Shown piece after piece: positions 1 to 64,000 of a stretch of 64,000 nt of DNA. The notes below the pieces were generated by a model that was given only the letters and a program-made list of their open reading frames with translations, was not told where the DNA came from and ran no database searches. Both the position numbers and the translations under genes were made by a program. Each line of letters opens with the position of its first letter. Position 1 is the stretch's first letter. Source of the DNA: Deltaproteobacteria bacterium (lineage in GTDB: Bacteria; UBA10199; JACPAL01; JAHFST01); assembly GCA_023265625.1 (NCBI GenBank), contig JAHFST010000010.1:1-64000 (forward strand), in the 5' to 3' direction.

Positions 1-59
1 GACAAGAGCAAATATCGGGCCAAGAGACACAGGACGGTAAATCAAGGGTTTAGCGCAAG

Positions 60-119
60 AAGACGGAGGAAACCGTCCGAAATTCGGACGGTACCGACCG
101 AATTTCGAACCTTCGTCTT
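60..119. repeat. Imperfect cruciform-forming palindrome
   Basis: A near-perfect 30-bp palindrome at 78-107 has arms CGAAATTCGG and CCGAATTTCG around a CGGTACCG centre, and only two positions mismatch. It is flanked by AAGACG (60-65) and CGTCTT (114-119), which can extend the stem. It lies just beyond the stop of the minus-strand hydrolase gene, so it could end that transcript. There is no clear T-run, so the terminator role is only inferred. Confidence 0.45.
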
Positions 120-129
120 ACACACAGAA

Positions 130-1563
130 TCAGGTGGCGCTTAGGATAGCTTCTCCATCGGATGACTGAATCGCCAATTGTAGGCCATGCAGGCCTAGAT
201 CTTCCGTTGGAAAATCGGCGATCTTCCCGTGTAAGGCGGCACGGGCCATTATTTCGGCGACGAGTTCGGGAAACTGCGGGACAAACATGTGATCCACCTT
301 AGGACGAAATTGCCACCAAGGGGATTCACGTGATGATGCGACGATGACGCTAGTGGCATGAGGATGGTAATCGCGCAGTGCCGCGGCGCTGCGTGCTGAA
401 TTGATGATCTTGTCATCCTTGCCCCACACCCCAACTATGTTGGGGAGTTCAATCGCTCGGGCCATTTCTTGGAGTACTCTTTGGGCCTTGGGTTCTGAGA
501 AGCCTCGATGGGCGAGGTGGGCGTAGGTCCCTCGCGCTATCGCACGACTGGCCAGGGCCTTGCGGTCGACCCCGTTAACCGGGTATTGGCCCATGGCGAC
601 AGCCGCCGCCACCTGACGCCTGGCTTCTTTGGGCATCCCATGGCTGAGATAGGCCATGGTTAATTGGGCCCCGAGCATTTCCACGAGTCCCGCAATGGGA
701 CCCGTCATAAGGGGATTGAGGTAAGGTTCGGAGGCGGCGATGGAACCGAGGAATCGGACATAAGGATTGGTCCCGGTGATTTCCCCATCACTCACCAAAC
801 CGGCGAAGGTGATCATTCCCTCAAGTCCTCGAATTTTCTCTTCCGGCGCTTTGGGCTGTAGCCGACTTGATTCCACGATCTTTCCGGCAGACGTGAGCCC
901 CGTACTGACAAAGGCCCCGAAAGAATGGCCCCCCACAAAGACGCGTTCCGCCCCTAATTGTGCGGCGACCTGGTTGGTATGGTCCACCAGGGCGGCATAG
1001 AGGACGTTCATGATGGATTCGGGATATTTGACATCCTTGAACCTAAGCGGTTCCCCGGCTTGGTTGTGTAACCAAGTCGATTGCATCGTTCCTGGTTGGG
1101 AGATGGAGAGCACATCAAAGCCTTGTGCCATCAGAGGAAGCAGCAAGGGGAGATCGACATATTTATTGCTCCCGAGGCCGTGATTCCAAAGAAAAAGGGC
1201 ATTTTTGCGCGGTTCCGCCCCACGACCGACGAGGGAGACGATATCCAGATCTTGCTCGGGGATCTCACGCTCGCCAGTTTCGCTGACGCGGTAAGTGGTT
1301 GTGAATCTTTCTAAGATAAGAGGATTGGTGTCTGGTCCAAAACGGAGCACCCCATTCTGAATGCCTCGCCATGCATCACTTCCCAAAAGATGTTCTTCCA
1401 GATGGGAGAGAGCGCCGCCAACCACGAAGGCCGTGGCGGCTGCAACCTGGCGGCGAAAGGCCCCTCCTCCTACGGAGGCAATTTCCGCCTTGGCTATGGC
1501 TGAGAATTTTCGCGCTGCGTCAATTCGACCGGACATTGCTGAAAGCACAGGAAGATTTGCCAT
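130..1563 (-). CDS. alpha/beta hydrolase fold protein
   Basis: 477 residues. The serine hydrolase nucleophile elbow is clear (GGHSFGAF, Ser about 214), and an NHGLG oxyanion-hole segment lies near residue 128. A likely acid is in the GVWGKDDK stretch and a likely catalytic His in VDHMFVPQF near the C-terminus, in canonical order. Substrate unknown. The ATG at 1563 is chosen because AGGAG lies about 10 bases upstream. An in-frame GTG at 1596 would add 11 residues but has no such site. It has a long N-terminal part (about 125 residues) before the hydrolase core, with a hydrophobic AAATAFVVGGAL stretch that could be an anchor or cleaved signal. The gene stands alone, behind the convergently unrelated minus-strand genes at 1640-4228. 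Confidence 0.75.
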   Translation of the reverse strand: MANLPVLSAMSGRIDAARKFSAIAKAEIASVGGGAFRRQVAAATAFVVGGALSHLEEHLLGSDAWRGIQNGVLRFGPDTNPLILERFTTTYRVSETGEREIPEQDLDIVSLVGRGAEPRKNALFLWNHGLGSNKYVDLPLLLPLMAQGFDVLSISQPGTMQSTWLHNQAGEPLRFKDVKYPESIMNVLYAALVDHTNQVAAQLGAERVFVGGHSFGAFVSTGLTSAGKIVESSRLQPKAPEEKIRGLEGMITFAGLVSDGEITGTNPYVRFLGSIAASEPYLNPLMTGPIAGLVEMLGAQLTMAYLSHGMPKEARRQVAAAVAMGQYPVNGVDRKALASRAIARGTYAHLAHRGFSEPKAQRVLQEMARAIELPNIVGVWGKDDKIINSARSAAALRDYHPHATSVIVASSRESPWWQFRPKVDHMFVPQFPELVAEIMARAALHGKIADFPTEDLGLHGLQLAIQSSDGEAILSAT

Positions 1564-1639
1564 GGGATACGATCTCCTATTATTTCCCTTCGGCACGACG
1601 GGAAATAAGTTGCTAAATAAAACACGAAAAAAATGAAAA

Positions 1640-3451
1640 TTAATGATTTTGTTTCAACCGCACGATCCTCTCAGCAACCTGCTCAGGCTGAAAAATAGGG
1701 GAAGAACAAATCCGATTGCTGCAGATAAAAGCGGCCGCGGTGGGGAGTTCCGGGTAGTCGACATCCTTGTTGGGTAAAACCCCGTCTCGCTTATCCAGCC
1801 ATTCGATGCGGCGGTAAAAGGCGGGGTAGCGCAACGCGGCTTGGAAGAGTTGCCGGGCCTTCGGGTCGTCCTTGTGTCCCACTACGGTGATATGGAGCGG
1901 GGGTTGGGAGAGTTCCAGGTCGGTCAATAAGATGCCGCCGGCAAACCCATTTTGGATAGACTCCGGGGAGGCTAGAAAGCCCAACGCCCGTTGGGCCATT
2001 TTTTGATAAGCGGTGTTGCCGGTGAAGTGGAACAGCTGGTTGGCAAACCGGGCCATCAGGATATTTTCATCGCGCTGCGGGAGGGGTTGAGGCGTGGGAG
2101 GGTGAGGTACGACCGTAACGAATCCGGAGTTACTAGGAGGGAGTCCTGGAAATTTTTTGTCGATGAACTGGGCGGTCGCCTCCGCTTGCGCCAACAGGGG
2201 GCGTTCGCCGGTGACCAGGTAGAGGGTCGCCAAGGCATGGCCCATGGCGAGGGTGTCGCCCAAGTAGGGACCGGAGGCATCCTGTTCGTCATGTCGGAAC
2301 CCACCGTCTGGTAATGATCGGTTTTTGACGATCCAATCCGCGGCCTGTTTGGCCCTTTTCAAATAGAGTTCGTTGCCGGTTACGCCGTAGAGCACAGCCA
2401 GGGCATTGATCGCCCAGCCGTTTTCCCGGGCGTAACGGTGTGGATCGACCCGGGGGACACCGACCTTTCTTCGTTCGGCGTCGCTCTTGGCAAAGTAATC
2501 GGCGCTGTGTTCTCCCGCCACCAGGTCGGCGTCCTGACTGGTGTAAAAGGCCCCCTCGGCGCTGGTCAAAAAAATTTGCAGATAATTGGCGATCTGCTCG
2601 GCCGCCTGCAGATGTTTAGGATTTTGCCACAGGGCATAGGCCAGGGCGTAGATGCGCAAATTCTCCGCCTGGACAGACATAATTTTTTCAAAATGAGGTT
2701 CGTTCCAATTGCCGCCAGTGGAATATTGGTAAACCCCTCCCCAGGCGGGATCGAGCAGATGCAGCTGTTGTTCCAGGGTCTGTTCCGCCATTGATTTGGT
2801 CTGCGTGTCGCCGCCTTGGGCCAGGGTCATGGCATACTCGACACTGTCCGCATCAAGAAACTTATGCCCAAAACCCCATGCCCCCGCCTTGAAATCATAG
2901 CGCTCGAGATACCGCTGTTTCAAGGCCTGCCGGGCTGCATCTGACAGTGCTCCATTCACGGACCCGGTCGGCATTTTTTCCGCTTGGGCCGAGGGCCCAG
3001 GAGTTGGATTTTTTGCCACGGCCTCCAACAACTTCACCATATCGTCAGGCGGGATATTGCCGGCCCGTTTGACGATCTCTTGCCCATCGGGACTAAAAAT
3101 AATGGTCGCCGGCCAGCCATAGTCTTCGTATCGATTGGAGAGATCGGGCCGGGAGTCTTGGTCGACCTTCACCGCCAAAAATTTTTCGGTGAGCAATTTT
3201 ACAACCCGCGGGTCTCGGTAAGTCGATTCATCCATCACATGACACCAGTGGCACCAGATGGCCTCCAGGTCGAGGAGCACGGGGCGGCCCTCTTTTTTGG
3301 CCTGGGCAAAGAGCGCGTCGGACCATGGTTGCCAAAAACCCGCTGACTGTTCCAACGCCGCCGGGGCTTGTGTTGTTGTGTCCGCTTTTTTGACCCCTGA
3401 GGAGCAAGCAGCAAGGGAGGTTAAGACGACAAGACAAAAGGCGCGTATCAT
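1640..3451 (-). CDS. DUF255 / thioredoxin-domain lipoprotein (YyaL/SPATA20-like)
   Basis: 603 residues. A lipoprotein signal ends in lipobox LAAC (Cys16). The N-terminal thioredoxin-like domain carries the DUF255 hallmark WCHWCHVMDEST (Cys67, Cys70). The rest looks like the alpha/alpha-toroid region of the YyaL/SPATA20 family (for example GAWGFGHKF and GGVYQYS), and the C-terminal part is somewhat short for the family. The biochemical role of this family is not firmly known; the CxxC pair suggests redox activity, here in the periplasm because of the lipobox. A GGGGGTC Shine-Dalgarno sequence lies just before the ATG. It follows the phosphatidyltransferase gene by 12 bases and is probably cotranscribed with it. 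Confidence 0.85.
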   Translation of the reverse strand: MIRAFCLVVLTSLAACSSGVKKADTTTQAPAALEQSAGFWQPWSDALFAQAKKEGRPVLLDLEAIWCHWCHVMDESTYRDPRVVKLLTEKFLAVKVDQDSRPDLSNRYEDYGWPATIIFSPDGQEIVKRAGNIPPDDMVKLLEAVAKNPTPGPSAQAEKMPTGSVNGALSDAARQALKQRYLERYDFKAGAWGFGHKFLDADSVEYAMTLAQGGDTQTKSMAEQTLEQQLHLLDPAWGGVYQYSTGGNWNEPHFEKIMSVQAENLRIYALAYALWQNPKHLQAAEQIANYLQIFLTSAEGAFYTSQDADLVAGEHSADYFAKSDAERRKVGVPRVDPHRYARENGWAINALAVLYGVTGNELYLKRAKQAADWIVKNRSLPDGGFRHDEQDASGPYLGDTLAMGHALATLYLVTGERPLLAQAEATAQFIDKKFPGLPPSNSGFVTVVPHPPTPQPLPQRDENILMARFANQLFHFTGNTAYQKMAQRALGFLASPESIQNGFAGGILLTDLELSQPPLHITVVGHKDDPKARQLFQAALRYPAFYRRIEWLDKRDGVLPNKDVDYPELPTAAAFICSNRICSSPIFQPEQVAERIVRLKQNH

Positions 3452-3463
3452 AACAAGACCCCC

Positions 3464-4228
3464 TTATTTTTTAATAGGTTCCACGCGTGCCTGGCACCGG
3501 TTGAGCCGCTGAAAAAAAGACACGGCATAGACCGTAAATCCAATATTTACCGCCACGGCCGCCCCCCAGAAAGGGATGGAACGTTGATCCAAGACGACAC
3601 AGACGGCGATGAAGAAGATAAAAAAATCGCGCTTGAGGAGTTGTTTGAGCACTTGGTCATAAAAATTGACGGAGGTTGCGGTTTGTTCTGAGTCCGGTTT
3701 TTCCCAGGCCAATTTAAAATGACCCGCGTTGGCGCTGTGGGCGATGGTGATGAGGTAGTGATAGATAATCGCCGTCATCCCCAGTGAGGCCACGACGACC
3801 TCGAGGCCGATTCGGAGGTACCAATTATTTTGAGTGGTGTGCCAGAGGCCGATCACGATCCCGAGTAGAAAGAGGTTGTTGGTCAGGTCATCGAAAATGG
3901 TGTCCAACCAGGCCCCGAGTTTGGAGCATTGATTCTTGAGCCGCGCCACCTCGCCGTCGCAACCGTCGAGGATGGAGGAGAGTTGCATCAGGAGGGCCGC
4001 TAGGATGCGTACGGCATAGAGGTCAGAGGTCAGAAGCAGAGAAGCCAGAAGGGCTAGTAAAAAATTGGCCAGGGTGATTTGATTGGGAGTGATGTTGGTG
4101 GCCATCAGCCGCCTGGTGATGGCAAAAGAAATGGGTTTGTTGAGGGTGCGTGCGACCCATCCGGGGGTCTCCCGACGGATCTTGGCGAGGTAAGCCTCTT
4201 GTTCAATGGAAAGTCTAGCGAATTTCAT
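3464..4228 (-). CDS. CDP-alcohol phosphatidyltransferase family protein
   Basis: 254 residues, with several membrane segments. The family signature is complete: Asp88-xx-Asp91-Gly92-xx-Ala95-Arg96 then Gly105-xxx-Asp109-xxx-Asp113 (read from DGCDGEVAR and LGAWLDTIFDD). These residues bind the metals and the CDP-alcohol diphosphate. The enzyme would move a phosphoalcohol from CDP-alcohol to an acceptor in the inner membrane, but the substrate cannot be told from sequence. The start ATG at 4228 has no strong Shine-Dalgarno sequence. Probably an operon with the DUF255 lipoprotein 12 bases downstream. Confidence 0.85.
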   Translation of the reverse strand: MKFARLSIEQEAYLAKIRRETPGWVARTLNKPISFAITRRLMATNITPNQITLANFLLALLASLLLTSDLYAVRILAALLMQLSSILDGCDGEVARLKNQCSKLGAWLDTIFDDLTNNLFLLGIVIGLWHTTQNNWYLRIGLEVVVASLGMTAIIYHYLITIAHSANAGHFKLAWEKPDSEQTATSVNFYDQVLKQLLKRDFFIFFIAVCVVLDQRSIPFWGAAVAVNIGFTVYAVSFFQRLNRCQARVEPIKK

Positions 4229-4310
4229 CGTTCATTGGCCACTATAATTCCATTTTCGGTTAGGACGCAACTTTTCCTGATTTGGGCCGGGTTTTCGCGA
4301 GGTTGAGCTT

Positions 4311-4709
4311 TCATAATCTTTGGTTTTCCGGGTCCTGATCCCAATTGTTGGGGTTGTCCCGGATGTATTGCCGGATGCGGTTTAGTTCGTCGTCGTTTCG
4401 TATAATGCGTTCGTAGTAATTGCGTTGCCATAATTTCTTTTGGAACGGTTGACAGCCTGATTGTTCCACCCCATAGCGGTACCGTGTGGTGGTCATGGAT
4501 TTGAACCAATAGACAATATCGAACACTGTAGGGGCAGGTCCCCGTGCCTGCCCCAGCGGAATAACGGATGGTTCCTGAATGGGATGATCCTGACCCTGGG
4601 GTTGATCGATTCGCCGATTGGGGCGGCCACGGGGAGCCGCCCCTACAGACATCCAAATGATTCCATGGATATGGTTGGGCATGATGACAAATTCGTCTAG
4701 GAGGATCAA
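4311..4709 (-). pseudogene. 5'-truncated REP-associated tyrosine transposase (Y1/HUH family)
   Basis: About 132 residues remain. They hold the HUH-type signature (DEFVIMPNHIHGIIW) and the conserved C-terminal region with LWQRNYYERIIRND and IRQYIRDNPNNW. Family members normally carry some 45-60 residues before the DEFVIMPNH motif. Here the reading frame opens directly before it with a TTG, and the uvrC promoter follows, so the 5' end is lost. Two palindromic repeat units lie in frame inside it (4527-4554 and 4618-4647), encoding the low-complexity stretches GQARGPAPT and VGAAPRGRPNRR. The catalytic Tyr may remain in the NYYERII or YWFKSM segments. Such proteins are known to mobilise REP palindromes, and similar repeats are scattered through this window. 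Confidence 0.75.
4527..4647. repeat. Two REP-like palindromes inside the transposase remnant
   Basis: The left unit starts TGTAGGGGCAGG and folds back on CCTGCCCC (4527-4554). The right unit is GGGGCGGC facing GCCGCCCCTACA (4618-4647). The outer ends TGTAGGGG and CCCCTACA match the dispersed repeats elsewhere in the window, so the pair looks like one element of the two-hairpin type with an in-frame core. The host gene remains open through both. Confidence 0.8.
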
Positions 4710-4715
4710 AAAAAC

Positions 4716-4747
4716 TTGATGCCTGTCATGACAGGGCAGTTTATGAT
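4716..4747 (+). promoter_or_regulatory. Candidate uvrC promoter with a 14-bp perfect palindrome
   Basis: CCTGTCATGACAGG at 4722-4735 is a perfect palindrome. It sits between TTGATG (4716-4721) and TATGAT (4742-4747, 5 of 6 matches to the -10 consensus). The spacer is 20 bases, which is unusually long. If the -10 is right, transcription would start at or beside the uvrC ATG, giving a nearly leaderless message, consistent with no visible Shine-Dalgarno sequence. The palindrome could be a repressor or activator operator; no known SOS box was recognised. Confidence 0.45.
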
Positions 4748-4753
4748 CATTTC

Positions 4754-6487
4754 ATGAACGAGTCTGTCCTCGAAAAAGTGGCCCAATTTCCCTCCTCCCC
4801 CGGTGTCTATTTGATGAAGGACGCGCTTGGTCGCGTGATCTACGTCGGGAAGGCCAAGGATCTTCGCAAGCGGGTGCTTTGTTACTTTCAAGAGAGGCCG
4901 CGAGCATCTGGCTCGGCCAGTGCGAGTGGCGGGGGGGACGGGGGGGAAGTCCGCATGGCGGCCCCCCGTTATGATGGCCGTTATCAGGTAAAATTCCTGA
5001 TGGCGAAGGTTCACGACATCGACATCATCGTGACTGCCCACGAGCGCGAGGCCTTTCACCTGGAGAATACCCTCATCAAGAAACATGCCCCGCGCTACAA
5101 CATCCAGCTCAAGGACGACAAAAGTTACCTGAGCATTAAGTTGTCGATGAAAGACCAGGTGCCGCGCATCTATGTGACCCGGCGGATTGTGAAGGACGGG
5201 GCACTTTACTTTGGCCCCTATTCCTCGGCCTATGCGTGTCGTAAAACGGTCGACTTCATCGAGCGGCATTTTCGGCTTCGGACTTGCTCGGACCATGAGT
5301 TGTCCAACCGCGTGCGGCCCTGTCTGCAATATCAGATCGGACGCTGCGAGGCCCCCTGCGTGGGTTTGATTGCGGCGGCCGATTACCGGGAGCAGGCCCA
5401 GCAGGTGAAGCTCTTCCTCCAAGGGAAGAACCAGGATCTGATCAAACGGGTGGAGCAGCAGATGCAACAGGAGGCGGGGCAGGAGCAGTTTGAAAAAGCG
5501 GCCCGTTCGCGTGATCTGGTCATGGCCTTGCGGGAGACGTTGGCGCAGCAGTCGACGGCCAAGCATCATTGGCTCGATCAAGATGTGATTCATTATTATC
5601 GGGAGGGGGAGCGGATGACCGTTTGTGTCGTGTTGATCCGCGAGGGGAAGGTCTGGGACTCCAGGCTCTACCATCTCAAGGGCCATCAGGACGACACAGA
5701 GATCCTCGAATCTTTTTTGGGACAATTTTACGGAGAAGACCGGTTCATCCCTGATGAGATACTCCTCCCTCAAGGGGTGCCGGAGAGTGACACCTTGACG
5801 GGGATTTTTTCCGAGAAGCGGGGCAAGAAGACGGTCCTGCTGGTTCCCCAGCGCGGCGATCGGGTCGATCTGCTGCGTCTTGCCCGGAGCAACGCGGAAC
5901 AGGGGTTTCGGCAGCGGCAGGAAAAGAAGGAGGAGATCTCGGAGATCTTGGAAAAATTGCAAGAGACGTTAGGCTTGCAAAATTTTCCCCGTCGGATGGA
6001 GTGTTTTGACATCTCCAATACCCAGGGAGAACAGTCAGTCGGATCCCTCGTATCGTTTTTGGATGGAGAAGCGGACAAATCGCATTACAAACGCTTCAAG
6101 ATTAAAACGGTCACCGGCCCGGATGATTTTGCCTCGATGCGCGAGGTGCTCAAAAGGAGATTAAGCCACATTCAGGCGGCCGAAGTTCCCGCTAAATGGG
6201 AAAAGCCTGATCTCATGGTCATTGATGGTGGCAAAGGACAACTCAGCGCCGTGCAGGCCATCATGGAGGAATTGAATGTGACTGGGATTGATCTGATCAG
6301 CCTTGCCAAGGCGAGGGAAGGGGAGGTTGGTGACAAAGTTTTCCTTCCTGGGCGCATGAACCCAGTGAGATTTGCCAAAAATTCCAGCTTGCTCCACCTG
6401 CTGATGCAGATTCGAGACGAGGCCCATCGTTTTGCGATCACTTATCATCGAAAACTCCGCGCCAAGGCCTTCTTGCCTTCAGCCTGA
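4754..6487 (+). CDS. uvrC: Excinuclease ABC subunit C, lacking the C-terminal HhH region
   Basis: 577 residues. The nucleotide-excision-repair endonuclease makes the incisions after UvrAB damage recognition. The N-terminal GIY-YIG nuclease is clear (GVYLMKDALGRVIYVGKAKD), followed by the UVR motif region (FEKAARSRDLVMALRETL) and the RNase H-like nuclease (MECFDISNTQGEQSVGSLV, VIDGGKGQL, RDEAHRFAITYHRKLR). The protein ends only about 10 residues after AITYHRKLR, where family members normally continue with a tandem helix-hairpin-helix domain; no such domain is found in any frame downstream. There is also an insertion of about 25 Gly/Ser/Ala-rich residues after the GIY-YIG domain (SGSASASGGGDGGE), perhaps a decayed repeat. 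Identity is certain; the truncation may be natural. Confidence 0.93.
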   Translation: MNESVLEKVAQFPSSPGVYLMKDALGRVIYVGKAKDLRKRVLCYFQERPRASGSASASGGGDGGEVRMAAPRYDGRYQVKFLMAKVHDIDIIVTAHEREAFHLENTLIKKHAPRYNIQLKDDKSYLSIKLSMKDQVPRIYVTRRIVKDGALYFGPYSSAYACRKTVDFIERHFRLRTCSDHELSNRVRPCLQYQIGRCEAPCVGLIAAADYREQAQQVKLFLQGKNQDLIKRVEQQMQQEAGQEQFEKAARSRDLVMALRETLAQQSTAKHHWLDQDVIHYYREGERMTVCVVLIREGKVWDSRLYHLKGHQDDTEILESFLGQFYGEDRFIPDEILLPQGVPESDTLTGIFSEKRGKKTVLLVPQRGDRVDLLRLARSNAEQGFRQRQEKKEEISEILEKLQETLGLQNFPRRMECFDISNTQGEQSVGSLVSFLDGEADKSHYKRFKIKTVTGPDDFASMREVLKRRLSHIQAAEVPAKWEKPDLMVIDGGKGQLSAVQAIMEELNVTGIDLISLAKAREGEVGDKVFLPGRMNPVRFAKNSSLLHLLMQIRDEAHRFAITYHRKLRAKAFLPSA

Positions 6488-6507
6488 GACCCCGTCAATT
6501 TTCCGAC

Positions 6508-6533
6508 TAGGAGGGTAATTTTTTACACTCCTA
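6508..6533 (+). terminator. Stem-loop after uvrC
   Basis: TAGGAG pairs with CTCCTA, and the inner GTAA/TTAC stem is separated by one mismatch and closes a TTTT loop. It begins about 20 bases past the uvrC stop. The following bases are pyrimidine-rich (TCTTCTC), and a T7 run occurs about 20 bases later, so it is only a weak intrinsic-terminator candidate. Confidence 0.4.
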
Positions 6534-6645
6534 TCTTCTCAAAAGCGTCTTTTTTTCCGCAAAAAGGATGCAGTGGGTCAATTTTTTTGTTAAAAAATAT
6601 TTATAATTTCAAATAGATAGATGATGTGGCGCGACCTCGTGCGTC

Positions 6646-6945
6646 ATGGCATCCATCTTGCTTATTCATTACCTTAGAATGAAAAGCCAAATCCCGGAAA
6701 GTGGCACTATCTTGGAAACGTTGCAGTTTGAGGCAGGGGGGGATGCCTCAGAGGGCGACGGTCCCGTGGTGATGAGTTGCGGGGGGATGCATATTCATCA
6801 TGGGCGGCATTCTTCAGAATTGGAGGGGTGGCGTCCCATGATTCATACGATGTCGCCCAGTTCCCCAGTCAAGATTTTTAGCCTGATCTCCGAAGACACC
6901 CAGGACCCCTTCCTAGAAATAGTCAATCGCGAATGTCTGAATTAA
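6646..6945 (+). CDS. Hypothetical protein, weakly supported
   Basis: This 99-residue open frame lies in the 465-base space between uvrC and ilvE. No family was recognised. It contains an unusual GGMHIHHGRHSSE stretch with a His cluster and a Cys just before it. No Shine-Dalgarno sequence is seen before the ATG at 6646 or the internal ATG at 6679, and the region upstream is AT-rich. It could be a real small gene or chance. Apart from this frame and the stem-loop after uvrC, nothing else is seen in the gap. Confidence 0.3.
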   Translation: MASILLIHYLRMKSQIPESGTILETLQFEAGGDASEGDGPVVMSCGGMHIHHGRHSSELEGWRPMIHTMSPSSPVKIFSLISEDTQDPFLEIVNRECLN

Positions 6946-6952
6946 TCGATCG

Positions 6953-7867
6953 TTAGACCTGATCCAACCAAGCGGCATATTTCTTATTTTGTCCCCGCAC
7001 AATCTCAAAGAAGAGTTGTTGGATTTGCTGCGTGACGGGTCCCGGTTTTCCCGGGCCGATCATGCGGTCATCAACCTCGCGGATGGGGGTGATCTCGGCC
7101 GCGGTGCCGGTCAGGAAGACTTCGTCGGCGAGATAGAGCTCATCGCGGGTGAATTTTTCTGAAATCACTTCAATGGACAGGTCCTTGAGCAGGGTGCGGA
7201 CCGAGGCGGCCGTGATGCCATCGAGAATCGAGGCCCCTGCCGGAGTGGTCTTGACCGTGCCTTGTTTGACGATGAAGATGTTTTCCCCGGTGGCCTCGGC
7301 GACATAACCTTCCGTGTCCAACAGGATGGCTTCTTCGTAACCCGCCATGACGGCCTCGCGCTTGGCTAAAATAGAATTCACATACGTGGCGCAGGTCTTG
7401 GCCTTGTTCATGGTGGCGTTGACATGATGGCGCGTGAACGAGGAAATTTTCGTGCGAATCCCTTTTTTGACGCCCTCATCGCCCAGGTAGGTCCCCCAGG
7501 GCCAAGCGGCCACGGAAACCCGCGTCTGGTTTTTCGCATGCAACCCCATCTCCCCGTCGCCCATGAAGATGATGGGACGGATGTAGCCGTGCTTGAGACC
7601 ATTTTTAGAAATGGCATCTTTGCAAGCCTGCATGACCTCGGCCATGGGAAAGGGTACATCCAACAATAAGATCCGCGCCGAATCATAGAGCCGTTCGATG
7701 TGGGTCCGCAGCCGGAAGATGGCTGACCCACCCGCGGTGAGCTCATAACAACGAATTCCTTCAAACACACCCAGGCCGTAATGCAGGGTATGGGTCAAGA
7801 CATGAACCTGCGCCTGATCCCAGGGAACCATTTTACCGTCAAGCCAGATGAGGTTAGCTTTTTGCAT
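6953..7867 (-). CDS. ilvE: Branched-chain amino acid aminotransferase
   Basis: 304 residues, the normal length. It is a class IV PLP-dependent aminotransferase that interconverts leucine, isoleucine and valine with their 2-oxo acids. Seen motifs: [16 protein letters not shown] at the N-terminus, the PLP-lysine region NSILAKREA, the [12 protein letters not shown] segment, and [11 protein letters not shown] with [12 protein letters not shown] near the end. These fit IlvE better than D-amino-acid transaminase or aminodeoxychorismate lyase. Monocistronic on the minus strand. The 200 bases upstream, shared with the toxin-antitoxin-like pair, hold a hairpin with ATCTC/GAGAT ends (7950-7971). Confidence 0.93.
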
Positions 7868-8024
7868 AATTCAAAACGGCGGCCACGATAGCGTTTCGCG
7901 GGACAGGCTGTCTAGGGATTTTTTGTGAGGGTCATGATCAACGGAGACCATCTCGGGGTTGTCCTGAGATAGGTTGCCTGAAACCCGACCTTTATAATGG
8001 AAACTACTCATTAATTTCTTTCTC

Positions 8025-8053
8025 TTTACAAATAGTAACATATAAGATACTAT
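8025..8053 (+). promoter_or_regulatory. Promoter with overlapping inverted repeat for the DUF4160 pair
   Basis: TTTACA (8025-8030) and TACTAT (8048-8053) are separated by exactly 17 bases, a reasonable sigma-70 promoter. The -10 hexamer is also the right arm of an inverted repeat: ATAGTA (8032-8037) facing TACTAT with a 10-base spacer. A protein bound there would cover the -10 element, which suits autorepression by the HTH protein encoded by the second gene. That role is inferred. Confidence 0.5.
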
Positions 8054-8071
8054 TATTATCAGGTTGAACTC

Positions 8072-8263
8072 ATGGGCAAGATCCGTCGGGGAGGGTATCT
8101 ATTTTTAAGCTGGATCGGCGATCATGGTCACCATGTCCATGTTTATCGGGATGGTAAGCAGGTTTTGAAGTGGGACTTAGATGAGAATAAGGCGATCAAA
8201 GGGAAAAGTAATAAGAGGCTTTTGAAGATTATTGGGAAGTTACAGAAGGAGAAACTTTTATGA
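8072..8263 (+). CDS. DUF4160-like small protein, possible toxin
   Basis: 63 residues. The GDHGHHVHVYRDGK segment followed by a short acidic beta strand (WDLDENKAI) matches the layout of DUF4160 proteins, whose hallmark is a His-rich HxHV motif. DUF4160 genes are often next to DUF2442 genes and such pairs are thought to be toxin-antitoxin-like, though the activity is not established to my knowledge. The gene ends in TGA overlapping the ATG of the next gene (ATGA), so the two are translationally coupled. A promoter with operator lies directly upstream. Confidence 0.65.
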   Translation: MGKIRRGGYLFLSWIGDHGHHVHVYRDGKQVLKWDLDENKAIKGKSNKRLLKIIGKLQKEKLL

Positions 8264-8724
8264 AGATTAAAAAAGTAACCTTCAATAATAAGAAACGCTG
8301 CTTTGAGGTATTCACTCAAAAACAGATTTTTTTATATCCTTATTCTCGATTAACAGCCAAGCGTCACCTTAGTGGTGGTGTTCTTGATGCTGTAGTGGAT
8401 AAGGAACTTGGTGGTGAGGCCTTTTCTTATCGACTGGAGTCTGGGGCCGAAGGGACCGTTCATCTGGATCAAGTTTTGGAGTACAACCGCGATTCGGACT
8501 ATCTGCGGGAAATGCTTCTCTACAAGTTAACTCTCAAAGCACAACAACTTTTCAAAGAAAGAGAAGTGAGCAAACGAGAAGTCATACGACGAATGGGGAC
8601 AACTCCCACCCAATTGTACCGGTTGTTAGATCAAACTTTTTATCACAAAACGATCGATCAGATGGTGAAACTGTTAGCTGCCCTTGATTGTCCCATTGAT
8701 GTAACCTTTAAAAAGGCTGCCTAA
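8260..8724 (+). CDS. DUF2442-like protein with C-terminal HTH, possible antitoxin/repressor
   Basis: 154 residues. The N-terminal 80 residues resemble DUF2442 (short beta strands, IFLYPYSRL). The C-terminal part is an XRE-like helix-turn-helix: REVIRRMGTTPTQLYRLLDQ then TIDQMVKLLAALD. A DNA-binding partner protein encoded second and overlapping the first gene by 4 bases fits an antitoxin that also represses the operon. The inverted repeat at the promoter is the obvious site. It ends 5 bases from the convergent mtnA stop. Confidence 0.65.
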   Translation: MKIKKVTFNNKKRCFEVFTQKQIFLYPYSRLTAKRHLSGGVLDAVVDKELGGEAFSYRLESGAEGTVHLDQVLEYNRDSDYLREMLLYKLTLKAQQLFKEREVSKREVIRRMGTTPTQLYRLLDQTFYHKTIDQMVKLLAALDCPIDVTFKKAA

Positions 8725-8729
8725 GATTT

Positions 8730-9764
8730 TCAAAAAAGGTCTTTTAAGTTCTTCTCATAAGGCGCCCGGACAATCCCCTTCTCGGTAATGATCGCTGTTA
8801 CCAACTCATTCGGGGTCACATCAAACGCGGGGTTGCGGACCTTGATGCCTTCCGGGGCGACGCGTTGTCGGGAAAAATTGGTGACTTCGTCGGGGGATCG
8901 TTCCTCGATGGGGATCTCTTTGCCGGTGGGGGTAGAGAGGTCGATGGTGGAGAGAGGAGCGGCCACGTAGAAGGGGATTTTGTGATAGTGGGCCAAAATC
9001 GCCACCCCGTAGGTGCCGATCTTGTTGGCCACATCGCCGTTGGCGGCAATGCGGTCGGCGCCGACGATCACCGCGTGGATTTTTCCTTGGGCCATCAAGT
9101 GACCCGCCATGTTGTCCGTGATCAGGGTGACGGGGATGTCATTTTTGGCCAACTCCCAGGCGGTCAGGCGCGCCCCCTGAAGGAAGGGGCGGGTTTCATC
9201 CGCAAAAACTTCAAAACGTTTTCCTTGGGCATGGGCGGCGTACATCACCCCCAGGGCGGTGCCATAACCCGCGGTGGCGAGGGCCCCGGCGTTGCAATGG
9301 GTCAGGATGGTTTGTCCTGATTCGATCAGGTTGGCCCCGTGGGTCCCCATTTGACGATTGATGGAAACATCTTCCTCGGCCATCTGGATGGCCTCAGCTC
9401 GGAGCCTCGATTTTAAGGCCTCGATCTTGAGATCGGCAGAAGTTTGAATGAGACGACGTATCCGCTCCAGGGCCCAGCGTAGGTTCACGGCGGTGGGACG
9501 GGTGGCGAGCAGCAGGGCCAGGACACCTTCCATCTTTTGGGCGAAGGTCTCGTGATTTTTGGCGTCAATCCCCAAGGCCCCCAGGGCCGCCCCCATGGCG
9601 GCGGCTACCCCAATCGCCGGGGCCCCTCGGATCACCATGGTCTTGATGGCATCGGCCACCTGTTTATGATCCGAACATTCCACATAAACTTCCTCTAGTG
9701 GAAGCTTGCGTTGGTCGATCATGTAGACCTTATCATCGCGCCATTCGATCGTTTTGAAATTCAT
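8730..9764 (-). CDS. mtnA: S-methyl-5-thioribose-1-phosphate isomerase
   Basis: 344 residues. The methionine-salvage isomerase converts methylthioribose-1-phosphate to methylthioribulose-1-phosphate. Family motifs: [35 protein letters not shown] with the catalytic Cys, and [20 protein letters not shown] with the catalytic Asp. The start at 9764 is set by a GGAGG site eight bases upstream; an ATG five codons earlier overlaps that site. The ATG overlaps the lysE-like stop (ATGA), placing mtnA last in gatCAB-lysE-mtnA. No other salvage genes are nearby, so in some bacteria this protein may serve a different sugar-phosphate substrate. Confidence 0.92.
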
Positions 9765-10435
9765 AGTTGGTTCCTCCAATGCATCCCTGTCTTGTGAAAT
9801 TTTTCAATCAACGGGGCCAATCGTCCAGAGACCGAGAAACAGGCCAAGGCAATCAGTACGATCCCCAAGCCGACAAAAATCTTATGGAGGACTTTGGGAG
9901 AAAAGAGGGGCCGGATCTGTTCCGCCAGAAATACCAAGAGGGTCCACCAGGTGAGGCTGCCGAAAAAAAATCCGCTGGAAATGGCGGCGTAGTGCATTTT
10001 TTTCGTCTCTAATGGGATCAGGTTGGTCCCGGTCAAGACGGCCGCATAGGCCATGAGCGTCAATGGGTTCATGATGGTGAGGAGAAAGGAGGTTAAGGCG
10101 TCCCAGAGGTAGTGTTGCAAGTAGCGCGTGGCTAAGACTTCTTTGGGTTCCAGTTTGGGCGGTGATCGGAAGATGAAGCTCAGCCCCATCCCAATCAGCA
10201 GGAGGGCTCCGATGGGACGGATCAAGTGGCGTGAGAGGGTCAAATTTTCCATCAGGGCGCTCAAACCGAGGGCGGCCAAGAACGCGAGGATGGCATCGGC
10301 GCCAGCCGCACCAAGTCCGCTGCTGAGACCGGCTAACCAGCCCACCTGCAGGCTGCGTTGCAGGATGAGCATGGCGATCGGGCCGATAGGGATGGCCAAC
10401 ATCAGTCCCAATAGGAACGCGTGAGTGAAAATCAT
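9761..10435 (-). CDS. LysE-family amino acid/metabolite exporter
   Basis: 224 residues and about six hydrophobic segments. The N-terminal signature [20 protein letters not shown] followed by [18 protein letters not shown] is typical of LysE/RhtB exporters, which move amino acids out across the inner membrane. Substrate not predictable. Its ATG overlaps the gatB stop by 4 bases and its TGA overlaps the mtnA start by 4 bases, so translation is coupled through the operon. Confidence 0.88.
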
Positions 10436-11871
10436 CCCAACTTGTCCTTGAGTAATTTATTGATCAACCCGGGGTTGCCTCGACCTTGGGTTTTTTTCAT
10501 CACCAGGCCGACGAAGAAGCCGATTAATTTTTCGTTGCCACCCTTGTATTTGGCCACTTGGTCCGGATTGGCGGCAATGATCTCGGCAATGGCGGCCTCG
10601 AGGGCCCCCGTATCGGAGACCTGGGCCAGACCTTCTCGAGCGATGACCGCCTCGGGCCCTCCGCCGGACTCAAAAATCTTCTGCAAGACGGTCTTGGCCA
10701 CACTGCCGCTGATGGTGCCGGCGTCGACCAGTTGCAGCGTCTTGGCCAGATGCTGCGGGGTGATCTTAGTACCGGCAATCCGTGATTCATCCCCTTCAAT
10801 CAACCGTAAAAATTCATTGATGATCCAATTGGCCACCTTCTTGGCCTCGGGATAAAGTTGCACGGATTGTTCAAAAAAACGGGAGAGGTCGCGCGATCCG
10901 GTCAAGATAGCGGCATCATAAGGGGTGAGCTGATAATCTCGGATCAATCGGTCCCGCATCGCATCGGGCAGTTCCGGCAAACTTTTTTCGATCTCGGTGA
11001 TCCAGGTGTCTGAGACCACCAAGGGGAGCAGGTCAGGGTCAGGAAAATAACGGTAGTCAAAGGCCTCTTCTTTACTGCGCATGGATTCGGTGACGCCCAA
11101 ATCATCATTCCAGAGCCTGGTTTCTTGCGTGATGGTTTTACCCGCATCGAGGAGCGAGGCCTGGCGGTTGATTTCATAGGCCAGGGCCTTTTCGATATGC
11201 TTGAACGAGTTCATATTTTTCAACTCGGCACGCGTCCCGAATTTTTCGGTCCCGACGGGTCGCAGCGAGATATTCACATCGCAGCGCAGCGAGCCCTCTT
11301 CCATGTTGCCGTCACAAATCCCCAGTGAGACCAAGATGGCGCGGAATTTTTTCAGGTAGGCGACCGTTTCTTCCGCGGAACGGATGTCCGGTTCGGAGAC
11401 GGTTTCAATGAGGGCCACCCCGGCGCGGTTCAAGTCCACCCAACTGGCCCCATGCTGCCGGGTTTTAGGGTGTTCGTGGAGCGATTTCCCCGCATCTTCC
11501 TCGAGATGGATGCGCGTGATCCCGATGCGTTTCTTTTGGGTACCCACTTCGATCTCAATCCAACCCTTTTGGCAGATTGGCAGCTCATATTGCGAGATCT
11601 GATAGCCTTTTGGCAGGTCGGGATAAAAATAATTCTTGCGCGCAAACACGCTCTTGCGCGTGATCGCGCAGTGCGTGGCCAGCCCGGCCCGAATGGCGTA
11701 TTCCACCACTTTTTTATTCAGGACGGGGAGGACACCCGGGAGCCCTAAACAAACGGGGCAAGTGTTCTCATTCGGACGCGACCCAAAACGGGTGGAGCAG
11801 GCGCAGAAGATCTTGGTTTCTGTCAGGAGTTGGGCGTGGACTTCGAGGCCGATGACTGGTTCGTAATTCAT
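10432..11871 (-). CDS. gatB: Asp-tRNA(Asn)/Glu-tRNA(Gln) amidotransferase subunit B
   Basis: 479 residues. It recognises the misacylated tRNA in the GatCAB complex. The start at 11871 gives the classic N-terminus MNYEPVIGLEVHAQL, followed by NTCPVCLGLPGVLPVLN (two zinc-site cysteines plus ACST), and ends with the YqeY-like tail domain (GNPGLINKLL). The frame stays open 30 codons upstream but only through a dispersed repeat. The Shine-Dalgarno AGGA is partly provided by the repeat end TACA. Coupled by 4-base overlap to the lysE-like gene. Confidence 0.95.
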   Translation of the reverse strand: MNYEPVIGLEVHAQLLTETKIFCACSTRFGSRPNENTCPVCLGLPGVLPVLNKKVVEYAIRAGLATHCAITRKSVFARKNYFYPDLPKGYQISQYELPICQKGWIEIEVGTQKKRIGITRIHLEEDAGKSLHEHPKTRQHGASWVDLNRAGVALIETVSEPDIRSAEETVAYLKKFRAILVSLGICDGNMEEGSLRCDVNISLRPVGTEKFGTRAELKNMNSFKHIEKALAYEINRQASLLDAGKTITQETRLWNDDLGVTESMRSKEEAFDYRYFPDPDLLPLVVSDTWITEIEKSLPELPDAMRDRLIRDYQLTPYDAAILTGSRDLSRFFEQSVQLYPEAKKVANWIINEFLRLIEGDESRIAGTKITPQHLAKTLQLVDAGTISGSVAKTVLQKIFESGGGPEAVIAREGLAQVSDTGALEAAIAEIIAANPDQVAKYKGGNEKLIGFFVGLVMKKTQGRGNPGLINKLLKDKLG

Positions 11872-11882
11872 AGGGTTGATCC

Positions 11883-11978
11883 TGTAGGGGCAGACCCATG
11901 TGTCTGCCCTCATTGTTGCCGCCCAATACCCACCCGGCAACCACCCGGGCAGGGCGCACACATGGGTGCGCCCCTACA
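11883..11978. repeat. Two-hairpin REP-like repeat between gatA and gatB
   Basis: It starts TGTAGGGGCAGACCC, contains a first hairpin closing with GTCTGCCC, a GC-rich middle, and a second hairpin ending GTGCGCCCCTACA. It directly abuts the gatA TAA and contributes to the gatB ribosome-binding region. The same architecture recurs at 33728, 62122 and 63852. Confidence 0.85.
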
Positions 11979-13439
11979 TTACAATTTAGGTCTCCTCTTG
12001 TGCCATTCCGTCGCCTGTTCATAGGCATATCCCATCCGCAACAATTTCTCTTCCTGCAACGAATCTCCAATCAACTGCATCCCAATCGGCAATCCACCCT
12101 GGGTAAATCCGCAGGGCAGGCTCATCCCGGGGAGTCCGGCCAGGTTAACATTAATGGTAAAGATATCCGAGAGGTACATCTTGAGCGGGTCGCCGGTCTT
12201 TTCCTTCAGTTTCCAGGCGGCTGTGGGCGAGACCGGCGTCAGGATGACATCATAATTTTTAAAAACCTGCGTAAAATCTTGTCGGATCAGGGTGCGGGCC
12301 TTTTGGGCCTTGAGGTAGTAGGCGTCGTAGTAACCGGCGGACAAGACGTAGGTGCCGAGCATGATGCGGCGCTTGACCTCGTCCCCAAAACCTTCGGTGC
12401 GACTTTTTTCATAGAGGGAGATTAATTCCTTCGCCTCTTTGTTGCGGTATCCGTAGCGAATGCCATCGTAGCGCGCCAGATTGGAAGAGGCCTCGGCGGT
12501 GGCCAAGATGTAATACACCGGGACGCCGTAATCGGTGTGCGGCAACGAGACCTCGCCACATTGGGCCCCCAATCCTTCCAGGGTCTTGATGGCCTGAAGC
12601 ATGGCGGCCTCCACCTCTGGATCCATCCCCGCCACAAAATATTCCTTGGGAATGCCGATCTTCCAGCCCTTCACATCCGGGACTAGGGATTGGGCATAAT
12701 GGGGCACCGGGACATCCAGCGATGTGGAATCCAGCGGGTCATGCCCCGCCAAGACTTGCAGCATCAGGGCGGCATCGGTGACATCCTTCGTGAGCGGCCC
12801 CACTTGATCGAGGGAAGAGGCAAACGCAATCACGCCGTAGCGCGAGACCCGGCCGTAGGTTGGTTTCATGCCGACCAAGTTACACAGGGCCGCGGGGAGG
12901 CGAATGGAGCCGCCCGTGTCGGTGCCCGTGGCGGCGCTGCATTGCCCGGCGGCCACCGCGGCGGCGCTGCCCCCGCTCGAACCTCCCGGGATGAGTTCGA
13001 GATCCCAGGGATTATGGACCTCGCCAAAGGCCGAGGTTTCATTGGACGAACCCATGGCAAACTCATCCATGTTAAGCTTACCCACCATCACCCCGCCCGC
13101 ATCCAACAGACGCTGCGTGCTGGTCCCGCTGTAAGGGGCGATATAATTGCCTAAAATTTTTGAACCGCAGGTGGTCCGACTGCCCTTCGTGAGGAAATTG
13201 TCTTTGATCCCCAGGGGGATACCGGCCAAGGCCCCGGGTTTTTTGCCGGCCTGGCGTGATTGATCAAAACGTTTGGCCGCCTCAAGCGCAAGCTCTGGCG
13301 TGATGGTGATAAAGGCGTGGAGCTGTTTTTCGGTTTGTTCAATGTGGGATAAAACCTTTTGGGTGAGTTCCTCGGAAGAGATTTCCCCTTTGTCCAACAA
13401 GTTGCGCAGTTCGTGGATGGTCTGATGATGAAGGTCCAT
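11979..13439 (-). CDS. gatA: Asp-tRNA(Asn)/Glu-tRNA(Gln) amidotransferase subunit A
   Basis: 486 residues, the usual length. The amidase subunit releases ammonia from glutamine for transamidation. The amidase-signature Ser-cisSer-Lys set is visible: IPLGIKDNF (Lys), [15 protein letters not shown] (Ser) and [14 protein letters not shown]. It lies 4 bases after gatC and before gatB, separated from gatB only by a dispersed repeat. Presence of GatCAB implies the indirect route to Gln-tRNA and/or Asn-tRNA in this organism. Confidence 0.95.
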
Positions 13440-13443
13440 AGCG

Positions 13444-13731
13444 TTAGGCGATCACCTTGGGGACTTTGAAAAAAGGCCCCTCTCGGTCCGGGGCGTTTTG
13501 CAAAGAAAGCTCTTGTTCGGTGTAAGGTTTAACCTTGTCCTCACGGAACGGTGTCGGAACCAGAAATGCGTGAGCTGTCGGTTCAATGTTGGCGGTGTCG
13601 AGTTGATTCAGCCGCTCGATGTAGCTCAGCACGGCAGAGAGCTGGGTGGCGTATTTCTCAAGATCGGCCTCGGTCAACTGCAGGCGTGCCAACCGGGCAA
13701 TTTTCTTCACTTCTTCATGGGTGAGTTTCAT
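13444..13731 (-). CDS. gatC: Asp-tRNA(Asn)/Glu-tRNA(Gln) amidotransferase subunit C
   Basis: 95 residues from the ATG at 13731, the usual GatC length, with the family N-terminus [18 protein letters not shown] and the C-terminal [16 protein letters not shown]. It stabilises the GatA-GatB interface. GAGG lies close before this ATG. An in-frame ATG at 13755 preceded by AGGTAGG would add eight residues and cannot be excluded. First gene of gatCAB-lysE-mtnA. Confidence 0.92.
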
Positions 13732-13834
13732 CTTGCCTCGCGAAAATGAAAACATTTCCTACCTGAGCCTCGTTCATTGGTCAAGACGTTAACCAGATCT
13801 TGCGGAAAGGGGGCTAACGAGGTAATTCCCCGCC

Positions 13835-16129
13835 ATGCCCAAGAAAAAGAAGTTGAAAAGGCAGCGCAGGCTCCCGTTGGTTGTTGGGGCCGGCTTTTTT
13901 TTAGGGATTTTTATTTTTTATGTATTTTCCTTAAATTACAAGATTCACGCAAAATTTGAGTCGCATCGATGGAATCTCCCGTCGCGCGTTTATTCCGACA
14001 GTTTTTCGCTCTATCCCGGCCAAACCTTGACACCGCAGCAGCTGGAGAAGCGTCTGGAGAGGTTACATTATAAGCGAGTGACCGGCGAGGCCCATGGGGT
14101 GGGGGAATTTGTCCAGGAGGCGCACGAGTTTCAGGTCTATCTGCATGATTTTTCCTATCCCTCGGAGGAATTTGTGGGGTTTCCGGTGCGTATCACCTTT
14201 CAGGATCGCACGATTGGCGAGTTACAGCGGATGGATCATGCCGAGACGCTGAAGCGAATCAAACTAGAACCGGAGCTGATTGCCTCTATCTTCGATGAAA
14301 AAATGGAGGATCGGACCTTGGTGAGTTTGAGTGAGGTCCCGCCTACGTTGATCAAAGGGGTGGTCGCATTGGAAGATGAGCGATTCTACGAGCACAAAGG
14401 GGTGGACCCTCGGGCCCTGGTGCGAGCCCTGCTGACCGATGTGATCCATTTTAGATATATGCAAGGAGGCAGTACCCTCACCCAGCAGTTGGTGAAAAAT
14501 TATTTTCTACATTCGAGAAAAACCCTGCTGCGCAAGATGAATGAAATCTTGATGGCGTTATTGTTGGAACGGCAATACTCTAAGAATGAAATTCTGGAGG
14601 CCTATTTTAACGAGATTTATTTCGGGCAGAGAGGGCCGGTTTCCGTGACCGGCATTCAAGAGGCGTCCACTCTCTATTTTTCCAAAAACGTTTCGCAACT
14701 GACTGTAGGTGAAGCGGCCTTGTTGGCGGGTATGATTCGTTCCCCGGGGGAATATTCCCCCTTGAACAACCTGGAACGCGCCTATGATCGGCGTAATTTT
14801 GTTTTGAAGACGATGTTGGAACAGGATAAGCTCACTGAGCCGGAATATCAAGCGGCCCGCCAGGAAAAGATCGTCACGCCCAAGCATTTTGAGGAAGCCC
14901 ATCGGGCCGCCTTTTTTGTGGACTACGTCCAGCAGGAGTTGAAGCGTCAATACCCGCCGGAGGTGTTGCAATCGGAAGGGATTAAAATTTTCACTCCCCT
15001 GGATATGGACGCCCAAGAGGCGGCCGAGCAGGCGGTGAGCAGCAGGCTCAAGGCGTTGGAGGCGGGGAGGGGTCTACTCAAAGAGCAGGCGGCCCATGGA
15101 AAATTGTTGGAGGGTTTGTTGCTGGCGATCCAACCGCAAAGCGGTTTTATCCGGGCCTTTGTTGGTGGTCGGGATTTTGTCCGCAGCCAGTTTGACCGGA
15201 TCGTCGATGCCCACCGGCAACCCGGTTCCACCTTCAAACCCTTTGTTTATTTGACGGCCTTGCAAGTGGGTGCGGAGGCCAAGGAAGGGGAGGAGCGTTG
15301 GACCCTGGTGAGCCCGATTGAGGATAAGGCCTTTTCGGTGCCTGGTCCCAATGGTGTTTGGAGCCCGCAAAATTATGACAAGCAGGAGCATGGCACGGTG
15401 ACCCTGCGCCAGGCCTTGGAAAACAGTTACAACCTGGCCACCTCGAAATTGGCGCAGCAGGTCGGGCTCGACACTATTGTGACAACGGCGCGAAAATTAG
15501 GGATTGAAAGTCCCTTGGAAGCGTATCCGGCGATTGCCCTGGGTATTTTTGAGGTGACGCCCCTGGAGTTGATCCGGGCTTACAGTGTGTTTCCCAATCA
15601 GGGGATTCGTTCCGAACCGGTGGCCATCACCAGTGTGGTGACGCGTGAGGGGATGGTGTTGGAGCGCAAGGGCATCAAGATGAACCGGGCGATCTCCCCC
15701 GACCTGGCCTATTTGATGAATGAGGCCCTGCGCGGGGTCGTGGATCGCGGGACGGGTGCCGTGGCGCGGACCCTCGGCTATACCGGTTTGGCCGCGGGCA
15801 AGACGGGGACGACCTCGGATTATCGGGACAGTTGGTTTGTGGGTTATACCCCGGATCTCTTGGCCTTGAGTTGGGTGGGATATGATGATGGGACCACGAC
15901 CGGTTTGTCCGGGAGTTCGGGCGCCCTACCCATCTGGGTTGATTTTATGAAACAGACCAATCCTCCGGGGGCTTCGCGGGTTGACTTCCCGGCGACGGAA
16001 AATATTGTGTTGGAGAAGATTGCCAAATCGGGTGGAGGCCTGTATCGAGACTCATGCGGTGAGCCCTTTGAAGAGGTTTTTTTGCGCGGCACCGAACCGA
16101 CGGAGTATTGCACTCATGAAAATGAATAA
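13835..16129 (+). CDS. Class A penicillin-binding protein (PBP1b-like)
   Basis: 764 residues. A bifunctional peptidoglycan glycosyltransferase/transpeptidase anchored in the inner membrane by a segment at about 15-37. After it come a UB2H-like region (VYSDSFSLYPGQTLTPQQLE), the GT51 domain (ALEDERFYEHKGVDPRAL, GGSTLTQQLVKNYFL, EAYFNEIYFGQ) and the transpeptidase with SxxK (GSTFKPF), SxN (ENSYNLA) and KTG (AAGKTGTTSDYRDSWF). All catalytic motifs are intact. The UB2H region points to a PBP1b-type protein, which in enterobacteria is activated by an outer-membrane lipoprotein; the overlapping downstream lipoprotein may be relevant. The C-terminus reads into that gene by 14 bases. Confidence 0.92.
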   Translation: MPKKKKLKRQRRLPLVVGAGFFLGIFIFYVFSLNYKIHAKFESHRWNLPSRVYSDSFSLYPGQTLTPQQLEKRLERLHYKRVTGEAHGVGEFVQEAHEFQVYLHDFSYPSEEFVGFPVRITFQDRTIGELQRMDHAETLKRIKLEPELIASIFDEKMEDRTLVSLSEVPPTLIKGVVALEDERFYEHKGVDPRALVRALLTDVIHFRYMQGGSTLTQQLVKNYFLHSRKTLLRKMNEILMALLLERQYSKNEILEAYFNEIYFGQRGPVSVTGIQEASTLYFSKNVSQLTVGEAALLAGMIRSPGEYSPLNNLERAYDRRNFVLKTMLEQDKLTEPEYQAARQEKIVTPKHFEEAHRAAFFVDYVQQELKRQYPPEVLQSEGIKIFTPLDMDAQEAAEQAVSSRLKALEAGRGLLKEQAAHGKLLEGLLLAIQPQSGFIRAFVGGRDFVRSQFDRIVDAHRQPGSTFKPFVYLTALQVGAEAKEGEERWTLVSPIEDKAFSVPGPNGVWSPQNYDKQEHGTVTLRQALENSYNLATSKLAQQVGLDTIVTTARKLGIESPLEAYPAIALGIFEVTPLELIRAYSVFPNQGIRSEPVAITSVVTREGMVLERKGIKMNRAISPDLAYLMNEALRGVVDRGTGAVARTLGYTGLAAGKTGTTSDYRDSWFVGYTPDLLALSWVGYDDGTTTGLSGSSGALPIWVDFMKQTNPPGASRVDFPATENIVLEKIAKSGGGLYRDSCGEPFEEVFLRGTEPTEYCTHENE

Positions 16130-16547
16130 CAAAATAGTGGGGGTGTTGTTCCTCAGTGTGTTGATGTCTTGTGCGCCAGGGGCTAAGCCAAAGCATCCGA
16201 AACCGGGTTCGGAATCACACCTCCCCCCTGTCTTGTCTCCCATCGATTTGGAGACTCCGGAACGGACGGCCGCCAATCAGGTGATTGCTGAGGGGCGGGT
16301 GCAATTGGAGCAGGGGAACTATGCGCGGGCTTCTGACCTTTTTCAGGAAGCGGTGACACTCGATCCGACCAATGGAGCCGGCTATTATTATTTGGCTGCT
16401 GCGAAGGCGCAATTGGGTGAGACGGGTGAATCGACCGGTTTGTTGGAAAAAGCAGAACAGCTGCTAGCGAGTGATCCAGCCTGGCAGGTTCAACTGGACG
16501 AATTAAAATTAAAGCTGACCGAACATCAGCCTAGTCCTCGTGACTGA
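16116..16547 (+). CDS. TPR-containing lipoprotein
   Basis: 143 residues. It starts inside the end of the PBP gene (14-base overlap). A lipoprotein signal ends in LMSC (Cys19). After a Pro-rich linker comes a TPR-like unit, roughly VQLEQGNYARASDLFQEA and AGYYYLAAAKAQLGETGES. The arrangement after a PBP1b-like gene suggests a lipoprotein cofactor of the synthase, analogous in position but not in sequence to LpoB; this is inference. Its 3' end overlaps the convergent DUF3047 gene by 17 bases. Confidence 0.7.
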   Translation: MKMNNKIVGVLFLSVLMSCAPGAKPKHPKPGSESHLPPVLSPIDLETPERTAANQVIAEGRVQLEQGNYARASDLFQEAVTLDPTNGAGYYYLAAAKAQLGETGESTGLLEKAEQLLASDPAWQVQLDELKLKLTEHQPSPRD

Positions 16548-17196
16548 CCTGAAAATCGTCATAATCGCAGGCGGCGGTGGTTTGGAGGGCATTGCCGTCT
16601 GTTAAAATGCCAAATCCTGATGGTGGTCGGCTTGGCGGCATTTTGAAGAGACGTTGGTAGTCTTGCAGGGCGTTAATGGATACCGCGTGCCATTGTTTCA
16701 ATCGCGACTCCCCAGAGTTCACGACCACCAGGTAAAAATGTCCCGGTTTTTTCTCGATGATGGTGCCGACCGGCAAGGTGCTGCTCCAGACATATTTGAT
16801 GGCCGTTCCAGTGTATTTTCCAAAGACGACATAGACCCCGCAAGCGCTATCGTTGGTGTCGGCGTTACGTTCATCCCCACCTGCCGGAATCGTTTGGGCC
16901 CGCCATCTCCAGGAAAGTTTTGGATATTCATTGGTTGCCCAACTAAATTCCCGAAAGATTTGCACCGAGAAGTTTTGCGAGTCTAAGGCCCGCAAGAAGT
17001 GATTTCCATGTTCCGCAGCAACCTGATAAACCTCCCGTGCCTTCCCTCGTTGAAAGGGATAGGTCCGCCAGTTCACCGGAAACTTTCCTTCCGGTCCTCC
17101 CTGAAAGTCCTCGATGATTCGCACGGTCCCAGCCTTTGGAGGAGTGTAGGCCTGCGCAGAAGCAGACAACAGAAGTAAAAAGGCCAATAATTTCAC
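16531..17196 (-). CDS. DUF3047 family secreted protein
   Basis: 221 residues. A cleavable signal peptide is seen (ends near SASAQA). The body has the family pattern: IIEDFQGGPEGKFPVNW, LSWRWRAQTIPAGGDER with NDSACGVYVVFG, and a terminal DYDDFQVS. DUF3047 proteins are periplasmic beta-sandwich-like proteins of unknown function. Convergent with the TPR lipoprotein and divergent from the small-protein cassette at 17317. Confidence 0.8.
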   Translation of the reverse strand: MKLLAFLLLLSASAQAYTPPKAGTVRIIEDFQGGPEGKFPVNWRTYPFQRGKAREVYQVAAEHGNHFLRALDSQNFSVQIFREFSWATNEYPKLSWRWRAQTIPAGGDERNADTNDSACGVYVVFGKYTGTAIKYVWSSTLPVGTIIEKKPGHFYLVVVNSGESRLKQWHAVSINALQDYQRLFKMPPSRPPSGFGILTDGNALQTTAACDYDDFQVSHED

Positions 17197-17316
17197 GGGC
17201 CGATTCTAGTGTTTGCCGGTTCAAAGTCAAAGGGAATTTTGTAAGCCTGTAAGTCCTTGCAGGAGGTGTTCTTTTTTGGTACGTTTTTTTTTTAACCATC
17301 TTTTAAGGAGGTTTCC

Positions 17317-17520
17317 ATGAGTCGCCAAATAATTGGGTTATTGATGGACCGATGGATCAACGATCCAGAATTTCGCAAGCAACTGAAGAAGGACTCCATA
17401 GCTACCGTTACCTCAATGGGGGTTAAGCTTGAGGAAGAGGAACTGACGGTGTTAAAGAAGATTGATTGGAGCCTATCGGATGAGGAATTACAAAAACGGG
17501 TCAGTAATTTCTTTAGCTAA
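17317..17520 (+). CDS. Small NHLP/Os1348-like protein, candidate modified-peptide precursor
   Basis: 67 residues. The pattern MDRWINDPEFRKQL, then a helix ending GVKLEEEELTVLKKIDW, resembles short nitrile-hydratase-leader-clan (Os1348-like/LigA-like) proteins that are candidate RiPP precursors. A strong AAGGAGGT site (17305-17312) precedes the ATG, stronger than its neighbours' sites, as expected for a highly translated peptide. It contains no Cys and has two Trp (13 and 51); no double-Gly cleavage site or obvious core peptide is visible. The next gene starts 3 bases later and encodes an isoprenyl-synthase-like enzyme, and the third encodes a PqqD-like/protease fusion. Precursor status is inference. 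Alternatively it is a small regulatory or carrier protein. Confidence 0.7.
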   Translation: MSRQIIGLLMDRWINDPEFRKQLKKDSIATVTSMGVKLEEEELTVLKKIDWSLSDEELQKRVSNFFS

Positions 17521-17523
17521 ACA

Positions 17524-18510
17524 ATGCATTGGACGTCGCAACGCACTGAGGAATTGTTAGGGCTTGCCTCTGAGTTTGTCCGGTTCCATGTTCACCACCC
17601 TCGACAATTAAAGTTCTTGCAAAGAGCTCTGGCCGGATTGCAGACACAACTTAAGGACCTCGAGTCGCCGCCGTTTTTTATGACGATCCCGTTGTTGGTT
17701 CATTCCGCCATTAGGGACGATGAGCCAGCGGCTCGGGTCTTGGCCATCGCAACGACCTTGCTTTTTTTAGGCATCGATATCTTGGATGACATTGCTGATG
17801 GAGATCTCCCGAATCATTGGCAGGGTTTCAAGTCCTCTGAGATTCAGCTGATGGGCGCAACGTTGCTCGCGACTTTGCCACAGATTGCCATTGCCACATT
17901 GAAGACCTCTTCACAGGTTATTGCTGACATGCATAAGACCCTGGCAGAAGCCTTGCTGCGGATGAGTGCAGGCCAGGAGTCGGATCTGACTCTCTCGGAG
18001 AGCGATAACCTGACATCGGAGGTTGTGGAGGCGTCGGTGGTGGCCAAGAGTGGCGAAGAAATTGGGCTCTTTGCTAGCCTGGCGGCCCAGCTGGCCCAGG
18101 CCCCGCAAACGGTGGTTGAGCACTATGCTGTGATGGGACGGGAGCTGGGGACGGCGGGACAGTTGGTCTCGGATTGCCATGATCTGTTTCAGTCACAAGT
18201 CAGTCGCGATCTGGCCAATGGAACCCGAACTTTTCCCTTGGCCCTCTACCTGGAAAAAAAGCGCGGGCAGGAACGACAGGAATTTTTACTCCTGCTGGGA
18301 CAGGCGCGCCAAGGGCGGCCGGTCCTTAAGTCGGTTCGACAATGTCTCCATGAATCGGGGGTGTTGCGGATGACCGCGTTTGTGGTGGAACTCCACTGTC
18401 AACGGGCTCAGGAGGCGCTGTTGAAGGCTAAGCCACTTGAGCCAGCGGCCTCCGCGTTACGTGCCACCATCGACAATATTTCATTTTTTACCAAGGGTAA
18501 GGTTGTTTAA
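17524..18510 (+). CDS. Polyprenyl-synthetase-family enzyme with atypical substrate site
   Basis: 328 residues, trans-isoprenyl diphosphate synthase fold. The first Asp-rich motif is intact (ILDDIADGDLPNHWQG, a DDxxD). The second is degenerate (QLVSDCHDLF, with Ser for the first Asp), followed by the conserved RDLANGTRTFPLALYL segment. The usual N-terminal GGKRxRP segment that holds isopentenyl diphosphate is absent; LESPPFFMTIPLLVHS occupies its place. This suggests an enzyme that ionises a prenyl diphosphate but uses another acceptor or cyclises it, comparable in logic to ComQ, which prenylates a Trp of a small peptide. It lies 3 bases after the small-protein gene and its stop overlaps the next start (TAATG). 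Confidence 0.75.
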   Translation: MHWTSQRTEELLGLASEFVRFHVHHPRQLKFLQRALAGLQTQLKDLESPPFFMTIPLLVHSAIRDDEPAARVLAIATTLLFLGIDILDDIADGDLPNHWQGFKSSEIQLMGATLLATLPQIAIATLKTSSQVIADMHKTLAEALLRMSAGQESDLTLSESDNLTSEVVEASVVAKSGEEIGLFASLAAQLAQAPQTVVEHYAVMGRELGTAGQLVSDCHDLFQSQVSRDLANGTRTFPLALYLEKKRGQERQEFLLLLGQARQGRPVLKSVRQCLHESGVLRMTAFVVELHCQRAQEALLKAKPLEPAASALRATIDNISFFTKGKVV

Positions 18511-20516
18511 TGCCCCATGCCTCAAACTTTGAATCACGAATCCTCTTACTGTTAGGCGTGCCCGCGTTTCGAGATTTGCCCGTTGCTACCTTGAGGGAGG
18601 TCGCAAGCCAGTTGCTTCCGGCTACATTTCAGCCGGAGGCCCTCATCATTCGGGAGGGGGATGTGGGCGATCGGCTTTATCTCATTGAACACGGTCATGC
18701 CGAGGTTATTACCCAATCAGGGAGCGATACAGTTGTTTTGGCGACGCTTGCCCCTGGAGAAATTTTTGGGCAAATGGCCTTGCTATTTCCAGGCGCCAAA
18801 CGTTCTGCCACAGTCAAGGCGAGCACAACACTGCGGGTTCTGGCACTGGAGATTCATGTTTTTACCGATCTTCTCAACCGGCACCCTCAAACCAAGGCGA
18901 TTTTTTCAGAAATGGTCAAAAGGTTGGCCACTTATAATTTTCTCAAACTGGCGAGTCCCTTTGGTGCCCTCGATTTGGATAATTTGCAGGCGCTCACAGC
19001 AAAATTGCAAACGAAGTCCGTAGCCACCGGTGTGGTGATTTTACGTCAGGGGGAACCAGGCGATGCCTGCTATTTGATCCAGCAGGGGCGGGTTGAGGTT
19101 GTTGAGCGGGGTAAGTCAGGTGAAGAAAAATCCTTGGCTCAACTGGGACCTGGGTGTTTGTTTGGGGAGGCGGCCTTGCTCACTGACACACCCCGGAGTG
19201 CGACTGTGCGGGCGCTTGAACCCTGTGAATTGCTGGCGCTTAGCCGAATCGATTTATTGGCGGCGCTTGGTTCGAACCAAAAGCTAGGAAGTCAACTGTT
19301 GGAGATCTTGCAACTGCGTGATCGTCCGTACCAACGGCCCGGTATTGTTGTTTGCCACCGTCAGACCCATGAGGGTGTGTTCACGATCCTGAAAAATCCC
19401 CAACAAGGCACTTATTACCAATTATCCCCCGAGGGGTGGTTTATTTGGCAACAACTCGATGGTGAGCATAATTTAAGGGATCTCGCGATCAGTTACTTTG
19501 AGCAATTTAAGGCCTTTGCCCCCTATGCCATTGCGGCGACGATTGGCAAACTCGTCACGGCAGGTTTTGCCCGGAGCCGTCTCTCCAAGGTACGTATGGG
19601 GCGGGAACAGTCGTTATCGTGGTGGCAGCGTTTTGCACAATTTTCCAGGGGAGTTTTAGTGTGGCGCTTGCTTTTACAAAATGTGGATGGCCCCCTGAGT
19701 CGTCTTTACCACAGGCGATTTCGCTGGGTTTACACCTGGCCATCCCAAATTTTTCTGGGGATGGTGACCCTGTTGGGGGGTATTACCTTTTTTCAACAGG
19801 TACCCTCTGTAAAAATAGCCCTCACGCATATGCGGGTGCCAGCGGTTTGGGTGTTATTGATCCCCATGATCTTGTTTGCGGTGTTGGTTCATGAGGCGGG
19901 GCATGCCTTTACCACGAAGGCCTTTGGCCGTGAGGTGAGGTCAGTGGGTTTGGGTTGGTATTGGTTCGGCCCCATTTTTTTTGTGGATACCTCGGACATG
20001 TGGTTAGAAAAAAAATGGCCGCGGGTGGCGGTGAGCCTGTCTGGCGTCTATGCCAATTTGGTCTTGGCGGGCATTGCCTCCCTCATAGGTTGGTGTTTTC
20101 ACGATAGCTCGTGGGTAGATGTCTGTTGGATTTTTGCACTGGGCTCGTACGTGGCTGTTTTGGTGAACCTCAATCCCCTCATGGAGTATGATGGGTACTA
20201 CGTCCTCATGGACTTGCTGGAACGGCCCAACCTTCGGCGTCATTGCCTATCCTGGCTGGGCCGGGAGTTTCCCAAGGCGATACGAAATCCCGCGCTGCTT
20301 AAAAACCATGGGTTGGAACTATTTTTTGGCCTGGGCTCGCTCCTCTATGTTATTTTCATGATCCTACAGTCTGTGGTGATGTATCATGTGTTTGTCAGTG
20401 ATTTGATTCATCCGTATCTTCCGCACTTTTTGACCGCTTCATTGGCTTGGTTGGTGGCTGGCGTGACTTTTTTGTTTTGTATGCTTGGGGTGGTGGGTGA
20501 CTTGCGCGAGACTTAG
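18510..20516 (+). CDS. cNMP-binding x2 + PqqD-like + M50 site-2 protease fusion
   Basis: 668 residues. Domain order: cyclic-nucleotide-binding domain 1 (about 15-135, phosphate cassette GEIFGQMALLFPGAKRSAT with Gln for the usual Glu); domain 2 (about 145-270, canonical GCLFGEAALLTDTPRSAT); PqqD-like region (about 280-365, GTYYQLSPEGWFIWQQLDG); then membrane segments with an M50 zinc protease core: HEAGH at about 461 and LNPLMEYDGYY at about 553. Both metal-binding motifs are complete. PqqD-like domains bind leader peptides in RiPP systems, and M50 proteases cut in or near membranes, so a role in recognising and processing or exporting the 67-residue product is plausible. Last gene of the cassette. 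Confidence 0.85.
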   Translation: MPHASNFESRILLLLGVPAFRDLPVATLREVASQLLPATFQPEALIIREGDVGDRLYLIEHGHAEVITQSGSDTVVLATLAPGEIFGQMALLFPGAKRSATVKASTTLRVLALEIHVFTDLLNRHPQTKAIFSEMVKRLATYNFLKLASPFGALDLDNLQALTAKLQTKSVATGVVILRQGEPGDACYLIQQGRVEVVERGKSGEEKSLAQLGPGCLFGEAALLTDTPRSATVRALEPCELLALSRIDLLAALGSNQKLGSQLLEILQLRDRPYQRPGIVVCHRQTHEGVFTILKNPQQGTYYQLSPEGWFIWQQLDGEHNLRDLAISYFEQFKAFAPYAIAATIGKLVTAGFARSRLSKVRMGREQSLSWWQRFAQFSRGVLVWRLLLQNVDGPLSRLYHRRFRWVYTWPSQIFLGMVTLLGGITFFQQVPSVKIALTHMRVPAVWVLLIPMILFAVLVHEAGHAFTTKAFGREVRSVGLGWYWFGPIFFVDTSDMWLEKKWPRVAVSLSGVYANLVLAGIASLIGWCFHDSSWVDVCWIFALGSYVAVLVNLNPLMEYDGYYVLMDLLERPNLRRHCLSWLGREFPKAIRNPALLKNHGLELFFGLGSLLYVIFMILQSVVMYHVFVSDLIHPYLPHFLTASLAWLVAGVTFLFCMLGVVGDLRET

Positions 20517-20550
20517 GTATGAATATCGTTTATTCCCTGTCGTTATTCCC

Positions 20551-20579
20551 TTGACTAACGAAACCAATCTTCGTAGCAT
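20551..20579 (+). promoter_or_regulatory. Sigma-70-type promoter for rpsU-yqeY-dnaG-rpoD
   Basis: TTGACT (20551-20556) and TAGCAT (20574-20579) are spaced by exactly 17 bases, about 70 bases before rpsU. The position fits the promoter of the macromolecular-synthesis operon. Confidence 0.5.
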
Positions 20580-20651
20580 CCGGCGCTTTATAAATTAAGT
20601 AAGTGTTTGTTTTATTTGAATGTTTTTTAAGGAGTCAGAAAGAGGAGCTCT

Positions 20652-20849
20652 ATGTCAGTCGGTGTACGTATTCGTGAAGGCGAATCCTTCGAAGGGGCGG
20701 TGAAGCGTTTTAAGAAGATGTGCGAGAAGGCCGGCATCTTGTCCGAGCTGCGCAAACGCGAACACTACGAGAAACCATCGGTGCGACGCAAGAAGAAGGC
20801 GATTGCGGCGCGCAAACGGGCCCTTAAAAAGTATCGGACCATCTTTTAA
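20652..20849 (+). CDS. rpsU: 30S ribosomal protein S21
   Basis: 65 residues, the normal length. It starts [20 protein letters not shown] and has the very basic tail [18 protein letters not shown] of bS21. It is the last protein to join the small subunit and helps base pairing with the Shine-Dalgarno sequence. GAGGAG lies 5 bases before the ATG. Its TAA overlaps the yqeY ATG (TAATG), making the two coupled. Confidence 0.97.
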
Positions 20850-21292
20850 TGGACACACGGGAAGGATTGCGGAAATCCATGCTGGAAGCGACCAAGCAGC
20901 GCGACCAGGTGAAACTGGATACGCTCCGTATGGCCATCTCCGCGTTTCGCTACAAGGAAATTGAGAATAAGGGAACGCTGACGGAAGACGAGGTGTTGCG
21001 CGTTATCAGCGGTCTTTGTAAGCAGCGGCGTGATTCCATCGAGCAATTTTCCAAAGCGGGTCGGCAGGATCTGGCGGACAAGGAAACCCGCGAGTTGAAG
21101 ATTTTGGAGGAGTTTCTCCCGCGTCCGATGGATCGGACGGAGTTGGAGCAGCTCGTCAAAAAAGTCGTTCAGGAATTGGGAGCCTCTGGGGCAAAAGATA
21201 CCGGTAAAGTGATGAAGACCTTGATGCCTTTAGTGGCCGGTAAGGCGGATGGTAAGTTAGTGAGTGAGTTGGTTAAAAGTTTGTTAGGTTGA
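20849..21292 (+). CDS. yqeY: GatB/YqeY domain protein
   Basis: 147 residues. Characteristic pattern: LRKSMLEATKQRDQVKLDTL at the start, then EEFLPRPMDRTELEQLV, and the C-terminal DTGKVMKTLMPLVAGKADGK, which resembles the GatB tail domain. The family's function is unproven; a tRNA-binding role is assumed from the GatB similarity. Placement between rpsU and dnaG is common in many bacteria. Confidence 0.93.
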   Translation: MDTREGLRKSMLEATKQRDQVKLDTLRMAISAFRYKEIENKGTLTEDEVLRVISGLCKQRRDSIEQFSKAGRQDLADKETRELKILEEFLPRPMDRTELEQLVKKVVQELGASGAKDTGKVMKTLMPLVAGKADGKLVSELVKSLLG

Positions 21293-21310
21293 AAAATGTA
21301 GAGGTGCGGT

Positions 21311-23125
21311 GTGCCGTGCCCTTCATTACATTCCCCGGGGGTGGGTTTGATACCAGACAGCGATATTGAGCGAATTCGCTCAGGTGCCGATGTTGTAGTT
21401 TTAATCGGAGAAACCGTTGCCCTCAAACGAGCCGGGCGCAATTGGAAGGGGCTTTGTCCCTTTCATGGCGAGAAGACTCCCTCTTTTACGGTCAATCCTG
21501 ACAAACAAATCTATCATTGTTTTGGTTGTGGCGAAGGCGGCGATGTTTTTCGCTACTTCATGAAGCATTCGGGTATTTCCTTTGTGGAGGCTGTGGAACG
21601 CTTGGCCGACCGCCTTGGCATACAACTCTCAAATATTTCCGAGGGCGGCGAGGATTTACAAAAACGCCGGAGCGAGCGTGAGGCGGCCTATCAACTCAAT
21701 CGGCTCGCCGCGCGTTTTTTTACCCATTGTTTGTTAGATCCAAAACTGGGTGAACGGGGTCGCAAATATTTGGCGGCGCGTGGCATTGATCTGAAGACGG
21801 CGGAGGCTTGCGGGTTGGGGTATGCCCCGGCTGATGGACAAAATCTGTTACGTTTTCTGCAGGGACAAAAGGCCTCGCAAGCGTTGGCCTTGACCCTGGG
21901 GTTGATGCGCCAAAATGAACGCGGGGCCTATGATTTTTTTCGGGACCGATTAACCTTCTCCATTTGTTCTTCGGATGGAAAGACGTTGGGTTTCTCAGGC
22001 CGGGCCTTGGAAGACGCGCAGCAGCCCAAGTATCTTAATTCTCCCGATTCGCTGATTTATAACAAGAGTGAGTCTCTTTTGGGGATGCAGGTCGCTCCCG
22101 AGGCGGTTCGCCAGGAGAAGCAGGTGGTTTTGGTGGAAGGCAATGTGGATTGGTTGCGCCTGGTGCAGACAGGGTTGCGCCACGTGGTGGCCCCGCTTGG
22201 CACCGCTTTGACGGAGCGACAAATTCGCTTGCTGGCTCGCTGGACGGATCAGTTTGTCCTCCTTTTTGATGGGGATAGTGCCGGTATCAAGGCGGCGGAT
22301 CGGGCCTTGGAATTGTTTCTACCCCTGGGGATCATCCCCAAGGTCGTGTTGTTACCGGAGGGGGAGGATCCCGATACCTTTGTCCTCAAGCAAGGGATCG
22401 AACCACTCCGACAGTCCATTACCCAGGCCAGGTATTTATTAGATGTGATGGTAGAACGCCTGCTCAAGCGTGGTTCCCTGCCGGAGCGGGCTCAAGGGAT
22501 TGAAAGGCTAGGTTCTTTGCTGGCTAAGCTGCCGGGAAATGTTGAAAAAACCATGTATATTCAAAGACTTGCGGATAATTTTGGATTACCAGAAAAAGTT
22601 TTATGGGAGGCCGTGCAAAAGCCTAGCAACTTTTCCGGACAAAGGGCCGATGAAGGGGGGACGGCGCTGCGGCCTGATCGCCAGGCGTCGAAGTTGCCAC
22701 CGCTGGAAAAGGCCTTAGTTGAGGTGTTATTCACCGGCCAGGTCAATGGGGGGTTGCTCCTCAAGGAGATTGAGGCGGAGGCGTTTGCCCACCCCCTGCT
22801 GCGACAAATCTGGCAGCGGTGTCGCCGCCAGTTCGAGGCGCAGGGAAAGTTGGAAGTAGCCTCCTTGTTGTCCGGTATCGAGGAGGACGAAGTGCGGCAG
22901 TTGGCCTCTCGCTTGGCGATTTCCGCCGAAAGTTGGATGCCCGGCGGGGAAAAGATGGTGGAGGATTGTTTAAGGCAGTTTCGCACGGTAAAAATGAAAG
23001 AGGAGTTGAAAAAATTGTCTGGGGAGATTCGGGATGCGGAAGGACAGCGGAATGAGTCACAGCTTCAGCAATTGATGGAGAGAAAAAATCAGCTGTTAAG
23101 AACCATTGGAACGACGGTGCACTAG
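21311..23125 (+). CDS. dnaG: DNA primase
   Basis: 604 residues. Makes RNA primers at the replication fork. The N-terminal zinc ribbon CPFHGEKTPSF with YHCFGCGEGGDVF is complete; the TOPRIM centre has VLVEGNVDWL (the usual VEGYMD is altered here) and FDGDSAG. The C-terminal helicase-interacting region is less conserved. The start used is GTG 21311, preceded by AGAGGTG. Homology with the usual IPxxxIDxIR N-terminus would also fit GTG 21341 or TTG 21347, so the first 10-12 residues are uncertain. In operon with rpsU-yqeY and rpoD. Confidence 0.95.
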   Translation: MPCPSLHSPGVGLIPDSDIERIRSGADVVVLIGETVALKRAGRNWKGLCPFHGEKTPSFTVNPDKQIYHCFGCGEGGDVFRYFMKHSGISFVEAVERLADRLGIQLSNISEGGEDLQKRRSEREAAYQLNRLAARFFTHCLLDPKLGERGRKYLAARGIDLKTAEACGLGYAPADGQNLLRFLQGQKASQALALTLGLMRQNERGAYDFFRDRLTFSICSSDGKTLGFSGRALEDAQQPKYLNSPDSLIYNKSESLLGMQVAPEAVRQEKQVVLVEGNVDWLRLVQTGLRHVVAPLGTALTERQIRLLARWTDQFVLLFDGDSAGIKAADRALELFLPLGIIPKVVLLPEGEDPDTFVLKQGIEPLRQSITQARYLLDVMVERLLKRGSLPERAQGIERLGSLLAKLPGNVEKTMYIQRLADNFGLPEKVLWEAVQKPSNFSGQRADEGGTALRPDRQASKLPPLEKALVEVLFTGQVNGGLLLKEIEAEAFAHPLLRQIWQRCRRQFEAQGKLEVASLLSGIEEDEVRQLASRLAISAESWMPGGEKMVEDCLRQFRTVKMKEELKKLSGEIRDAEGQRNESQLQQLMERKNQLLRTIGTTVH

Positions 23126-23146
23126 AGCACTTACGAGGGTATTCAT

Positions 23147-24949
23147 ATGCGGAAGGGAATGGGAGAGATCCCGAAAGAGTCTGAAAAGAAGGATTTAAAA
23201 GAGGTGCAACAGCTCATCAGCTTGGGCAAAGAGCGCGGCTTCTTGACTTATGAAGAAGTGAACGATGCCTTGCCGGATGATGTGGTGTCTCCCGGCCAGC
23301 TCGATGATGTCCTCTCGATGTTTGATGAGATGGATATCGAGGTGGTGGACGACGAGGAGGAGGGAAAGCTCCTGAAGAAGAAGGATGAGGAAGAAAAGCC
23401 CGCCCCTCGTGGTGAAGAAGAGGCGACGCCGCAGAAAGAGGTGGATGCGGATGCGGCGAGCAAGTCGACGGACCCGGTACGGCTCTATTTGAGAAAAATG
23501 GGTTCCGTGGCCCTCTTGACGCGTGAGGGTGAGGTTGAGATTGCCAAACGTATTGAGCAGGGTGAGGACGATGTCCTGCGGATCTTACTCAAAACCCCGC
23601 TTGGCTTGAATGAATTTGTGGAGATGGGCGAGAAGCTCTCCCGCAACAAGGTTCGTGTCGCCGATTTGGTCAAGGACTTTGATGATATTGAGGAGGGGGA
23701 AGGCCTCGATGAGTCGGAGTATCGCGCCAAGGTCCTGAAGCTCATGGGAAGGTTGCGGACCCAGGCCAAGAAGTATCGGGACCTGTTGGGCCGTGCGGCG
23801 AATGAGCGTCTGCGCAAGGAAAATCGCGACAAGGCGGCGGCTCAGGGGAATGTGATTCGGGAAGAGATGTTAGAGGCGTTGAAAGATATGCGCCTCAACA
23901 AGAAGGCGCTGTGGGCCGTCATGAATCGCTTGACGGAGTTGGCGGGTCTTATTGAAGAGCAGGAAAAAGTTATCTTGAGTTGCCGACGCCGTCTCGGGGT
24001 TGGGCAAGACGAGATCAAGGAATTATTACAGAAGTTTCGCCGCAGCCCTTATTTTCAGAAGAAGATCTGTCATGAGATGAAGTTGAGCAAGGAAGATCTC
24101 GAAAAGATTGTGGAGACCTTTCGCCAGGCGGAGAAAAAAATTCGCGAATCAGAACGGTTTTTTGGCGGGGAGGCCAAAGAGGTACGCCAGGCCATTAAAG
24201 ATATCCGCCGTGCCGAGGTTTTTGCGGAGCGGGCCAAGAGCGAGCTCGTGGAGGCCAATTTGCGCTTGGTGGTGAGTATCGCCAAAAAATACACCAATCG
24301 AGGTCTGCAGTTTCTGGATCTGATCCAAGAAGGAAATATCGGTTTGATGAAGGCGGTGGACAAGTTTGAGTACAAACGCGGTTATAAATTTAGCACCTAT
24401 GCCACTTGGTGGATTCGTCAGGCGATTACCCGCGCGATTGCGGATCAGGCCCGGACAATTCGTATCCCGGTCCACATGATTGAGACCATCAACAAGTTGG
24501 TCAGGACGTCTCGTTATTTGGTGCAGGAATTGGGGCGTGAGCCGAGTCCGGAAGAGATTGCCGAAAAGATGGAGTTGCCGCTGGAGAAGGTGCGCAAGGT
24601 GTTACGGATCGCCAAGGAACCGATCTCTCTGGAGACTCCGATTGGGGAAGAGGAAGATAGCCATTTGGGAGATTTTGTCGAAGACAAGTCGATCCCAACG
24701 CCAGCGGAAGCGGTGACGAACCTCAATCTTTCGGAGCAAACTCAGCGGGTTTTATCGACCCTGACGCCTCGGGAAGAAAAGGTGCTCCGGATGCGTTTTG
24801 GGATCGGTGAGAAGTCGGACCATACGCTGGAAGAGGTTGGAAAGAATTTTTCGGTCACGCGGGAACGGATCCGGCAGATTGAGGCGAAGGCGCTGAGGAA
24901 GTTGCGGCATCCGAGTCGGGCGAAAAGGTTGAGGAGCTTTGTTGATTAA
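23147..24949 (+). CDS. rpoD: RNA polymerase primary sigma factor RpoD (sigma-70)
   Basis: 600 residues. Region 1.1 at the N-terminus is followed by a very acidic linker ([20 protein letters not shown]), region 1.2 ([11 protein letters not shown]), a long non-conserved region, then region 2 ([40 protein letters not shown]), region 3 and region 4 with the -35 helix-turn-helix ([20 protein letters not shown]). Complete. Its expected -10/-35 recognition is standard, consistent with the TTGACA/TATAAT-like promoters noted in this window. Confidence 0.97.
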
Positions 24950-24951
24950 CC

Positions 24952-25023
24952 GGGCCTGTAGCTCAATGGTAGAGCCCCCGGCTCATAACCGGACCGTTCC
25001 AGGTTCGAGTCCTGGCGGGCCCA
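24952..25023 (+). tRNA. tRNA-Met (CAT anticodon)
   Basis: Acceptor GGGCCTG pairs with CGGGCCC, the D arm is GCTCAATGGTAGAGC, the seven-base anticodon loop is CTCATAA with anticodon CAT (24984-24986), and the T arm is CCAGGTTCGAGTCCTGG. The discriminator is A and CCA is not encoded. Elongator Met is preferred because the first pair is G-C, so it is not an initiator; a tRNA-Ile2 with modified C34 cannot be excluded by eye. One anticodon-stem pair (27-43) is a mismatch. It lies 2 bases after rpoD and 7 bases before the next gene. Confidence 0.93.
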
Positions 25024-25030
25024 TATTTTT

Positions 25031-25777
25031 ATGACAGAACAAACACAAGTGAAGGAACAGCTTCAAAAGATCTTCCGGCTCAGCAACTATGATGCCCAGA
25101 TTCTTGCTTTGCAGGAAGAGCGAGAGGCCATTGAGGCTGGGCGGCAGGAGTTGGCACTCTCTTTGTCGACGCGTCAGGCCGAGTTGGAGGAGAAGCAGGG
25201 GCGCATGCAGGGTTTGGAGAAGGAGCGGATTTCTTTGGAAGGTGATGTGCAATTGATGCAGTCGCGGATCAAGGAGTTTGAATCCAAGTTAAACCAGATT
25301 AAGACCAACAAAGAATATCAGGCCGCCCTCAAAGAGGTTGCGCAGAGCCGGAAGGATATTAAGGATAAAGAAGATCTTATTTTGCAAAAGATGTCGGAAT
25401 TGGAGCCTTTGAAGCAGGAGGTTGAGACCGCTGTCAAGGAACGCCAAGTGCAACTAGAGGAGAATAAGCAGCGTTGTGCAGAATTGGATCGGAAAGAGGT
25501 TGAGTTGGAGTCGAAGATTGAGGAATTGCACGGAGAACGCGCCCAAATGCTCCCTTTGATTGAGTCGAGCCTGTTGGTGCGTTATGAAAGAGTTAAAAAA
25601 ATGCGCTCGGAGGGATTGGCGAGTATTGAACACGGGGTCTGTTTAGGGTGTCATATGCGGATCCCGCCACAAATTTTGAATGAGATCTTGAAGGGGTTGG
25701 TGATTCATACCTGCCCTTCATGTACGCGGGTGTTATATCTTTCTGTTCCAGAGGCGCAGACGAGGGAGGTCAGTTAA
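25031..25777 (+). CDS. C4-type zinc ribbon, coiled-coil protein (DUF164-like)
   Basis: 248 residues. A long coiled coil (about 15-180, Glu/Lys/Gln-rich) ends in a C4 zinc ribbon: CLGCHMRIPP and HTCPSCTRVLYL. This architecture is a conserved bacterial family of uncertain role, implicated in nucleic acid or regulatory functions in some species. It follows rpoD and tRNA-Met, and its TAA overlaps the ATG of the next gene (TAATG). Confidence 0.88.
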   Translation: MTEQTQVKEQLQKIFRLSNYDAQILALQEEREAIEAGRQELALSLSTRQAELEEKQGRMQGLEKERISLEGDVQLMQSRIKEFESKLNQIKTNKEYQAALKEVAQSRKDIKDKEDLILQKMSELEPLKQEVETAVKERQVQLEENKQRCAELDRKEVELESKIEELHGERAQMLPLIESSLLVRYERVKKMRSEGLASIEHGVCLGCHMRIPPQILNEILKGLVIHTCPSCTRVLYLSVPEAQTREVS

Positions 25778-26088
25778 TGAAGATACAATCGTTACCGAAG
25801 GAGATGTTGGTGGAAATTTTGCACTATATGGCCGACTATGAACGCCTGGAGGGATTGGAGCAAATCCTCCATGGAGATTTTTCGATCCTGGATGTACGGG
25901 CTGCGATGCGCGAATTGGCGGTGCAGTTGCGCGATGAATTGGGTGAAGAACGTCAAGCGGACGGGGTGTCTGATGCGCAGGGTATTAGTCATCTCTCGGC
26001 GCATACCAAAAAAATCTTGTCCGGCCTGTCACCACGGGAAGAAAAAGCCTTATTGAGGGTGTTTAAGCTCGTTGAGGGTGTGAAATAA
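25777..26088 (+). CDS. Hypothetical protein with a sigma region 4-like tail
   Basis: 103 residues, not recognised as a family. The ATG overlaps the zinc-ribbon gene stop, so it is translated in the same unit, and the RNase H-like gene starts 1 base after it. The C-terminal LSGLSPREEKALLRVFKLVE resembles the start of sigma-70 region 4 (RpoD here has [15 protein letters not shown]), but there is no helix-turn-helix after it. It may be an RNA polymerase-interacting protein or the match may be chance. Confidence 0.6.
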   Translation: MKIQSLPKEMLVEILHYMADYERLEGLEQILHGDFSILDVRAAMRELAVQLRDELGEERQADGVSDAQGISHLSAHTKKILSGLSPREEKALLRVFKLVEGVK

Positions 26089-26089
26089 T

Positions 26090-26491
26090 TTGAAAAAAGC
26101 GGTTCTTTATACCGATGGGGCGTCGCGCGGCAATCCTGGCCCGGCGGGTGCGGGGTCGTACCTACAGGATGAAAAGGGACAGGTCTTGGCCGAGGTGGCC
26201 GCTTATCTGGGGACGACGACCAACAATGTGGCTGAATATCAGGGCCTCTTGCATGGGTTGCGCAAGGCCTTGGAGTTGGGAATTGATGAGATTGTGATTC
26301 GGGCCGATTCGGAGCTGATGATTCGACAGATCCAGGGTAGGTACCGGGTCAAAAATGAGGGGCTCAAGCCCCTCTATCAAGAGGCGATGGGTTTGTTGAA
26401 AAAATTTCGAACCTACACGACCCAACATGTCCCCCGCGAACAGAATAAAGAGGCCGATCGGTTGTCGAATGAGGCGATTGATAATGCGTAA
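26090..26491 (+). CDS. Ribonuclease HI-like protein
   Basis: 133 residues, RVT_3/RNase H fold. The catalytic acid set is visible in order: Asp in LYTDGASRGNPGPAG, Glu in NVAEYQGLLHGL, Asp in VIRADSELMIRQI, and Asp in NKEADRLSNEA. It should cut RNA in RNA-DNA hybrids. The start appears to be TTG 26090, one base after the preceding stop; a GAGGGTG lies a little far upstream. It is shorter than E. coli RNase HI and lacks the basic protrusion, the usual form of this subgroup. Confidence 0.85.
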   Translation: MKKAVLYTDGASRGNPGPAGAGSYLQDEKGQVLAEVAAYLGTTTNNVAEYQGLLHGLRKALELGIDEIVIRADSELMIRQIQGRYRVKNEGLKPLYQEAMGLLKKFRTYTTQHVPREQNKEADRLSNEAIDNA

Positions 26492-26502
26492 ACTTTTTTT
26501 TT

Positions 26503-26922
26503 GAGCGAGCTGGCTGGATGATCGCCCTGTACCATAATGGTACAGGGAGGAAAGTCCGGGCTCCATAGGGCGCCGCACAGGATAACGTCCTGACGCCGTG
26601 AGGCGATGGAAAGTGCAACAGAAAGTATGTACGGACATTCCCGGATCACCGAAGGTGAAAGATGGGGGGTGTTGGGGGGAGAAGCTCTCCCCCCGGCTTT
26701 AGCGAGGATCTGGCTTTGCCAGTCCGAGCGAATCGCCGCTGTAGTGAAATCAGGTAAACCCTGCGGGGAGCAAAATCAAATAGGTCCTCCCTTTTTATCG
26801 GCCCGATGAAACTGACCGAAAGGTTGGTGGGGGGATGGGTTGGTTGCTTGAGGTCCTACGTGAGTAGGATCCCAGAGAAATGATCGTCCCAGACAGAACC
26901 CGGCTTACAGGCCAGCTTGCTC
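26503..26922 (+). ncRNA. rnpB: RNase P RNA (type A)
   Basis: The terminal P1 helix is exact: GAGCGAGCTGGC (26503-26514) pairs with GCCAGCTTGCTC (26911-26922) with one G-T pair. The conserved core GAGGAAAGTCCGGGCTCC is at about 26550, ACAGAAAG near 26620, and the 3' conserved AGACAGAACCCGGCTTA at 26891-26907. Length about 420 bases. A G-rich hairpin (GGGGGGAG/CTCCCCCC, about 26675-26696) probably forms one variable arm. It provides the catalytic RNA for tRNA 5' processing. Confidence 0.95.
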
Positions 26923-26931
26923 AATTTTTTT
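26911..26931 (+). terminator. T-run after RNase P RNA
   Basis: The 3' strand of the P1 helix is followed by AATTTTTTT (26923-26931). The terminal helix plus T-run probably ends the RNA. Confidence 0.55.
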
Positions 26932-26983
26932 GGTAAAAATAATTGACTCAGTTTCCGGGCAGGGCTACCCTGCCCCTTCGAAT

Positions 26984-27424
26984 ATGACGACCGAAGAAAA
27001 AATCGACAAGTTATTGCAGCTCTTTCAAGAGGAAAGAGAGCTTAATGTCCATCGTTTTGCAGGGATCGACAATCGGTTTCAACAAATCGACATTCGTTTT
27101 CAAGAGATCGACAATCGGTTTCAACAAGTCGACATTCGGTTTCAAGAGATTGACAATCGGTTTCAACAAGTCGACATTCGGTTTCAAGAGATTGACAATC
27201 GGTTTCAACAAGTCGACATTCGGTTTCAAGGGATCGACAATCGTTTTCAAGAGATCGACAGTCGATTGTACGGGATCGACTGTCGATTTGATAGGCTTGA
27301 AAGAGAGTTAAAGGGTGAGATTAATAAAGTTTTCATGACCCTTTCCCAAGATATTCAAGTCTTTGCGATCGACCTGGAAAAGGTCAAACGCCGGGTCGAT
27401 CGGATCGAAAAGAAAATAGCCTGA
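26984..27424 (+). CDS. Heptad-repeat coiled-coil protein
   Basis: 146 residues from the ATG at 26984. Residues about 28-104 are eleven seven-residue units, mostly alternating IDNRFQQ and VDIRFQE, followed by a charged helical tail (VKRRVDRIEKK). This predicts a long parallel coiled coil. The DNA is a near-identical tandem repeat (27066-27296), which keeps other frames open too. A perfect 8-bp hairpin, GGGCAGGG/CCCTGCCC (26957-26975), lies 8 bases before the ATG, and no Shine-Dalgarno sequence is visible, so translation may be weak or controlled. Function unknown; Borrelia Bdr proteins and phage-tail-like coiled coils share the style only. Confidence 0.65.
   Translation: MTTEEKIDKLLQLFQEERELNVHRFAGIDNRFQQIDIRFQEIDNRFQQVDIRFQEIDNRFQQVDIRFQEIDNRFQQVDIRFQGIDNRFQEIDSRLYGIDCRFDRLERELKGEINKVFMTLSQDIQVFAIDLEKVKRRVDRIEKKIA
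27066..27296 (+). repeat. Tandem 21/42-bp coding repeat
   Basis: About eleven units of 21 bp, arranged as near-identical 42-bp pairs (ATCGACAATCGGTTT then GTCGACATTCGGTTT blocks). Copies differ by few bases, mostly synonymous or I/V and Q/E changes, which indicates recent slippage or homogenisation. Confidence 0.9.
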
Positions 27425-27450
27425 TAACATTTAATCCTTAAGGAGTTTTT

Positions 27451-28611
27451 ATGAAAGAAGCCGTCATTGTTGCTGCCGTGCGGAGTCCAATGGGCAAGGC
27501 CAATAAGGGGTTGCTCAATAGCATGCGGATTGATGACCTGGGGGCCTGGGTGTTGAAGGCGGCCTTGGGTCGGGTGCCGCAGATCAATCCCAATGAAATT
27601 GAAGATGTCATTCTGGGGTGCGCCATGCCGGAAGGGGAGCAGGGGATGAATCTGGCCCGGAACATCAGCCTGTTGGCCGGTGTGCCTTTGACGGCGGCGG
27701 CGGTGACTGTCAATCGGTTTTGCGCCTCGGGTTTGGATACCATTAACACGGCGGCCCTCAACATCATGGTTGGGAATGGGGAGATTTATGTGGCCGGCGG
27801 GGTTGAATCCATGAGTCATGTGCCGATGGGGGGATTTAATCCCTCGTTGAATGAAAAGTTTTTTAAAGAAGGCATGCCCCAGGCCTATGTCTCGATGGGG
27901 ATCACGGCGGAGAATGTTGCCACGAAGTATGGCGTCAGTCGTGCCGATCAGGATCAGTTTGCGGCGTCCTCCCATCAAAAAGCAGCCCAGGCCCATACCT
28001 CAGGGGCCTTCAAGGATGAAATGGTTTCTGTCGATGTCCCCATGGGCGACGGCAAGACCGTGACACTGGACCGGGATGAGAATGTCCGTCCTGAGACGAC
28101 GGCGGAAAAACTGGGGACCCTCAAGCCGGTTTTCAAAGAAGGCGGGAGTGTCACGGCGGGTAACTCATCGCCGCTGACCGATGGGGCGGCGATTGTGATC
28201 TTGATGTCGGCCGATAAGGCGAAGGCCTTGGGGATTAAGCCCTTGGCCAAGATTCGCGCGATGGCGGTGGCGGGTTGCGATCCGGCCTACATGGGGATTG
28301 GGCCGGTTCCTGCCGTGCAGAAGGTCTTAAAGAGGGCGGGCATGAAGATCTCGGATATCGATATCTTTGAGCTGAATGAGGCCTTTGCCGCCCAGTCATT
28401 GGCGGTCTTGCGTGAACTGGGGGCCGATGTTGCCAAGGCTAATCCGCAAGGTGGAGCGATCGCCTTGGGGCATCCCTTGGGTTGTAGCGGTGGACGTATC
28501 ATGGCGACCCTGATCAATGGTTTGAAGCGGCAGAACAAGACGATTGGGATTGAAACGATGTGCATTGGCGGTGGGCAGGGTGCGGCGACGATTATTGAGA
28601 GGTTGAATTGA
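27451..28611 (+). CDS. fadA: Acetyl-CoA C-acyltransferase (3-ketoacyl-CoA thiolase)
   Basis: 386 residues, complete thiolase. Active-site motifs: NRFCASGLDTIN (nucleophilic Cys), GGAIALGHPLGCSGGR (His) and CIGGGQGAATI (second Cys). It cleaves 3-ketoacyl-CoA to acetyl-CoA and a shortened acyl-CoA. TAAGGAG lies before the ATG. It is followed by a FadN-type dehydrogenase/hydratase, together forming the beta-oxidation pair; an acyl-CoA dehydrogenase is at 47649. Confidence 0.94.
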   Translation: MKEAVIVAAVRSPMGKANKGLLNSMRIDDLGAWVLKAALGRVPQINPNEIEDVILGCAMPEGEQGMNLARNISLLAGVPLTAAAVTVNRFCASGLDTINTAALNIMVGNGEIYVAGGVESMSHVPMGGFNPSLNEKFFKEGMPQAYVSMGITAENVATKYGVSRADQDQFAASSHQKAAQAHTSGAFKDEMVSVDVPMGDGKTVTLDRDENVRPETTAEKLGTLKPVFKEGGSVTAGNSSPLTDGAAIVILMSADKAKALGIKPLAKIRAMAVAGCDPAYMGIGPVPAVQKVLKRAGMKISDIDIFELNEAFAAQSLAVLRELGADVAKANPQGGAIALGHPLGCSGGRIMATLINGLKRQNKTIGIETMCIGGGQGAATIIERLN

Positions 28612-28614
28612 TAT

Positions 28615-28668
28615 TGTAGGGGCGGCCCTGCGTGGCCGCCCGGGCAGCCACATAGGGCTGCCCCTACA
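28615..28668. repeat. REP-like repeat between thiolase and FadN-like gene
   Basis: It starts TGTAGGGGCGGC and ends GCTGCCCCTACA, with two hairpins of GGCGGCC/GGCCGCC and GGGCAGCC/GGCTGCCC type. It begins 4 bases after the thiolase stop. The next ribosome-binding site (AAGGA) follows right after its end. Confidence 0.85.
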
Positions 28669-28679
28669 GAAGGATACAT

Positions 28680-31124
28680 ATGCCAAAAGAAATCAAAAAA
28701 GCGGCGGTACTGGGTTCCGGAGTCATGGGCAGCGGCATCGCCGCCCACCTGGCCGGTGCCGGGATTCCCTGTTTGTTGTTGGACATTGTTCCCAAGGATC
28801 TGAAACCGGGCGAAAGCCGCAATAAATTGGCTGAAGCGGGGATCGAGGGACTGCTCAAATCAAAACCTTCCCTGATTTATTCCAAAAGAGACGCCAAGCT
28901 GATCACCCCGGGAAATTTCGACGATGATTGGGCCAAGCTGGCGGAAGTGGATTGGGTTGTGGAAGTGGTGGTTGAGCGCCTCGATATCAAGCGTTCGGTG
29001 TTCGAACGACTGGAAAAGGTGATCCGTCCGGGGACGGTTGTTAGTTCCAACACCTCGGGCTTGCCCTTGAAGGACATGTCCGAAGGGCGATCCGCAGAAT
29101 TCAAAAAGAATTTCATTATCACCCATTTCTTCAATCCCGTTCGTTACATGAAGTTGGTCGAGATGGTGACGGGCCCGGATACCGATCCGACCGTGGCTTG
29201 CTCCATGGCGGGTTTTCTGGACCAGCGCCTTGGCAAAGGGGTGGTTTATGCCAAGGATACCCCTAATTTTGTCGCCAATCGTATTGGCGTTTATGGTTGG
29301 TTTGCCGGTTTTCAAGATGTCTTGGCGGGGAACTACAAGGTGGAAGAGGTCGATAAAATCTTGGGCACGGCCGTGGGGCGCCCGAAGAGTGCGATGTTTC
29401 GGACCACCGATATGGTGGGTCTAGATACCTTGGTGCATGTTGCGCGCAACACCTATGAAGCGTGTCCGAATGACGAGGCTCGGGAGGTGTTTAAGATCCC
29501 GGCGGGCATTGAGAAGATGGTGGAAAAGAAGTTGTTGGGAGACAAGACCAAGGCCGGTTTTTTCAAGAAGGTGAAGAATGCGGAGGGCAAATCCGCCGGA
29601 GGCGGATCCGCCTCCGGCGGAAAAGACATCCTGGCCCTAGATTTACAGACCTTGGAATATCGTCCCCAAGAAAAGATCAAATATGACTCGCTGGGTCAGG
29701 TCAAAGAGATGGAGGATTCCGGGGCTCGTCTGAAATTCATGGTGAGTCAGAAGGATCGGGCCGGGGAATTGGCCTGGAAGACGACGCGCAATGTCTTGCT
29801 GTATGCGGCCAATCGTATCCCGGAGATTACCGATGATGTGGTGAATCTTGATAATGCCATGAAGTGGGGTTTTAATTGGGATCTCGGCCCTTTTGAGACC
29901 TGGGATTTGTTGGGTGTGAAAGAAACAGTGGAGCGCATCAAGGGCGAGGGGGGCAAGATCCCCCTGTTTGTCCAGAAGGTTTTAGACAAGGGAACGGGAT
30001 CCTTTTACAAAAAGGAAAATGGGAAATCGCTTTATTTTGATCTGAAGACCGAGTCCTATCGACCGGTTCCGGAACGCCCCGGGGTCTTGTTGCTCAAGAA
30101 CATCAAGGAGCAGACGAAGGTCATCAAGAGTAACACGGGGGCCTCCTTGTGGGATGCGGGGGACGGGGTAGCGGTCTTGGAGTTTCAAACCAAGATGAAT
30201 GCCATCGATGCCGATATTGGGCAGATGATGAATGATGCGGTCGAGGAAGTGGAGAAAAATTTTCAAGGCCTTGTTTTGTTCAACGAGGCGACCAATTTCT
30301 CGGTCGGTGCCAATATCATGCTCCTCTTCTTGGAGGCGCAGCAGAAAAACTGGAAGGGGATCGAGGACATGGTGCGCGGTTTTCAAGCCGCCTGTATGCG
30401 ATTGCGCTATTCCAAGAAGCCGACCCTGGCCTGTCCCCACGGCATGACGCTGGGCGGCGGTTGTGAAGTGGCGATGGGGGCGGATGCGATCCAGGCCCAT
30501 GCGGAATTGTACATGGGGTTAGTGGAAGTGGGGGTGGGTTTGATCCCCGGTGGCGGTGGTTGCAAGGAACTTCTGGTGCGGTGGCAGGACCGGATGGCGG
30601 AAAAGTTTGCCAAGATCCCCGCGTCCAATCGTTGGGCCGCGCGCATTGATGGCGGGCCGTTTCCCAAGACCCAGCAGGCCTTTGAGGCGATTGCGTTTGC
30701 CAAGGTTTCCACGTCGGCCAAGGAGGCCATTGAGAATGGTCACATGCGCAAGATGGACCGCATCAGCCTGTCGCGCGATCATCACTTGAGCGAGGCCAAG
30801 AAGACTGTTTTGGAGATGGCCAAGACCTATCAGCAGCCGAAGCCCAGGGAAGACATCTGGGTGGCGGGTAAGGGGGGGTACTTTGCCCTGCAAAGCGCCG
30901 TCAATGGGTTCTTGGCGCAGAAGATGGTTTCGGAACATGATGCGGCGATTGCCATGAAGCTCGCCCATGTCTTGACGGGTGGAGACATCCCTAATATTGC
31001 CTTTGTGACGGAACAACGGATCTTGGATTTGGAATGTGAAGTGTTTCTCCAATTGGTGGGCATGGAAAAGACGCAGGAACGCATCCAACACATGCTCATG
31101 AAGGGTAAGCCGCTACGGAATTAG
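28680..31124 (+). CDS. 3-hydroxyacyl-CoA dehydrogenase / enoyl-CoA hydratase (FadN-type)
   Basis: 814 residues. Domain order is dehydrogenase first, hydratase/isomerase last, as in Bacillus FadN and unlike E. coli FadB. NAD-binding GSGVMGSGIAAHLAGAG at the N-terminus; dehydrogenase core THFFNPVRYMKLVEMV; crotonase-like region with LFNEATNFSVGANIM and CPHGMTLGGGCEVAMGADAI, and a GLIPGGGG oxyanion segment. A 30-bp perfect palindrome (29592-29621) inside the gene encodes an extra SAGGGSASGG stretch. Forms the beta-oxidation operon with the thiolase. Confidence 0.92.
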   Translation: MPKEIKKAAVLGSGVMGSGIAAHLAGAGIPCLLLDIVPKDLKPGESRNKLAEAGIEGLLKSKPSLIYSKRDAKLITPGNFDDDWAKLAEVDWVVEVVVERLDIKRSVFERLEKVIRPGTVVSSNTSGLPLKDMSEGRSAEFKKNFIITHFFNPVRYMKLVEMVTGPDTDPTVACSMAGFLDQRLGKGVVYAKDTPNFVANRIGVYGWFAGFQDVLAGNYKVEEVDKILGTAVGRPKSAMFRTTDMVGLDTLVHVARNTYEACPNDEAREVFKIPAGIEKMVEKKLLGDKTKAGFFKKVKNAEGKSAGGGSASGGKDILALDLQTLEYRPQEKIKYDSLGQVKEMEDSGARLKFMVSQKDRAGELAWKTTRNVLLYAANRIPEITDDVVNLDNAMKWGFNWDLGPFETWDLLGVKETVERIKGEGGKIPLFVQKVLDKGTGSFYKKENGKSLYFDLKTESYRPVPERPGVLLLKNIKEQTKVIKSNTGASLWDAGDGVAVLEFQTKMNAIDADIGQMMNDAVEEVEKNFQGLVLFNEATNFSVGANIMLLFLEAQQKNWKGIEDMVRGFQAACMRLRYSKKPTLACPHGMTLGGGCEVAMGADAIQAHAELYMGLVEVGVGLIPGGGGCKELLVRWQDRMAEKFAKIPASNRWAARIDGGPFPKTQQAFEAIAFAKVSTSAKEAIENGHMRKMDRISLSRDHHLSEAKKTVLEMAKTYQQPKPREDIWVAGKGGYFALQSAVNGFLAQKMVSEHDAAIAMKLAHVLTGGDIPNIAFVTEQRILDLECEVFLQLVGMEKTQERIQHMLMKGKPLRN
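29592..29621. repeat. 30-bp perfect GC-rich palindrome inside the FadN-like gene
   Basis: Arms TCCGCCGGAGGCGGA and TCCGCCTCCGGCGGA. It is in frame and codes for a Gly/Ser/Ala run in a linker between dehydrogenase lobes. It is a different family from the GTAGGGG repeats. Confidence 0.75.
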
Positions 31125-31144
31125 CCATTCTTCGTACTGCCTAT

Positions 31145-31945
31145 TTGACTGACAATGCCTGTCGGTTTGGGATGGGCCACTCGGTCTATGACCTTTGTTG
31201 GCAGCGAGACCGTCTCTACGTGGCGGAGTTGCACCACAACCGCGTTACTTGTTTTGATAACGATCTTAACCCCGTCTCCCGCAAGGAAAACATCCCGACG
31301 CCGCACGGTCTCAAGGTGGATACCGATGGCTGCCTATATGTCGCCACCTATCGGTATGGCCGCATTCTCAAATTTGATCCCGAGGGGAAGGAAATTCTTC
31401 ATTGGGATCAGACCTTAGTTGCTGAGCGAGTGATCGAAAAACCGCTGTCGGTGGATATCGATTCACAGGGCAAACTCTGGTTTGCCGATTATGGAACGCG
31501 TACGATCCTGCGCGTGGATACGGCGGGAAACCCCTTGATGGTGTGGCCGGGAGAGGTCGCCCATCGTGAGAAATTTTTGCCTCATGGGGTGACGGTGGAC
31601 AATTCAGACCGAATTTGGGTGCCGGATCGCGCCGGACATGGGCTGAAGATTTTTACACCTCAAACAGAAGACATGGTTACAGTAGATGGATTGAGTCCTA
31701 ACTTTGACCCGCTGGCCATCCGTTTTTTGCACGATCATTTGATCTTGGTGCCTGATTACTCGAGTCGTAAACTTTGGCTCTTGCAGGATGGTTCTGTTGC
31801 AGGAACATTCGGTGATGGGGAGCCTGAGTCGCCCTGTGTCACTAATCTTGCCATCACTGCGGAAGGTTTCGGATTTCTCGCGGAGGAACGGAGCAATCGC
31901 ATTCAGAAGGTGGATCTCACCCCTCTCTTTAATCTCGGAAGTTAA
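31145..31945 (+). CDS. NHL/SMP-30-like beta-propeller protein
   Basis: 266 residues. Repeated beta-propeller blades of NHL type: IPTPHGLKVDTDGCLYVATY, KPLSVDIDSQGKLWFADYGT, LPHGVTVDNSDRIWVPDRAG. No signal peptide is seen, so it is probably cytoplasmic. Start uncertain: TTG 31145 is used, and an ATG at 31172 is possible. Its end overlaps the convergent yajQ end by 17 bases. Substrate unknown; propellers of this type bind ligands or act as lactonases. Confidence 0.75.
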   Translation: MTDNACRFGMGHSVYDLCWQRDRLYVAELHHNRVTCFDNDLNPVSRKENIPTPHGLKVDTDGCLYVATYRYGRILKFDPEGKEILHWDQTLVAERVIEKPLSVDIDSQGKLWFADYGTRTILRVDTAGNPLMVWPGEVAHREKFLPHGVTVDNSDRIWVPDRAGHGLKIFTPQTEDMVTVDGLSPNFDPLAIRFLHDHLILVPDYSSRKLWLLQDGSVAGTFGDGEPESPCVTNLAITAEGFGFLAEERSNRIQKVDLTPLFNLGS

Positions 31946-32414
31946 GATACTGCAACGGGATCTCGTAATTGAGTGTGCGCAGGAACGCGATCACTTGTTG
32001 TAGCTCATCCCGTTTTTTACTGGAGACACGAATTTTTTCCCCCTCGATCGCCGCCTGGACCTTGAGGTTCAATCCCTTGATCTTTTTGACCAACTCTCGG
32101 GCTTTTTCCGTCTCGATCCCTTGGACAATCTTGGCCACACACTTGACGTTCCCTCCCAAGGAGGCTTCAAACTTGCCAAATGAAACGGAACGCAGATCCA
32201 CCCCGCGCTTTGCGAGCTTGGACTGCAAGATGTCCTTGACCGAATTCATTTTATAATCGTTATCGGAGACCAGATTGAGTTCCTGCTTGTCACGCTGGAT
32301 GCTGCTCTTGGTCCCTTTGAAGTCAAAACGGGTCAAAATTTCCTTCAAGGCGATCTGGATGGCGTTGTCGATCTCTTGAAGGTTCACGTCGGAAACGAGG
32401 TCGAAAGAGGGCAT
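31929..32414 (-). CDS. yajQ: YajQ family nucleotide-binding protein
   Basis: 161 residues from the ATG at 32414, which has AGGAG 5 bases upstream and gives the family N-terminus MPSFDLVSDVNLQEIDNA. Contains TRFDFKGTKSSI and KVQAAIEGEKIRVSSKKRDE. YajQ-type proteins bind nucleotides; some bind cyclic di-GMP and act as regulators. Last gene of the rplU-to-yajQ unit, 8 bases after gpmI. Confidence 0.9.
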   Translation of the reverse strand: MPSFDLVSDVNLQEIDNAIQIALKEILTRFDFKGTKSSIQRDKQELNLVSDNDYKMNSVKDILQSKLAKRGVDLRSVSFGKFEASLGGNVKCVAKIVQGIETEKARELVKKIKGLNLKVQAAIEGEKIRVSSKKRDELQQVIAFLRTLNYEIPLQYLNFRD

Positions 32415-32422
32415 GGGGGCTC

Positions 32423-34093
32423 CTATGTTTGCAACAACGATTGGCCGGTCATCTCGGGAGGTTGGGGGAGGTTGAGAATTTTCAACAGGGTGGGGGCGAT
32501 GTCGCACAGGCGACCCCCGGTGTTCTGTAGGGGCGCTGCTTGCTGCGCCCTATCTCGGGAATGGGGCGCGCCAAGGGGCGCCCCTACAATGCGATATTGA
32601 TCGCCAATTAAAATAAACGGCACCAAATTAGTGGTGTGTTGGGTATGCGGTTGGCCGTTCGTGTCGACCGTCTCTTCGCAATTCCCATGATCCGCCGTGA
32701 TGATGATCGTGCCATCCTTGGCCAATACCGCCTCGACAATCTTACCGAGAGAGTTATCGACGGTCTCCACGGCCTTGATGATGGCTGGTTCCAAGGCGGT
32801 GTGACCTACCATGTCGGGATTGGCGAAATTAATCAGGATAAAATCATAATCTTGTTCAATGGCCCGCAAGGCCTGTTCGGTGATGCCCTGCGCACTCATC
32901 TCGGGGCTTTTGTCATAGGTCGCCACGCTGCGATTGGACGGCACCATGGCTCGATCTTCCCCGGGAAAAATCTTGTCCTCACCGCCGTTGAAGAAATAGG
33001 TGACGTGGGCGTATTTTTCGGTTTCGGCGATTCGGATCTGTTTCAGTCCTTGCTGGCTAATGATCTCGGGAAATATCTTCGAGACCTTGGTTTTGTCAAA
33101 GGCGTAGGGGAGGTGGAAATCGGGGGCGTATTCCATCATGCAGACGAATGGACCGTGTAGGGGCGTATTGCAATACGCCCCTACAAGACCCGGGAATGCC
33201 ACAAAATTAGGATCAGTCAACGCCTGGGTGATCTGCCTTGCTCGATCCGCGCGAAAATTAAAGAAGATGACGCCGTCATCTTCTTTAATTTCGTTATGCG
33301 TGTATCGTGTATCGTGTATCGGGATAATGATTGGTTCCATGAATTCGTCGGTGATACCTTTTTGGTAAAATTCCTCGATGGTTTTGTGTAGGGGTTCAAA
33401 ATTTTGAACCCCTACCGAAACACGGTGTCCCTTCCCATTCACGATGAGATCATAGGCTTTTTGCGTCCGATCCTGGCGTTTATCTCGATCCATCGCATAG
33501 TAACGGCCAATGACCGTGGCAATGCGGCCGATGCCGATTTCTTGGATCTTTGCCTCCAACTGTTTGAGATATCCCACACCGCTGGTCGGGGCGGTGTCGC
33601 GGCCGTCGAGAAAACAATGGATGGCCACGTCCTGCACCCCTTGTTGTTTGGCCATCCGCAACAGGGCGTACAGGTGGTCCTGGTGGCTGTGGACGGCTCC
33701 GTCGGACAACAGGCCCATTAGATGTAATGTAGGGGCAGACCCATGTGTCTGCCCATCGCGGGGGGGCGAACACATGGGTTCGCCCCTACAGGCCGCCATG
33801 GCCTGCAATAATTTCGGATTCGTAAAAAACGACCCATCCTCAATCGCATGAAATATTTTGGACAATCCCTGATAAACAATCCGCCCCGCCCCAATATTCA
33901 TATGCCCCACCTCGGAGTTCCCCATGATCCCCGGTGGCAGACCCACGGCAGGACCGGAGGCGTCAATGGCGGTCCAGGGATATTCCTGTAGGTAATGGCT
34001 GTAATTGGGTGTTCGAGCGAGGGCAATCCCGTTATGTTCCCGCTCGGTACGGAGGCCCCAGCCATCTAAGATAATCAACATCAGTGGTTTCAT
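32423..34093 (-). CDS. gpmI: 2,3-bisphosphoglycerate-independent phosphoglycerate mutase, with in-frame repeat insertions
   Basis: 556 residues versus about 510 in the family. A glycolytic enzyme interconverting 3- and 2-phosphoglycerate with two metal ions. Motifs intact: LIILDGWGLR, PPGIMGNSEVGHMNIGAGR (phosphoserine), FFNFRADRARQI, NPDMVGHTALEP, ITADHGNCEE and QHTTNLVPF. The extra length comes from four palindromic repeat insertions that stay in frame: CRGEPMCSPPRDGQTHGSAP, VSVGVQNFEPLHK, LVGAYCNTPLHG and IVGAPLGAPHSRDRAQQAAP, all at loops between conserved motifs. An extra HDTRYT block is encoded by short CGTGTAT repeats at about 33298-33325. The start ATG 34093 (MKPLMLIILDG) is chosen by family fit. 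Confidence 0.93.
   Translation of the reverse strand: MKPLMLIILDGWGLRTEREHNGIALARTPNYSHYLQEYPWTAIDASGPAVGLPPGIMGNSEVGHMNIGAGRIVYQGLSKIFHAIEDGSFFTNPKLLQAMAACRGEPMCSPPRDGQTHGSAPTLHLMGLLSDGAVHSHQDHLYALLRMAKQQGVQDVAIHCFLDGRDTAPTSGVGYLKQLEAKIQEIGIGRIATVIGRYYAMDRDKRQDRTQKAYDLIVNGKGHRVSVGVQNFEPLHKTIEEFYQKGITDEFMEPIIIPIHDTRYTHNEIKEDDGVIFFNFRADRARQITQALTDPNFVAFPGLVGAYCNTPLHGPFVCMMEYAPDFHLPYAFDKTKVSKIFPEIISQQGLKQIRIAETEKYAHVTYFFNGGEDKIFPGEDRAMVPSNRSVATYDKSPEMSAQGITEQALRAIEQDYDFILINFANPDMVGHTALEPAIIKAVETVDNSLGKIVEAVLAKDGTIIITADHGNCEETVDTNGQPHTQHTTNLVPFILIGDQYRIVGAPLGAPHSRDRAQQAAPLQNTGGRLCDIAPTLLKILNLPQPPEMTGQSLLQT
32526..32588. repeat. REP-like repeat in frame within gpmI (copy 1)
   Basis: Starts TGTAGGGGCGC and ends GCGCCCCTACA, with two hairpins. 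It adds about 20 residues next to the metal-site region near the C-terminus, between NLVPFILIGDQYR and GGRLCDIAPT. Confidence 0.9.
33156..33185. repeat. REP-like palindrome in frame within gpmI (copy 2)
   Basis: 30-bp perfect palindrome with arms TGTAGGGGCGTATTG and CAATACGCCCCTACA. It encodes LVGAYCNTPLHG. Confidence 0.92.
33388..33415. repeat. REP-like palindrome in frame within gpmI (copy 3)
   Basis: 28-bp perfect palindrome with arms GTAGGGGTTCAAAA and TTTTGAACCCCTAC. It encodes SVGVQNFEPL. The same 28-mer recurs at 34103, 48800 (one change), 49494 and 50381. Confidence 0.92.
33728..33790. repeat. REP-like two-hairpin repeat in frame within gpmI (copy 4)
   Basis: Starts TGTAGGGGCAGACCC and ends GGGTTCGCCCCTACA. 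It encodes CRGEPMCSPPRDGQTHGSAP, inserted between the phosphoserine region and the LMGLLSDGAVHSH motif. Confidence 0.92.
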
Positions 34094-34102
34094 AGATTTT
34101 TT

Positions 34103-34130
34103 GTAGGGGTTCAAAATTTTGAACCCCTAC
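34103..34130. repeat. REP-like palindrome between rsfS and gpmI
   Basis: The 28-bp palindrome with arms GTAGGGGTTCAAAA and TTTTGAACCCCTAC. The rsfS stop codon TAG (34127-34129) lies within it, and the gpmI ATG follows its other end by 9 bases. Confidence 0.9.
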
Positions 34131-34534
34131 TTCAGAGTAAACCGCACCCGCTTCGCCTGCTTCCAGAAATTCTCCAGGTCGTAATGTTCCCGGGCCTCTT
34201 CCAAGAAGAGATGGGCCACGACACTGCCGAAGTCGATCAAGACCCAATGTCCCTGTTCGTAACCTTCGACGCCAATCGGGCGGATGCCTTGTTTTTTGAG
34301 GCGTTCTTCAATGTGTTCGCCGAGCGCGCGGACCTGCCGGTCGGAGGTGCCGGAGGCGATGATGAAGTATTCGGCGAAGCTCGAGATCTTTTGTAGGTCG
34401 AGCACGACGATGTCTCCCCCTTTTTGATCGTGACAGGCCTGGGCCACTTCACGGGCGATTTCCCTTGTGGGATCGGTTGATTTCTTGGGGGCCTTGACAA
34501 CGGGACGTGATTTTTTGACGGTAGTTTTTTTCAT
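34127..34534 (-). CDS. rsfS: Ribosomal silencing factor RsfS
   Basis: 135 residues. Blocks subunit joining by binding uL14 in starvation. Family motifs: IVVLDLQKISSFAEYFIIAS, GTSDRQVRALGEHIEERLK, and GYEQGHWVLIDFGSVVAHLF with REHYDLENFW. It has an N-terminal basic extension of about 20 residues. The start overlaps the proA stop by 4 bases (ATGA), and the stop TAG is supplied by a dispersed repeat. Confidence 0.93.
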   Translation of the reverse strand: MKKTTVKKSRPVVKAPKKSTDPTREIAREVAQACHDQKGGDIVVLDLQKISSFAEYFIIASGTSDRQVRALGEHIEERLKKQGIRPIGVEGYEQGHWVLIDFGSVVAHLFLEEAREHYDLENFWKQAKRVRFTLK

Positions 34535-35781
34535 GTGCGAACCTGTCCATTTCCTTTCACAACAAATTTCATGGTTGTTAGCTCTTCCAGTCCCATCGGA
34601 CCAAAGGCATGAATCTTGGTGGTAGAGATACCAATCTCAGCCCCTAAGCCTAACTGTCCGCCATCGTTAAAGCGGGTCGAGCAGTTCCAGAAAACCCCGG
34701 AGGAGTCGAGGCGGTTAATGAAGATTTCTGCATGCGCGGTGTCTTCGGTCACAATTGTTTCGGTATGGAGCGAACCATATTTTTGAATGTGCGCGATCGC
34801 CGCCTCCAAATTAGGAACCACACGAACCGCCAAGATAAGGTCAAGATACTCCGTGCCCCAGTCTTGCTCGGTGGCCTTCTTGGCCTGGGGGACTAATTTT
34901 TTGGTCAGGGGATCTCCGCGTAACTCGATGCCTCGTTCCATCAGTCTCTTGGCGGCTTGCGGGAGAAAATTGGGGGCGATCCTTTCATGGACCAACAAGG
35001 TTTCTGCCGCATTGCAGACCCCGGGACGTTGCGCCTTGGCGTTCAGAATAATCTCCTCGGCCATCTTCAGATCGGCCGCCTCATCGACATAGACATGACA
35101 CACCCCCTTGTCGTGCTTGACCACCGGGACCTTGGAATGTTTCATCATCCACTCCATCAGTTGACTGCCGCCGCGCGGGATCATCAGATCAATATATTTG
35201 ACCTGTTGGACCAGGGCCTTCATCGCCTCGCGATCGGTGGTGGGGATCACTTGAATCATATGCGGATCGAACTTGGAGGCCTCCAACACCTTGCGAAGCA
35301 ACTTGCCCAGCAAGAGGTTGGAATGAATCGCCTCGGAACCGCCGCGCAACACGACGGCGTTGCCCGACTTGAGGCAGAGCCCGGCGGCGTCCACCGTGAC
35401 ATTGGGTCGCGACTCGTAGATGATCCCGATGACCCCTAAGGGGATGCGGACCCGGGAGACCTGCAACCCATTGGGTCGGGTCCATTGTGTCACCACTTGC
35501 CCGACCGGATCGGGCAGCTCGGCGACCTCGCGCAGCCCTTGCGCCATCTCCGCAATGACCTTATCCGTCAAGCGGAGTCGGTCGATCATCGCGACGCTGA
35601 GTTTCTTTTTTTCCGCCTGTTTGAGGTCTTTTTGGTTTGCTTTTTGGATGGCCGTTTTTTGTTCCAGAAGCTGGTCGGCCATGGCACGCAGGAGCTCGTT
35701 TTTCTGTGAGGGGCTCAGTGTGGCTGCCACCCGCGAGGCCTTCCGTGCTTGCTGGGCGATTTTAGTGATCTGCATGCTCAT
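34531..35781 (-). CDS. proA: Glutamate-5-semialdehyde dehydrogenase (gamma-glutamyl phosphate reductase)
   Basis: 416 residues. The second enzyme of proline synthesis, reducing glutamyl-5-phosphate with NADPH. Seen: VIGIIYESRPNVTVDAA, ALCLKSGNAVVLRGGSEA region, IPRGGSQLMEWMM, and the catalytic Cys in QRPGVCNAAETLLVH. Complete. Overlaps rsfS by 4 bases and follows proB by 45 bases. Confidence 0.95.
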   Translation of the reverse strand: MSMQITKIAQQARKASRVAATLSPSQKNELLRAMADQLLEQKTAIQKANQKDLKQAEKKKLSVAMIDRLRLTDKVIAEMAQGLREVAELPDPVGQVVTQWTRPNGLQVSRVRIPLGVIGIIYESRPNVTVDAAGLCLKSGNAVVLRGGSEAIHSNLLLGKLLRKVLEASKFDPHMIQVIPTTDREAMKALVQQVKYIDLMIPRGGSQLMEWMMKHSKVPVVKHDKGVCHVYVDEAADLKMAEEIILNAKAQRPGVCNAAETLLVHERIAPNFLPQAAKRLMERGIELRGDPLTKKLVPQAKKATEQDWGTEYLDLILAVRVVPNLEAAIAHIQKYGSLHTETIVTEDTAHAEIFINRLDSSGVFWNCSTRFNDGGQLGLGAEIGISTTKIHAFGPMGLEELTTMKFVVKGNGQVRT

Positions 35782-35826
35782 AGCGGTAGTGATAGATAAA
35801 AGGCCAAATGTTTACAAGCGGTAATG

Positions 35827-36618
35827 CTAGGGCAGAAACAAGGTCCCGATGGTTTCCCCCGCGTAAATTTTCTTGAGGATAGCTTTATCCTGGCCATCGG
35901 CAATAATGGTCGGGATACTGGCACTGGTGGCCATTTTGGCGGCGGCGAGTTTCGTGAGCATGCCTCCCGTGCTGCCCGGGTTGAGTGTGCCGGACGCTTG
36001 GGAGAGCATGGGGCCGTCAATCTTGTGGACCAGCTCGATGCGTTGTGCCCCTTCGCAGCGTTGCGGGTCCGCCGTATAAAATCCATCTTGGTCGGTGAGC
36101 AGGATCAGTAGATCGGCATCAATCAAACACGCCACCATCGCCGCCAGGTTGTCATTGTCGCCTACCCTAATTTCCTCGACAAAGACGGCGTCATTTTCGT
36201 TGATGATCGGGATCACGCGTCGTTTGATAAGTTCCAACAGGGTATTCCGGGCGTATTGCCGGCGTTCTTCATTTTCTAAGTCGAGTCGGTCGAGCAAGAC
36301 CTGGGCCCCGCGCAAGCCGGATTTATCCAAGGCCTTTTGATAAAGCTGCATCAGGATCGGCTGGCCGACGGCCGCGCAGGCCTGGAGCTCGGGCATTTTT
36401 TTGGGTTTGAGCTTGAACTTGAGGGCATTCATACCGGCGGCGATGGCCCCGGAAGAAACAATCACCGTATCTTTACCACCTTTTTCCGAAAAGGAAACTT
36501 CCCGTGCGATCCCAGCCAAGGCTTTATGCGAGAGGGCCTGCCCTGGCTTGGCCAAAATGCTCGAGCCTATCTTGATCACGACCCGCTTGGCCTGCTTGAT
36601 CATCTTGGCACGACTCAT
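35827..36618 (-). CDS. proB: Glutamate 5-kinase without PUA domain
   Basis: 263 residues, the short form: only the amino-acid-kinase domain is present (VVIKIGSSILAKPGQALSH, VSSGAIAAGMNAL, INENDAVFVEEIRVGDND and GTLNPGSTGGMLTKLAAAK). The C-terminal PUA domain found in many bacterial ProB proteins is absent; both lengths occur naturally. First enzyme of proline synthesis and normally feedback-inhibited by proline. The ATG overlaps the obgE stop by 4 bases. Confidence 0.95.
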   Translation of the reverse strand: MSRAKMIKQAKRVVIKIGSSILAKPGQALSHKALAGIAREVSFSEKGGKDTVIVSSGAIAAGMNALKFKLKPKKMPELQACAAVGQPILMQLYQKALDKSGLRGAQVLLDRLDLENEERRQYARNTLLELIKRRVIPIINENDAVFVEEIRVGDNDNLAAMVACLIDADLLILLTDQDGFYTADPQRCEGAQRIELVHKIDGPMLSQASGTLNPGSTGGMLTKLAAAKMATSASIPTIIADGQDKAILKKIYAGETIGTLFLP

Positions 36619-37628
36619 GGTTTCTTTCCTCGGGCTTGACCGATTTTTTTCCCTAGGGCGTTTAGAAACGGATCAATGCCTTCATGGCTGACGGCTGATA
36701 ACGTTAAAAATGGCCCGGTGACCTTGGTCAGTTTCTTTTCTAGCTTCTTAATCTGAGTTTTCACTTCAGGCAAGTCGATCTTGCTGAGCACGACGATCTC
36801 GGGGCGTTTGAGCAGATCCGGATTGAAGGCCTTGAGCTCCGCTCGAATGGTCTGATAGGCCTCGATGGGGTCGGGATGCTCCGGGTCCGCCAGGTTGATC
36901 AGGTGCACCAAGAGTTTGGTACGTTCCACATGCTTGAGAAACTGGATCCCCAGCCCGGCCCCTTCGCTGGCCCCTTCGATCAAGCCGGGGAGGTCGGCCA
37001 CGGTGAAATTTTGTTCACGGACCTGCACAACGCCCAACACCGGTGTCTTCGTGGTAAACGGGTAATCGGCAATCTTAGGCCGGGCCTTGGAGATGACGGA
37101 GAGCAAGGTGGATTTGCCGGCGTTGGGAAACCCGATCAACCCGACATCGGCCAATAGTTTCAGTTCGAGGAGGAGCCAGCGTTGTTCTCCCAACACCCCA
37201 TCCTCCGCCTCGCGGGGGGCTTGATGGGTGGAGGTGGCAAAGTGCATATTGCCGCGCCCCCCCTTGCCGCCTTGGGCCACCACAAATTCTTTTCCTGCGG
37301 TGGTAAAATCATAGAGGGGCAAACCGGTCTGGGCTTCCTTGACCGAGGTGCCGACGGGAACCGAGATGATCATGTCCTTGCCGCAGCGACCGTAGCAATC
37401 ACTCCCCATGCCGTGCTGGCCGCGTTCCGCCTCAAAATGTCGTTGGTATTTGAAATCCAGCAAGGTTGAGAGCCCGGAATCGGCCTTAAAAATAATGCTG
37501 CCCCCATCGCCCCCATTGCCCCCACTGGGTCCACCCCGCGGGGCCCATTTCTCCCGTCGAAACGCCACACAACCATGGCCGCCATCGCCACCTTTTACAA
37601 AGATTTTGGCTTCATCGATAAATTTCAT
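36615..37628 (-). CDS. obgE: Obg GTPase (CgtA)
   Basis: 337 residues. The N-terminal glycine-rich Obg fold (FIDEAKIFVKGGDGGHGCV, GGNGGDGGSIIF) is followed by the G domain: P-loop GFPNAGKSTLLS, DLPGLIEGASEGAGLG, and SKID. It acts in large-subunit assembly and stress response. The usual extra C-terminal OCT domain is missing, as in many species. The ATG lies 8 bases after a hairpin whose 3' arm AAGAGGGGG is the only plausible Shine-Dalgarno site (37637-37659). Follows rplU-rpmA. Confidence 0.95.
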   Translation of the reverse strand: MKFIDEAKIFVKGGDGGHGCVAFRREKWAPRGGPSGGNGGDGGSIIFKADSGLSTLLDFKYQRHFEAERGQHGMGSDCYGRCGKDMIISVPVGTSVKEAQTGLPLYDFTTAGKEFVVAQGGKGGRGNMHFATSTHQAPREAEDGVLGEQRWLLLELKLLADVGLIGFPNAGKSTLLSVISKARPKIADYPFTTKTPVLGVVQVREQNFTVADLPGLIEGASEGAGLGIQFLKHVERTKLLVHLINLADPEHPDPIEAYQTIRAELKAFNPDLLKRPEIVVLSKIDLPEVKTQIKKLEKKLTKVTGPFLTLSAVSHEGIDPFLNALGKKIGQARGKKP

Positions 37629-37636
37629 CTTGATTT

Positions 37637-37659
37637 CCCCCTCTTAAGGTAAGAGGGGG
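37637..37659 (-). promoter_or_regulatory. Hairpin that covers the obgE ribosome-binding site
   Basis: On the minus strand the sequence reads CCCCCTCTT, a 5-base loop, AAGAGGGGG, 8 bases, then ATG. The 9-bp stem is perfect and includes the whole purine-rich Shine-Dalgarno segment. Folding would block initiation. It could set obgE output below that of rplU-rpmA, or respond to a factor. Folding is seen; regulation is inferred. Confidence 0.55.
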
Positions 37660-37671
37660 CAGGGGGTGTTA

Positions 37672-37687
37672 TGTAAGGGGCCCTACA
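37672..37687. repeat. Short remnant of the GTAGGGG repeat at the rpmA stop
   Basis: TGTAAGGGGCCCTACA keeps the outer ends of the family with almost no middle. The rpmA stop TAG (37683-37685) lies inside it. Confidence 0.55.
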
Positions 37688-37940
37688 AAGGCAGGACATT
37701 GACCCGACGACGGGTTCCCTTCAGGATCTTCTGATATTCAATGGTGCCGGCAATCTTGGCATAGATGGTCCAATCGCGTCCGACGCCGACATTAATTCCA
37801 GGGATAAACTTGGTACCACGCTGCCGGATAATGATGGCCCCAGCCGTGACCTTCTCGCCCCCATAGGCCTTTACGCCAAGGTTTTTCGGCTGACTATCAC
37901 GACCGTTAGAAGTAGAACCGCCACCTTTTTTATGAGCCAT
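37683..37940 (-). CDS. rpmA: 50S ribosomal protein L27
   Basis: 85 residues. Starts [19 protein letters not shown], as usual for bL27, with [20 protein letters not shown] and [14 protein letters not shown]. It lies at the peptidyl-transferase centre. No propeptide before the AHKKGG is present, so it does not need the processing seen in Firmicutes. 10 bases after rplU. Confidence 0.97.
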
Positions 37941-37950
37941 AAAAGTTTCC

Positions 37951-38256
37951 TTATGCTGCGATTCCTGTGATCTTAATCAAGGTCAGGGATTGACGATGCC
38001 CGCGCTTCTTATCAAACCCCTTACGCTTCTTGTACTTGTAAACAATCAGCTTTTCGCCTTGAGTCTGGGCCACGACCTGGGCGGTTACCTTCGTGCCGAG
38101 GGTGGGCTGACCGACCTTGATCTCAGTCTCGCTACCCACGAGCAAGGTATCCAAGGCAACCTCTTGCCCCGCCTCGGTGGTGAGTTTTTCAATCTCCAAC
38201 TGGTCTCCCACCTGGACCCGGTACTGCTTACCACCTGTTTGAATAATGGCGTACAT
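37951..38256 (-). CDS. rplU: 50S ribosomal protein L21
   Basis: 101 residues, normal length. Starts [20 protein letters not shown] and ends [17 protein letters not shown]. First gene of the rplU-rpmA-obgE-proB-proA-rsfS-gpmI-yajQ unit. Confidence 0.97.
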
Positions 38257-38279
38257 AGAAGGGGGCGTAGTTAGCCAGA

Positions 38280-38296
38280 TTGACTTTTAAAGTCAA
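38280..38296. promoter_or_regulatory. Palindrome upstream of rplU
   Basis: Arms TTGACTT and AAGTCAA meet around TTA. On the minus strand TTGACT could be a -35 element with TAACTA 17 bases downstream as a poor -10. It also overlaps the 3' end of the small gene at 38293, so it may alternatively end that transcript. Weak evidence for either. Confidence 0.3.
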
Positions 38297-38526
38297 GGAT
38301 TTGTTGATGGAGGGTGAAAACCACGCACCAACTCAAAGGCTTTATGAGTGGCGTCAAATCGATCAGAAAAGTCGATCTTTTCTTCTCTCATTTTGGCCAT
38401 AAGCATTTCATGATATTTAGTCCTCAAGGCGTTCATTTCTTCCTTAGCATGGTACTCCTCTTCCGGTACGCTCCCTTCGGCCTTGACGATGTCTGTATAA
38501 ATTTCGGCTATCTCTATCAAATTCAT
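38293..38526 (-). CDS. Small hypothetical protein, paralogue of its neighbour
   Basis: 77 residues. No known family. Its C-terminal half (EKIDFSDRFDATHKAFELV) aligns with the end of the preceding gene's product (QGIQFKDRDHATRIAIRIS), sharing the pattern I-x-F-x-D-R-x-x-A-T-x-x-A. The start overlaps that gene's stop (ATGA). A tandem duplication that then diverged is likely. Convergent with nothing; upstream of rplU. Confidence 0.6.
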   Translation of the reverse strand: MNLIEIAEIYTDIVKAEGSVPEEEYHAKEEMNALRTKYHEMLMAKMREEKIDFSDRFDATHKAFELVRGFHPPSTNP

Positions 38527-38738
38527 AACTCACCCTTTGAAATTCTGATCGCAATACGCGTTGCATGGTCTCTGTCCTTGAATTGAATTCCTTGATTTTC
38601 AAGTGCATCCAAGAACTCCCCATGTAATCGAACCCTTCCCTCTTCCAGCCGTTGGAGTTTATTAGGGTCCGAGGTTCGTTCTATCTCTTCCATCACAGCG
38701 ACATACTCTTGTGCCACGTTGAATAGACTCCTCATCAT
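38523..38738 (-). CDS. Small hypothetical protein, paralogue of its neighbour
   Basis: 71 residues, predicted mostly helical and charged. AGGA lies 7 bases before the ATG. The C-terminal IQFKDRDHATRIAIRIS is shared in pattern with the product of the overlapping downstream gene. Two small, translationally coupled genes could be a toxin-antitoxin pair, but the similarity to each other argues for duplicated partners instead. Unrecognised. Confidence 0.6.
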   Translation of the reverse strand: MMRSLFNVAQEYVAVMEEIERTSDPNKLQRLEEGRVRLHGEFLDALENQGIQFKDRDHATRIAIRISKGEL

Positions 38739-38796
38739 GTGACAATCCTATCCCATTCGGGTGGGAAATTTCTAGGCATTTGTTTCATAGGATTTG

Positions 38797-41700
38797 TTAG
38801 TGGTCGTAGCTCTTCAGTTTTTTGTGAAGGGTCAGGCGTGACAAGCCCAGGCGGCGGGCCGCTTCGCTTTTGTTGCCTTCGCAAGTCTCTAAAGTCTTCA
38901 AAAGTATCTCGCGTTCATAATCGAGCATGGTCTTGTCCGGGTGAAAGATCAGGGCCTCCCCAGTTGGGGGGGGAGACATGGGAGTTCTTCCTTGGTAGAG
39001 TTCCCGCTGGAGCAAGAGATGTTGCGGACGGATTTCATCTCCATCTCGGAGCAGGACGGCGCTGGTCAAACATTGTTCGAGTTCTCGAATGTTTCCCGGC
39101 CAACTGTAATTCATCAGGAGATGAATGGATTCCCGGGTTATTTTCAATTTTCCGGAGAGTTTATTGTCCGATTTAATTTTATCCAAAAAATGTTTTATCA
39201 AGAGAGGGATATCTTCACGGCGTTCCCGCAAAGGGGGCAGCAACAGGGTAATTCCGGCAATGCGAAAGTAGAGATCTTCCCGAAATCTTCCCTCGCGGAC
39301 CAATTGTTTGAGATCTTTGTTAGAGGCGGCGACGATTCGGACTTGAACCTTGATCGGGGTTCGTCCCCCGACCCGCATGATCTCCTGTTCTTGGACGGCG
39401 CGCAACACCTTGGCCTGCATCGTCAAGCTCATATCGGCCACTTCGTCGAGAAACAAGGTCCCTTGATCGGCTTCTTCAAAGAGCCCCTTGCGGTCCCGAT
39501 CGGCGCCGGTGAAGGCCCCCTTGAGGCAACCGAACAGCTCGCTTTCCAAGATATTTTCCGTGAAGGCCGAGCAGTTGATGGCGACGAAGGAGCGGCCCTT
39601 GCGCAGGCTGTTTTGATGCAGGGCACGCGCAACCAACTCCTTACCGGTCCCCGTTTCACCATGGATGAAGACCGAGACCTGGGCGTTGGTGATCTTGTCC
39701 ATGGTCTTGAGCAGCTCCTCCATTTTTTTGGAGCCCCCGATGATCTTATCGTAAGGATAGAGGGTTTTGCGGGGGGTTCGAGAGACCAGGGTTTCCAGTT
39801 CATGCAGATGGATTTCCTGCGCCTCGATGACCTTTTGACTCTGGGAGAGATCTTGCGCCAATCTTTGTCGATCCTGTTCCTTGGCCTGGAAGGAGAGGGC
39901 GTTTTGCAAGGCCAAGGCGGCCTGGTCGGCGAAGGCCTCCAACAATGGCAGGATGTCTTTTTCAAGCGGTGCGCTGCGTTGCTGGGTATCGAGATAGATG
40001 ACCCCCTTGGTCTGGTTGAGAATACGCAATGGGACGCAGGCCACTGTCTTGAGTCCCAAGGTGACGACACTTTTAAATGTGTTGAGATTTTCGTCTTCCA
40101 GGGTATTGAGCGAGAAAATTGGCCGGCCTGTTTTGACGACTTGTTGGGCAATGGAATGGGAGAAACGCGAGACCTCGAGGTCTTCTTTATTGATGTTGCG
40201 GGCGATGCGCGTCTCGAATGCCCCTTGTTCTACGAGGAGCAACAGGAGACCCTGTTCCGCCCCGGAGAGTTCGATGGCGATGTCCATGATGAATTCCAGG
40301 AGCCGGTCGGGATCATGTTCCGTGACCATGCGTTTGTTAATCTCCAGCAGGACCGAAAGATTGTGTGAGACGGACATAGATGTTTCCTCCTGTTTGGGGT
40401 CAGAGGTTCGGATAATTTTTCCAAAGGCAAAGACGAGCCCGGGTTCTACGGGTCCCGCCATGGATTGGTATTCCTCAAAAAGAGACTTGCGGTAACGTTG
40501 TTCGAGGTAGCGGTCGCGGTACTCCTCCGGCAGCGAATGGATCATGGTGTTGAGGACGCCGACGCCTTTTTCCAGGAGGGTGATGGCGTGGGCGGTCTTG
40601 CCGCATTGGCGTTCCGCGTGCGCCCAGGCATGGTAGACCTCCCAGAGGAGCTCCGGCAGGTGAAGTTCGTGACATCGTTGTTCCAATGGAGCGAAAGAGT
40701 CACGGGACAGCTTGGCCTGCAACAGGGCCACCCGCGTTTCAAATTCCTCATCCCGTAGTTTGGCGATGGTCGGTTCTTGCAGCCATTGACGACAGGAGGC
40801 GAAGTTCCCTTCTTCTTGACTGAGATCGGCCAAGGCGTAGCAGGACCAGGCGGTCAAATCGTCACTGCCCGATTGGCGGCCCTGGGTGCATGCGGTTGCA
40901 AAATGTTGTCGCGCCTCCGACAAGAGGCCTAAATCTTTCGCCAGGTATCCTTGCATGAGGATTAACCAGCCGTGCAGCGGGGCGTCCCCAATCTCGGTGG
41001 CGAGATCCTTCCCTTGGCTGATATTTTGTTGGGCGGCCTCGGGGATCCCAAGGATGAGATAGAGACTGGCCTGGCGCAGTTGATTAAAGGCGAGGTCTCG
41101 CAAGGTCCCCAATCGCTCCTGGTAGGAGCGCATCTTTTGCAAGGCCGATAATGCGGTGGCGTAATGGCCGCTTTTCAAGGAAGCCGTGATCAGGTTTCCC
41201 AGCAGGGTGAAGACGGGGTGTAAAATACCCGTTTGTTCCGCGCATCTCAGGCCCTCCTCAAGCGCGGTGATGGCCTCGGCATAACGGCCGGCCTTGAGCA
41301 ATACGTAACCCAGCGCGCTGTGCACCAGAATGACCTGGTCCGTCAGATCTTGTTGTCGGCATAAGGCGAGCCTCTCTTGCAGAAATGACAGGGCCGGTTC
41401 GATGGCCCCTTGCTGGGAATAAGCCAATCCCAAATTGTTATTTGAGATCAGGATACGCTCAATTTGGGGAAGGGCTTGCTCTTGTCGACGGCTTGCCTCG
41501 AAGATTTGCACGGCCTGTGCCGTGTCGTCCCGTTGGAGCGCCACGTTTCCCAGGGAATTCTGGAGGGTCAGGGAACGCACGGTTTCATGGGGCTTCAGGT
41601 ATGTTGCCGCGCGTTCGTAGTGTTCCCAAGCCTGGGTGAAATTTCTTTGCTTGAAGGCCAACCAACCCGCCAACTCCTCCGCAGTTGGATTTTTTTCCGC

Positions 41701-43833
41701 CAAAATATCTTTCAAGTGTTGTTCGGCCTCAGGGTAACGTCCCAGATAGATCAACATGTTGACCAATTTAAGTTTTACCCGTTCGGTTTCGCTTCCAGGT
41801 TCACACAGGGGTAGGGCCTTGATCAGACAGTGTGTCGCTGAGGCGTAGTTCCCAGAGCGGATCAATTGGGATGCCCCCGCTTGATAGTGGTCGAGGGCCT
41901 TGGCGCGTTCACCCGCGCCAGACCAATGAGCGGCTAATTCCTCCGGGGGATTCGAGGCTTGTTGTTCCAGGAACGTGGCGATGAGATGATGATATTTGGT
42001 TTTTTCGGACATGGAGTTGGCTAATTCCAGGGCTAAGGCCTGGCTGGAAATCCAAACAAATTGCTGTTGATTGTGGAGCACGAGGCCTTGCTGGAGTGGC
42101 TTTTTGAGATAGGATTCGATTCCCTGAATTTTGGTCAAGGAAAATAGGTCGGAGATCGTGATGGGGCGACCGAGCAAGGCCAGGAAAAAGAGGAGCTTTT
42201 TTTGTTCCGGTGCCAGTTTTTGTAGGTGTTCTTGATTGAGTAAGCTGAGATTCTGGCTGGATGGCAGTTGAATGTTGGTTAGATTCGCGAATCCGGTCGT
42301 TGCCAAGTAACGCAGTCCGGCAACCATCAAAAACGGCAGTCCGCCCGAATAGTCGGACAGTTTTTGCGCCATTTTTTGGATGAGTTCCGACGGGCCCAAG
42401 ACCAATGCTAGGTAGTGGGCGATACCCTCCAGCGTGAGTCGTTTGAGGGGGAGGGCCTGGGGAGGATGATCCTCGGTGGCCATTAGGACGAAGAGCGGCA
42501 GGCCCTTGCCTTGCCGTTTGGTCCAGCGAGCCTGTTGTTCGAGCCATGAAATGAGTTCGATGGTCTCCGGGTCGGCCCATTGAAAGTCGTCCAGCAGGAT
42601 ACAAAGCGGTTGTTGGGTTGCGAGGGTGATGAGGTCATGGGTCCGTTGTCGGATGGGCCAATGGGCATGATCGGCAGTCAATTCCGGGGATGGTGTGCTG
42701 GGTAGGGGTAGGGATGGTTTAGAATTGTCCGGGCCAAGTGCGGCCATTTTTTGTTCCAACAGGGCCCAGGTGTTACTGCCCTGGCGGCATTCAATTTGGA
42801 TGAGTGGGATATCCTGGATTTGGATGTTGTAACGGATCTCCGCCATCATCCTGGATTTGCCGATGCCTCGTTCTCCATGGATGACTAAAAAAGAGGGGGT
42901 CGCATTCGAGCGATTTTTCACTTCCCGGAGGTTTTGTTCGATTTTTTCCAGGAGCTGTTCCCGTTCCACCAGTGGACCCTCCTCCGGAATATGGAGAGGT
43001 TGTTCTGTAGAGGCGTATCTTTTTTGGGTGGCTAGATTTAAGAAGTTAAGGACGGTGCGGGCCTGAGAAAAACGATCCGCCGGCCTTTTACGCAACAGCT
43101 TAAGTGCGATTTCTTGCAGATGGGAGGGGGGCGGGGTGTCCCCCCAGAAGTTGTCGGGCAAATTCCCATGGAGGTGCCAGTCGATAACCTCATGGGGATT
43201 TTCGGTATTAAATGGCCAACGTCCCGTGAGTCCATTGAGCAAGAGCATGCCGAGCGAATAAAGATCGGCGCGATGATCGATCTTTTCAGAACGAATCAAG
43301 ACCTCGGGGGCCATAGTGGCGAGCGTGCCACCGGCTTGTTTGTGATCCTGGTTGCGTCGCGTGGCCATGCCAAAATCGACCAGTTTGACCAGGGGATGGT
43401 CTCCCTGTTTTTGGACCAGGATGTTGGAGGCCTTGATGTCACAATGGATGATCCCTTCGCCATGGATATAGTCTAAGGCAGACAAAATTTGCGCCAGGGC
43501 CTCCTCCAGGTAGGCATATTCCCGGCCCCGCATGGCGGTCTCAAAGTCTTTCCCAGCGACCAATTCTGAGGTAAAAAAATATTGCTTACTCTCCGGGACC
43601 AGGCCAAAGTCTAGCACCCTCGCGAGATGGGTGTGTCGCAGTGTTGTGAGGATCGAAAATTCCTCACGGAAGCGTTCCAAGTTTTCGCCCCAGTGATCGT
43701 GATGGAGGAGTTTGAGAGCGACTTCATAGTGGCGTTGGAGGTCATCAGCTTGCCAAACACTGCCAAACTCTCCAGTCCCGAGAACCTTGATCAGTTGGTA
43801 GGTGCCCGCAGTCGTTTGGAGGGTGAGGTTCAT
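38797..43833 (-). CDS. Giant Ser/Thr kinase - ATPase - TPR - GAF - sigma-54 activator
   Basis: 1678 residues. Domain order: protein kinase (1-270: LGTGEFGSVW, VALKLL, IIHCDIKASNILV, VDFGMA, MAPEVL); P-loop ATPase (P-loop GERGIGKSR at about 322, LCILLDDFQWADPET); TPR-like helices (about 640-1100); GAF (about 1150-1310); sigma-54-interacting AAA+ domain (GETGTGKE at about 1393, GAFTGA at about 1439, GTLFLDEVADM, WPGNIRELEQ); and a Fis-type HTH (NKSEAARRLGLSRLTLHKKL). The GAFTGA loop is intact, so it should open sigma-54 promoters. The kinase catalytic loop has HCD for HRD, which is common in bacteria. Next to it lie two genes with sigma-54-type promoters. Such Pkn22-like/kinase-EBP fusions are typical of myxobacteria and relatives. 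Confidence 0.93.
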   Translation of the reverse strand: MNLTLQTTAGTYQLIKVLGTGEFGSVWQADDLQRHYEVALKLLHHDHWGENLERFREEFSILTTLRHTHLARVLDFGLVPESKQYFFTSELVAGKDFETAMRGREYAYLEEALAQILSALDYIHGEGIIHCDIKASNILVQKQGDHPLVKLVDFGMATRRNQDHKQAGGTLATMAPEVLIRSEKIDHRADLYSLGMLLLNGLTGRWPFNTENPHEVIDWHLHGNLPDNFWGDTPPPSHLQEIALKLLRKRPADRFSQARTVLNFLNLATQKRYASTEQPLHIPEEGPLVEREQLLEKIEQNLREVKNRSNATPSFLVIHGERGIGKSRMMAEIRYNIQIQDIPLIQIECRQGSNTWALLEQKMAALGPDNSKPSLPLPSTPSPELTADHAHWPIRQRTHDLITLATQQPLCILLDDFQWADPETIELISWLEQQARWTKRQGKGLPLFVLMATEDHPPQALPLKRLTLEGIAHYLALVLGPSELIQKMAQKLSDYSGGLPFLMVAGLRYLATTGFANLTNIQLPSSQNLSLLNQEHLQKLAPEQKKLLFFLALLGRPITISDLFSLTKIQGIESYLKKPLQQGLVLHNQQQFVWISSQALALELANSMSEKTKYHHLIATFLEQQASNPPEELAAHWSGAGERAKALDHYQAGASQLIRSGNYASATHCLIKALPLCEPGSETERVKLKLVNMLIYLGRYPEAEQHLKDILAEKNPTAEELAGWLAFKQRNFTQAWEHYERAATYLKPHETVRSLTLQNSLGNVALQRDDTAQAVQIFEASRRQEQALPQIERILISNNNLGLAYSQQGAIEPALSFLQERLALCRQQDLTDQVILVHSALGYVLLKAGRYAEAITALEEGLRCAEQTGILHPVFTLLGNLITASLKSGHYATALSALQKMRSYQERLGTLRDLAFNQLRQASLYLILGIPEAAQQNISQGKDLATEIGDAPLHGWLILMQGYLAKDLGLLSEARQHFATACTQGRQSGSDDLTAWSCYALADLSQEEGNFASCRQWLQEPTIAKLRDEEFETRVALLQAKLSRDSFAPLEQRCHELHLPELLWEVYHAWAHAERQCGKTAHAITLLEKGVGVLNTMIHSLPEEYRDRYLEQRYRKSLFEEYQSMAGPVEPGLVFAFGKIIRTSDPKQEETSMSVSHNLSVLLEINKRMVTEHDPDRLLEFIMDIAIELSGAEQGLLLLLVEQGAFETRIARNINKEDLEVSRFSHSIAQQVVKTGRPIFSLNTLEDENLNTFKSVVTLGLKTVACVPLRILNQTKGVIYLDTQQRSAPLEKDILPLLEAFADQAALALQNALSFQAKEQDRQRLAQDLSQSQKVIEAQEIHLHELETLVSRTPRKTLYPYDKIIGGSKKMEELLKTMDKITNAQVSVFIHGETGTGKELVARALHQNSLRKGRSFVAINCSAFTENILESELFGCLKGAFTGADRDRKGLFEEADQGTLFLDEVADMSLTMQAKVLRAVQEQEIMRVGGRTPIKVQVRIVAASNKDLKQLVREGRFREDLYFRIAGITLLLPPLRERREDIPLLIKHFLDKIKSDNKLSGKLKITRESIHLLMNYSWPGNIRELEQCLTSAVLLRDGDEIRPQHLLLQRELYQGRTPMSPPPTGEALIFHPDKTMLDYEREILLKTLETCEGNKSEAARRLGLSRLTLHKKLKSYDH

Positions 43834-43864
43834 TTGTTTAATTTATTAACATATTTTTTTAAAA

Positions 43865-43881
43865 TGTTATATTTTATAACA
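43865..43881. promoter_or_regulatory. Inverted repeat, candidate activator site upstream of the first sigma-54 promoter
   Basis: TGTTATA and TATAACA separated by TTT, a perfect 7-3-7 repeat. It lies about 90 bases upstream of the -24 element, where enhancer-binding proteins usually bind, in the AT-rich region between the regulator gene and the lipoprotein gene. Confidence 0.4.
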
Positions 43882-43954
43882 CTGCTTGTTTTTTAAATAA
43901 ATTACCATTCTATTAAGTTATTGAAATTACTTATATTTTAATTAAATTACATAG

Positions 43955-43972
43955 TTGGCATAGTAATTGTAG
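43955..43972 (+). promoter_or_regulatory. Sigma-54-type promoter of the 44024 gene
   Basis: TTGGCATAGTAATTGTAG: GG at 43957-43958 and GT at 43969-43970 with exactly ten bases between, matching -24/-12 geometry except GT for GC. Predicted start near 43982, about 40 bases before the ATG. Confidence 0.55.
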
Positions 43973-44023
43973 TGAGTACGGGGTTGAGAGGGTGTATTTT
44001 GCTTAAGAAAGAGGGTTGGATTT

Positions 44024-45172
44024 ATGAGAAGTGATAGGTGGTCTCATTGTTTTGGGCTTTGGGTAGCAGGCGTGATTTTTTGTTTCACGGCTTGTTCTAG
44101 TCCTGCGACTCCTCCTGCGCCCCCTGCCGAGTTGCCAGCGGCGCTTATTTTCCCCCAGGACCTGACCATTGATGTCCAAAGTATTTTATCCGATACTTCT
44201 GGTAGTTCCGCGCTGCGTTTGGTGGGTGCTAATGGGCAGTTTTCTAACAATATTTCTCAAGGGGCGGAGTTGGCGCAGTCGATCGGGGGGGTGGCGGATG
44301 ATATCCTGGGCAATCTAGCGAGCCTAGAAATACCGATTAGTGCCAGTACGATGACCTATCAGACCTCGATGAATAGTAATATGGGCCCGCAAGGGTCCAC
44401 CATCATGCAGCATTTTAAGATTGATCTGGCCCCGTTTGATTATGACAATGATGGGGTCAATGAAAGTTGCTCTGGAAACTCGGCATCAACCCCGATTTGT
44501 TTTCGCATTTGGTATGCCTCAACGGTAGTGGGTGGCACTCCCAGTCAAGGCAATTTTTCCCCAATCATGGCGGGCGTTTTTGCAACATATCCGACGACGA
44601 GCAACCCCGGGGCGGGTCAATTCAAGCTTCATATCAGTGACTCATTTGGCGCCGATCCATCCAGTAGTTCGGGAGATGAGTTTTTTATGGAGATGATTTA
44701 CGATCAGCGTGACCCGGAAAACAAGATGCTTGAGGCCTTTGGGAGTGGTAATACCTCCCTCGTGAGTTCCACTCAAGACTCTGGGCAGCCGGGCTCGAAT
44801 CAATGCACAAACATTACCTCTGGACATGTTCGTGTTACCCAGGTTGGGCCGGATGCCACGGCCATTAAGACAATTGCTGAGACGTCGCACTTTACCAACA
44901 CGGATAATTGCCCGACTACCGATGAGCAATATTTAGGACAGTTCAAGGAAGGGAGTGATTTTTGGATCGGTTCGGTGGTGGCGGAGGCGGCGGAGGTTCA
45001 AAATGAGGCTAATTTCAGTGATGTCTGCGCCCAAATTTCCACGGGGAATCAAACCTCGTCCACCAATTGTTCCGGCATTGGCATTTCCGTGGATGATCTA
45101 GATTTTATCAGTACGGCAACCAGCAATGACTATAACCTACCCAACGATTTTCCGGTCACCCCTACGTTTTAA
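44024..45172 (+). CDS. Secreted lipoprotein, unknown function
   Basis: 382 residues. Signal peptide with lipobox FTAC (Cys24), then a Pro/Ala-rich linker (SPATPPAPPAELPAAL). The mature part is Ser/Thr/Asn/Gly-rich with few lysines and six later cysteines, typical of an exported beta-rich protein (FDYDNDGVNESC could bind calcium). No family recognised. Downstream of a sigma-54-type promoter and divergent from the giant regulator, so probably its target. It pairs in context with the lipoprotein at 45349. Confidence 0.75.
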   Translation: MRSDRWSHCFGLWVAGVIFCFTACSSPATPPAPPAELPAALIFPQDLTIDVQSILSDTSGSSALRLVGANGQFSNNISQGAELAQSIGGVADDILGNLASLEIPISASTMTYQTSMNSNMGPQGSTIMQHFKIDLAPFDYDNDGVNESCSGNSASTPICFRIWYASTVVGGTPSQGNFSPIMAGVFATYPTTSNPGAGQFKLHISDSFGADPSSSSGDEFFMEMIYDQRDPENKMLEAFGSGNTSLVSSTQDSGQPGSNQCTNITSGHVRVTQVGPDATAIKTIAETSHFTNTDNCPTTDEQYLGQFKEGSDFWIGSVVAEAAEVQNEANFSDVCAQISTGNQTSSTNCSGIGISVDDLDFISTATSNDYNLPNDFPVTPTF

Positions 45173-45186
45173 CTGTTAATTTAATT

Positions 45187-45206
45187 ATCATATATTTTTA
45201 TATGAT
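45187..45206. promoter_or_regulatory. Inverted repeat upstream of the second sigma-54 promoter
   Basis: ATCATATA and TATATGAT separated by TTTT, about 75 bases before the -24 element. It shares the TATATTTT-like core with the site at 43865. It could bind the activator or simply close the upstream transcript. Confidence 0.35.
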
Positions 45207-45279
45207 TAAATAATTAACGTTTACTTTAATCTGTATAATTGTAAGTATATAATTTTATTTATATTTTATTTTAATTTAG

Positions 45280-45297
45280 TTGGCACGCTTCCTGCTA
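45280..45297 (+). promoter_or_regulatory. Sigma-54 promoter of the 45349 gene
   Basis: TTGGCACGCTTCCTGCTA: GG at 45282-45283 and GC at 45294-45295, ten bases apart. Near-perfect match to the TTGGCACG-N4-TTGCW consensus. Predicted start near 45307. Confidence 0.85.
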
Positions 45298-45348
45298 TTA
45301 CTAGATGTCATGAACGACAAACAATCAACAACCTTTAAGGAGGAACGT

Positions 45349-45942
45349 ATGAACAAGTCTCAAAAAATCTCTGGGCTCTCTTTGGTAGCGGCCCTTATTC
45401 TCGCCAGTTGTAGTGGTAGTTCGACTGGGACGACGAGTAGTACCACAACCACAGGCAATGAGAGCTTGGCCGTGGCCATTAACACCCTGTTTAGTGGGAG
45501 CTCTCAGCAAGGTTTGACGCTGCAAGGGGGCGAACAAAAAACCGTTTGTGATGAGGGTGATAGTGGACCGACCGGTGTTTCCACTTCGATCTCGGTCGTG
45601 GCGGGACACTATGGTACGGAAACCGCTGGTTATGATATTACGAGTGCGGCCAGCTGTACGGCGCAGGTTCCCCTCCATTCGTGGCAAATCGTATCTCCCG
45701 TCGTGATGGATTGCCAAAGTGGCAATGTCACCTTCGAGGGCGGTGAAGGGGTGTTCCTCGATGATGGAATAGGCAATACCCAGATTTATGGGCAATTTAG
45801 TGTCGGTGGGGCCAATTTTTTCTGTGATGTGGTGATTACGCACAACCAAGATGGCACGGATGACTTTAACGCCTCTTGCGAAGATAGCGCCAATCAACCA
45901 GTGGCCCAAACGACCACAAACAACAGCTGTACGACGAATTAA
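45349..45942 (+). CDS. Secreted lipoprotein, unknown function
   Basis: 197 residues. A strong AAGGAGG site precedes the ATG at 45349. Lipobox LASC (Cys21) then a Ser/Thr-rich linker (SGSSTGTTSSTTTTG). The mature part has cysteines spaced through a beta-like sequence (CDEGDSG, ASCTAQVP, VVMDCQSGNVTFEGG, ANFFCDVV, ASCEDSA), suggesting disulfides. No family recognised. Behind the best sigma-54 promoter in the window and close to the giant activator. An intrinsic terminator follows. Confidence 0.8.
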   Translation: MNKSQKISGLSLVAALILASCSGSSTGTTSSTTTTGNESLAVAINTLFSGSSQQGLTLQGGEQKTVCDEGDSGPTGVSTSISVVAGHYGTETAGYDITSAASCTAQVPLHSWQIVSPVVMDCQSGNVTFEGGEGVFLDDGIGNTQIYGQFSVGGANFFCDVVITHNQDGTDDFNASCEDSANQPVAQTTTNNSCTTN

Positions 45943-45949
45943 TTCAGGT

Positions 45950-45985
45950 AACCCCCTTCGGCCCCAAGCCGGAGGGGGTTTTGTT
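45950..45985 (+). terminator. Intrinsic terminator after the 45349 gene
   Basis: ACCCCCTTCGGC pairs with GCCGGAGGGGGT with one G-T pair across a CCCAA loop, followed by TTTTGTTATTT. It also lies just beyond the rng stop on the other strand. Confidence 0.85.
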
Positions 45986-47504
45986 ATTTATCTTCGACGA
46001 TATCGTACTGTTCCATATGATAATCTTCCCGGGGCTTGACCGCGGCCTTTTTGCCGGTCTTCTTTTCCCAATCTTCCAGGCCGGGGTGCTCTTCATCGAG
46101 CAGCATTTCGGCCACTTGGGGGTGGACCAGGACCGCAATCGATTCGCAGGCGGTCTCACTGTAACCCCGTTTCAGCTCGCGAAAGATCTCGTGACAGATG
46201 GTTGACTTACTCTTGAGGTAACCGCGCCCATCGCAGTAGAAGCAGGTTTCGCACAGGAGCCGGCTTAGGCTCTCGCGGGTTCGCTTCCGGGTCATCTCTA
46301 CGAGGCCCAAGTCGGTGATCTTGGTGATCGAGGTCTTGGAGCGGTCGGAGCGGAGGGACTCTTTGAAGGCTTGGTAGACCTTTTCCCGGTTGGCGGGGCG
46401 CTCCATGTCGATGAAGTCGACGATGATGATGCCGCCCAGGTCCCGCAGCCGGAGCTGGTAGGCGATCTCTTTGGCCGCCTCCAGATTCGTTTTGAAGATG
46501 GTGTCTTCTAAATTTCGCTTGCCGACAAACTTCCCTGTGTTGACGTCGATCGCGCAGAGTGCCTCAGTCTGGTCGATGATGATGTACCCCCCCGACTTGA
46601 GCCAGACCTTCTTTCCCAGGGCGCGCGAGATCTCTACCTCGATTCCATAGGCGTCGAAGATCGGTTCCACCCCGTCGTAATGCTGCACGACGTTGCGTCC
46701 CCGCGGAAGGAAGGACTCGATGAAGTTTTGGATTTTTTCCATTTCCTCTTTCGAGTCGATCACGATGCGCTCGACATCCGGGGTGAACAGGTCGCGGATC
46801 GCGCGCATCACGATGCCCAGCTCTCGGTGCAGCAGGATCGGGGCCGGTTTTTCGGTTTTTTTGGAATCGATGTCGGTCCAGAGCTTGATCAAATAATCCA
46901 TGTCCTGCTTGAGTTCCTTGACCGTCGCCCCCTCGCACATCGTCCGGGCGATAAAACCGCCGGGGGCGTCCCCCTTGGATTTTTGGATCAATTCTTTTAG
47001 GCGTTTTCGTTCCTTGTCGTCGCCGATCCGGCGTGAGACTCCCACGTGGTTCACTGTCGGCATGTAGACCAAAAACCGGCCGGGCAGGCTGACATGGGAG
47101 GTAAGGCGCGCGCCCTTGGTCCCGATCGGGTCCCGGGCGATCTGCACAATGACCTCTTGGCCTTCCTTCACCAGGTCTTGGATCTGCGGGATGTTGCGGT
47201 GGCCTCGTTTGTCGAGACGCGGCCGCTCCGGCGGCAGTTCTTCCTCCTCGCCGGCCATCATTTCCTCAATGGCCAACTCCGGGGCGATGTCGGTCACGTA
47301 AAGAAACGCGGTCCGCTCCAGCCCAATCTCCGCAAAGGCCGCCTGCATCCCCGGCAACACGCGAACGATCTTGCCCTTGTAGATATTGCTGACAAACCCG
47401 GCCTCTTGGACCCGTTCCACAATCAGTTCCGAGATCGATCCTGCCTCAAGCCGGGCAATGCGCGTTTCGGTGGGGGAGACGTTGATAATGAGTTCGCTAC
47501 GCAT
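45984..47504 (-). CDS. rng: Ribonuclease E/G family protein
   Basis: 506 residues from the ATG at 47504 (MRSELIINVSPTETRIARLE), the RNase G length. S1 domain (GFVSNIYKGKIVRVLPGMQA), catalytic Asp region (CAIDVNTGKFVGKRNLEDTI, RDLGGIIIVDFIDM), and the zinc-link CETCFYCDGRGYLKS. It processes rRNA and degrades mRNA. It lacks the long disordered C-terminus of RNase E. The frame stays open 39 codons upstream but that part includes a dispersed repeat (47559-47588) and has no family similarity. Confidence 0.92.
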   Translation of the reverse strand: MRSELIINVSPTETRIARLEAGSISELIVERVQEAGFVSNIYKGKIVRVLPGMQAAFAEIGLERTAFLYVTDIAPELAIEEMMAGEEEELPPERPRLDKRGHRNIPQIQDLVKEGQEVIVQIARDPIGTKGARLTSHVSLPGRFLVYMPTVNHVGVSRRIGDDKERKRLKELIQKSKGDAPGGFIARTMCEGATVKELKQDMDYLIKLWTDIDSKKTEKPAPILLHRELGIVMRAIRDLFTPDVERIVIDSKEEMEKIQNFIESFLPRGRNVVQHYDGVEPIFDAYGIEVEISRALGKKVWLKSGGYIIIDQTEALCAIDVNTGKFVGKRNLEDTIFKTNLEAAKEIAYQLRLRDLGGIIIVDFIDMERPANREKVYQAFKESLRSDRSKTSITKITDLGLVEMTRKRTRESLSRLLCETCFYCDGRGYLKSKSTICHEIFRELKRGYSETACESIAVLVHPQVAEMLLDEEHPGLEDWEKKTGKKAAVKPREDYHMEQYDIVEDK

Positions 47505-47558
47505 AGGAGACACTGTTTCCCATTCACGTGGGGAAAATGCAAGGAGATTGGGGGAGTT

Positions 47559-47588
47559 GGTCATCCTGAATGAAGTGAAGGATCTCAC
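47559..47588. repeat. Copy of a widespread GTCATYCTGA...GAATCTC-type intergenic repeat
   Basis: GGTCATCCTGAATGAAGTGA followed by AGGATCTCAC. I recognise this as like the GTCATTCTGAGCGAAGCGAA repeat seen scattered in many environmental genomes. One copy is seen in this window, between rng and the acyl-CoA dehydrogenase. Confidence 0.5.
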
Positions 47589-47648
47589 TAAAAAGCGGGG
47601 AAATAGATTTTTCCTTGCCAAGCCCTACGACTTGGCTAATCTCCCCCC

Positions 47649-48803
47649 ATGACTCAAAACTTATCCCCTTTTACCGAGGCCCATCAGTTGTTTCGTAAGA
47701 CTGTCCGTGACTTTGCCGAGAAGGAGCTTTTGCCCAACAAGGAAAAATGGGAACGGGAGCGCTTTGTTCCGCGGGAGGTTTTTAAGCGGGCCGGGGAGTT
47801 GGGCCTATTTGGGGTCTGCTTCTCCGAGGCGGTCGGGGGGAGTGGGGGGGACTACTGGTTCAAGGTCGCCTTCTTGGAAGAGATTATTTACTGCCGAATG
47901 GCGGGTCTTGCCATGGACTTTATGGTACAGGCCGACATCTCCACACCGATCATTGAGAAATTGGGGACCGAAGAACAAAAGAAGGAGTTTTTAATTCCGG
48001 CCCTTCGGGGGGATTTGATCGGGGCGCTGGGAATTACGGAGCCCGGTTGTGGCTCCGATGTGATGGCGATCAAGACCAAGGCGGAATCGGTCGGGGACGA
48101 CTACGTGATCAATGGCGCCAAGATGTTCATCACCAATGGCAGCCGTGCGGATTTTATCACACTGTCAGTTCGCACCGGTGGCCCGGGGCACAAGGGGATC
48201 AGCCTGGTGACCTTTCCGACCAAGACGAAGGGGTTCTCGGTTGGGAAGAAGTTGGAAAAAATGGGCAATCATTCCTCCGACACGGCCCTGCTCCATTTTG
48301 AAAATTGCCGGATCCCCAAACGCTATCTGATCGGGGAGGAGAATCGCGGATTTACTTACATCATGCAAAATTTTCAAGGGGAGCGCCTGGTCGCCGCCGT
48401 CTCGTCCGTGGCCAGCGCCCAGTTGGCTGTGAACGATACCATTCGGTATACCTCGGAGCGGGAAATCTTCGGTCAGAAAATCGCCAGCATGCAGGTCTGG
48501 CGCCACAAGTTCGCCGATTTGCAGACCCAGCTGGAGGCGGCCCGGCGCCTGACTTACCACGCAGTGGCCTTGTTCAATGCGGGCATTGAGTGCACCCAGG
48601 AAATCTCCATGGCCAAACTCTTCGCCGGCGACCTCGCCCAAGACGTCGCCTACGACTGCCTTCAGGCGCACGGTGGTTACGGTTACATGGAGGAGTATGA
48701 CCTGGCGCGCTTTACTCGCGATATTCGGTTGATCACCATTGGGGGTGGGGCGTCGGAAGTGATGAAGGAGATCATCGCCAAGCGGATGGGGATTGGGGGG
48801 TAG
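47649..48803 (+). CDS. Acyl-CoA dehydrogenase
   Basis: 384 residues, the usual length. FAD flavoprotein that makes the trans-2-enoyl-CoA. Seen: ALGITEPGCGSDVMAIKTKA, INGAKMFITNGSRADF, and YGYMEEYDLARFTRDIR followed by IGGGASEVM. The medium-chain-type Glu of the YEG motif is absent (GGG instead), as in isovaleryl/long-chain-type enzymes, which use a Glu elsewhere. Substrate not assigned. The stop codon TAG at 48801-48803 is the first part of a dispersed palindrome. Confidence 0.93.
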   Translation: MTQNLSPFTEAHQLFRKTVRDFAEKELLPNKEKWERERFVPREVFKRAGELGLFGVCFSEAVGGSGGDYWFKVAFLEEIIYCRMAGLAMDFMVQADISTPIIEKLGTEEQKKEFLIPALRGDLIGALGITEPGCGSDVMAIKTKAESVGDDYVINGAKMFITNGSRADFITLSVRTGGPGHKGISLVTFPTKTKGFSVGKKLEKMGNHSSDTALLHFENCRIPKRYLIGEENRGFTYIMQNFQGERLVAAVSSVASAQLAVNDTIRYTSEREIFGQKIASMQVWRHKFADLQTQLEAARRLTYHAVALFNAGIECTQEISMAKLFAGDLAQDVAYDCLQAHGGYGYMEEYDLARFTRDIRLITIGGGASEVMKEIIAKRMGIGG

Positions 48804-48827
48804 GGGTTCAAAGTTTTGAACCCCTAC
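48800..48827. repeat. REP-like palindrome giving stop codons to two convergent genes
   Basis: GTAGGGGTTCAAAG and TTTTGAACCCCTAC, one change from the canonical 28-mer. Its left end reads TAG for the acyl-CoA dehydrogenase (48801-48803), and its right end, on the other strand, reads TAG for the doc gene (48824-48826). Confidence 0.92.
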
Positions 48828-49198
48828 ATCTTGACCAGGTGATTTCGCAGCCACTGCTCAATTTTTGCAAATCGACCTCCCTCAGACTCAATAACCCCAA
48901 TCAGAAAATCATAGCCACTTTTGGCTTGGACCTGGATCTTGCCTCCATTCATGCGGAGGAAGGTGTCGGTCAAAAAGAAGGCCATGCGTTTGTTGCCGTC
49001 CACAAAGGGATGATTGAGCAATAATGATTCCAGCAAGGCGGTTGCCATCTGTACAATGTCTTCGTAGTAACCCGTTTGCGGGCGGTAGAGGGCACTTTCC
49101 AACAGACCCTTGTCACGAATACCATGACTGCCTCCGAAGTGTTGTATCAGAACCTTGTGGAGTTCCAGGGCTTCTTCCAAAGAGGGATATTGGATCAT
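48824..49198 (-). CDS. doc: Doc-type (Fic fold) toxin of a type II toxin-antitoxin system
   Basis: 124 residues. The Doc/Fic signature HPFVDGNKRMAFFLTDTFL is intact, preceded by IRDKGLLESALYRPQTGYY. Doc proteins phosphorylate EF-Tu and stop translation. The ATG overlaps the antitoxin stop by 4 bases. The stop codon comes from a dispersed palindrome, so the C-terminus may have been altered by the insertion. Confidence 0.9.
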   Translation of the reverse strand: MIQYPSLEEALELHKVLIQHFGGSHGIRDKGLLESALYRPQTGYYEDIVQMATALLESLLLNHPFVDGNKRMAFFLTDTFLRMNGGKIQVQAKSGYDFLIGVIESEGGRFAKIEQWLRNHLVKM

Positions 49199-49413
49199 TT
49201 GGAAAGGAGATGGCCCAAGGCCTCATTGTCTCGTATCGAGTCTTCGGCGTGTTTGAGGAAAGTGGGGCGGAGTCTCTTTCTTTGCACAAATTCTTGCAGG
49301 GCCTCGGTCAGCATCCCGGAGAGATTCTGGTGGCCTTCCTCACAAAGGGACTTGAAGGCGGTCCAAACCGCTTGATCGACCATGGTGCTGATCTTTAAGT
49401 TTTTATTTTTCAT
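49195..49413 (-). CDS. RHH-like antitoxin partner of doc
   Basis: 72 residues. A short basic N-terminus with a beta-strand-like KNLKISTMVDQAVWTAFKSL and following helices fits a ribbon-helix-helix type protein; it is not the Phd fold by eye. The start at the ATG 49413 is preferred to the GTG just before it. Encoded first and overlapping doc by 4 bases, as antitoxins usually are. Two inverted repeats upstream are likely operator half-sites. Confidence 0.75.
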   Translation of the reverse strand: MKNKNLKISTMVDQAVWTAFKSLCEEGHQNLSGMLTEALQEFVQRKRLRPTFLKHAEDSIRDNEALGHLLSK

Positions 49414-49423
49414 CACTAAAAAC

Positions 49424-49453
49424 AGGATAACATCCTAATCTTGAAAAATCAAG
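49424..49453. promoter_or_regulatory. Two inverted repeats upstream of the antitoxin gene
   Basis: AGGAT-AAC-ATCCT (49424-49436) and CTTGA-AAAA-TCAAG (49440-49453). They lie 11-40 bases before the antitoxin start and suit autoregulation by an RHH repressor. Confidence 0.45.
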
Positions 49454-49468
49454 AATTTTCTTCCTCTG

Positions 49469-49486
49469 TTGACAGATGGACTGTCA
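49469..49486 (+). promoter_or_regulatory. Candidate metF promoter with palindromic operator
   Basis: TTGACA (49469-49474) is a perfect -35, but the -10 at a 17-base spacing is poor (TAGTAG). TGACAG-ATGGA-CTGTCA (49470-49486) is a perfect 6-5-6 inverted repeat that overlaps the -35. Binding there would regulate metF. Confidence 0.4.
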
Positions 49487-49493
49487 TTGATTA

Positions 49494-49521
49494 GTAGGGG
49501 TTCAAAATTTTGAACCCCTAC
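49494..49521. repeat. REP-like palindrome upstream of metF
   Basis: The canonical 28-mer with arms GTAGGGGTTCAAAA and TTTTGAACCCCTAC. It ends 5 bases before the metF ATG, so it displaces or forms the ribosome-binding region (only CAGG remains). Confidence 0.92.
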
Positions 49522-49526
49522 AGGCT

Positions 49527-50384
49527 ATGAACTTTCGTGACTTTTACCAAGACGGCGTCTGCCGCTACTCCTTCGAGATCTTCCCCCCCAAGGGGCCGGA
49601 GGGGATTGCGGGTTTGTTGGAGGCGTTACGCGAGCTGGCCATCTTTGACCCCGCCTTCATCTCCTGCACCTACGGGGCGATGGGGTCGACTCAGGAGTTG
49701 ACCCGAGACCTGGTGATCCGGATCCAACGCGAATTGCATCTGACGGCCGCCTTTCACTTCACCTGTGTGGGATCCGGCCGGGCCAATATTAAAAGTTATG
49801 TGGAGTCACTCAGGCAGGAGGGACTTGGTTTAATCGTCGCCCTGCGTGGTGATCCTCCGCAGGGGATGGATCAGTTTGTGAAACCCGACGATGGGTTCGC
49901 TCATGCCAATGATCTGGTGGCTTATTTGCGAGAGATCGGCGGCTTTAGCCTGGCGGTGGCCGGCTACCCGGAAGGTCATATCGAATGTGTCGATAAGCAA
50001 ACGGATCTGCTTCATTTAAAGCGCAAGGTGGACGCGGGGGCCGATGTGGTCATCACCCAGTTGTTTTTTGATAACCATGATTTTTACGATTTTGTCGACC
50101 GGGCCCGCAAGATCGGCATTCAAGTGCCAATCATCCCCGGCATCATGCCGATTGTGAATCTCAAACAGGTCGAAAAAATCACCCGCATGTGTGGGGCGAA
50201 GATGCCCCAAGTCTTGCATCAGAAATTGCTGGCCCATCAGGAAGATGGAGAGGTGGTGCGGCAGCTTGGGATCGAACATGCGGCGCAGCAGTGTCAGGAT
50301 TTGATCCGGCACAAGGCGGCGGGGATTCACTTCTATACGTTGAATAAGGCTTACAGCGTGAAGCGGGTACTGCAGGCCTTGTAG
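49527..50384 (+). CDS. metF: Methylenetetrahydrofolate reductase
   Basis: 285 residues, normal length. FAD enzyme making 5-methyl-THF for methionine synthesis. Seen: YSFEIFPPKGPEG, FISCTYGAMGST, FHFTCVGSGRANI, ALRGDPPQG, AVAGYPEGHIEC and GADVVITQLFFD with PGIMPIVN. The start ATG 49527 comes 5 bases after a dispersed palindrome and has no good Shine-Dalgarno sequence. The stop TAG lies inside the next copy of the same palindrome, so the gene is bracketed by two identical repeats. Confidence 0.95.
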   Translation: MNFRDFYQDGVCRYSFEIFPPKGPEGIAGLLEALRELAIFDPAFISCTYGAMGSTQELTRDLVIRIQRELHLTAAFHFTCVGSGRANIKSYVESLRQEGLGLIVALRGDPPQGMDQFVKPDDGFAHANDLVAYLREIGGFSLAVAGYPEGHIECVDKQTDLLHLKRKVDAGADVVITQLFFDNHDFYDFVDRARKIGIQVPIIPGIMPIVNLKQVEKITRMCGAKMPQVLHQKLLAHQEDGEVVRQLGIEHAAQQCQDLIRHKAAGIHFYTLNKAYSVKRVLQAL

Positions 50385-50408
50385 GGGTTCAAAATTTTGA
50401 ACCCCTAC
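50381..50408. repeat. REP-like palindrome at the metF stop
   Basis: The canonical 28-mer. The metF TAG (50382-50384) is part of it. A further partial GTAGGGG lies at 50414-50420 on the minus strand and carries the stop of the S8 protease gene. Confidence 0.92.
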
Positions 50409-50416
50409 CAATTCCC

Positions 50417-53400
50417 CTACTTCCACGGCCACCATTTGGGAGGCCAGAAATAATTCCACCACTTTTTGAGTTCAATCTTATATTTTTGAATTTTAAAATC
50501 GCCCTTCAGGATGGGATGTTCACTCTTGTCGCAGGCGTAGCCGATGCCATTTTTATTGGGATCTTCTTGTTTGACATTGGACGTCGTCGGACAGTTGTCC
50601 TTGAGATCCGGAATCCCGTCATTGTCATCGTCGGGGTCGCAGAGATTGCCCGAACCGTCTTTGTCCGGGAAGTCTTGTTGATCGGCATTGGCCACCAAGG
50701 GACAGTTATCTTTCGACTCCTCGATCCCGTCGCCATCGGTATCAATCATTTTTTTGACACAGCTATTATCGATCACCTCTTCATTGAGTCCGCAAGAGAC
50801 ACAATTGCCGATTTGTAGGATTTGACCGGCCCCACAAGTTTGACAGAGATCTCCCTGGCCGTCATTGTTGGTATCCTTTTGATCGGGATTAAACACTCCA
50901 GGACAATTGTCAACATAGGTCATTCCGCCATTGTTTGATCCGAGTGTGGCCTGACCATAACTGACAAACAAGGCCCCGGCATAGAAGCCATGCCAATTGT
51001 CACCGATGATCAGATCCGAGACCCCGTCGCCATTGAGGTCTTGGTCCCCCAGCAGGGTGACGCCAAAATTGAGTGAACCTTTTTTCCCGGTGGTGGGTGG
51101 GAGCCAGAAGGTGGAGCTGCTGACCTCCGGGATACCCGGATCGTAGCTCAGGGGATTTTGTCCCAAGGCGAGAAAGACCCGGCTTGGGGTCGCCTCATTG
51201 ACGACGGAGAAGAGCAGTTCATCACGTTTGTTCCCATTGAGGTCTTTGACGCAGGCCAGTTGAGACGGGGCGATATCGAGTTTGTCGGCGCCGAGCGGAA
51301 AGAGATGGTTTTTCTTCTGATTGGCCCCGCCTCCTGCCTTGAGGTCGTTCCCATTGTAGAAGTACAGGGCCCGATCCCCTTGGATGGGAGGGGCATAATA
51401 ACCGCCGGCGGCTATCACGGGATCATCGGGGCCGATCCCGTCCAGGTTGCAATGTCCCAAAATGGCCTGCCCGAAGTTGTAACCAATATCCAAGGGGTCG
51501 CCGGCGGTGGAGAGGGTGGCATAGGGGGAGAATTTTGGTGAGGCGCTGTAGAGCGTGACCGTCGTTGTGGGACTGCCCACCAAGAGGTCGGCCAGCCCGT
51601 CACCGGTCAGGTCGGAAGTGGCCGCAAAGCTTGGGAGTTGCGCATTTCCCATGAATGAAACGGGTAGGGCTTGATCCTTTGCCCCCAACGAGACCTGTGT
51701 CGAGGACAAAAAATACAGGTTGAATTGATTCCCCAAGGCATTACCGGCCATTTGGTAGCGGCCTGCGGCCACCACGAAGTCACTTTTGCTATCCCCATCC
51801 AGATCATCGACCCACCTCATCTCCATGCCCAGCAAGGGAGCGTCACTGGTGCCAATCCAGGTGGTGGCTGGGATCGTATTGAGGGAGGCACCTTGCAGGT
51901 CCTTGCCCAAGATGAGGTAGATTTTTCCGCAGGGGATTTGTGGATTGTTTGGACACTTAAACATCGGGGCGGAAACGAGTAAATCTTTGACCCCATCTTG
52001 ATCGATATCTCCTGTTCCAGAAACTCTATAACCCGCGGCGTCGCCAAATTGTTCCCCGGCGAGGACGGTTGATTTCGTTGGGTTAGAATAAAGAACGGGG
52101 TTATCGGCGGAAAATTCCCCCTTCGTGTTCGGTTTCCAAACGAGGATATAAATTTTCCCATTGCCGAAAAATTGATCCCCCTGCTGGGTCATCGTGAGCG
52201 AGGCCTGGGGAGCCCCAACGGCCAGATTCGTCACCCCGGTTTTGTTCAAATCACCCAGACTTGTTGCAGAGGTTGCAAAATAGTCTTGGTGATTTTTATC
52301 AAAGACGACGGCGTCAATGGATTGGGTGGAAAAGGCAAAGGTGGTGCGATCCGAGCCGCAGGGTTGATTGTTGGCGTCCCTAATTTCCAACAACAGGGTC
52401 TGCGGTCCTTCCAAGTTGGTCGTCACGTTCTCCAAAGATAAAGTTTTTGCTTCAGCAAAAGTTTTGCTGGAACTGATCACTTCGCTCCACTGTTTTGGTT
52501 GCAGGCCGGCCCCCACTTTCAGACTGTAGGAAATCGGCCCCGTAGTTAGCCCGGGGCCAACCCGGTACTCCAGGGTCAGTTTGCCGGATTGTTTGAGCTC
52601 ATTGGGGCTTGGTTGCAGGATGGCCGCGGCACAGGCCGTGGGAAGGGAGGTAAGGGCCTGAGGAACCTGCAGTCGTCCATAACCGCTTTTCGGATCCCAA
52701 CCCGGGGCCAAGATATCGGTGGCCGAGGTGCGCAAGGCGGTCCTGATTTGATCCACTGAGGCCTGGGGGTATTTACCCAAGAGCAGGGCGACAGCCCCAG
52801 AGACGTGGGGGCTGGCCATACTGGTTCCATCTAGTTTGAGGAGTGGGCCGTCTGGTTTGGGAAAAACCCAGGGGCTGTTGTTAAAAAAGTTAGCGGAGGC
52901 GGTCTTGAGGGAGAGTATATCCACGCCTGGTGCAGCCAGGTCAATTCCCCATCCCCAGTTGGAGAAATTGGTCAGCTGATCTAGTGGGGTTGAGGCGGCG
53001 ACCGATAAGGTTTCTTTGTAGGCCGAGGGAAAGGTGTGGGCGGTATCGGTGGATTCATTGCCAGCGGCGGCGACGAGCACAACACCCATCCCGTAGGCGT
53101 ATTGGATGGCATCCGCCATCGCCTTGTCACTCCCTCCTCCGACACTTAAATTGATGACATCGGCCCCTGTGTTAGTGGCATAAATAATCCCTTGGGAGAC
53201 GGATGCGTTCGATCCCAACCCATCGGCACCCAACACCTTAACCGTCATTACCTTGGCCTGGGGGGCAACCCCGACAATTCCGATTAGATTATTGCCGATG
53301 GCTGCGATGGTCCCAGAGACATGGGTGCCATGATAATGGTCATCCGTGGGGTCCTTGTCAAAATTGACAAAATCGTAACCGTTTAAGTCATCGATATAAC

Positions 53401-54124
53401 CATTGTTGTCATCGTCTTGCCCCGCGCTGCCATTCTGTTCCGTAGGGTTCACCCAGATGTTTTGCACGATGTCCGGTTGGGTGAGGTCAAGTCCCGAATC
53501 GACGACGGCCACGACGACATTCTTCCCTTGGCTTTCCGGCCAAACGGCCGGGGCCTGGATTTGATGCAGGCCCCATAAATCTTTATATGATTGCCCCCAA
53601 CCGCCGGTGCTGCAGGCGAAGGGATCGTTGGTCGGGCAGGGTTCGGTGAAGGCTCGCATGGCGGTGTTGGCCTCGACCGTATCGATCAGGGGACTGTGGC
53701 TCAGTTCTTCAATAATTTTTCTGAGGGGAACCTCTCGATCGGTGAAGGTCAGCTGGGTGGTCCGGCCCAGCCGTGCCAGCGGTTTGAAATCGATGGGAGT
53801 TCGGCGCGTCGATCTTTGTGAGAATCGTGCCAAGACCTTTTTGGTTGTCTCCAAAAAGGTTTCCTCGGAGTTGCCGAACTCGGGATAGAGTTTGTGAAAT
53901 TCCTTGAGCGGGAATTGTTGCAGGACCTTTTGCAGGATCGGATCCGTCGGGAGGGCGACCCCCAGGTCGCTCTTCCAGGTGATGATCAATTCTCCCGGGA
54001 TGATCGGATTGGTAAACCCTGGACGTATGGGGGCGACCGGCCGGTCGCCCCTACTGGACAATGGGGCGGTATAAGCCACTCCCTCCAAGAGGAGCAATGC
54101 CAAGATCAATCGAGTCCAACGCAT
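50417..54124 (-). CDS. Secreted subtilisin-like (S8) protease with FG-GAP and thrombospondin type 3 repeats
   Basis: 1235 residues from ATG 54124, five bases after the previous gene. Signal peptide MRWTRLILALLLLEGVAYTA. Catalytic triad: Asp209 (VVAVVDSGLDLTQ), His265 (HYHGTHVSGT), Ser435 (LDGTSMASPHVSG); all present. Then FG-GAP/integrin-like beta-propeller repeats (DIDQDGVKDLLVSAPMF, DLNGDGVSDLIIGD) and calcium-binding type 3 repeats (DNCPGVFNPDQKDTNNDGQG, DDDNDGIPDLKDNCP). The C-terminus is Trp-rich (KKWWNYFWPPKWWPWK). A dispersed palindrome just after the signal peptide adds SSRGDRPVAPI. Likely a surface or extracellular protease. Confidence 0.92.
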   Translation of the reverse strand: MRWTRLILALLLLEGVAYTAPLSSRGDRPVAPIRPGFTNPIIPGELIITWKSDLGVALPTDPILQKVLQQFPLKEFHKLYPEFGNSEETFLETTKKVLARFSQRSTRRTPIDFKPLARLGRTTQLTFTDREVPLRKIIEELSHSPLIDTVEANTAMRAFTEPCPTNDPFACSTGGWGQSYKDLWGLHQIQAPAVWPESQGKNVVVAVVDSGLDLTQPDIVQNIWVNPTEQNGSAGQDDDNNGYIDDLNGYDFVNFDKDPTDDHYHGTHVSGTIAAIGNNLIGIVGVAPQAKVMTVKVLGADGLGSNASVSQGIIYATNTGADVINLSVGGGSDKAMADAIQYAYGMGVVLVAAAGNESTDTAHTFPSAYKETLSVAASTPLDQLTNFSNWGWGIDLAAPGVDILSLKTASANFFNNSPWVFPKPDGPLLKLDGTSMASPHVSGAVALLLGKYPQASVDQIRTALRTSATDILAPGWDPKSGYGRLQVPQALTSLPTACAAAILQPSPNELKQSGKLTLEYRVGPGLTTGPISYSLKVGAGLQPKQWSEVISSSKTFAEAKTLSLENVTTNLEGPQTLLLEIRDANNQPCGSDRTTFAFSTQSIDAVVFDKNHQDYFATSATSLGDLNKTGVTNLAVGAPQASLTMTQQGDQFFGNGKIYILVWKPNTKGEFSADNPVLYSNPTKSTVLAGEQFGDAAGYRVSGTGDIDQDGVKDLLVSAPMFKCPNNPQIPCGKIYLILGKDLQGASLNTIPATTWIGTSDAPLLGMEMRWVDDLDGDSKSDFVVAAGRYQMAGNALGNQFNLYFLSSTQVSLGAKDQALPVSFMGNAQLPSFAATSDLTGDGLADLLVGSPTTTVTLYSASPKFSPYATLSTAGDPLDIGYNFGQAILGHCNLDGIGPDDPVIAAGGYYAPPIQGDRALYFYNGNDLKAGGGANQKKNHLFPLGADKLDIAPSQLACVKDLNGNKRDELLFSVVNEATPSRVFLALGQNPLSYDPGIPEVSSSTFWLPPTTGKKGSLNFGVTLLGDQDLNGDGVSDLIIGDNWHGFYAGALFVSYGQATLGSNNGGMTYVDNCPGVFNPDQKDTNNDGQGDLCQTCGAGQILQIGNCVSCGLNEEVIDNSCVKKMIDTDGDGIEESKDNCPLVANADQQDFPDKDGSGNLCDPDDDNDGIPDLKDNCPTTSNVKQEDPNKNGIGYACDKSEHPILKGDFKIQKYKIELKKWWNYFWPPKWWPWK
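54025..54054. repeat. REP-like palindrome in frame near the S8 protease N-terminus
   Basis: GTATGGGGGCGACCGG facing CCGGTCGCCCCTAC. It codes for RGDRPVAPI just after the signal peptide cleavage region. Confidence 0.75.
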
Positions 54125-54128
54125 CTGT

Positions 54129-56012
54129 TTAATGAGGCAGCAGAGAACAACCGCCACCACCACCCGAGGTGCTGACCGTTTCAGTGGTGGGTGCGGTGTT
54201 TGGATTACTCGGAGTCGCAGGAGTATCTGTGTTAGTCGGTGTCGTTGGTGTTGCGGCTGTAGTAGTACCGCCTGTGGTGGCAGGCGGTACCACGCTTACC
54301 GGGCAAACCTGATCGCTGGCGTCACAGTCTTCATCCACGCCATTCCCACAGATCTCAGTCGTCTTTTTGCTCTCGTCCGAGGCGCAGGCTTGTGCCTTGC
54401 CATCCTTGCAATTATCAACAGTGACCTGGCAGGTGCCCACGCCACATGTGGTCTGGCCGAGTCCATCGTCGACTGAGCCGTTGCAGTCGTCATCAATACC
54501 GTTGCAGGTCTCGGTGCCGGGATTTTTGGCGGAGGTGTCGCAGGCGGTCTTGCTGCCATCGGCGGTGCATATCAAATGGCCCGTTCCGGAGCAGGCTCCG
54601 GTGCCAACGGCGCAACTGGTTCCTTTGTCGGTGAAAGTTTCATCGCTTTTCCCGTCGCAGTTATCGTCCTTGTCATTGCAGAGTTCCGTGGCGTTGGGAT
54701 GGATATTGGCATCTGTGTCATTGCAATCATTACCACCTGCCGTTTGTGCAATGAAACCATCTCCATCCACATCTTGATTTTTGCAGGCGTTGGAGCAGGC
54801 GTCGTTGTCGATTTGGTTGCCATCGTCGCATTCTTCACCCAAGTCGGCCTCTTTGACCCCGTTGCCGCAGGGGTTGAGTTCATAGGCCCCGATGTCGCAG
54901 ATCGCTTGAGTGGAAGTCGCTAGCGCTTTGACAGGACGGGTGAACCCGCGCTGATCGGTAGCGAGCACGATGGCACTGGCATCTTTGCATCCGGCCGTGT
55001 CTCCCGCGTCGAGCAGCGGGCTGTCGCTAGCTGGCGCATGCGTCTGGGTAGGTCCGCCGTTATTGGCCAAGGCACCTAGCTTCGGATCGCCACTGGCGAC
55101 CCCCGTGACATTGCACCCGGTTTGCACTTGTATCCAGTTGAACCCGTCCGAGCTGAGCTGTCCGTTGCAATCTTTGCCGGTCGTGGCATTATTTCCGGCG
55201 ATCACCGTATTTTTGAGGTGCACGTTGGTGGTTGCCCCGGTGTTGACCCCTCCCCCCTGCCCGGTGCCTGCGCTGTTACCGAATAGGGTGACATTGTTGA
55301 GGTTGACAGCTCCGGAGACGTAGTCGAGACCTCCCCCCTTCACCGTGGCAGTATTGCCGCTGATCGTGCTGTTGACGACCAGCAAGGATGTGCCGTCTTG
55401 CGAAATAGCGGCTCCGGAGTCGGCGTTGTTTCCATTGAGGGTGCTGCCCACGATGGACAAAGTTCCTTGGTTGGCCAAGGCCCCTCCGCTCAATCCGGGT
55501 TGGCCGATGCCATTACCTTCCAGGGAGACGTTGACCAGGGTCAATGTACCGGCGTTGCGGATACCCGCCCCCACCAATACGATACCCGATTCCTTCACAA
55601 CGCCTCGTTTAACCGTGATCCCTTGGAGTTCGGCACTGGAACCGCTTCGGATGTCAAAAACTCGGTCTACGCTATTGGCATCTACCACGCTTTGTCCGGC
55701 ACCCGCCCCAATGAGAGTGAGCTTAGCTCCCGATTGATTGACATCCAGGTCCCCTTTGGCGGCTGAGTGTTCGTTAGTGGTGGGGATGATCGTCAGAAGG
55801 TAGGTCCCCGTTGGTAGCGAGATCTGGTCATTTCCTGCCGCGCTGTTGGCTTCCTGGATGGCGGCCCGCAACGAGCATTGACCTGCGGCATCGGCGCAGC
55901 TGCCATTACCGATGGTGACGTCCACCGTGTCGTTGGTGGTGTTAACGGTGAAGGTTGCCGCTTGAACGATGCTGGGTGACATGAGAAAGAACAGGGCAAG
56001 AATTTTTTTCAT
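54129..56012 (-). CDS. Secreted CSLREA/beta-helix protein with MopE-type repeats
   Basis: 627 residues. Signal peptide ending SIVQAA. The CSLREA-type start (GQCSLRAAIQEANS) leads into a right-handed beta-helix-like region (GGALANQGTLSIVGSTLNGN, GGGLDYVSGAVNLNN). Then come MopE-like metal-binding units (DVDGDGFIAQ, DCNDTDANIHPNATELCNDK, CNGIDDDCNGSVDDGL) with Asp/Cys pairs. The tail is Thr/Pro-rich and ends SGGGGGCSLLPH, a Gly-run-Cys motif as in surface-anchoring tails but without the usual transmembrane helix. Probably surface or extracellular. Confidence 0.88.
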   Translation of the reverse strand: MKKILALFFLMSPSIVQAATFTVNTTNDTVDVTIGNGSCADAAGQCSLRAAIQEANSAAGNDQISLPTGTYLLTIIPTTNEHSAAKGDLDVNQSGAKLTLIGAGAGQSVVDANSVDRVFDIRSGSSAELQGITVKRGVVKESGIVLVGAGIRNAGTLTLVNVSLEGNGIGQPGLSGGALANQGTLSIVGSTLNGNNADSGAAISQDGTSLLVVNSTISGNTATVKGGGLDYVSGAVNLNNVTLFGNSAGTGQGGGVNTGATTNVHLKNTVIAGNNATTGKDCNGQLSSDGFNWIQVQTGCNVTGVASGDPKLGALANNGGPTQTHAPASDSPLLDAGDTAGCKDASAIVLATDQRGFTRPVKALATSTQAICDIGAYELNPCGNGVKEADLGEECDDGNQIDNDACSNACKNQDVDGDGFIAQTAGGNDCNDTDANIHPNATELCNDKDDNCDGKSDETFTDKGTSCAVGTGACSGTGHLICTADGSKTACDTSAKNPGTETCNGIDDDCNGSVDDGLGQTTCGVGTCQVTVDNCKDGKAQACASDESKKTTEICGNGVDEDCDASDQVCPVSVVPPATTGGTTTAATPTTPTNTDTPATPSNPNTAPTTETVSTSGGGGGCSLLPH

Positions 56013-56024
56013 AGCGGCTCCTAC

Positions 56025-57056
56025 TTATGGTTTTCTCGGTTTTGGGACTCCACCACCTATTCCCTTTGGAAGGATGGGCTTTTCTATCTTGATCGATGAG
56101 GGAAGGGGAACCGTTTTTTTCACGGGAGCGGCCGGTTGCATCCTGGTCCCCCCAATGCCGGATGGTTTTAAGGTCCGTTCGATGGTGGGGACTTTGATGG
56201 GGGGCGCTTTTTTGGTGGCCGCCCCCAAGGTGGTGCACCCTTTAGGGTCGCCCAGGATGTTGGTATTGCCGGTAAATATCAAAACTCCCAGACAATCCGC
56301 TCCCGCCGGGGCCGCATTGCCTTGGATGGTGGTGGCTTCAATACCCACCGTCTTGCCGCTACCCGACCAAATCCCACCCCCCTGTTCGAGGGCGGAGTTT
56401 TTGGCCATCTGGGTTTGTTTTAGAACGGCGTTGCCGTAGGCGGTGTGAACCGCTCCGCCCTTGGCGGCGGAATTGTTTTCAAATGTTGCGTGGATCAGGG
56501 TCAGCGCGTCTCCTGCTTGTTCGATAGCCCCCCCCAATTCCTTGGCTTGGTTGCCGTTGAAGGGGGTGTTGATGACCTTCAAGGTGCCTCGATTCATAAT
56601 GGCACCGCCCGACTTTGCCGTGTCACAATTTAAAAACTGGCTATCCTGGATGGTGAGATTTCCCGCATTGACCAGACACCCTCCCGATTCTTGGGACGTG
56701 CCATTTTGAAAGGTGATGCCGGATAAGGTGGCTTGAAATCCGGGATGGACATGGAGGAGACGTTTTGCTTTTTTCCCGTCTAGGATTGTTTGACCGATGC
56801 CGGCCCCCATCATGTTCACGTTATTTTTAATCCGAAACTCCCCTTGTTGGGCGGGGGAAAAACTTCCGGCGGGTAGGATAATCGTATCCCCCTGGACGGC
56901 CACACGCAGCGCATCGCGGAGCGAGCAATGCTGGTCGCACTTGGCGTCGAGTTCATCGTTGACGGTAGTGACTTTGAGGGTGGCGGCCTGGGCCATCACC
57001 GGTAAGAGACACAAGGCCGCCGCCATCGCCATCTGTTTAGCAGTTATCGCCCGCAT
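56025..57056 (-). CDS. Secreted CSLR-type beta-helix protein
   Basis: 343 residues from ATG 57056, which is preceded by AGGATG and gives a signal peptide (MRAITAKQMAMAAALCLLPV, cleavage near AQA). CSLR motif (CDQHCSLRDALRVA) and beta-helix-like repeats (SGGAIMNRGTLKVINTPFNG, ELGGAIEQAGDALTLIHATF). The C-terminus is Pro/Lys-rich and basic (KIEKPILPKGIGG, KPRKP). It overlaps the preceding gene by about 20 bases. No MopE repeats are present, unlike its neighbours. Confidence 0.82.
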   Translation of the reverse strand: MRAITAKQMAMAAALCLLPVMAQAATLKVTTVNDELDAKCDQHCSLRDALRVAVQGDTIILPAGSFSPAQQGEFRIKNNVNMMGAGIGQTILDGKKAKRLLHVHPGFQATLSGITFQNGTSQESGGCLVNAGNLTIQDSQFLNCDTAKSGGAIMNRGTLKVINTPFNGNQAKELGGAIEQAGDALTLIHATFENNSAAKGGAVHTAYGNAVLKQTQMAKNSALEQGGGIWSGSGKTVGIEATTIQGNAAPAGADCLGVLIFTGNTNILGDPKGCTTLGAATKKAPPIKVPTIERTLKPSGIGGTRMQPAAPVKKTVPLPSSIKIEKPILPKGIGGGVPKPRKP

Positions 57057-60000
57057 AACAATTATCATCCTTTCCGTTCCCGCATATTTCTTCCATGTCG
57101 GGATTGATATTGGGATCTGCATCATTACAATCCTTGTCCAACACATAACCGTCCGGTTTGGAGCAGCCTTTTTTAGGTTGGTTGGGGTCGCCGAAACCAT
57201 CCTTATCGCTATCAAGATAATAATTTGTTTGGCCGGTCACTGAGTCATCGGCATCATCGATTTTGGCGTCGCAGTCATTGTCGATACCGTCGCAGATTTC
57301 GCCGAACGGGTCGGTGTTGGAGACACATTTGAGGGCGCCACTCGTGCAGACGTCGGTTCCTGGTCCGCAGGTACTGGGTTCTCCACTGTCACAGGCGTTG
57401 CCATCGAGTTTGCCTTCATCGATTTGTTTGTTGCAGTTGTCATCTTTACCATTGCAGGACTCAGAGGTCCCCGGGTTAATGCTCTTATCCGTATCGTTGC
57501 AGTCTTTATCATCACTGACGTAACCTGCGGGTAGATTGCATTTTGTTTTTAGCACATTAGAATTGCCAAACCCGTCGCCGTCTTGATCTTGGAAGAAGGT
57601 CAGAACCAGGACCCCCTCGTCAGCTTGGCCGTTGCAGTTGTCATCCTTGTCGTTGCAGATCTCTTCCATGTCGGGATTGATATTCTTATTCGTGTCATCG
57701 CAATCGGAGTTGTTCGGGACATAGCTGAATTGAGGGTTGGTCGGTTTAGTGCAGGAGACGATGGGGGTGATATTATTACTATTGTCCCCAAAGGTGTCGC
57801 CGTCTTTGTCTGGATAATAAGAAGAGACTCCGTTGGTCTTATTGCTGGGATCGATGTCATCGACCTTTCCATTGCAATCATCGTCGAGATTGTTACAGGA
57901 CTCTACTTGGGGTTGATTGGTTTGGGCGCATGTTGTGGTTCCTTGTTGGCAAAGGAGGCTTCCTGCCTGACAGATGCCTTGCTTGTCGGTGTTGCAGATG
58001 CTTGAAACGAAGCCTTCGTCAGCAACCTTATTGCAATTGTTATCAACACCGTCACAGGTTTGGTCGGGGGCATCGGGAGAAATACTGGCGTTTGTGTCGT
58101 TGCAATCGCTCCCAATGCCACCCGGAACCAAGGGATCCATAATGACGGTATTGATGTTCTTGGCGGCAGAATACCCTTCGGGGATCATCTGAGGACAGAC
58201 CAATAGCTGAGTTCCGGATTGGCACCAGTCATCCTGGTCGCTATCGATACATACTTTTGTCTTTTCAAGGCCCTCATCGATTACACCACTGCAGTTGTCA
58301 TCTTTATTGTCACACTTTGTTTCTGCCATACCCGGATGGATGTTCGGATTTGTATCGTTGCAATCTCCTCCCTGGGTGACATAGTTTCCTTGGCTGGCGT
58401 CCGGTTTTTTGCAGAATCGCTTGAAGCTTACTGGGGGGCCGTAACCATCTCCGTCCTGGTCCAAATAGTAATCTGTTTTTAAAATATCCTCAGTATCCGG
58501 ATCGTCGTCATCGACCAGCCCATCGCAGTCGTTGTCGGAGCCGTCGCATTTTTCCGCCTCTGGTTGGCTGAGAATGGCGCACGACGCCTTGCCATTTTGA
58601 CAAACTAGACTCCCAACAGCGCAGATTCCACTTTTTCCGGTTTGACAGGATTGCTGAGAGATATTGTCATCACTCTGCTGGTTGCAATCATCATCGATGC
58701 CATTACATTGTTCTGTGGCATTTGGATGAATAGCCTTGTCGTTATCGTCGCAATCTCCGGGCCACGGGGAATATCCCACCGGTGGAATTTGACAAGCTTT
58801 GGAAGATTTTCCATCTTCGACACCATACCCATCGCCATCGGTATCTGGATAATAAGTCAGTAGGGCGTTGATCTGGCTATCGGAGTCGTTACAGTCTTTG
58901 TTATTGGAGACCGTGTTGGGTGGTGGCGAGCATGTGGTGGTACCGGGAGTGGCTGAATCTCCATAACCGTCGTTGTCAGTATCTTTGTGCCAATTTTTTT
59001 GTTCGTCGACGAACCCATTGCAATTGTTATCCTTGCCATCGCTACAGAGTTCATAGGTCCCCGGATGGATGCTGCTATTTGTATCATCACAATCGAGATG
59101 ATTGGTGACCATACCTGAGGGGGCTTTTCCCGTGGCTGTACACCCGATGCCGGGATTTTTGCTGTCGCCAAAGCCATCTTGATCAGTGTCGGGATACCAT
59201 TTGGTCTGAGTGCAATCCGTTCCTAAATAACGTGTGATGCCGACGCCAAATCGTTGCCCGAAAAACAAAGGTTTTTTGTCAGATTGTTCCGAAATGGCTT
59301 TTTTATCACCCCAAGCACAAACAATGCCTTGTTTGTGCAAGTCGGGGTGAGCGTCGCCGAACGCAGAACAACTATCCACTCCTGCCACCGGATTGAGAAG
59401 TTTGACACTGCCACCACTGACGACAGCAATGTCGCCGGCAGGTTGCAGGGCGACGGCTTGCGCCTGCATAAAAAGTCCGTTGTAGACGGAGCCATAATCC
59501 GATTGGTACCAATCTTCAGAAGTCTCATCCCATAGTTTTACCTTTCCTCCGTCCCCAAAAGTTGTATCAAGACTGCCATTCGCTGTGAATCGGGCTAGAT
59601 CATAAACCGTTTCCACTGCAACTTTTCCATCAGCCTGTAGTGCCATATGAGAGTAGTCAGTCGCCTGAATAAGCGTTTCGGCAACACCATTTTGTCCGTA
59701 AGTATTATCTAATGAACCGTCTGGTTGGAGGCGAATTAAGTCTAATTTAACATCGTCGCCATCCTTCTTCAGCTTATCGTCTTTCCATTCCATCATCGCT
59801 ATAACCATTTTTCCATCTGGTTGCATGATATGAGCGGTGTCAGTCACCTCAAAATCAGGATTGTAGGTAACTTTTCCACCCAAGCCAAAATCTGGATCGG
59901 GTACCCCATTATCCAAGAGACGGACCGCGACTGCGGTATATTGACCTTTAGATTGTGAGTAATTGTTGTAAAGACTCGTGTCAAAATAGCTTCCTGCGAT

Positions 60001-60885
60001 GACAATCTTACCGTCCGGTTGCATCGACAATGTGTTTATCCCGGCGGGAACATTCACTTGATTTTCGGTGTTGCTCAGGGCGCAATAGTACATGCCCATT
60101 GAAATGGAGACGAGGCCGGATTGGTCCAACCCAAAACTGATATCCGGAGTTCCATCGGTAAGATAACGAAGCACGACCATAGAATATTGCACAGAACCTC
60201 CAACATTAACCCCAAGCAATATTTTTCCATCTGGTTGCACGACTATGGCACTTGGTGTGCCATTCAGCATTGAGACCACTTGGCCATTAGTGCCGAAAGA
60301 GGTATCCAATGTGCCGTTAGAGTTAAAACGCACCATTCCCATGGGAGGCAATGAGGAGGCTTTGTTTATCGCCTCTTCAGGGGTAAGGTCTTTCCACATG
60401 GCGGTGATTTCTTCTGGCCAAGGAAACCTGTTGATACGGCCGGCGGCAATGATTTTTCCATCCGGTTGCACAGTGAGAACTTTCAACCAATCATGCCCGG
60501 GGCCAAAGCTGAATTTCACGATCCCATTTTGCCCAAAAATACTGTCTAGCAAGCCTTGGGAGTTAAAACGGGCCAGGAGAAATTGCGCATCATTTGTTTC
60601 AGGTGCGTCGAGATGTTGACTATATTTATCCAGAAAGCCGCCACCAACAATGAATCTGCCGTCTGATAGGGAGACTAAATTGTTTGGGTAAGATAATGAA
60701 GTTTCCGCACCGCCCAGCGATGTGGGCAAAACGTTCGTATCATAAGCAACTCCGGTTCCATTTGATCCGAAGGTTGCATCCAAATCCCCCGACTTCGCAT
60801 GGAGAGAATGATTAAAGCCGATCAGAATCAAAGTTAGCAGAAGAGTGGTGCGTAGCAATGGTTGAAAAAAGCATTTTAATATCAT
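57037..60885 (-). CDS. Secreted delta-60 repeat protein with many MopE-type metal-binding repeats
   Basis: 1282 residues from ATG 60885 (GGGGTG lies 7 bases upstream; a GTG nine bases earlier is possible). A signal peptide ends near SLHA. Residues about 35-520 are delta-60/beta-propeller repeats (VQPDGKIIAAGRI, MQPDGKIVIAGSY, each with LARF or VRLL lines). Residues about 595-1282 are some ten MopE-type units, with Asp-rich loops and Cys pairs (DTDQDGFGDSKNPG, HLDCDDTNSSIHPGTYELCS, DGKDNNCNGFVDE). They may bind copper or calcium. The first gene of four encoding secreted proteins (60885-50417). Confidence 0.9.
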   Translation of the reverse strand: MILKCFFQPLLRTTLLLTLILIGFNHSLHAKSGDLDATFGSNGTGVAYDTNVLPTSLGGAETSLSYPNNLVSLSDGRFIVGGGFLDKYSQHLDAPETNDAQFLLARFNSQGLLDSIFGQNGIVKFSFGPGHDWLKVLTVQPDGKIIAAGRINRFPWPEEITAMWKDLTPEEAINKASSLPPMGMVRFNSNGTLDTSFGTNGQVVSMLNGTPSAIVVQPDGKILLGVNVGGSVQYSMVVLRYLTDGTPDISFGLDQSGLVSISMGMYYCALSNTENQVNVPAGINTLSMQPDGKIVIAGSYFDTSLYNNYSQSKGQYTAVAVRLLDNGVPDPDFGLGGKVTYNPDFEVTDTAHIMQPDGKMVIAMMEWKDDKLKKDGDDVKLDLIRLQPDGSLDNTYGQNGVAETLIQATDYSHMALQADGKVAVETVYDLARFTANGSLDTTFGDGGKVKLWDETSEDWYQSDYGSVYNGLFMQAQAVALQPAGDIAVVSGGSVKLLNPVAGVDSCSAFGDAHPDLHKQGIVCAWGDKKAISEQSDKKPLFFGQRFGVGITRYLGTDCTQTKWYPDTDQDGFGDSKNPGIGCTATGKAPSGMVTNHLDCDDTNSSIHPGTYELCSDGKDNNCNGFVDEQKNWHKDTDNDGYGDSATPGTTTCSPPPNTVSNNKDCNDSDSQINALLTYYPDTDGDGYGVEDGKSSKACQIPPVGYSPWPGDCDDNDKAIHPNATEQCNGIDDDCNQQSDDNISQQSCQTGKSGICAVGSLVCQNGKASCAILSQPEAEKCDGSDNDCDGLVDDDDPDTEDILKTDYYLDQDGDGYGPPVSFKRFCKKPDASQGNYVTQGGDCNDTNPNIHPGMAETKCDNKDDNCSGVIDEGLEKTKVCIDSDQDDWCQSGTQLLVCPQMIPEGYSAAKNINTVIMDPLVPGGIGSDCNDTNASISPDAPDQTCDGVDNNCNKVADEGFVSSICNTDKQGICQAGSLLCQQGTTTCAQTNQPQVESCNNLDDDCNGKVDDIDPSNKTNGVSSYYPDKDGDTFGDNSNNITPIVSCTKPTNPQFSYVPNNSDCDDTNKNINPDMEEICNDKDDNCNGQADEGVLVLTFFQDQDGDGFGNSNVLKTKCNLPAGYVSDDKDCNDTDKSINPGTSESCNGKDDNCNKQIDEGKLDGNACDSGEPSTCGPGTDVCTSGALKCVSNTDPFGEICDGIDNDCDAKIDDADDSVTGQTNYYLDSDKDGFGDPNQPKKGCSKPDGYVLDKDCNDADPNINPDMEEICGNGKDDNCYAGDNC

Positions 60886-61057
60886 GATATTCACCCCAGG
60901 TCTGGAACTTGCATTCTTTATGCCAATCTGATTTTATTTTTTATGTGAATAAGCTTAACATAACAGGCTAATATTTCAGAAGTTTTTATTTTTTATGGAA
61001 GATTAGGCATGAGAATCAGGCAAGTTGGATGTTGTATTTTTGACGCCGTTATCATTT

Positions 61058-61083
61058 TGAGAATAAAGTTCTCACTATGAGAA
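61058..61083. promoter_or_regulatory. Three alternating half-sites upstream of nuoA
   Basis: TGAGAA (61058-61063), TTCTCA (61069-61074), TGAGAA (61078-61083). The middle one can pair with either neighbour, so two mutually exclusive hairpins or a three-half-site operator are possible. It lies between the divergent secreted-protein and nuo genes. Confidence 0.45.
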
Positions 61084-61110
61084 AGTAACGGGGTTTAATC
61101 CGTTTTTATC

Positions 61111-61138
61111 TTGACAGTAAGGGGCGGGTCGATAATAC
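61111..61138 (+). promoter_or_regulatory. Candidate nuo operon promoter
   Basis: TTGACA (61111-61116), perfect, with TAATAC (61133-61138) at a 16-base spacing as a weak -10. About 50 bases remain to the nuoA ATG at 61189. The rest of the 300-base gap (60886-61188) shows nothing else beyond the half-sites. Confidence 0.5.
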
Positions 61139-61188
61139 CCTATGGCACTTCGTAGAAGTCTCTAATTAAATGAATTTAATGGAGTTCT

Positions 61189-61626
61189 ATGCTGTTTAAT
61201 TTTGCCAACGTGCTCGTTTTTCTCGTGATCGGGTTGGGGTTTGTCTTTGTTTCCCTCCTGATGAGCAGTTTGGTGCGGCCGCGGGTTCCCACGAAGGCCA
61301 AGCTGGCGAGTTATGAGTGCGGTGAAATCCCGACGGAGCCGGCCTGGATCAATTTTAATATCCGATTTTATATCTTGGCGATCCTGTTCATCATCTTTGA
61401 TGTGGAGATCGCCTTTATGTTTCCAGTGGGGGTGGTGTTTCGGCAGTGGGTGGCCGATGGGAATGGAGTGATGGCGCTTTTGGAAATTGCGGTCTTTGTG
61501 TTGGTTTTATTGTTGGGTTTGGTTTATGTGTGGCGTCAGGGGGATTTGGAATGGGCGCGGAAGTCGGTGCTCCCGGATAGGAATATGGGGACGGAGATTA
61601 TGAAGAAAGCGAGTTCGATACCCTAA
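61189..61626 (+). CDS. nuoA: NADH-quinone oxidoreductase subunit A
   Basis: 145 residues, with three transmembrane segments. The family signature [20 protein letters not shown] (with the essential Cys) and [20 protein letters not shown] are present. It is in the membrane arm of complex I. TAA overlaps the nuoB ATG (TAATG). Confidence 0.94.
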
Positions 61627-62120
61627 TGTTAACATTAAAAAGTCAATTACCCGAAAACGTTATCACCACCAATATTGATAAGGTCCTAAATCTGGGCCGT
61701 GCCTCCTCACTGTGGTATATGTTGTTTGGCCTGGCCTGTTGCGGGATTGAATTGATGCAGACCGGCGGACCGCGGGCTGACCTCGATCGGTTTGGGAGTG
61801 TGCCGCGCGCTAGCCCGCGCCAATCGGATCTGATGATCGTGGCTGGAACCCTCACCTACAAGATGGCGCTTCGTACCAAGGTACTCTACGACCAAATGCC
61901 CGAACCCAAGTATGTGATCTCGATGGGTAGTTGCGCCAATTGCGGCGGTTTGTTTCAGCCGGCCTATTCGGTGGTAAAGGGGGTTGACAAAATTATCCCG
62001 GTCGATGTTTATGTTCCCGGCTGTCCGCCCCGGCCGGAGGCGTTGACCCAGGGGTTGTTGAAAATTCAGGAAAAGATGATGCGGGAGAAATTCTTAGTGA
62101 GAGGTAAGAATGTGGCGTGA
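61626..62120 (+). CDS. nuoB: NADH-quinone oxidoreductase subunit B
   Basis: 164 residues. Carries the N2 cluster ligands: [14 protein letters not shown] (two Cys), [12 protein letters not shown] and [13 protein letters not shown]. The second region reads CANCGG where most homologues have CANSGG, an extra Cys. Translationally coupled to nuoA. A dispersed repeat follows immediately. Confidence 0.95.
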
Positions 62121-62121
62121 T

Positions 62122-62196
62122 TGTAGGGGCGAACCCATGTGTTCGCCCTAATCCCGGCGGCCACAACGGGGGCAGACACATAGGTCTGCCCCTACA
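62122..62196. repeat. Two-hairpin REP-like repeat between nuoB and nuoC
   Basis: Starts TGTAGGGGCGAACCC and ends GGTCTGCCCCTACA. It nearly touches the nuoB stop and ends 10 bases before the nuoC ATG. It keeps nuoC's frame open upstream but is not part of it. Confidence 0.88.
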
Positions 62197-62206
62197 GAAC
62201 AAAAAT

Positions 62207-62725
62207 ATGACACCAGAAGAAGTATATAAAAAATTACAAGAATTTTTCCCAAACGTGATTTTTGAATACGTCGAAGGCGCCAAGAATGCCGTCACGGGCA
62301 AGACGACGGGAGATCCTGCGATCTTGGTTCCAGCCGAATCGATCCTTGCCGTGTGTGAAAAACTCAAGGTCGCCGATGGTTTGAATTTTGACTGTCTCTC
62401 CAATTTGACCGCGGTGGATCGCAAAGACAAGTTTGAGGTTGTCTACCATCTTTTCTCCTACCAAAAGCGCCATCAGGTGACTTTGAAAGTTGTGTTGCCG
62501 CGCGAGGATACCGCCCACGTGAGTACGGTGGAGACGATTTGGCCGGTGGCCAATTGGTTGGAGCGAGAGGTTTACGATTTATTTGGGATCCGTTTTGACG
62601 GGCACTCGGACCTGCGGCGGATCATGCTGCCGGACGACTGGGTCGGACACCCGCTGCGTAAGGATTATAAGGAAGCGGAAGATTACCACGGGATTTCGAC
62701 GACACGACCGCCATTGTTGCAATAA
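62207..62725 (+). CDS. nuoC: NADH-quinone oxidoreductase subunit C
   Basis: 172 residues from ATG 62207 ([15 protein letters not shown]). Family motifs: [11 protein letters not shown]-like [40 protein letters not shown] and GHPLRKDY. A stand-alone NuoC, not fused to NuoD. Peripheral arm of complex I. No clear Shine-Dalgarno sequence remains between the repeat and the ATG. Confidence 0.94.
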
Positions 62726-62730
62726 AATAT

Positions 62731-63849
62731 ATGCCAGAATTTCGCACAGAAGAAATGTTGTTAAACATGGGTCCTCAGCACCCGTCGACCCATGGTGTTA
62801 TCCGTTTTGTCGTCAAGACCGACGGCGAGGTGATGAGTTGTGCGGTGCCGGATGTGGGTTATCTGCATCGTTCCATCGAAAAAATCTCCGAACAGGCGAC
62901 CTACAATGGTTTTATGCCCTGGACGGATCGGGTGGATTACCTGGCGGCCATGAATTGCAATGTGGCCTATGCCATGGCGGTGGAAAAGTTGGCGGGTATT
63001 GAGATTGAGAAGCGGGGGGAATATCTCCGGGTCATTAGTATGGAGCTGAACCGCATCGTCTCCCATCTTTTGTCGGTGGGCAGCGTGGGGATGGATGTGG
63101 GAGCCTATACCCCGTTTATTCACGCCCTGCGCGATCGGGAAAAGGCCAATGATTTGATCGAGGAGTTGTGTGGTCAGCGGCTCACTTATAATTATGCCCG
63201 CATCGGTGGCGTCAGTTTTGATATGCCGGTGGGTTGGCAGGCCAAAGTTCTGGCCTACCTGGAAGATCTAGAGTTGCTCATGGATGAGTTTAATCGGCTG
63301 ATCACGGGGAATAAAATTTTTATCAAGCGCTTGGCCAACGTGGGCGTGATTACCCCGGAAGACGCGATTGCGTACAACCTGGTGGGGCCGAACCTGCGTG
63401 GTTCCGGCATCAAGTATGATTTGCGCAAAGATGAACCGTATTCGGTTTATCCCGAACTGGATTTTGAGGTCCCCGTCGGGAGGGGTGAGATGGGAACTTT
63501 AGGAGATTGTTACGATCGCTTTGTCGTGCGGATTCGTGAAATGGATCAATCAATCAGTATTTTGCGACAGTGTTTTGCAAAAATTCCGGCGGGGGAGCAT
63601 TTGGTAAAAGTTCCCAAGAAGATTCGTCCGCCGGTGGGGGATGTGTACATCCGTACCGAGAGCACCCGTGGCGACATGGGGGTTTATTTGGTGAGTGATG
63701 GGAGTGATAAGCCGTATCGGGTGAAATTTCGCACGGGGTCGTTTACGGCGATGAGTATTGTGGAGAAGGCCAGCCGGGGGTTGATGGTGGCGGATTTGAT
63801 CGCCTTCATTGCAAATTTGGATATCGTGGCGCCGGAGATTGATAGGTGA
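62731..63849 (+). CDS. nuoD: NADH-quinone oxidoreductase subunit D
   Basis: 372 residues. Starts with [20 protein letters not shown] and contains the quinone-site region ([25 protein letters not shown]) and the C-terminal [18 protein letters not shown] with [11 protein letters not shown]. Slightly shorter than many homologues, about 400. Starts 5 bases after nuoC. Followed by a dispersed repeat. Confidence 0.95.
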
Positions 63850-63851
63850 TT

Positions 63852-63926
63852 TGTAGGGGCGCACCCATGTGTGCGCCCTGATCCCGGCGGCCACAGCGGG
63901 GGCAGACACATGGGTCTGCCCCTACA
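63852..63926. repeat. Two-hairpin REP-like repeat after nuoD
   Basis: Starts TGTAGGGGCGCACCC and ends GGTCTGCCCCTACA. Its middle and right hairpin are nearly identical to the copy at 62122, so these two are the closest pair in the window. Confidence 0.88.
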
Positions 63927-63944
63927 GGAAAAATTGACGCAAAT

Positions 63945-64000
63945 ATGCAACAATTAGCCGACAAATTAATCCAACATTGTGCCCTCTTGCAGGGCCTCCC
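63945..64000 (+). CDS. Start of a gene after nuoD, cut by the window end
   Basis: An ATG at 63945 opens a frame to the window end, reading MQQLADKLIQHCALLQGLP. By position in a nuoABCD locus it could be nuoH or another complex I gene, but the short segment does not identify it. No clear Shine-Dalgarno sequence is seen. Confidence 0.4.
   Translation, partial: MQQLADKLIQHCALLQGL

Follow-up and report, generated by a model that had tools for sequence, protein, structure and literature searches.

A candidate peptide-prenylation cassette combining an NHLP-type small protein, an isoprenoid-synthase-fold enzyme and a cNMP/PqqD/M50 fusion in uncultured bacteria

Only a handful of peptide prenyltransferases with the isoprene synthase fold (ComQ, PalQ, and ChrPC-P) have been described so far. 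In the PalQ-PalX system of Paenibacillus alvei, PalQ is a Trp prenyltransferase that acts on the terminal Trp of the PalX core, DNVRRFFW, and the NHLP domain of PalX enhances prenylation (PMC10853753). In the ComQ-ComX system of Bacillus, the enzyme gene is adjoined by that for a precursor of 53 to 58 aa with its acceptor Trp third or fourth from the C terminus. ComQ possesses a FARM but keeps only the second SARM Asp, an Asp at the first position being unsuitable for Trp prenylation (PMC5331326). The comQXPA locus is a quorum-sensing operon that additionally includes ComP and ComA, and the text consulted describes neither an NHLP domain nor an M50 fusion. The Os1348 cluster of Pseudomonas sp. 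Os17 has a small protein of the NF038399 clan near putative posttranslational modification and transporter genes; its partners include an acetyltransferase, with no mention of a prenyl enzyme or a cNMP fusion (PMC7726476). The daptide protease family NF041824 has a PqqD-like region followed by an M50 domain, and the TIGR03896 family represents cNMP-domain proteins in the context of bacteriocin-type transport.

We analyzed a three-gene cassette in a window of 64,000 nucleotides (JAHFST010000010.1, positions 1 to 64,000) from a deltaproteobacterial assembly. Its parts resemble those of known peptide-prenylation systems, and the three-gene set is shared across distant bacteria. An initial sequence-only reading had proposed prenylation of a Trp-containing peptide and held that no such system had been described. 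This needs softening, because PalQ-PalX already combines an NHLP precursor with a Trp prenyltransferase, likewise adjacent and likewise with a conserved Gln before the SARM (PMC10853753). What stands is that the literature searched yielded no description of these two together with a cNMP/PqqD/M50 fusion; the PalQX cluster instead has a histidine kinase.

Organization of the locus

The features of the locus are as follows.

16531-17196, minus strand: DUF3047 gene, divergent from the cassette (open reading frame layout)
17197-17316, no strand assigned: intergenic region between the DUF3047 gene and the cassette, presumed to hold the cassette promoter (open reading frame layout)
17305-17312, plus strand: ribosome-binding site AAGGAGGT serving the small gene, 5 nt 5' of the ATG at 17317 (read directly)
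17317-17520, plus strand: small gene, 67 aa; Os1348/NHLP-clan protein, proposed RiPP-like precursor (NF038399 above cut-off)
17524-18510, plus strand: enzyme gene, 328 aa; isoprenoid synthase fold, proposed peptide prenyltransferase (Pfam, motifs, AlphaFold2, Foldseek)
18510-20516, plus strand: fusion gene, 668 aa; cNMP-cNMP-PqqD-like-M50 (Pfam, NCBIfam, alignment, hydrophobic segments)

The open reading frames and direct reading bear out the tight coupling reported earlier for these genes: the enzyme ATG lies 3 nt past the small-gene stop (TAA ACA ATG) and lacks an evident ribosome-binding site, and the fusion gene overlaps the enzyme gene via TAATG. A consensus scan of 17197-17316 recovered no plus-strand promoter-like site above chance. 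Once the number of sites is allowed for, synonymous changes predominate among the codon differences within pairs of small genes: 24 against 15 nonsynonymous changes over 66 codons between the copies of genomes G004 and G002, and 20 versus 17 over 65 codons between two copies within G016. Because of this synonymous excess, together with the recurrence of the gene set in unrelated genomes, we consider the genes to be more than chance open reading frames.

The small protein is related to RiPP precursors

The 67-aa protein scores 49.7 bits against NF038399 (NH_RiPP_Os17), above the curated cut-off of 40. Other small proteins of the window type that we tested reach 44.7 to 62.8 bits, and divergent copies fall under the cut-off. 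A profile of the family additionally matches 6lk7_A, an 85-aa entry annotated as a nitrile hydratase alpha chain (8.8e-5). The assignment to a RiPP-precursor-like family rather than to a housekeeping one is supported. The protein is comparable in size to ComX and is conserved nearly end to end, except for a tail of 1 to 4 mostly hydrophobic residues (FFS in the window copy) following a conserved S-K/N at positions 63 and 64. Nowhere is the protein more variable than in this tail (entropy of 2.93 bits at position 65), which differs even among tandem copies within one genome. Such a leader-like domain with a hypervariable tail might be that of a precursor, albeit one in which the variable core would be very short.

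The enzyme has lost the IPP site

The enzyme matches the Pfam polyprenyl_synt model above its cut-off (8.5e-14), and its AlphaFold2 model (pLDDT 91.6, pTM 0.91) retrieves diphosphate synthases in Foldseek searches at a TM score of about 0.8; ordinary synthases rank first, and the Trp prenyltransferase Ord1 appears at rank 32. Ord1 also matches the enzyme-family profile (1.9e-10), more weakly than several diphosphate synthases. When the small protein and the enzyme were modeled as an artificial 397-aa fusion, reading through the in-frame TAA, both parts folded; the pTM was 0.84, against 0.91 when the enzyme was modeled by itself, which speaks neither for nor against docking.

The window enzyme has a FARM (DDIAD, residues 88 to 92), K175, Q213, a pseudo-SARM (SDCHD, residues 216 to 220), and R235. 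Across the family, the FARM DDxxD is present in 16 of 17 members (DNVFD in the remaining one, from G424), Lys175 and Gln213 are retained, and the second SARM Asp is kept in all 17. The first SARM Asp, however, is replaced by Ser or Thr in every member, whereas it is an Asp in 15 of 15 canonical synthases of these genomes. The Gln upstream of the SARM is likewise invariant (17/17) but also occurs in the canonical synthases and is hence nondiscriminating. The GGKR motif and the Arg-Arg following the FARM are missing. Thus, to judge from its motifs, the family lacks the residues with which canonical isoprenyl diphosphate synthases handle IPP. In a tree of the family and the synthases, the former separates with an SH-aLRT support of 100. 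The pattern of a FARM with only the second SARM Asp agrees with the published description of ComQ and supports a pseudo-SARM of the ComQ type; PalQ, again compared by description, differs in keeping both D200 and D204.

The fusion protein combines cNMP domains with a predicted RiPP-type membrane protease

The third protein begins with two cNMP domains (9e-46), which are followed by a PqqD-like domain at about residues 280 to 360 and a Peptidase_M50 domain above its cut-off (1.1e-7). The PqqD-like domain falls just under its cut-off in the window copy (20.9 versus 23.4 bits) and exceeds it in the orthologue from locus L071 (26.0 bits), the other tested copies being below; with this qualification, the families of all three genes are as originally assigned. 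Residues 280 to 629 match the daptide_HExxH model NF041824 (8e-42, 143.7 bits, equivalog cut-off 300), in line with the proposed resemblance of this half to a membrane protease of RiPP maturation. The fusion differs from the daptide protease in its N-terminal cNMP domains, and no other daptide biosynthesis genes were seen in the cassettes. It also matches TIGR03896 (5.4e-19), at 68.7 against a cut-off of 161 and with an unlike architecture.

The M50 part has HEAGH at residue 461, NPLMEYDG at residue 555, and, beginning at residue 443, five highly hydrophobic segments, i.e., the HExxH, downstream Asp-Gly motif, and hydrophobic segments of site-2-type proteases. By sequence, the window copy has this active site intact, and likewise the phosphate-binding motif of the cNMP domains; in the G002 copy, HDLGH replaces the HExxH. 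The locus encodes a candidate modifying enzyme and a domain of the leader-binding PqqD/RRE-like kind beside a precursor candidate, as expected of a RiPP cassette.

The cassette is conserved across distant genomes

We surveyed 385 genomes, counting small proteins at E < 1e-18, fusions at E < 1e-100, and full-length relatives of the enzyme with neighboring or co-occurring partners. The window-type small protein and the enzyme are found in an identical set of seven genomes, and the fusion is found in these seven and as an orphan in one more (G010). Two of the seven (G172 and G176) lie outside the class of the window, and three further loci were found in two metagenome-assembled genomes labeled Elusimicrobia (JAHFCE01 and JACQPJ01). 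Conservation of the cassette as a unit thus extends past close relatives. The gene order is either small-enzyme-fusion or enzyme-small-fusion, with adjacency retained in most loci.

Tandem arrays of three to four small genes occur at G016, L071, and L072. An export-type ABC operon lies alongside the cassette at four loci: in L072 the order is TolC-DevB-DevC-DevA (with a C-terminal extension)-enzyme-four small genes, and LolCDE/LolA-like genes are beside the cassette in G002, G003, and G004. No exporter adjoins the window copy. At L073, the enzyme gene begins within an overlapping gene that resembles class II terpene cyclases. Plasmid carriage was considered and rejected: none of 72,556 plasmid records matched the enzyme, or the fusion over 80% of its length.

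Proposed pathway and alternative interpretations

We favor, with a probability of roughly 60%, the interpretation that the cassette produces a prenylated RiPP-like lipopeptide processed by a membrane protease, possibly under cNMP control. The 67-aa protein would be the precursor, its folded NHLP-type domain serving as the leader. The enzyme, having given up IPP elongation, would take an isoprenyl group from an allylic diphosphate and attach it to the precursor, Trp51 in a conserved D-W loop being the most likely site, and the lipidated precursor would associate with the membrane. There, the PqqD-like domain of the fusion might capture the leader and the M50 domain cut the peptide, with cyclic-nucleotide binding as the probable control of cleavage. 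The product, conceivably a signal or an antimicrobial, would then be released or exported, several relatives having an adjacent exporter.

Alternatively, the enzyme might act as a terpene synthase on small molecules, or as some other allylic-diphosphate enzyme, with the small protein as its partner or regulator and the fusion protease controlling it through cNMP-dependent degradation. Loss of the IPP site would equally fit a class I terpene cyclase, the cyclase-like gene at L073 and the near-complete conservation of the small protein are consistent with this proposal, and the lipid-type exporters (DevBCA and Lol-like) at some copies would suit a terpenoid product too. We nevertheless regard it as unlikely: the NSE/DTE-type motif of terpene cyclases is absent, the second motif being SDxxDL; tandem small genes with divergent tails typify substrates and not a subunit; and the pairing of an NHLP-clan protein with an isoprene-synthase-fold enzyme has a substrate/prenyltransferase precedent (PMC10853753).

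A further alternative retains the small protein as the substrate but places the prenyl group on another residue, or invokes a different isoprenoid transfer, with the conserved Trp being structural. The earlier reading had named Trp13 or Trp51 as the acceptor. Trp13, present in 19 of 19 window-type copies in the alignment and located within a predicted helix, seems to be structural. Trp51 occurs in 18 of the 19 amid varying neighbors, the exception being an Elusimicrobia-labeled copy with Leu (L071, 7771-7971). It is the 17th residue from the C terminus, and the variable tail has no Trp in most copies, unlike the C-terminal or near-terminal acceptors of PalX and ComX. Moreover, divergent homologues (L074, L076, L077, and L100) have no conserved Trp, that of L100 having none at all, and their partner enzymes still keep the pseudo-SARM. 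Against modification elsewhere, all characterized trans-IDS-like prenyltransferases use Trp (PMC13290415), and within the window-type clade all copies but one keep Trp51 while adjacent positions vary. Modification at another residue thus seems rather improbable to us, and of the two proposed acceptors Trp51 is the better candidate, likelier than Trp13 on sequence grounds.

That the enzyme is an ordinary isoprenyl diphosphate synthase, neighboring unrelated genes by chance, would agree with its fold and top sequence matches but is very unlikely; we dropped it on the loss of the IPP motifs in all 17 members of a separate clade and on the co-occurrence and adjacency with both other families in several lineages, and the same genome holds a second, canonical synthase (L009). 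Family 2B encapsulins also combine cNMP domains with polyprenyl transferases (PMC8346489), and the best NCBIfam model for the enzyme is f2_encap_cargo4 (8.3e-17, far under the cut-off) while the cNMP part matches encap_f2b, but we dismiss such a relationship as scarcely credible because the genome has no HK97-fold shell protein (the shell model matches only cNMP regions genome-wide, none reaching the cut-off), and the enzyme is without the long disordered N-terminal region of the cargo.

If the prenylated-lipopeptide interpretation is correct, the cassette adds a separate clade from uncultured lineages to the known enzymes, one tied to a small candidate substrate and to a protease that would process it, and also to an exporter or a terpene cyclase in some genomes. 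Peptide prenylation would then reach beyond the groups in which it has been described and include new Trp-lipidating enzymes. A more specific version, which we offer tentatively and consider somewhat doubtful, is cNMP-gated release: an internal Trp would be prenylated by this undescribed clade of ComQ-like enzymes, and the membrane-held precursor would undergo the PqqD-guided M50 cut only upon a change in cAMP or cGMP, linking a second messenger to lipopeptide export in uncultured lineages. Such control of lipidated-peptide release by a second messenger would be testable with three genes. The genome that carries the window cassette encodes three class III nucleotidyl cyclases.

Conservation and distribution of the cassette

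The three-gene cassette is real and conserved, and we assign a rough probability of 0.6 to its encoding a prenylated RiPP in terms of the general mechanism. In the window, it is organized as follows:

16531-17196, divergent: DUF3047 gene, flanking the cassette on one side
17317-17520, + strand: gene 1, 67-aa small protein, passing the curated cut-off of NF038399 (Os1348 family, NHLP clan)
17524-18510, + strand: gene 2, 328-aa enzyme, passing Pfam polyprenyl_synt
18510-20516, + strand: gene 3, 668-aa fusion of two cNMP domains, a PqqD-like region and an M50 protease
20652: ribosomal protein S21-like gene on the other flank, so named from its sequence

These matches bear out the families assigned in the sequence-only reading, and the layout that it described is confirmed as well: AAGGAGGT precedes the gene 1 ATG by 5 nt, 3 nt separate genes 1 and 2, and genes 2 and 3 overlap as TAATG. 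The families also co-occur. Among 385 genomes, mostly from other phyla, window-type enzymes are found in seven (the window's own, G000; its class-mates G002, G003, G004 and G016; and G172 and G176), small proteins (E<1e-18) in the same seven, and fusions (E<1e-100) in these and G010. The naive hypergeometric value of this seven-of-seven overlap is ~4e-15, which ignores relatedness, the independent lineages being about four (the window's class, G172, G176 and Elusimicrobia). The three families adjoin in the four class-mates in the order enzyme-small protein-fusion, with four tandem small genes in G016. Two MAGs labelled Elusimicrobia contributed three further loci in a scan of named genomes: L071 has the window order (three small genes-enzyme-fusion), L073 has enzyme-fusion with the small gene on the opposite strand, and L072 has the enzyme and four small genes. 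In G176 the enzyme is on one contig and two small genes and the fusion on another; therefore, co-occurrence holds even without linkage. The distribution of the enzyme is patchy and compatible with horizontal transfer: in the phylum of G176, 2 of 291 genomes have it, and in that of G172, 1 of 149.

A predicted prenyltransferase and its candidate substrate

The AlphaFold2 model of the enzyme (pLDDT 91.6, pTM 0.91) adopts the isoprenoid synthase fold, and its top Foldseek matches are diphosphate synthases (TM ~0.8). The 17 family enzymes differ from 15 canonical synthases drawn from the same genomes: the GGKR motif is missing, as is the Arg-Arg that follows the first Asp-rich motif (FARM), and Ser or Thr replaces the first Asp of the second (SARM). 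These enzymes retain the FARM (exact in 16/17), Lys175, Gln213 and the second SARM Asp. They form one group apart from the synthases (SH-aLRT 100), some branches of the tree being long. Because of two independent losses, we read the enzyme as a probable non-elongating transferase. In ComQ, only the second SARM Asp is kept, and Trp geranylation drops sharply when the first position is Asp (PMC5331326); Trp is the target of all characterised trans-IDS-like prenyltransferases (PMC13290415). By analogy, the enzyme may be a peptide Trp prenyltransferase.

Across 19 window-type small proteins (17 in one set and two added), Trp13 is invariant and the only replacement of Trp51 is a Leu in copy three of L071. 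In the predicted four-helix structure, Trp13 is part of helix one, and Trp51 lies in a loop connecting the fourth helix to the C-terminal one; from these positions, Trp51 would be the better acceptor candidate. The C terminus comprises a conserved Ser-Lys and 1-4 mostly hydrophobic residues (FFS, WLA, Y, IP, GM, M, GA, VA, LFV, AFG, LP or MMAS). No part of the protein varies more than this tail, which differs even between tandem copies of one genome.

The cNMP-PqqD-M50 fusion

The PqqD-M50 half matches a daptide protease model (8e-42, below the equivalog cut-off). In the window copy, the M50 motifs HEAGH (461) and NPLMEYDG (555) lie in a region of strongly hydrophobic segments; both are intact in G003, G016, G004, L071, L073 and G172. 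The G002 fusion has HDLGH, and the orphan G010 fusion has QELGH and stops before the second motif. Fusions of G004 and G002 have one cNMP domain only. Control by cNMP is plausible from sequence features, because the second cNMP domain of the window copy has the canonical phosphate-binding segment FGEAALLTDTPRSATV, three class III nucleotidyl cyclases are encoded in the window's genome, and a CHASE2-cyclase gene overlaps the fusion gene start in G010.

The orphan fusion with its degraded protease motif (L042 9013-11735, - strand) directly follows genes for a CHASE2-adenylate cyclase and a FecR-domain protein. Related architectures were also encountered. Proteins of ~1000-1130 aa (L044 1112-4375; L045 6270-9227; L046 4660-8040, - strand) show the opposite arrangement, with PqqD-M50 on the N-terminal and two cNMP domains on the C-terminal side. 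A second cNMP-cNMP-PqqD protein, lacking the protease, stands alone in G004 (L047 6565-7746), ~118 kb from the cassette, and the window's genome encodes a stand-alone double-cNMP protein (L002 1480-2250; G000:C6:5978-6715) that shares 43% identity with the fusion's N-terminal half.

Proposed mechanism and known systems

We propose that the gene 1 product is made as a precursor, whose leader would bind first to the enzyme and subsequently to the PqqD-like domain. An isoprenyl group would be added, probably at Trp51, and the modified precursor would associate with the membrane, undergo M50 cleavage under cNMP control and be released. Direct evidence for this mechanism is limited to the parts list, the motif logic and the linkage of the genes; the full cNMP-gated version is less likely than not.

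Genes 1 and 2 have their nearest precedent in PalQ-PalX, which pairs an NHLP-type precursor with an isoprene-synthase-fold prenyltransferase (PMC10853753). For the full gene set, for which the sequence-only reading named no described system, we found no paper in a search mostly outside subscription journals; the PalQ-PalX pair softens that statement. Os1348 itself is an 85-aa Pseudomonas protein with a role in antibiotic activity, followed downstream by modification and transport genes (PMC7726476). In family 2B encapsulins, cNMP domains likewise occur together with polyprenyl transferases (PMC8346489); a relationship was rejected, as the window's genome lacks the shell protein.

In relatives, TolC, DevB, DevC and DevA genes lie immediately upstream of the L072 enzyme gene, and LolD, LolC/E-like permease and LolA-like genes flank the G002, G003 and G004 cassettes. 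At L073, a gene (6896-7912) overlapping the enzyme gene start encodes a product that matches drimenol synthase (1.8e-11 over 27-317) and is putatively class II terpene-cyclase-like, its PDVDCS being a likely counterpart of the DxDD-type motif of class II cyclases. These exporter- and cyclase-type neighbours suggest that the product is lipid-like and exported; none of the TolC/Dev, Lol-type or cyclase-like genes is beside the window copy.

A divergent enzyme group

A second enzyme group (G005, G009, G012, G025, G030, G037 and the distant G424) lacks the fusion gene and mostly lies beside a degenerate small gene without a conserved Trp, and this is the point at which the Trp reading is weakest. 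Six of its loci encode a lipoprotein of an undescribed family:

L074 1334-2239: conserved lipoprotein gene
L075 6967-7929, - strand: conserved lipoprotein gene
L076 9179-10099: conserved lipoprotein gene
L077 6949-7569, - strand: conserved lipoprotein gene
L078 9313-10362: conserved lipoprotein gene
L079 1-293, - strand: conserved lipoprotein gene

The lipoprotein gene follows either the small gene or the enzyme; the family shows 46-63% identity and the motifs WSGxAW and CPGGGTM, and none of the three members tested has a Pfam match. The enzymes of L074 and L075 end in LFGM or LFGA, and the small proteins of L074 and L076 end alike (LFGM, FFGM).
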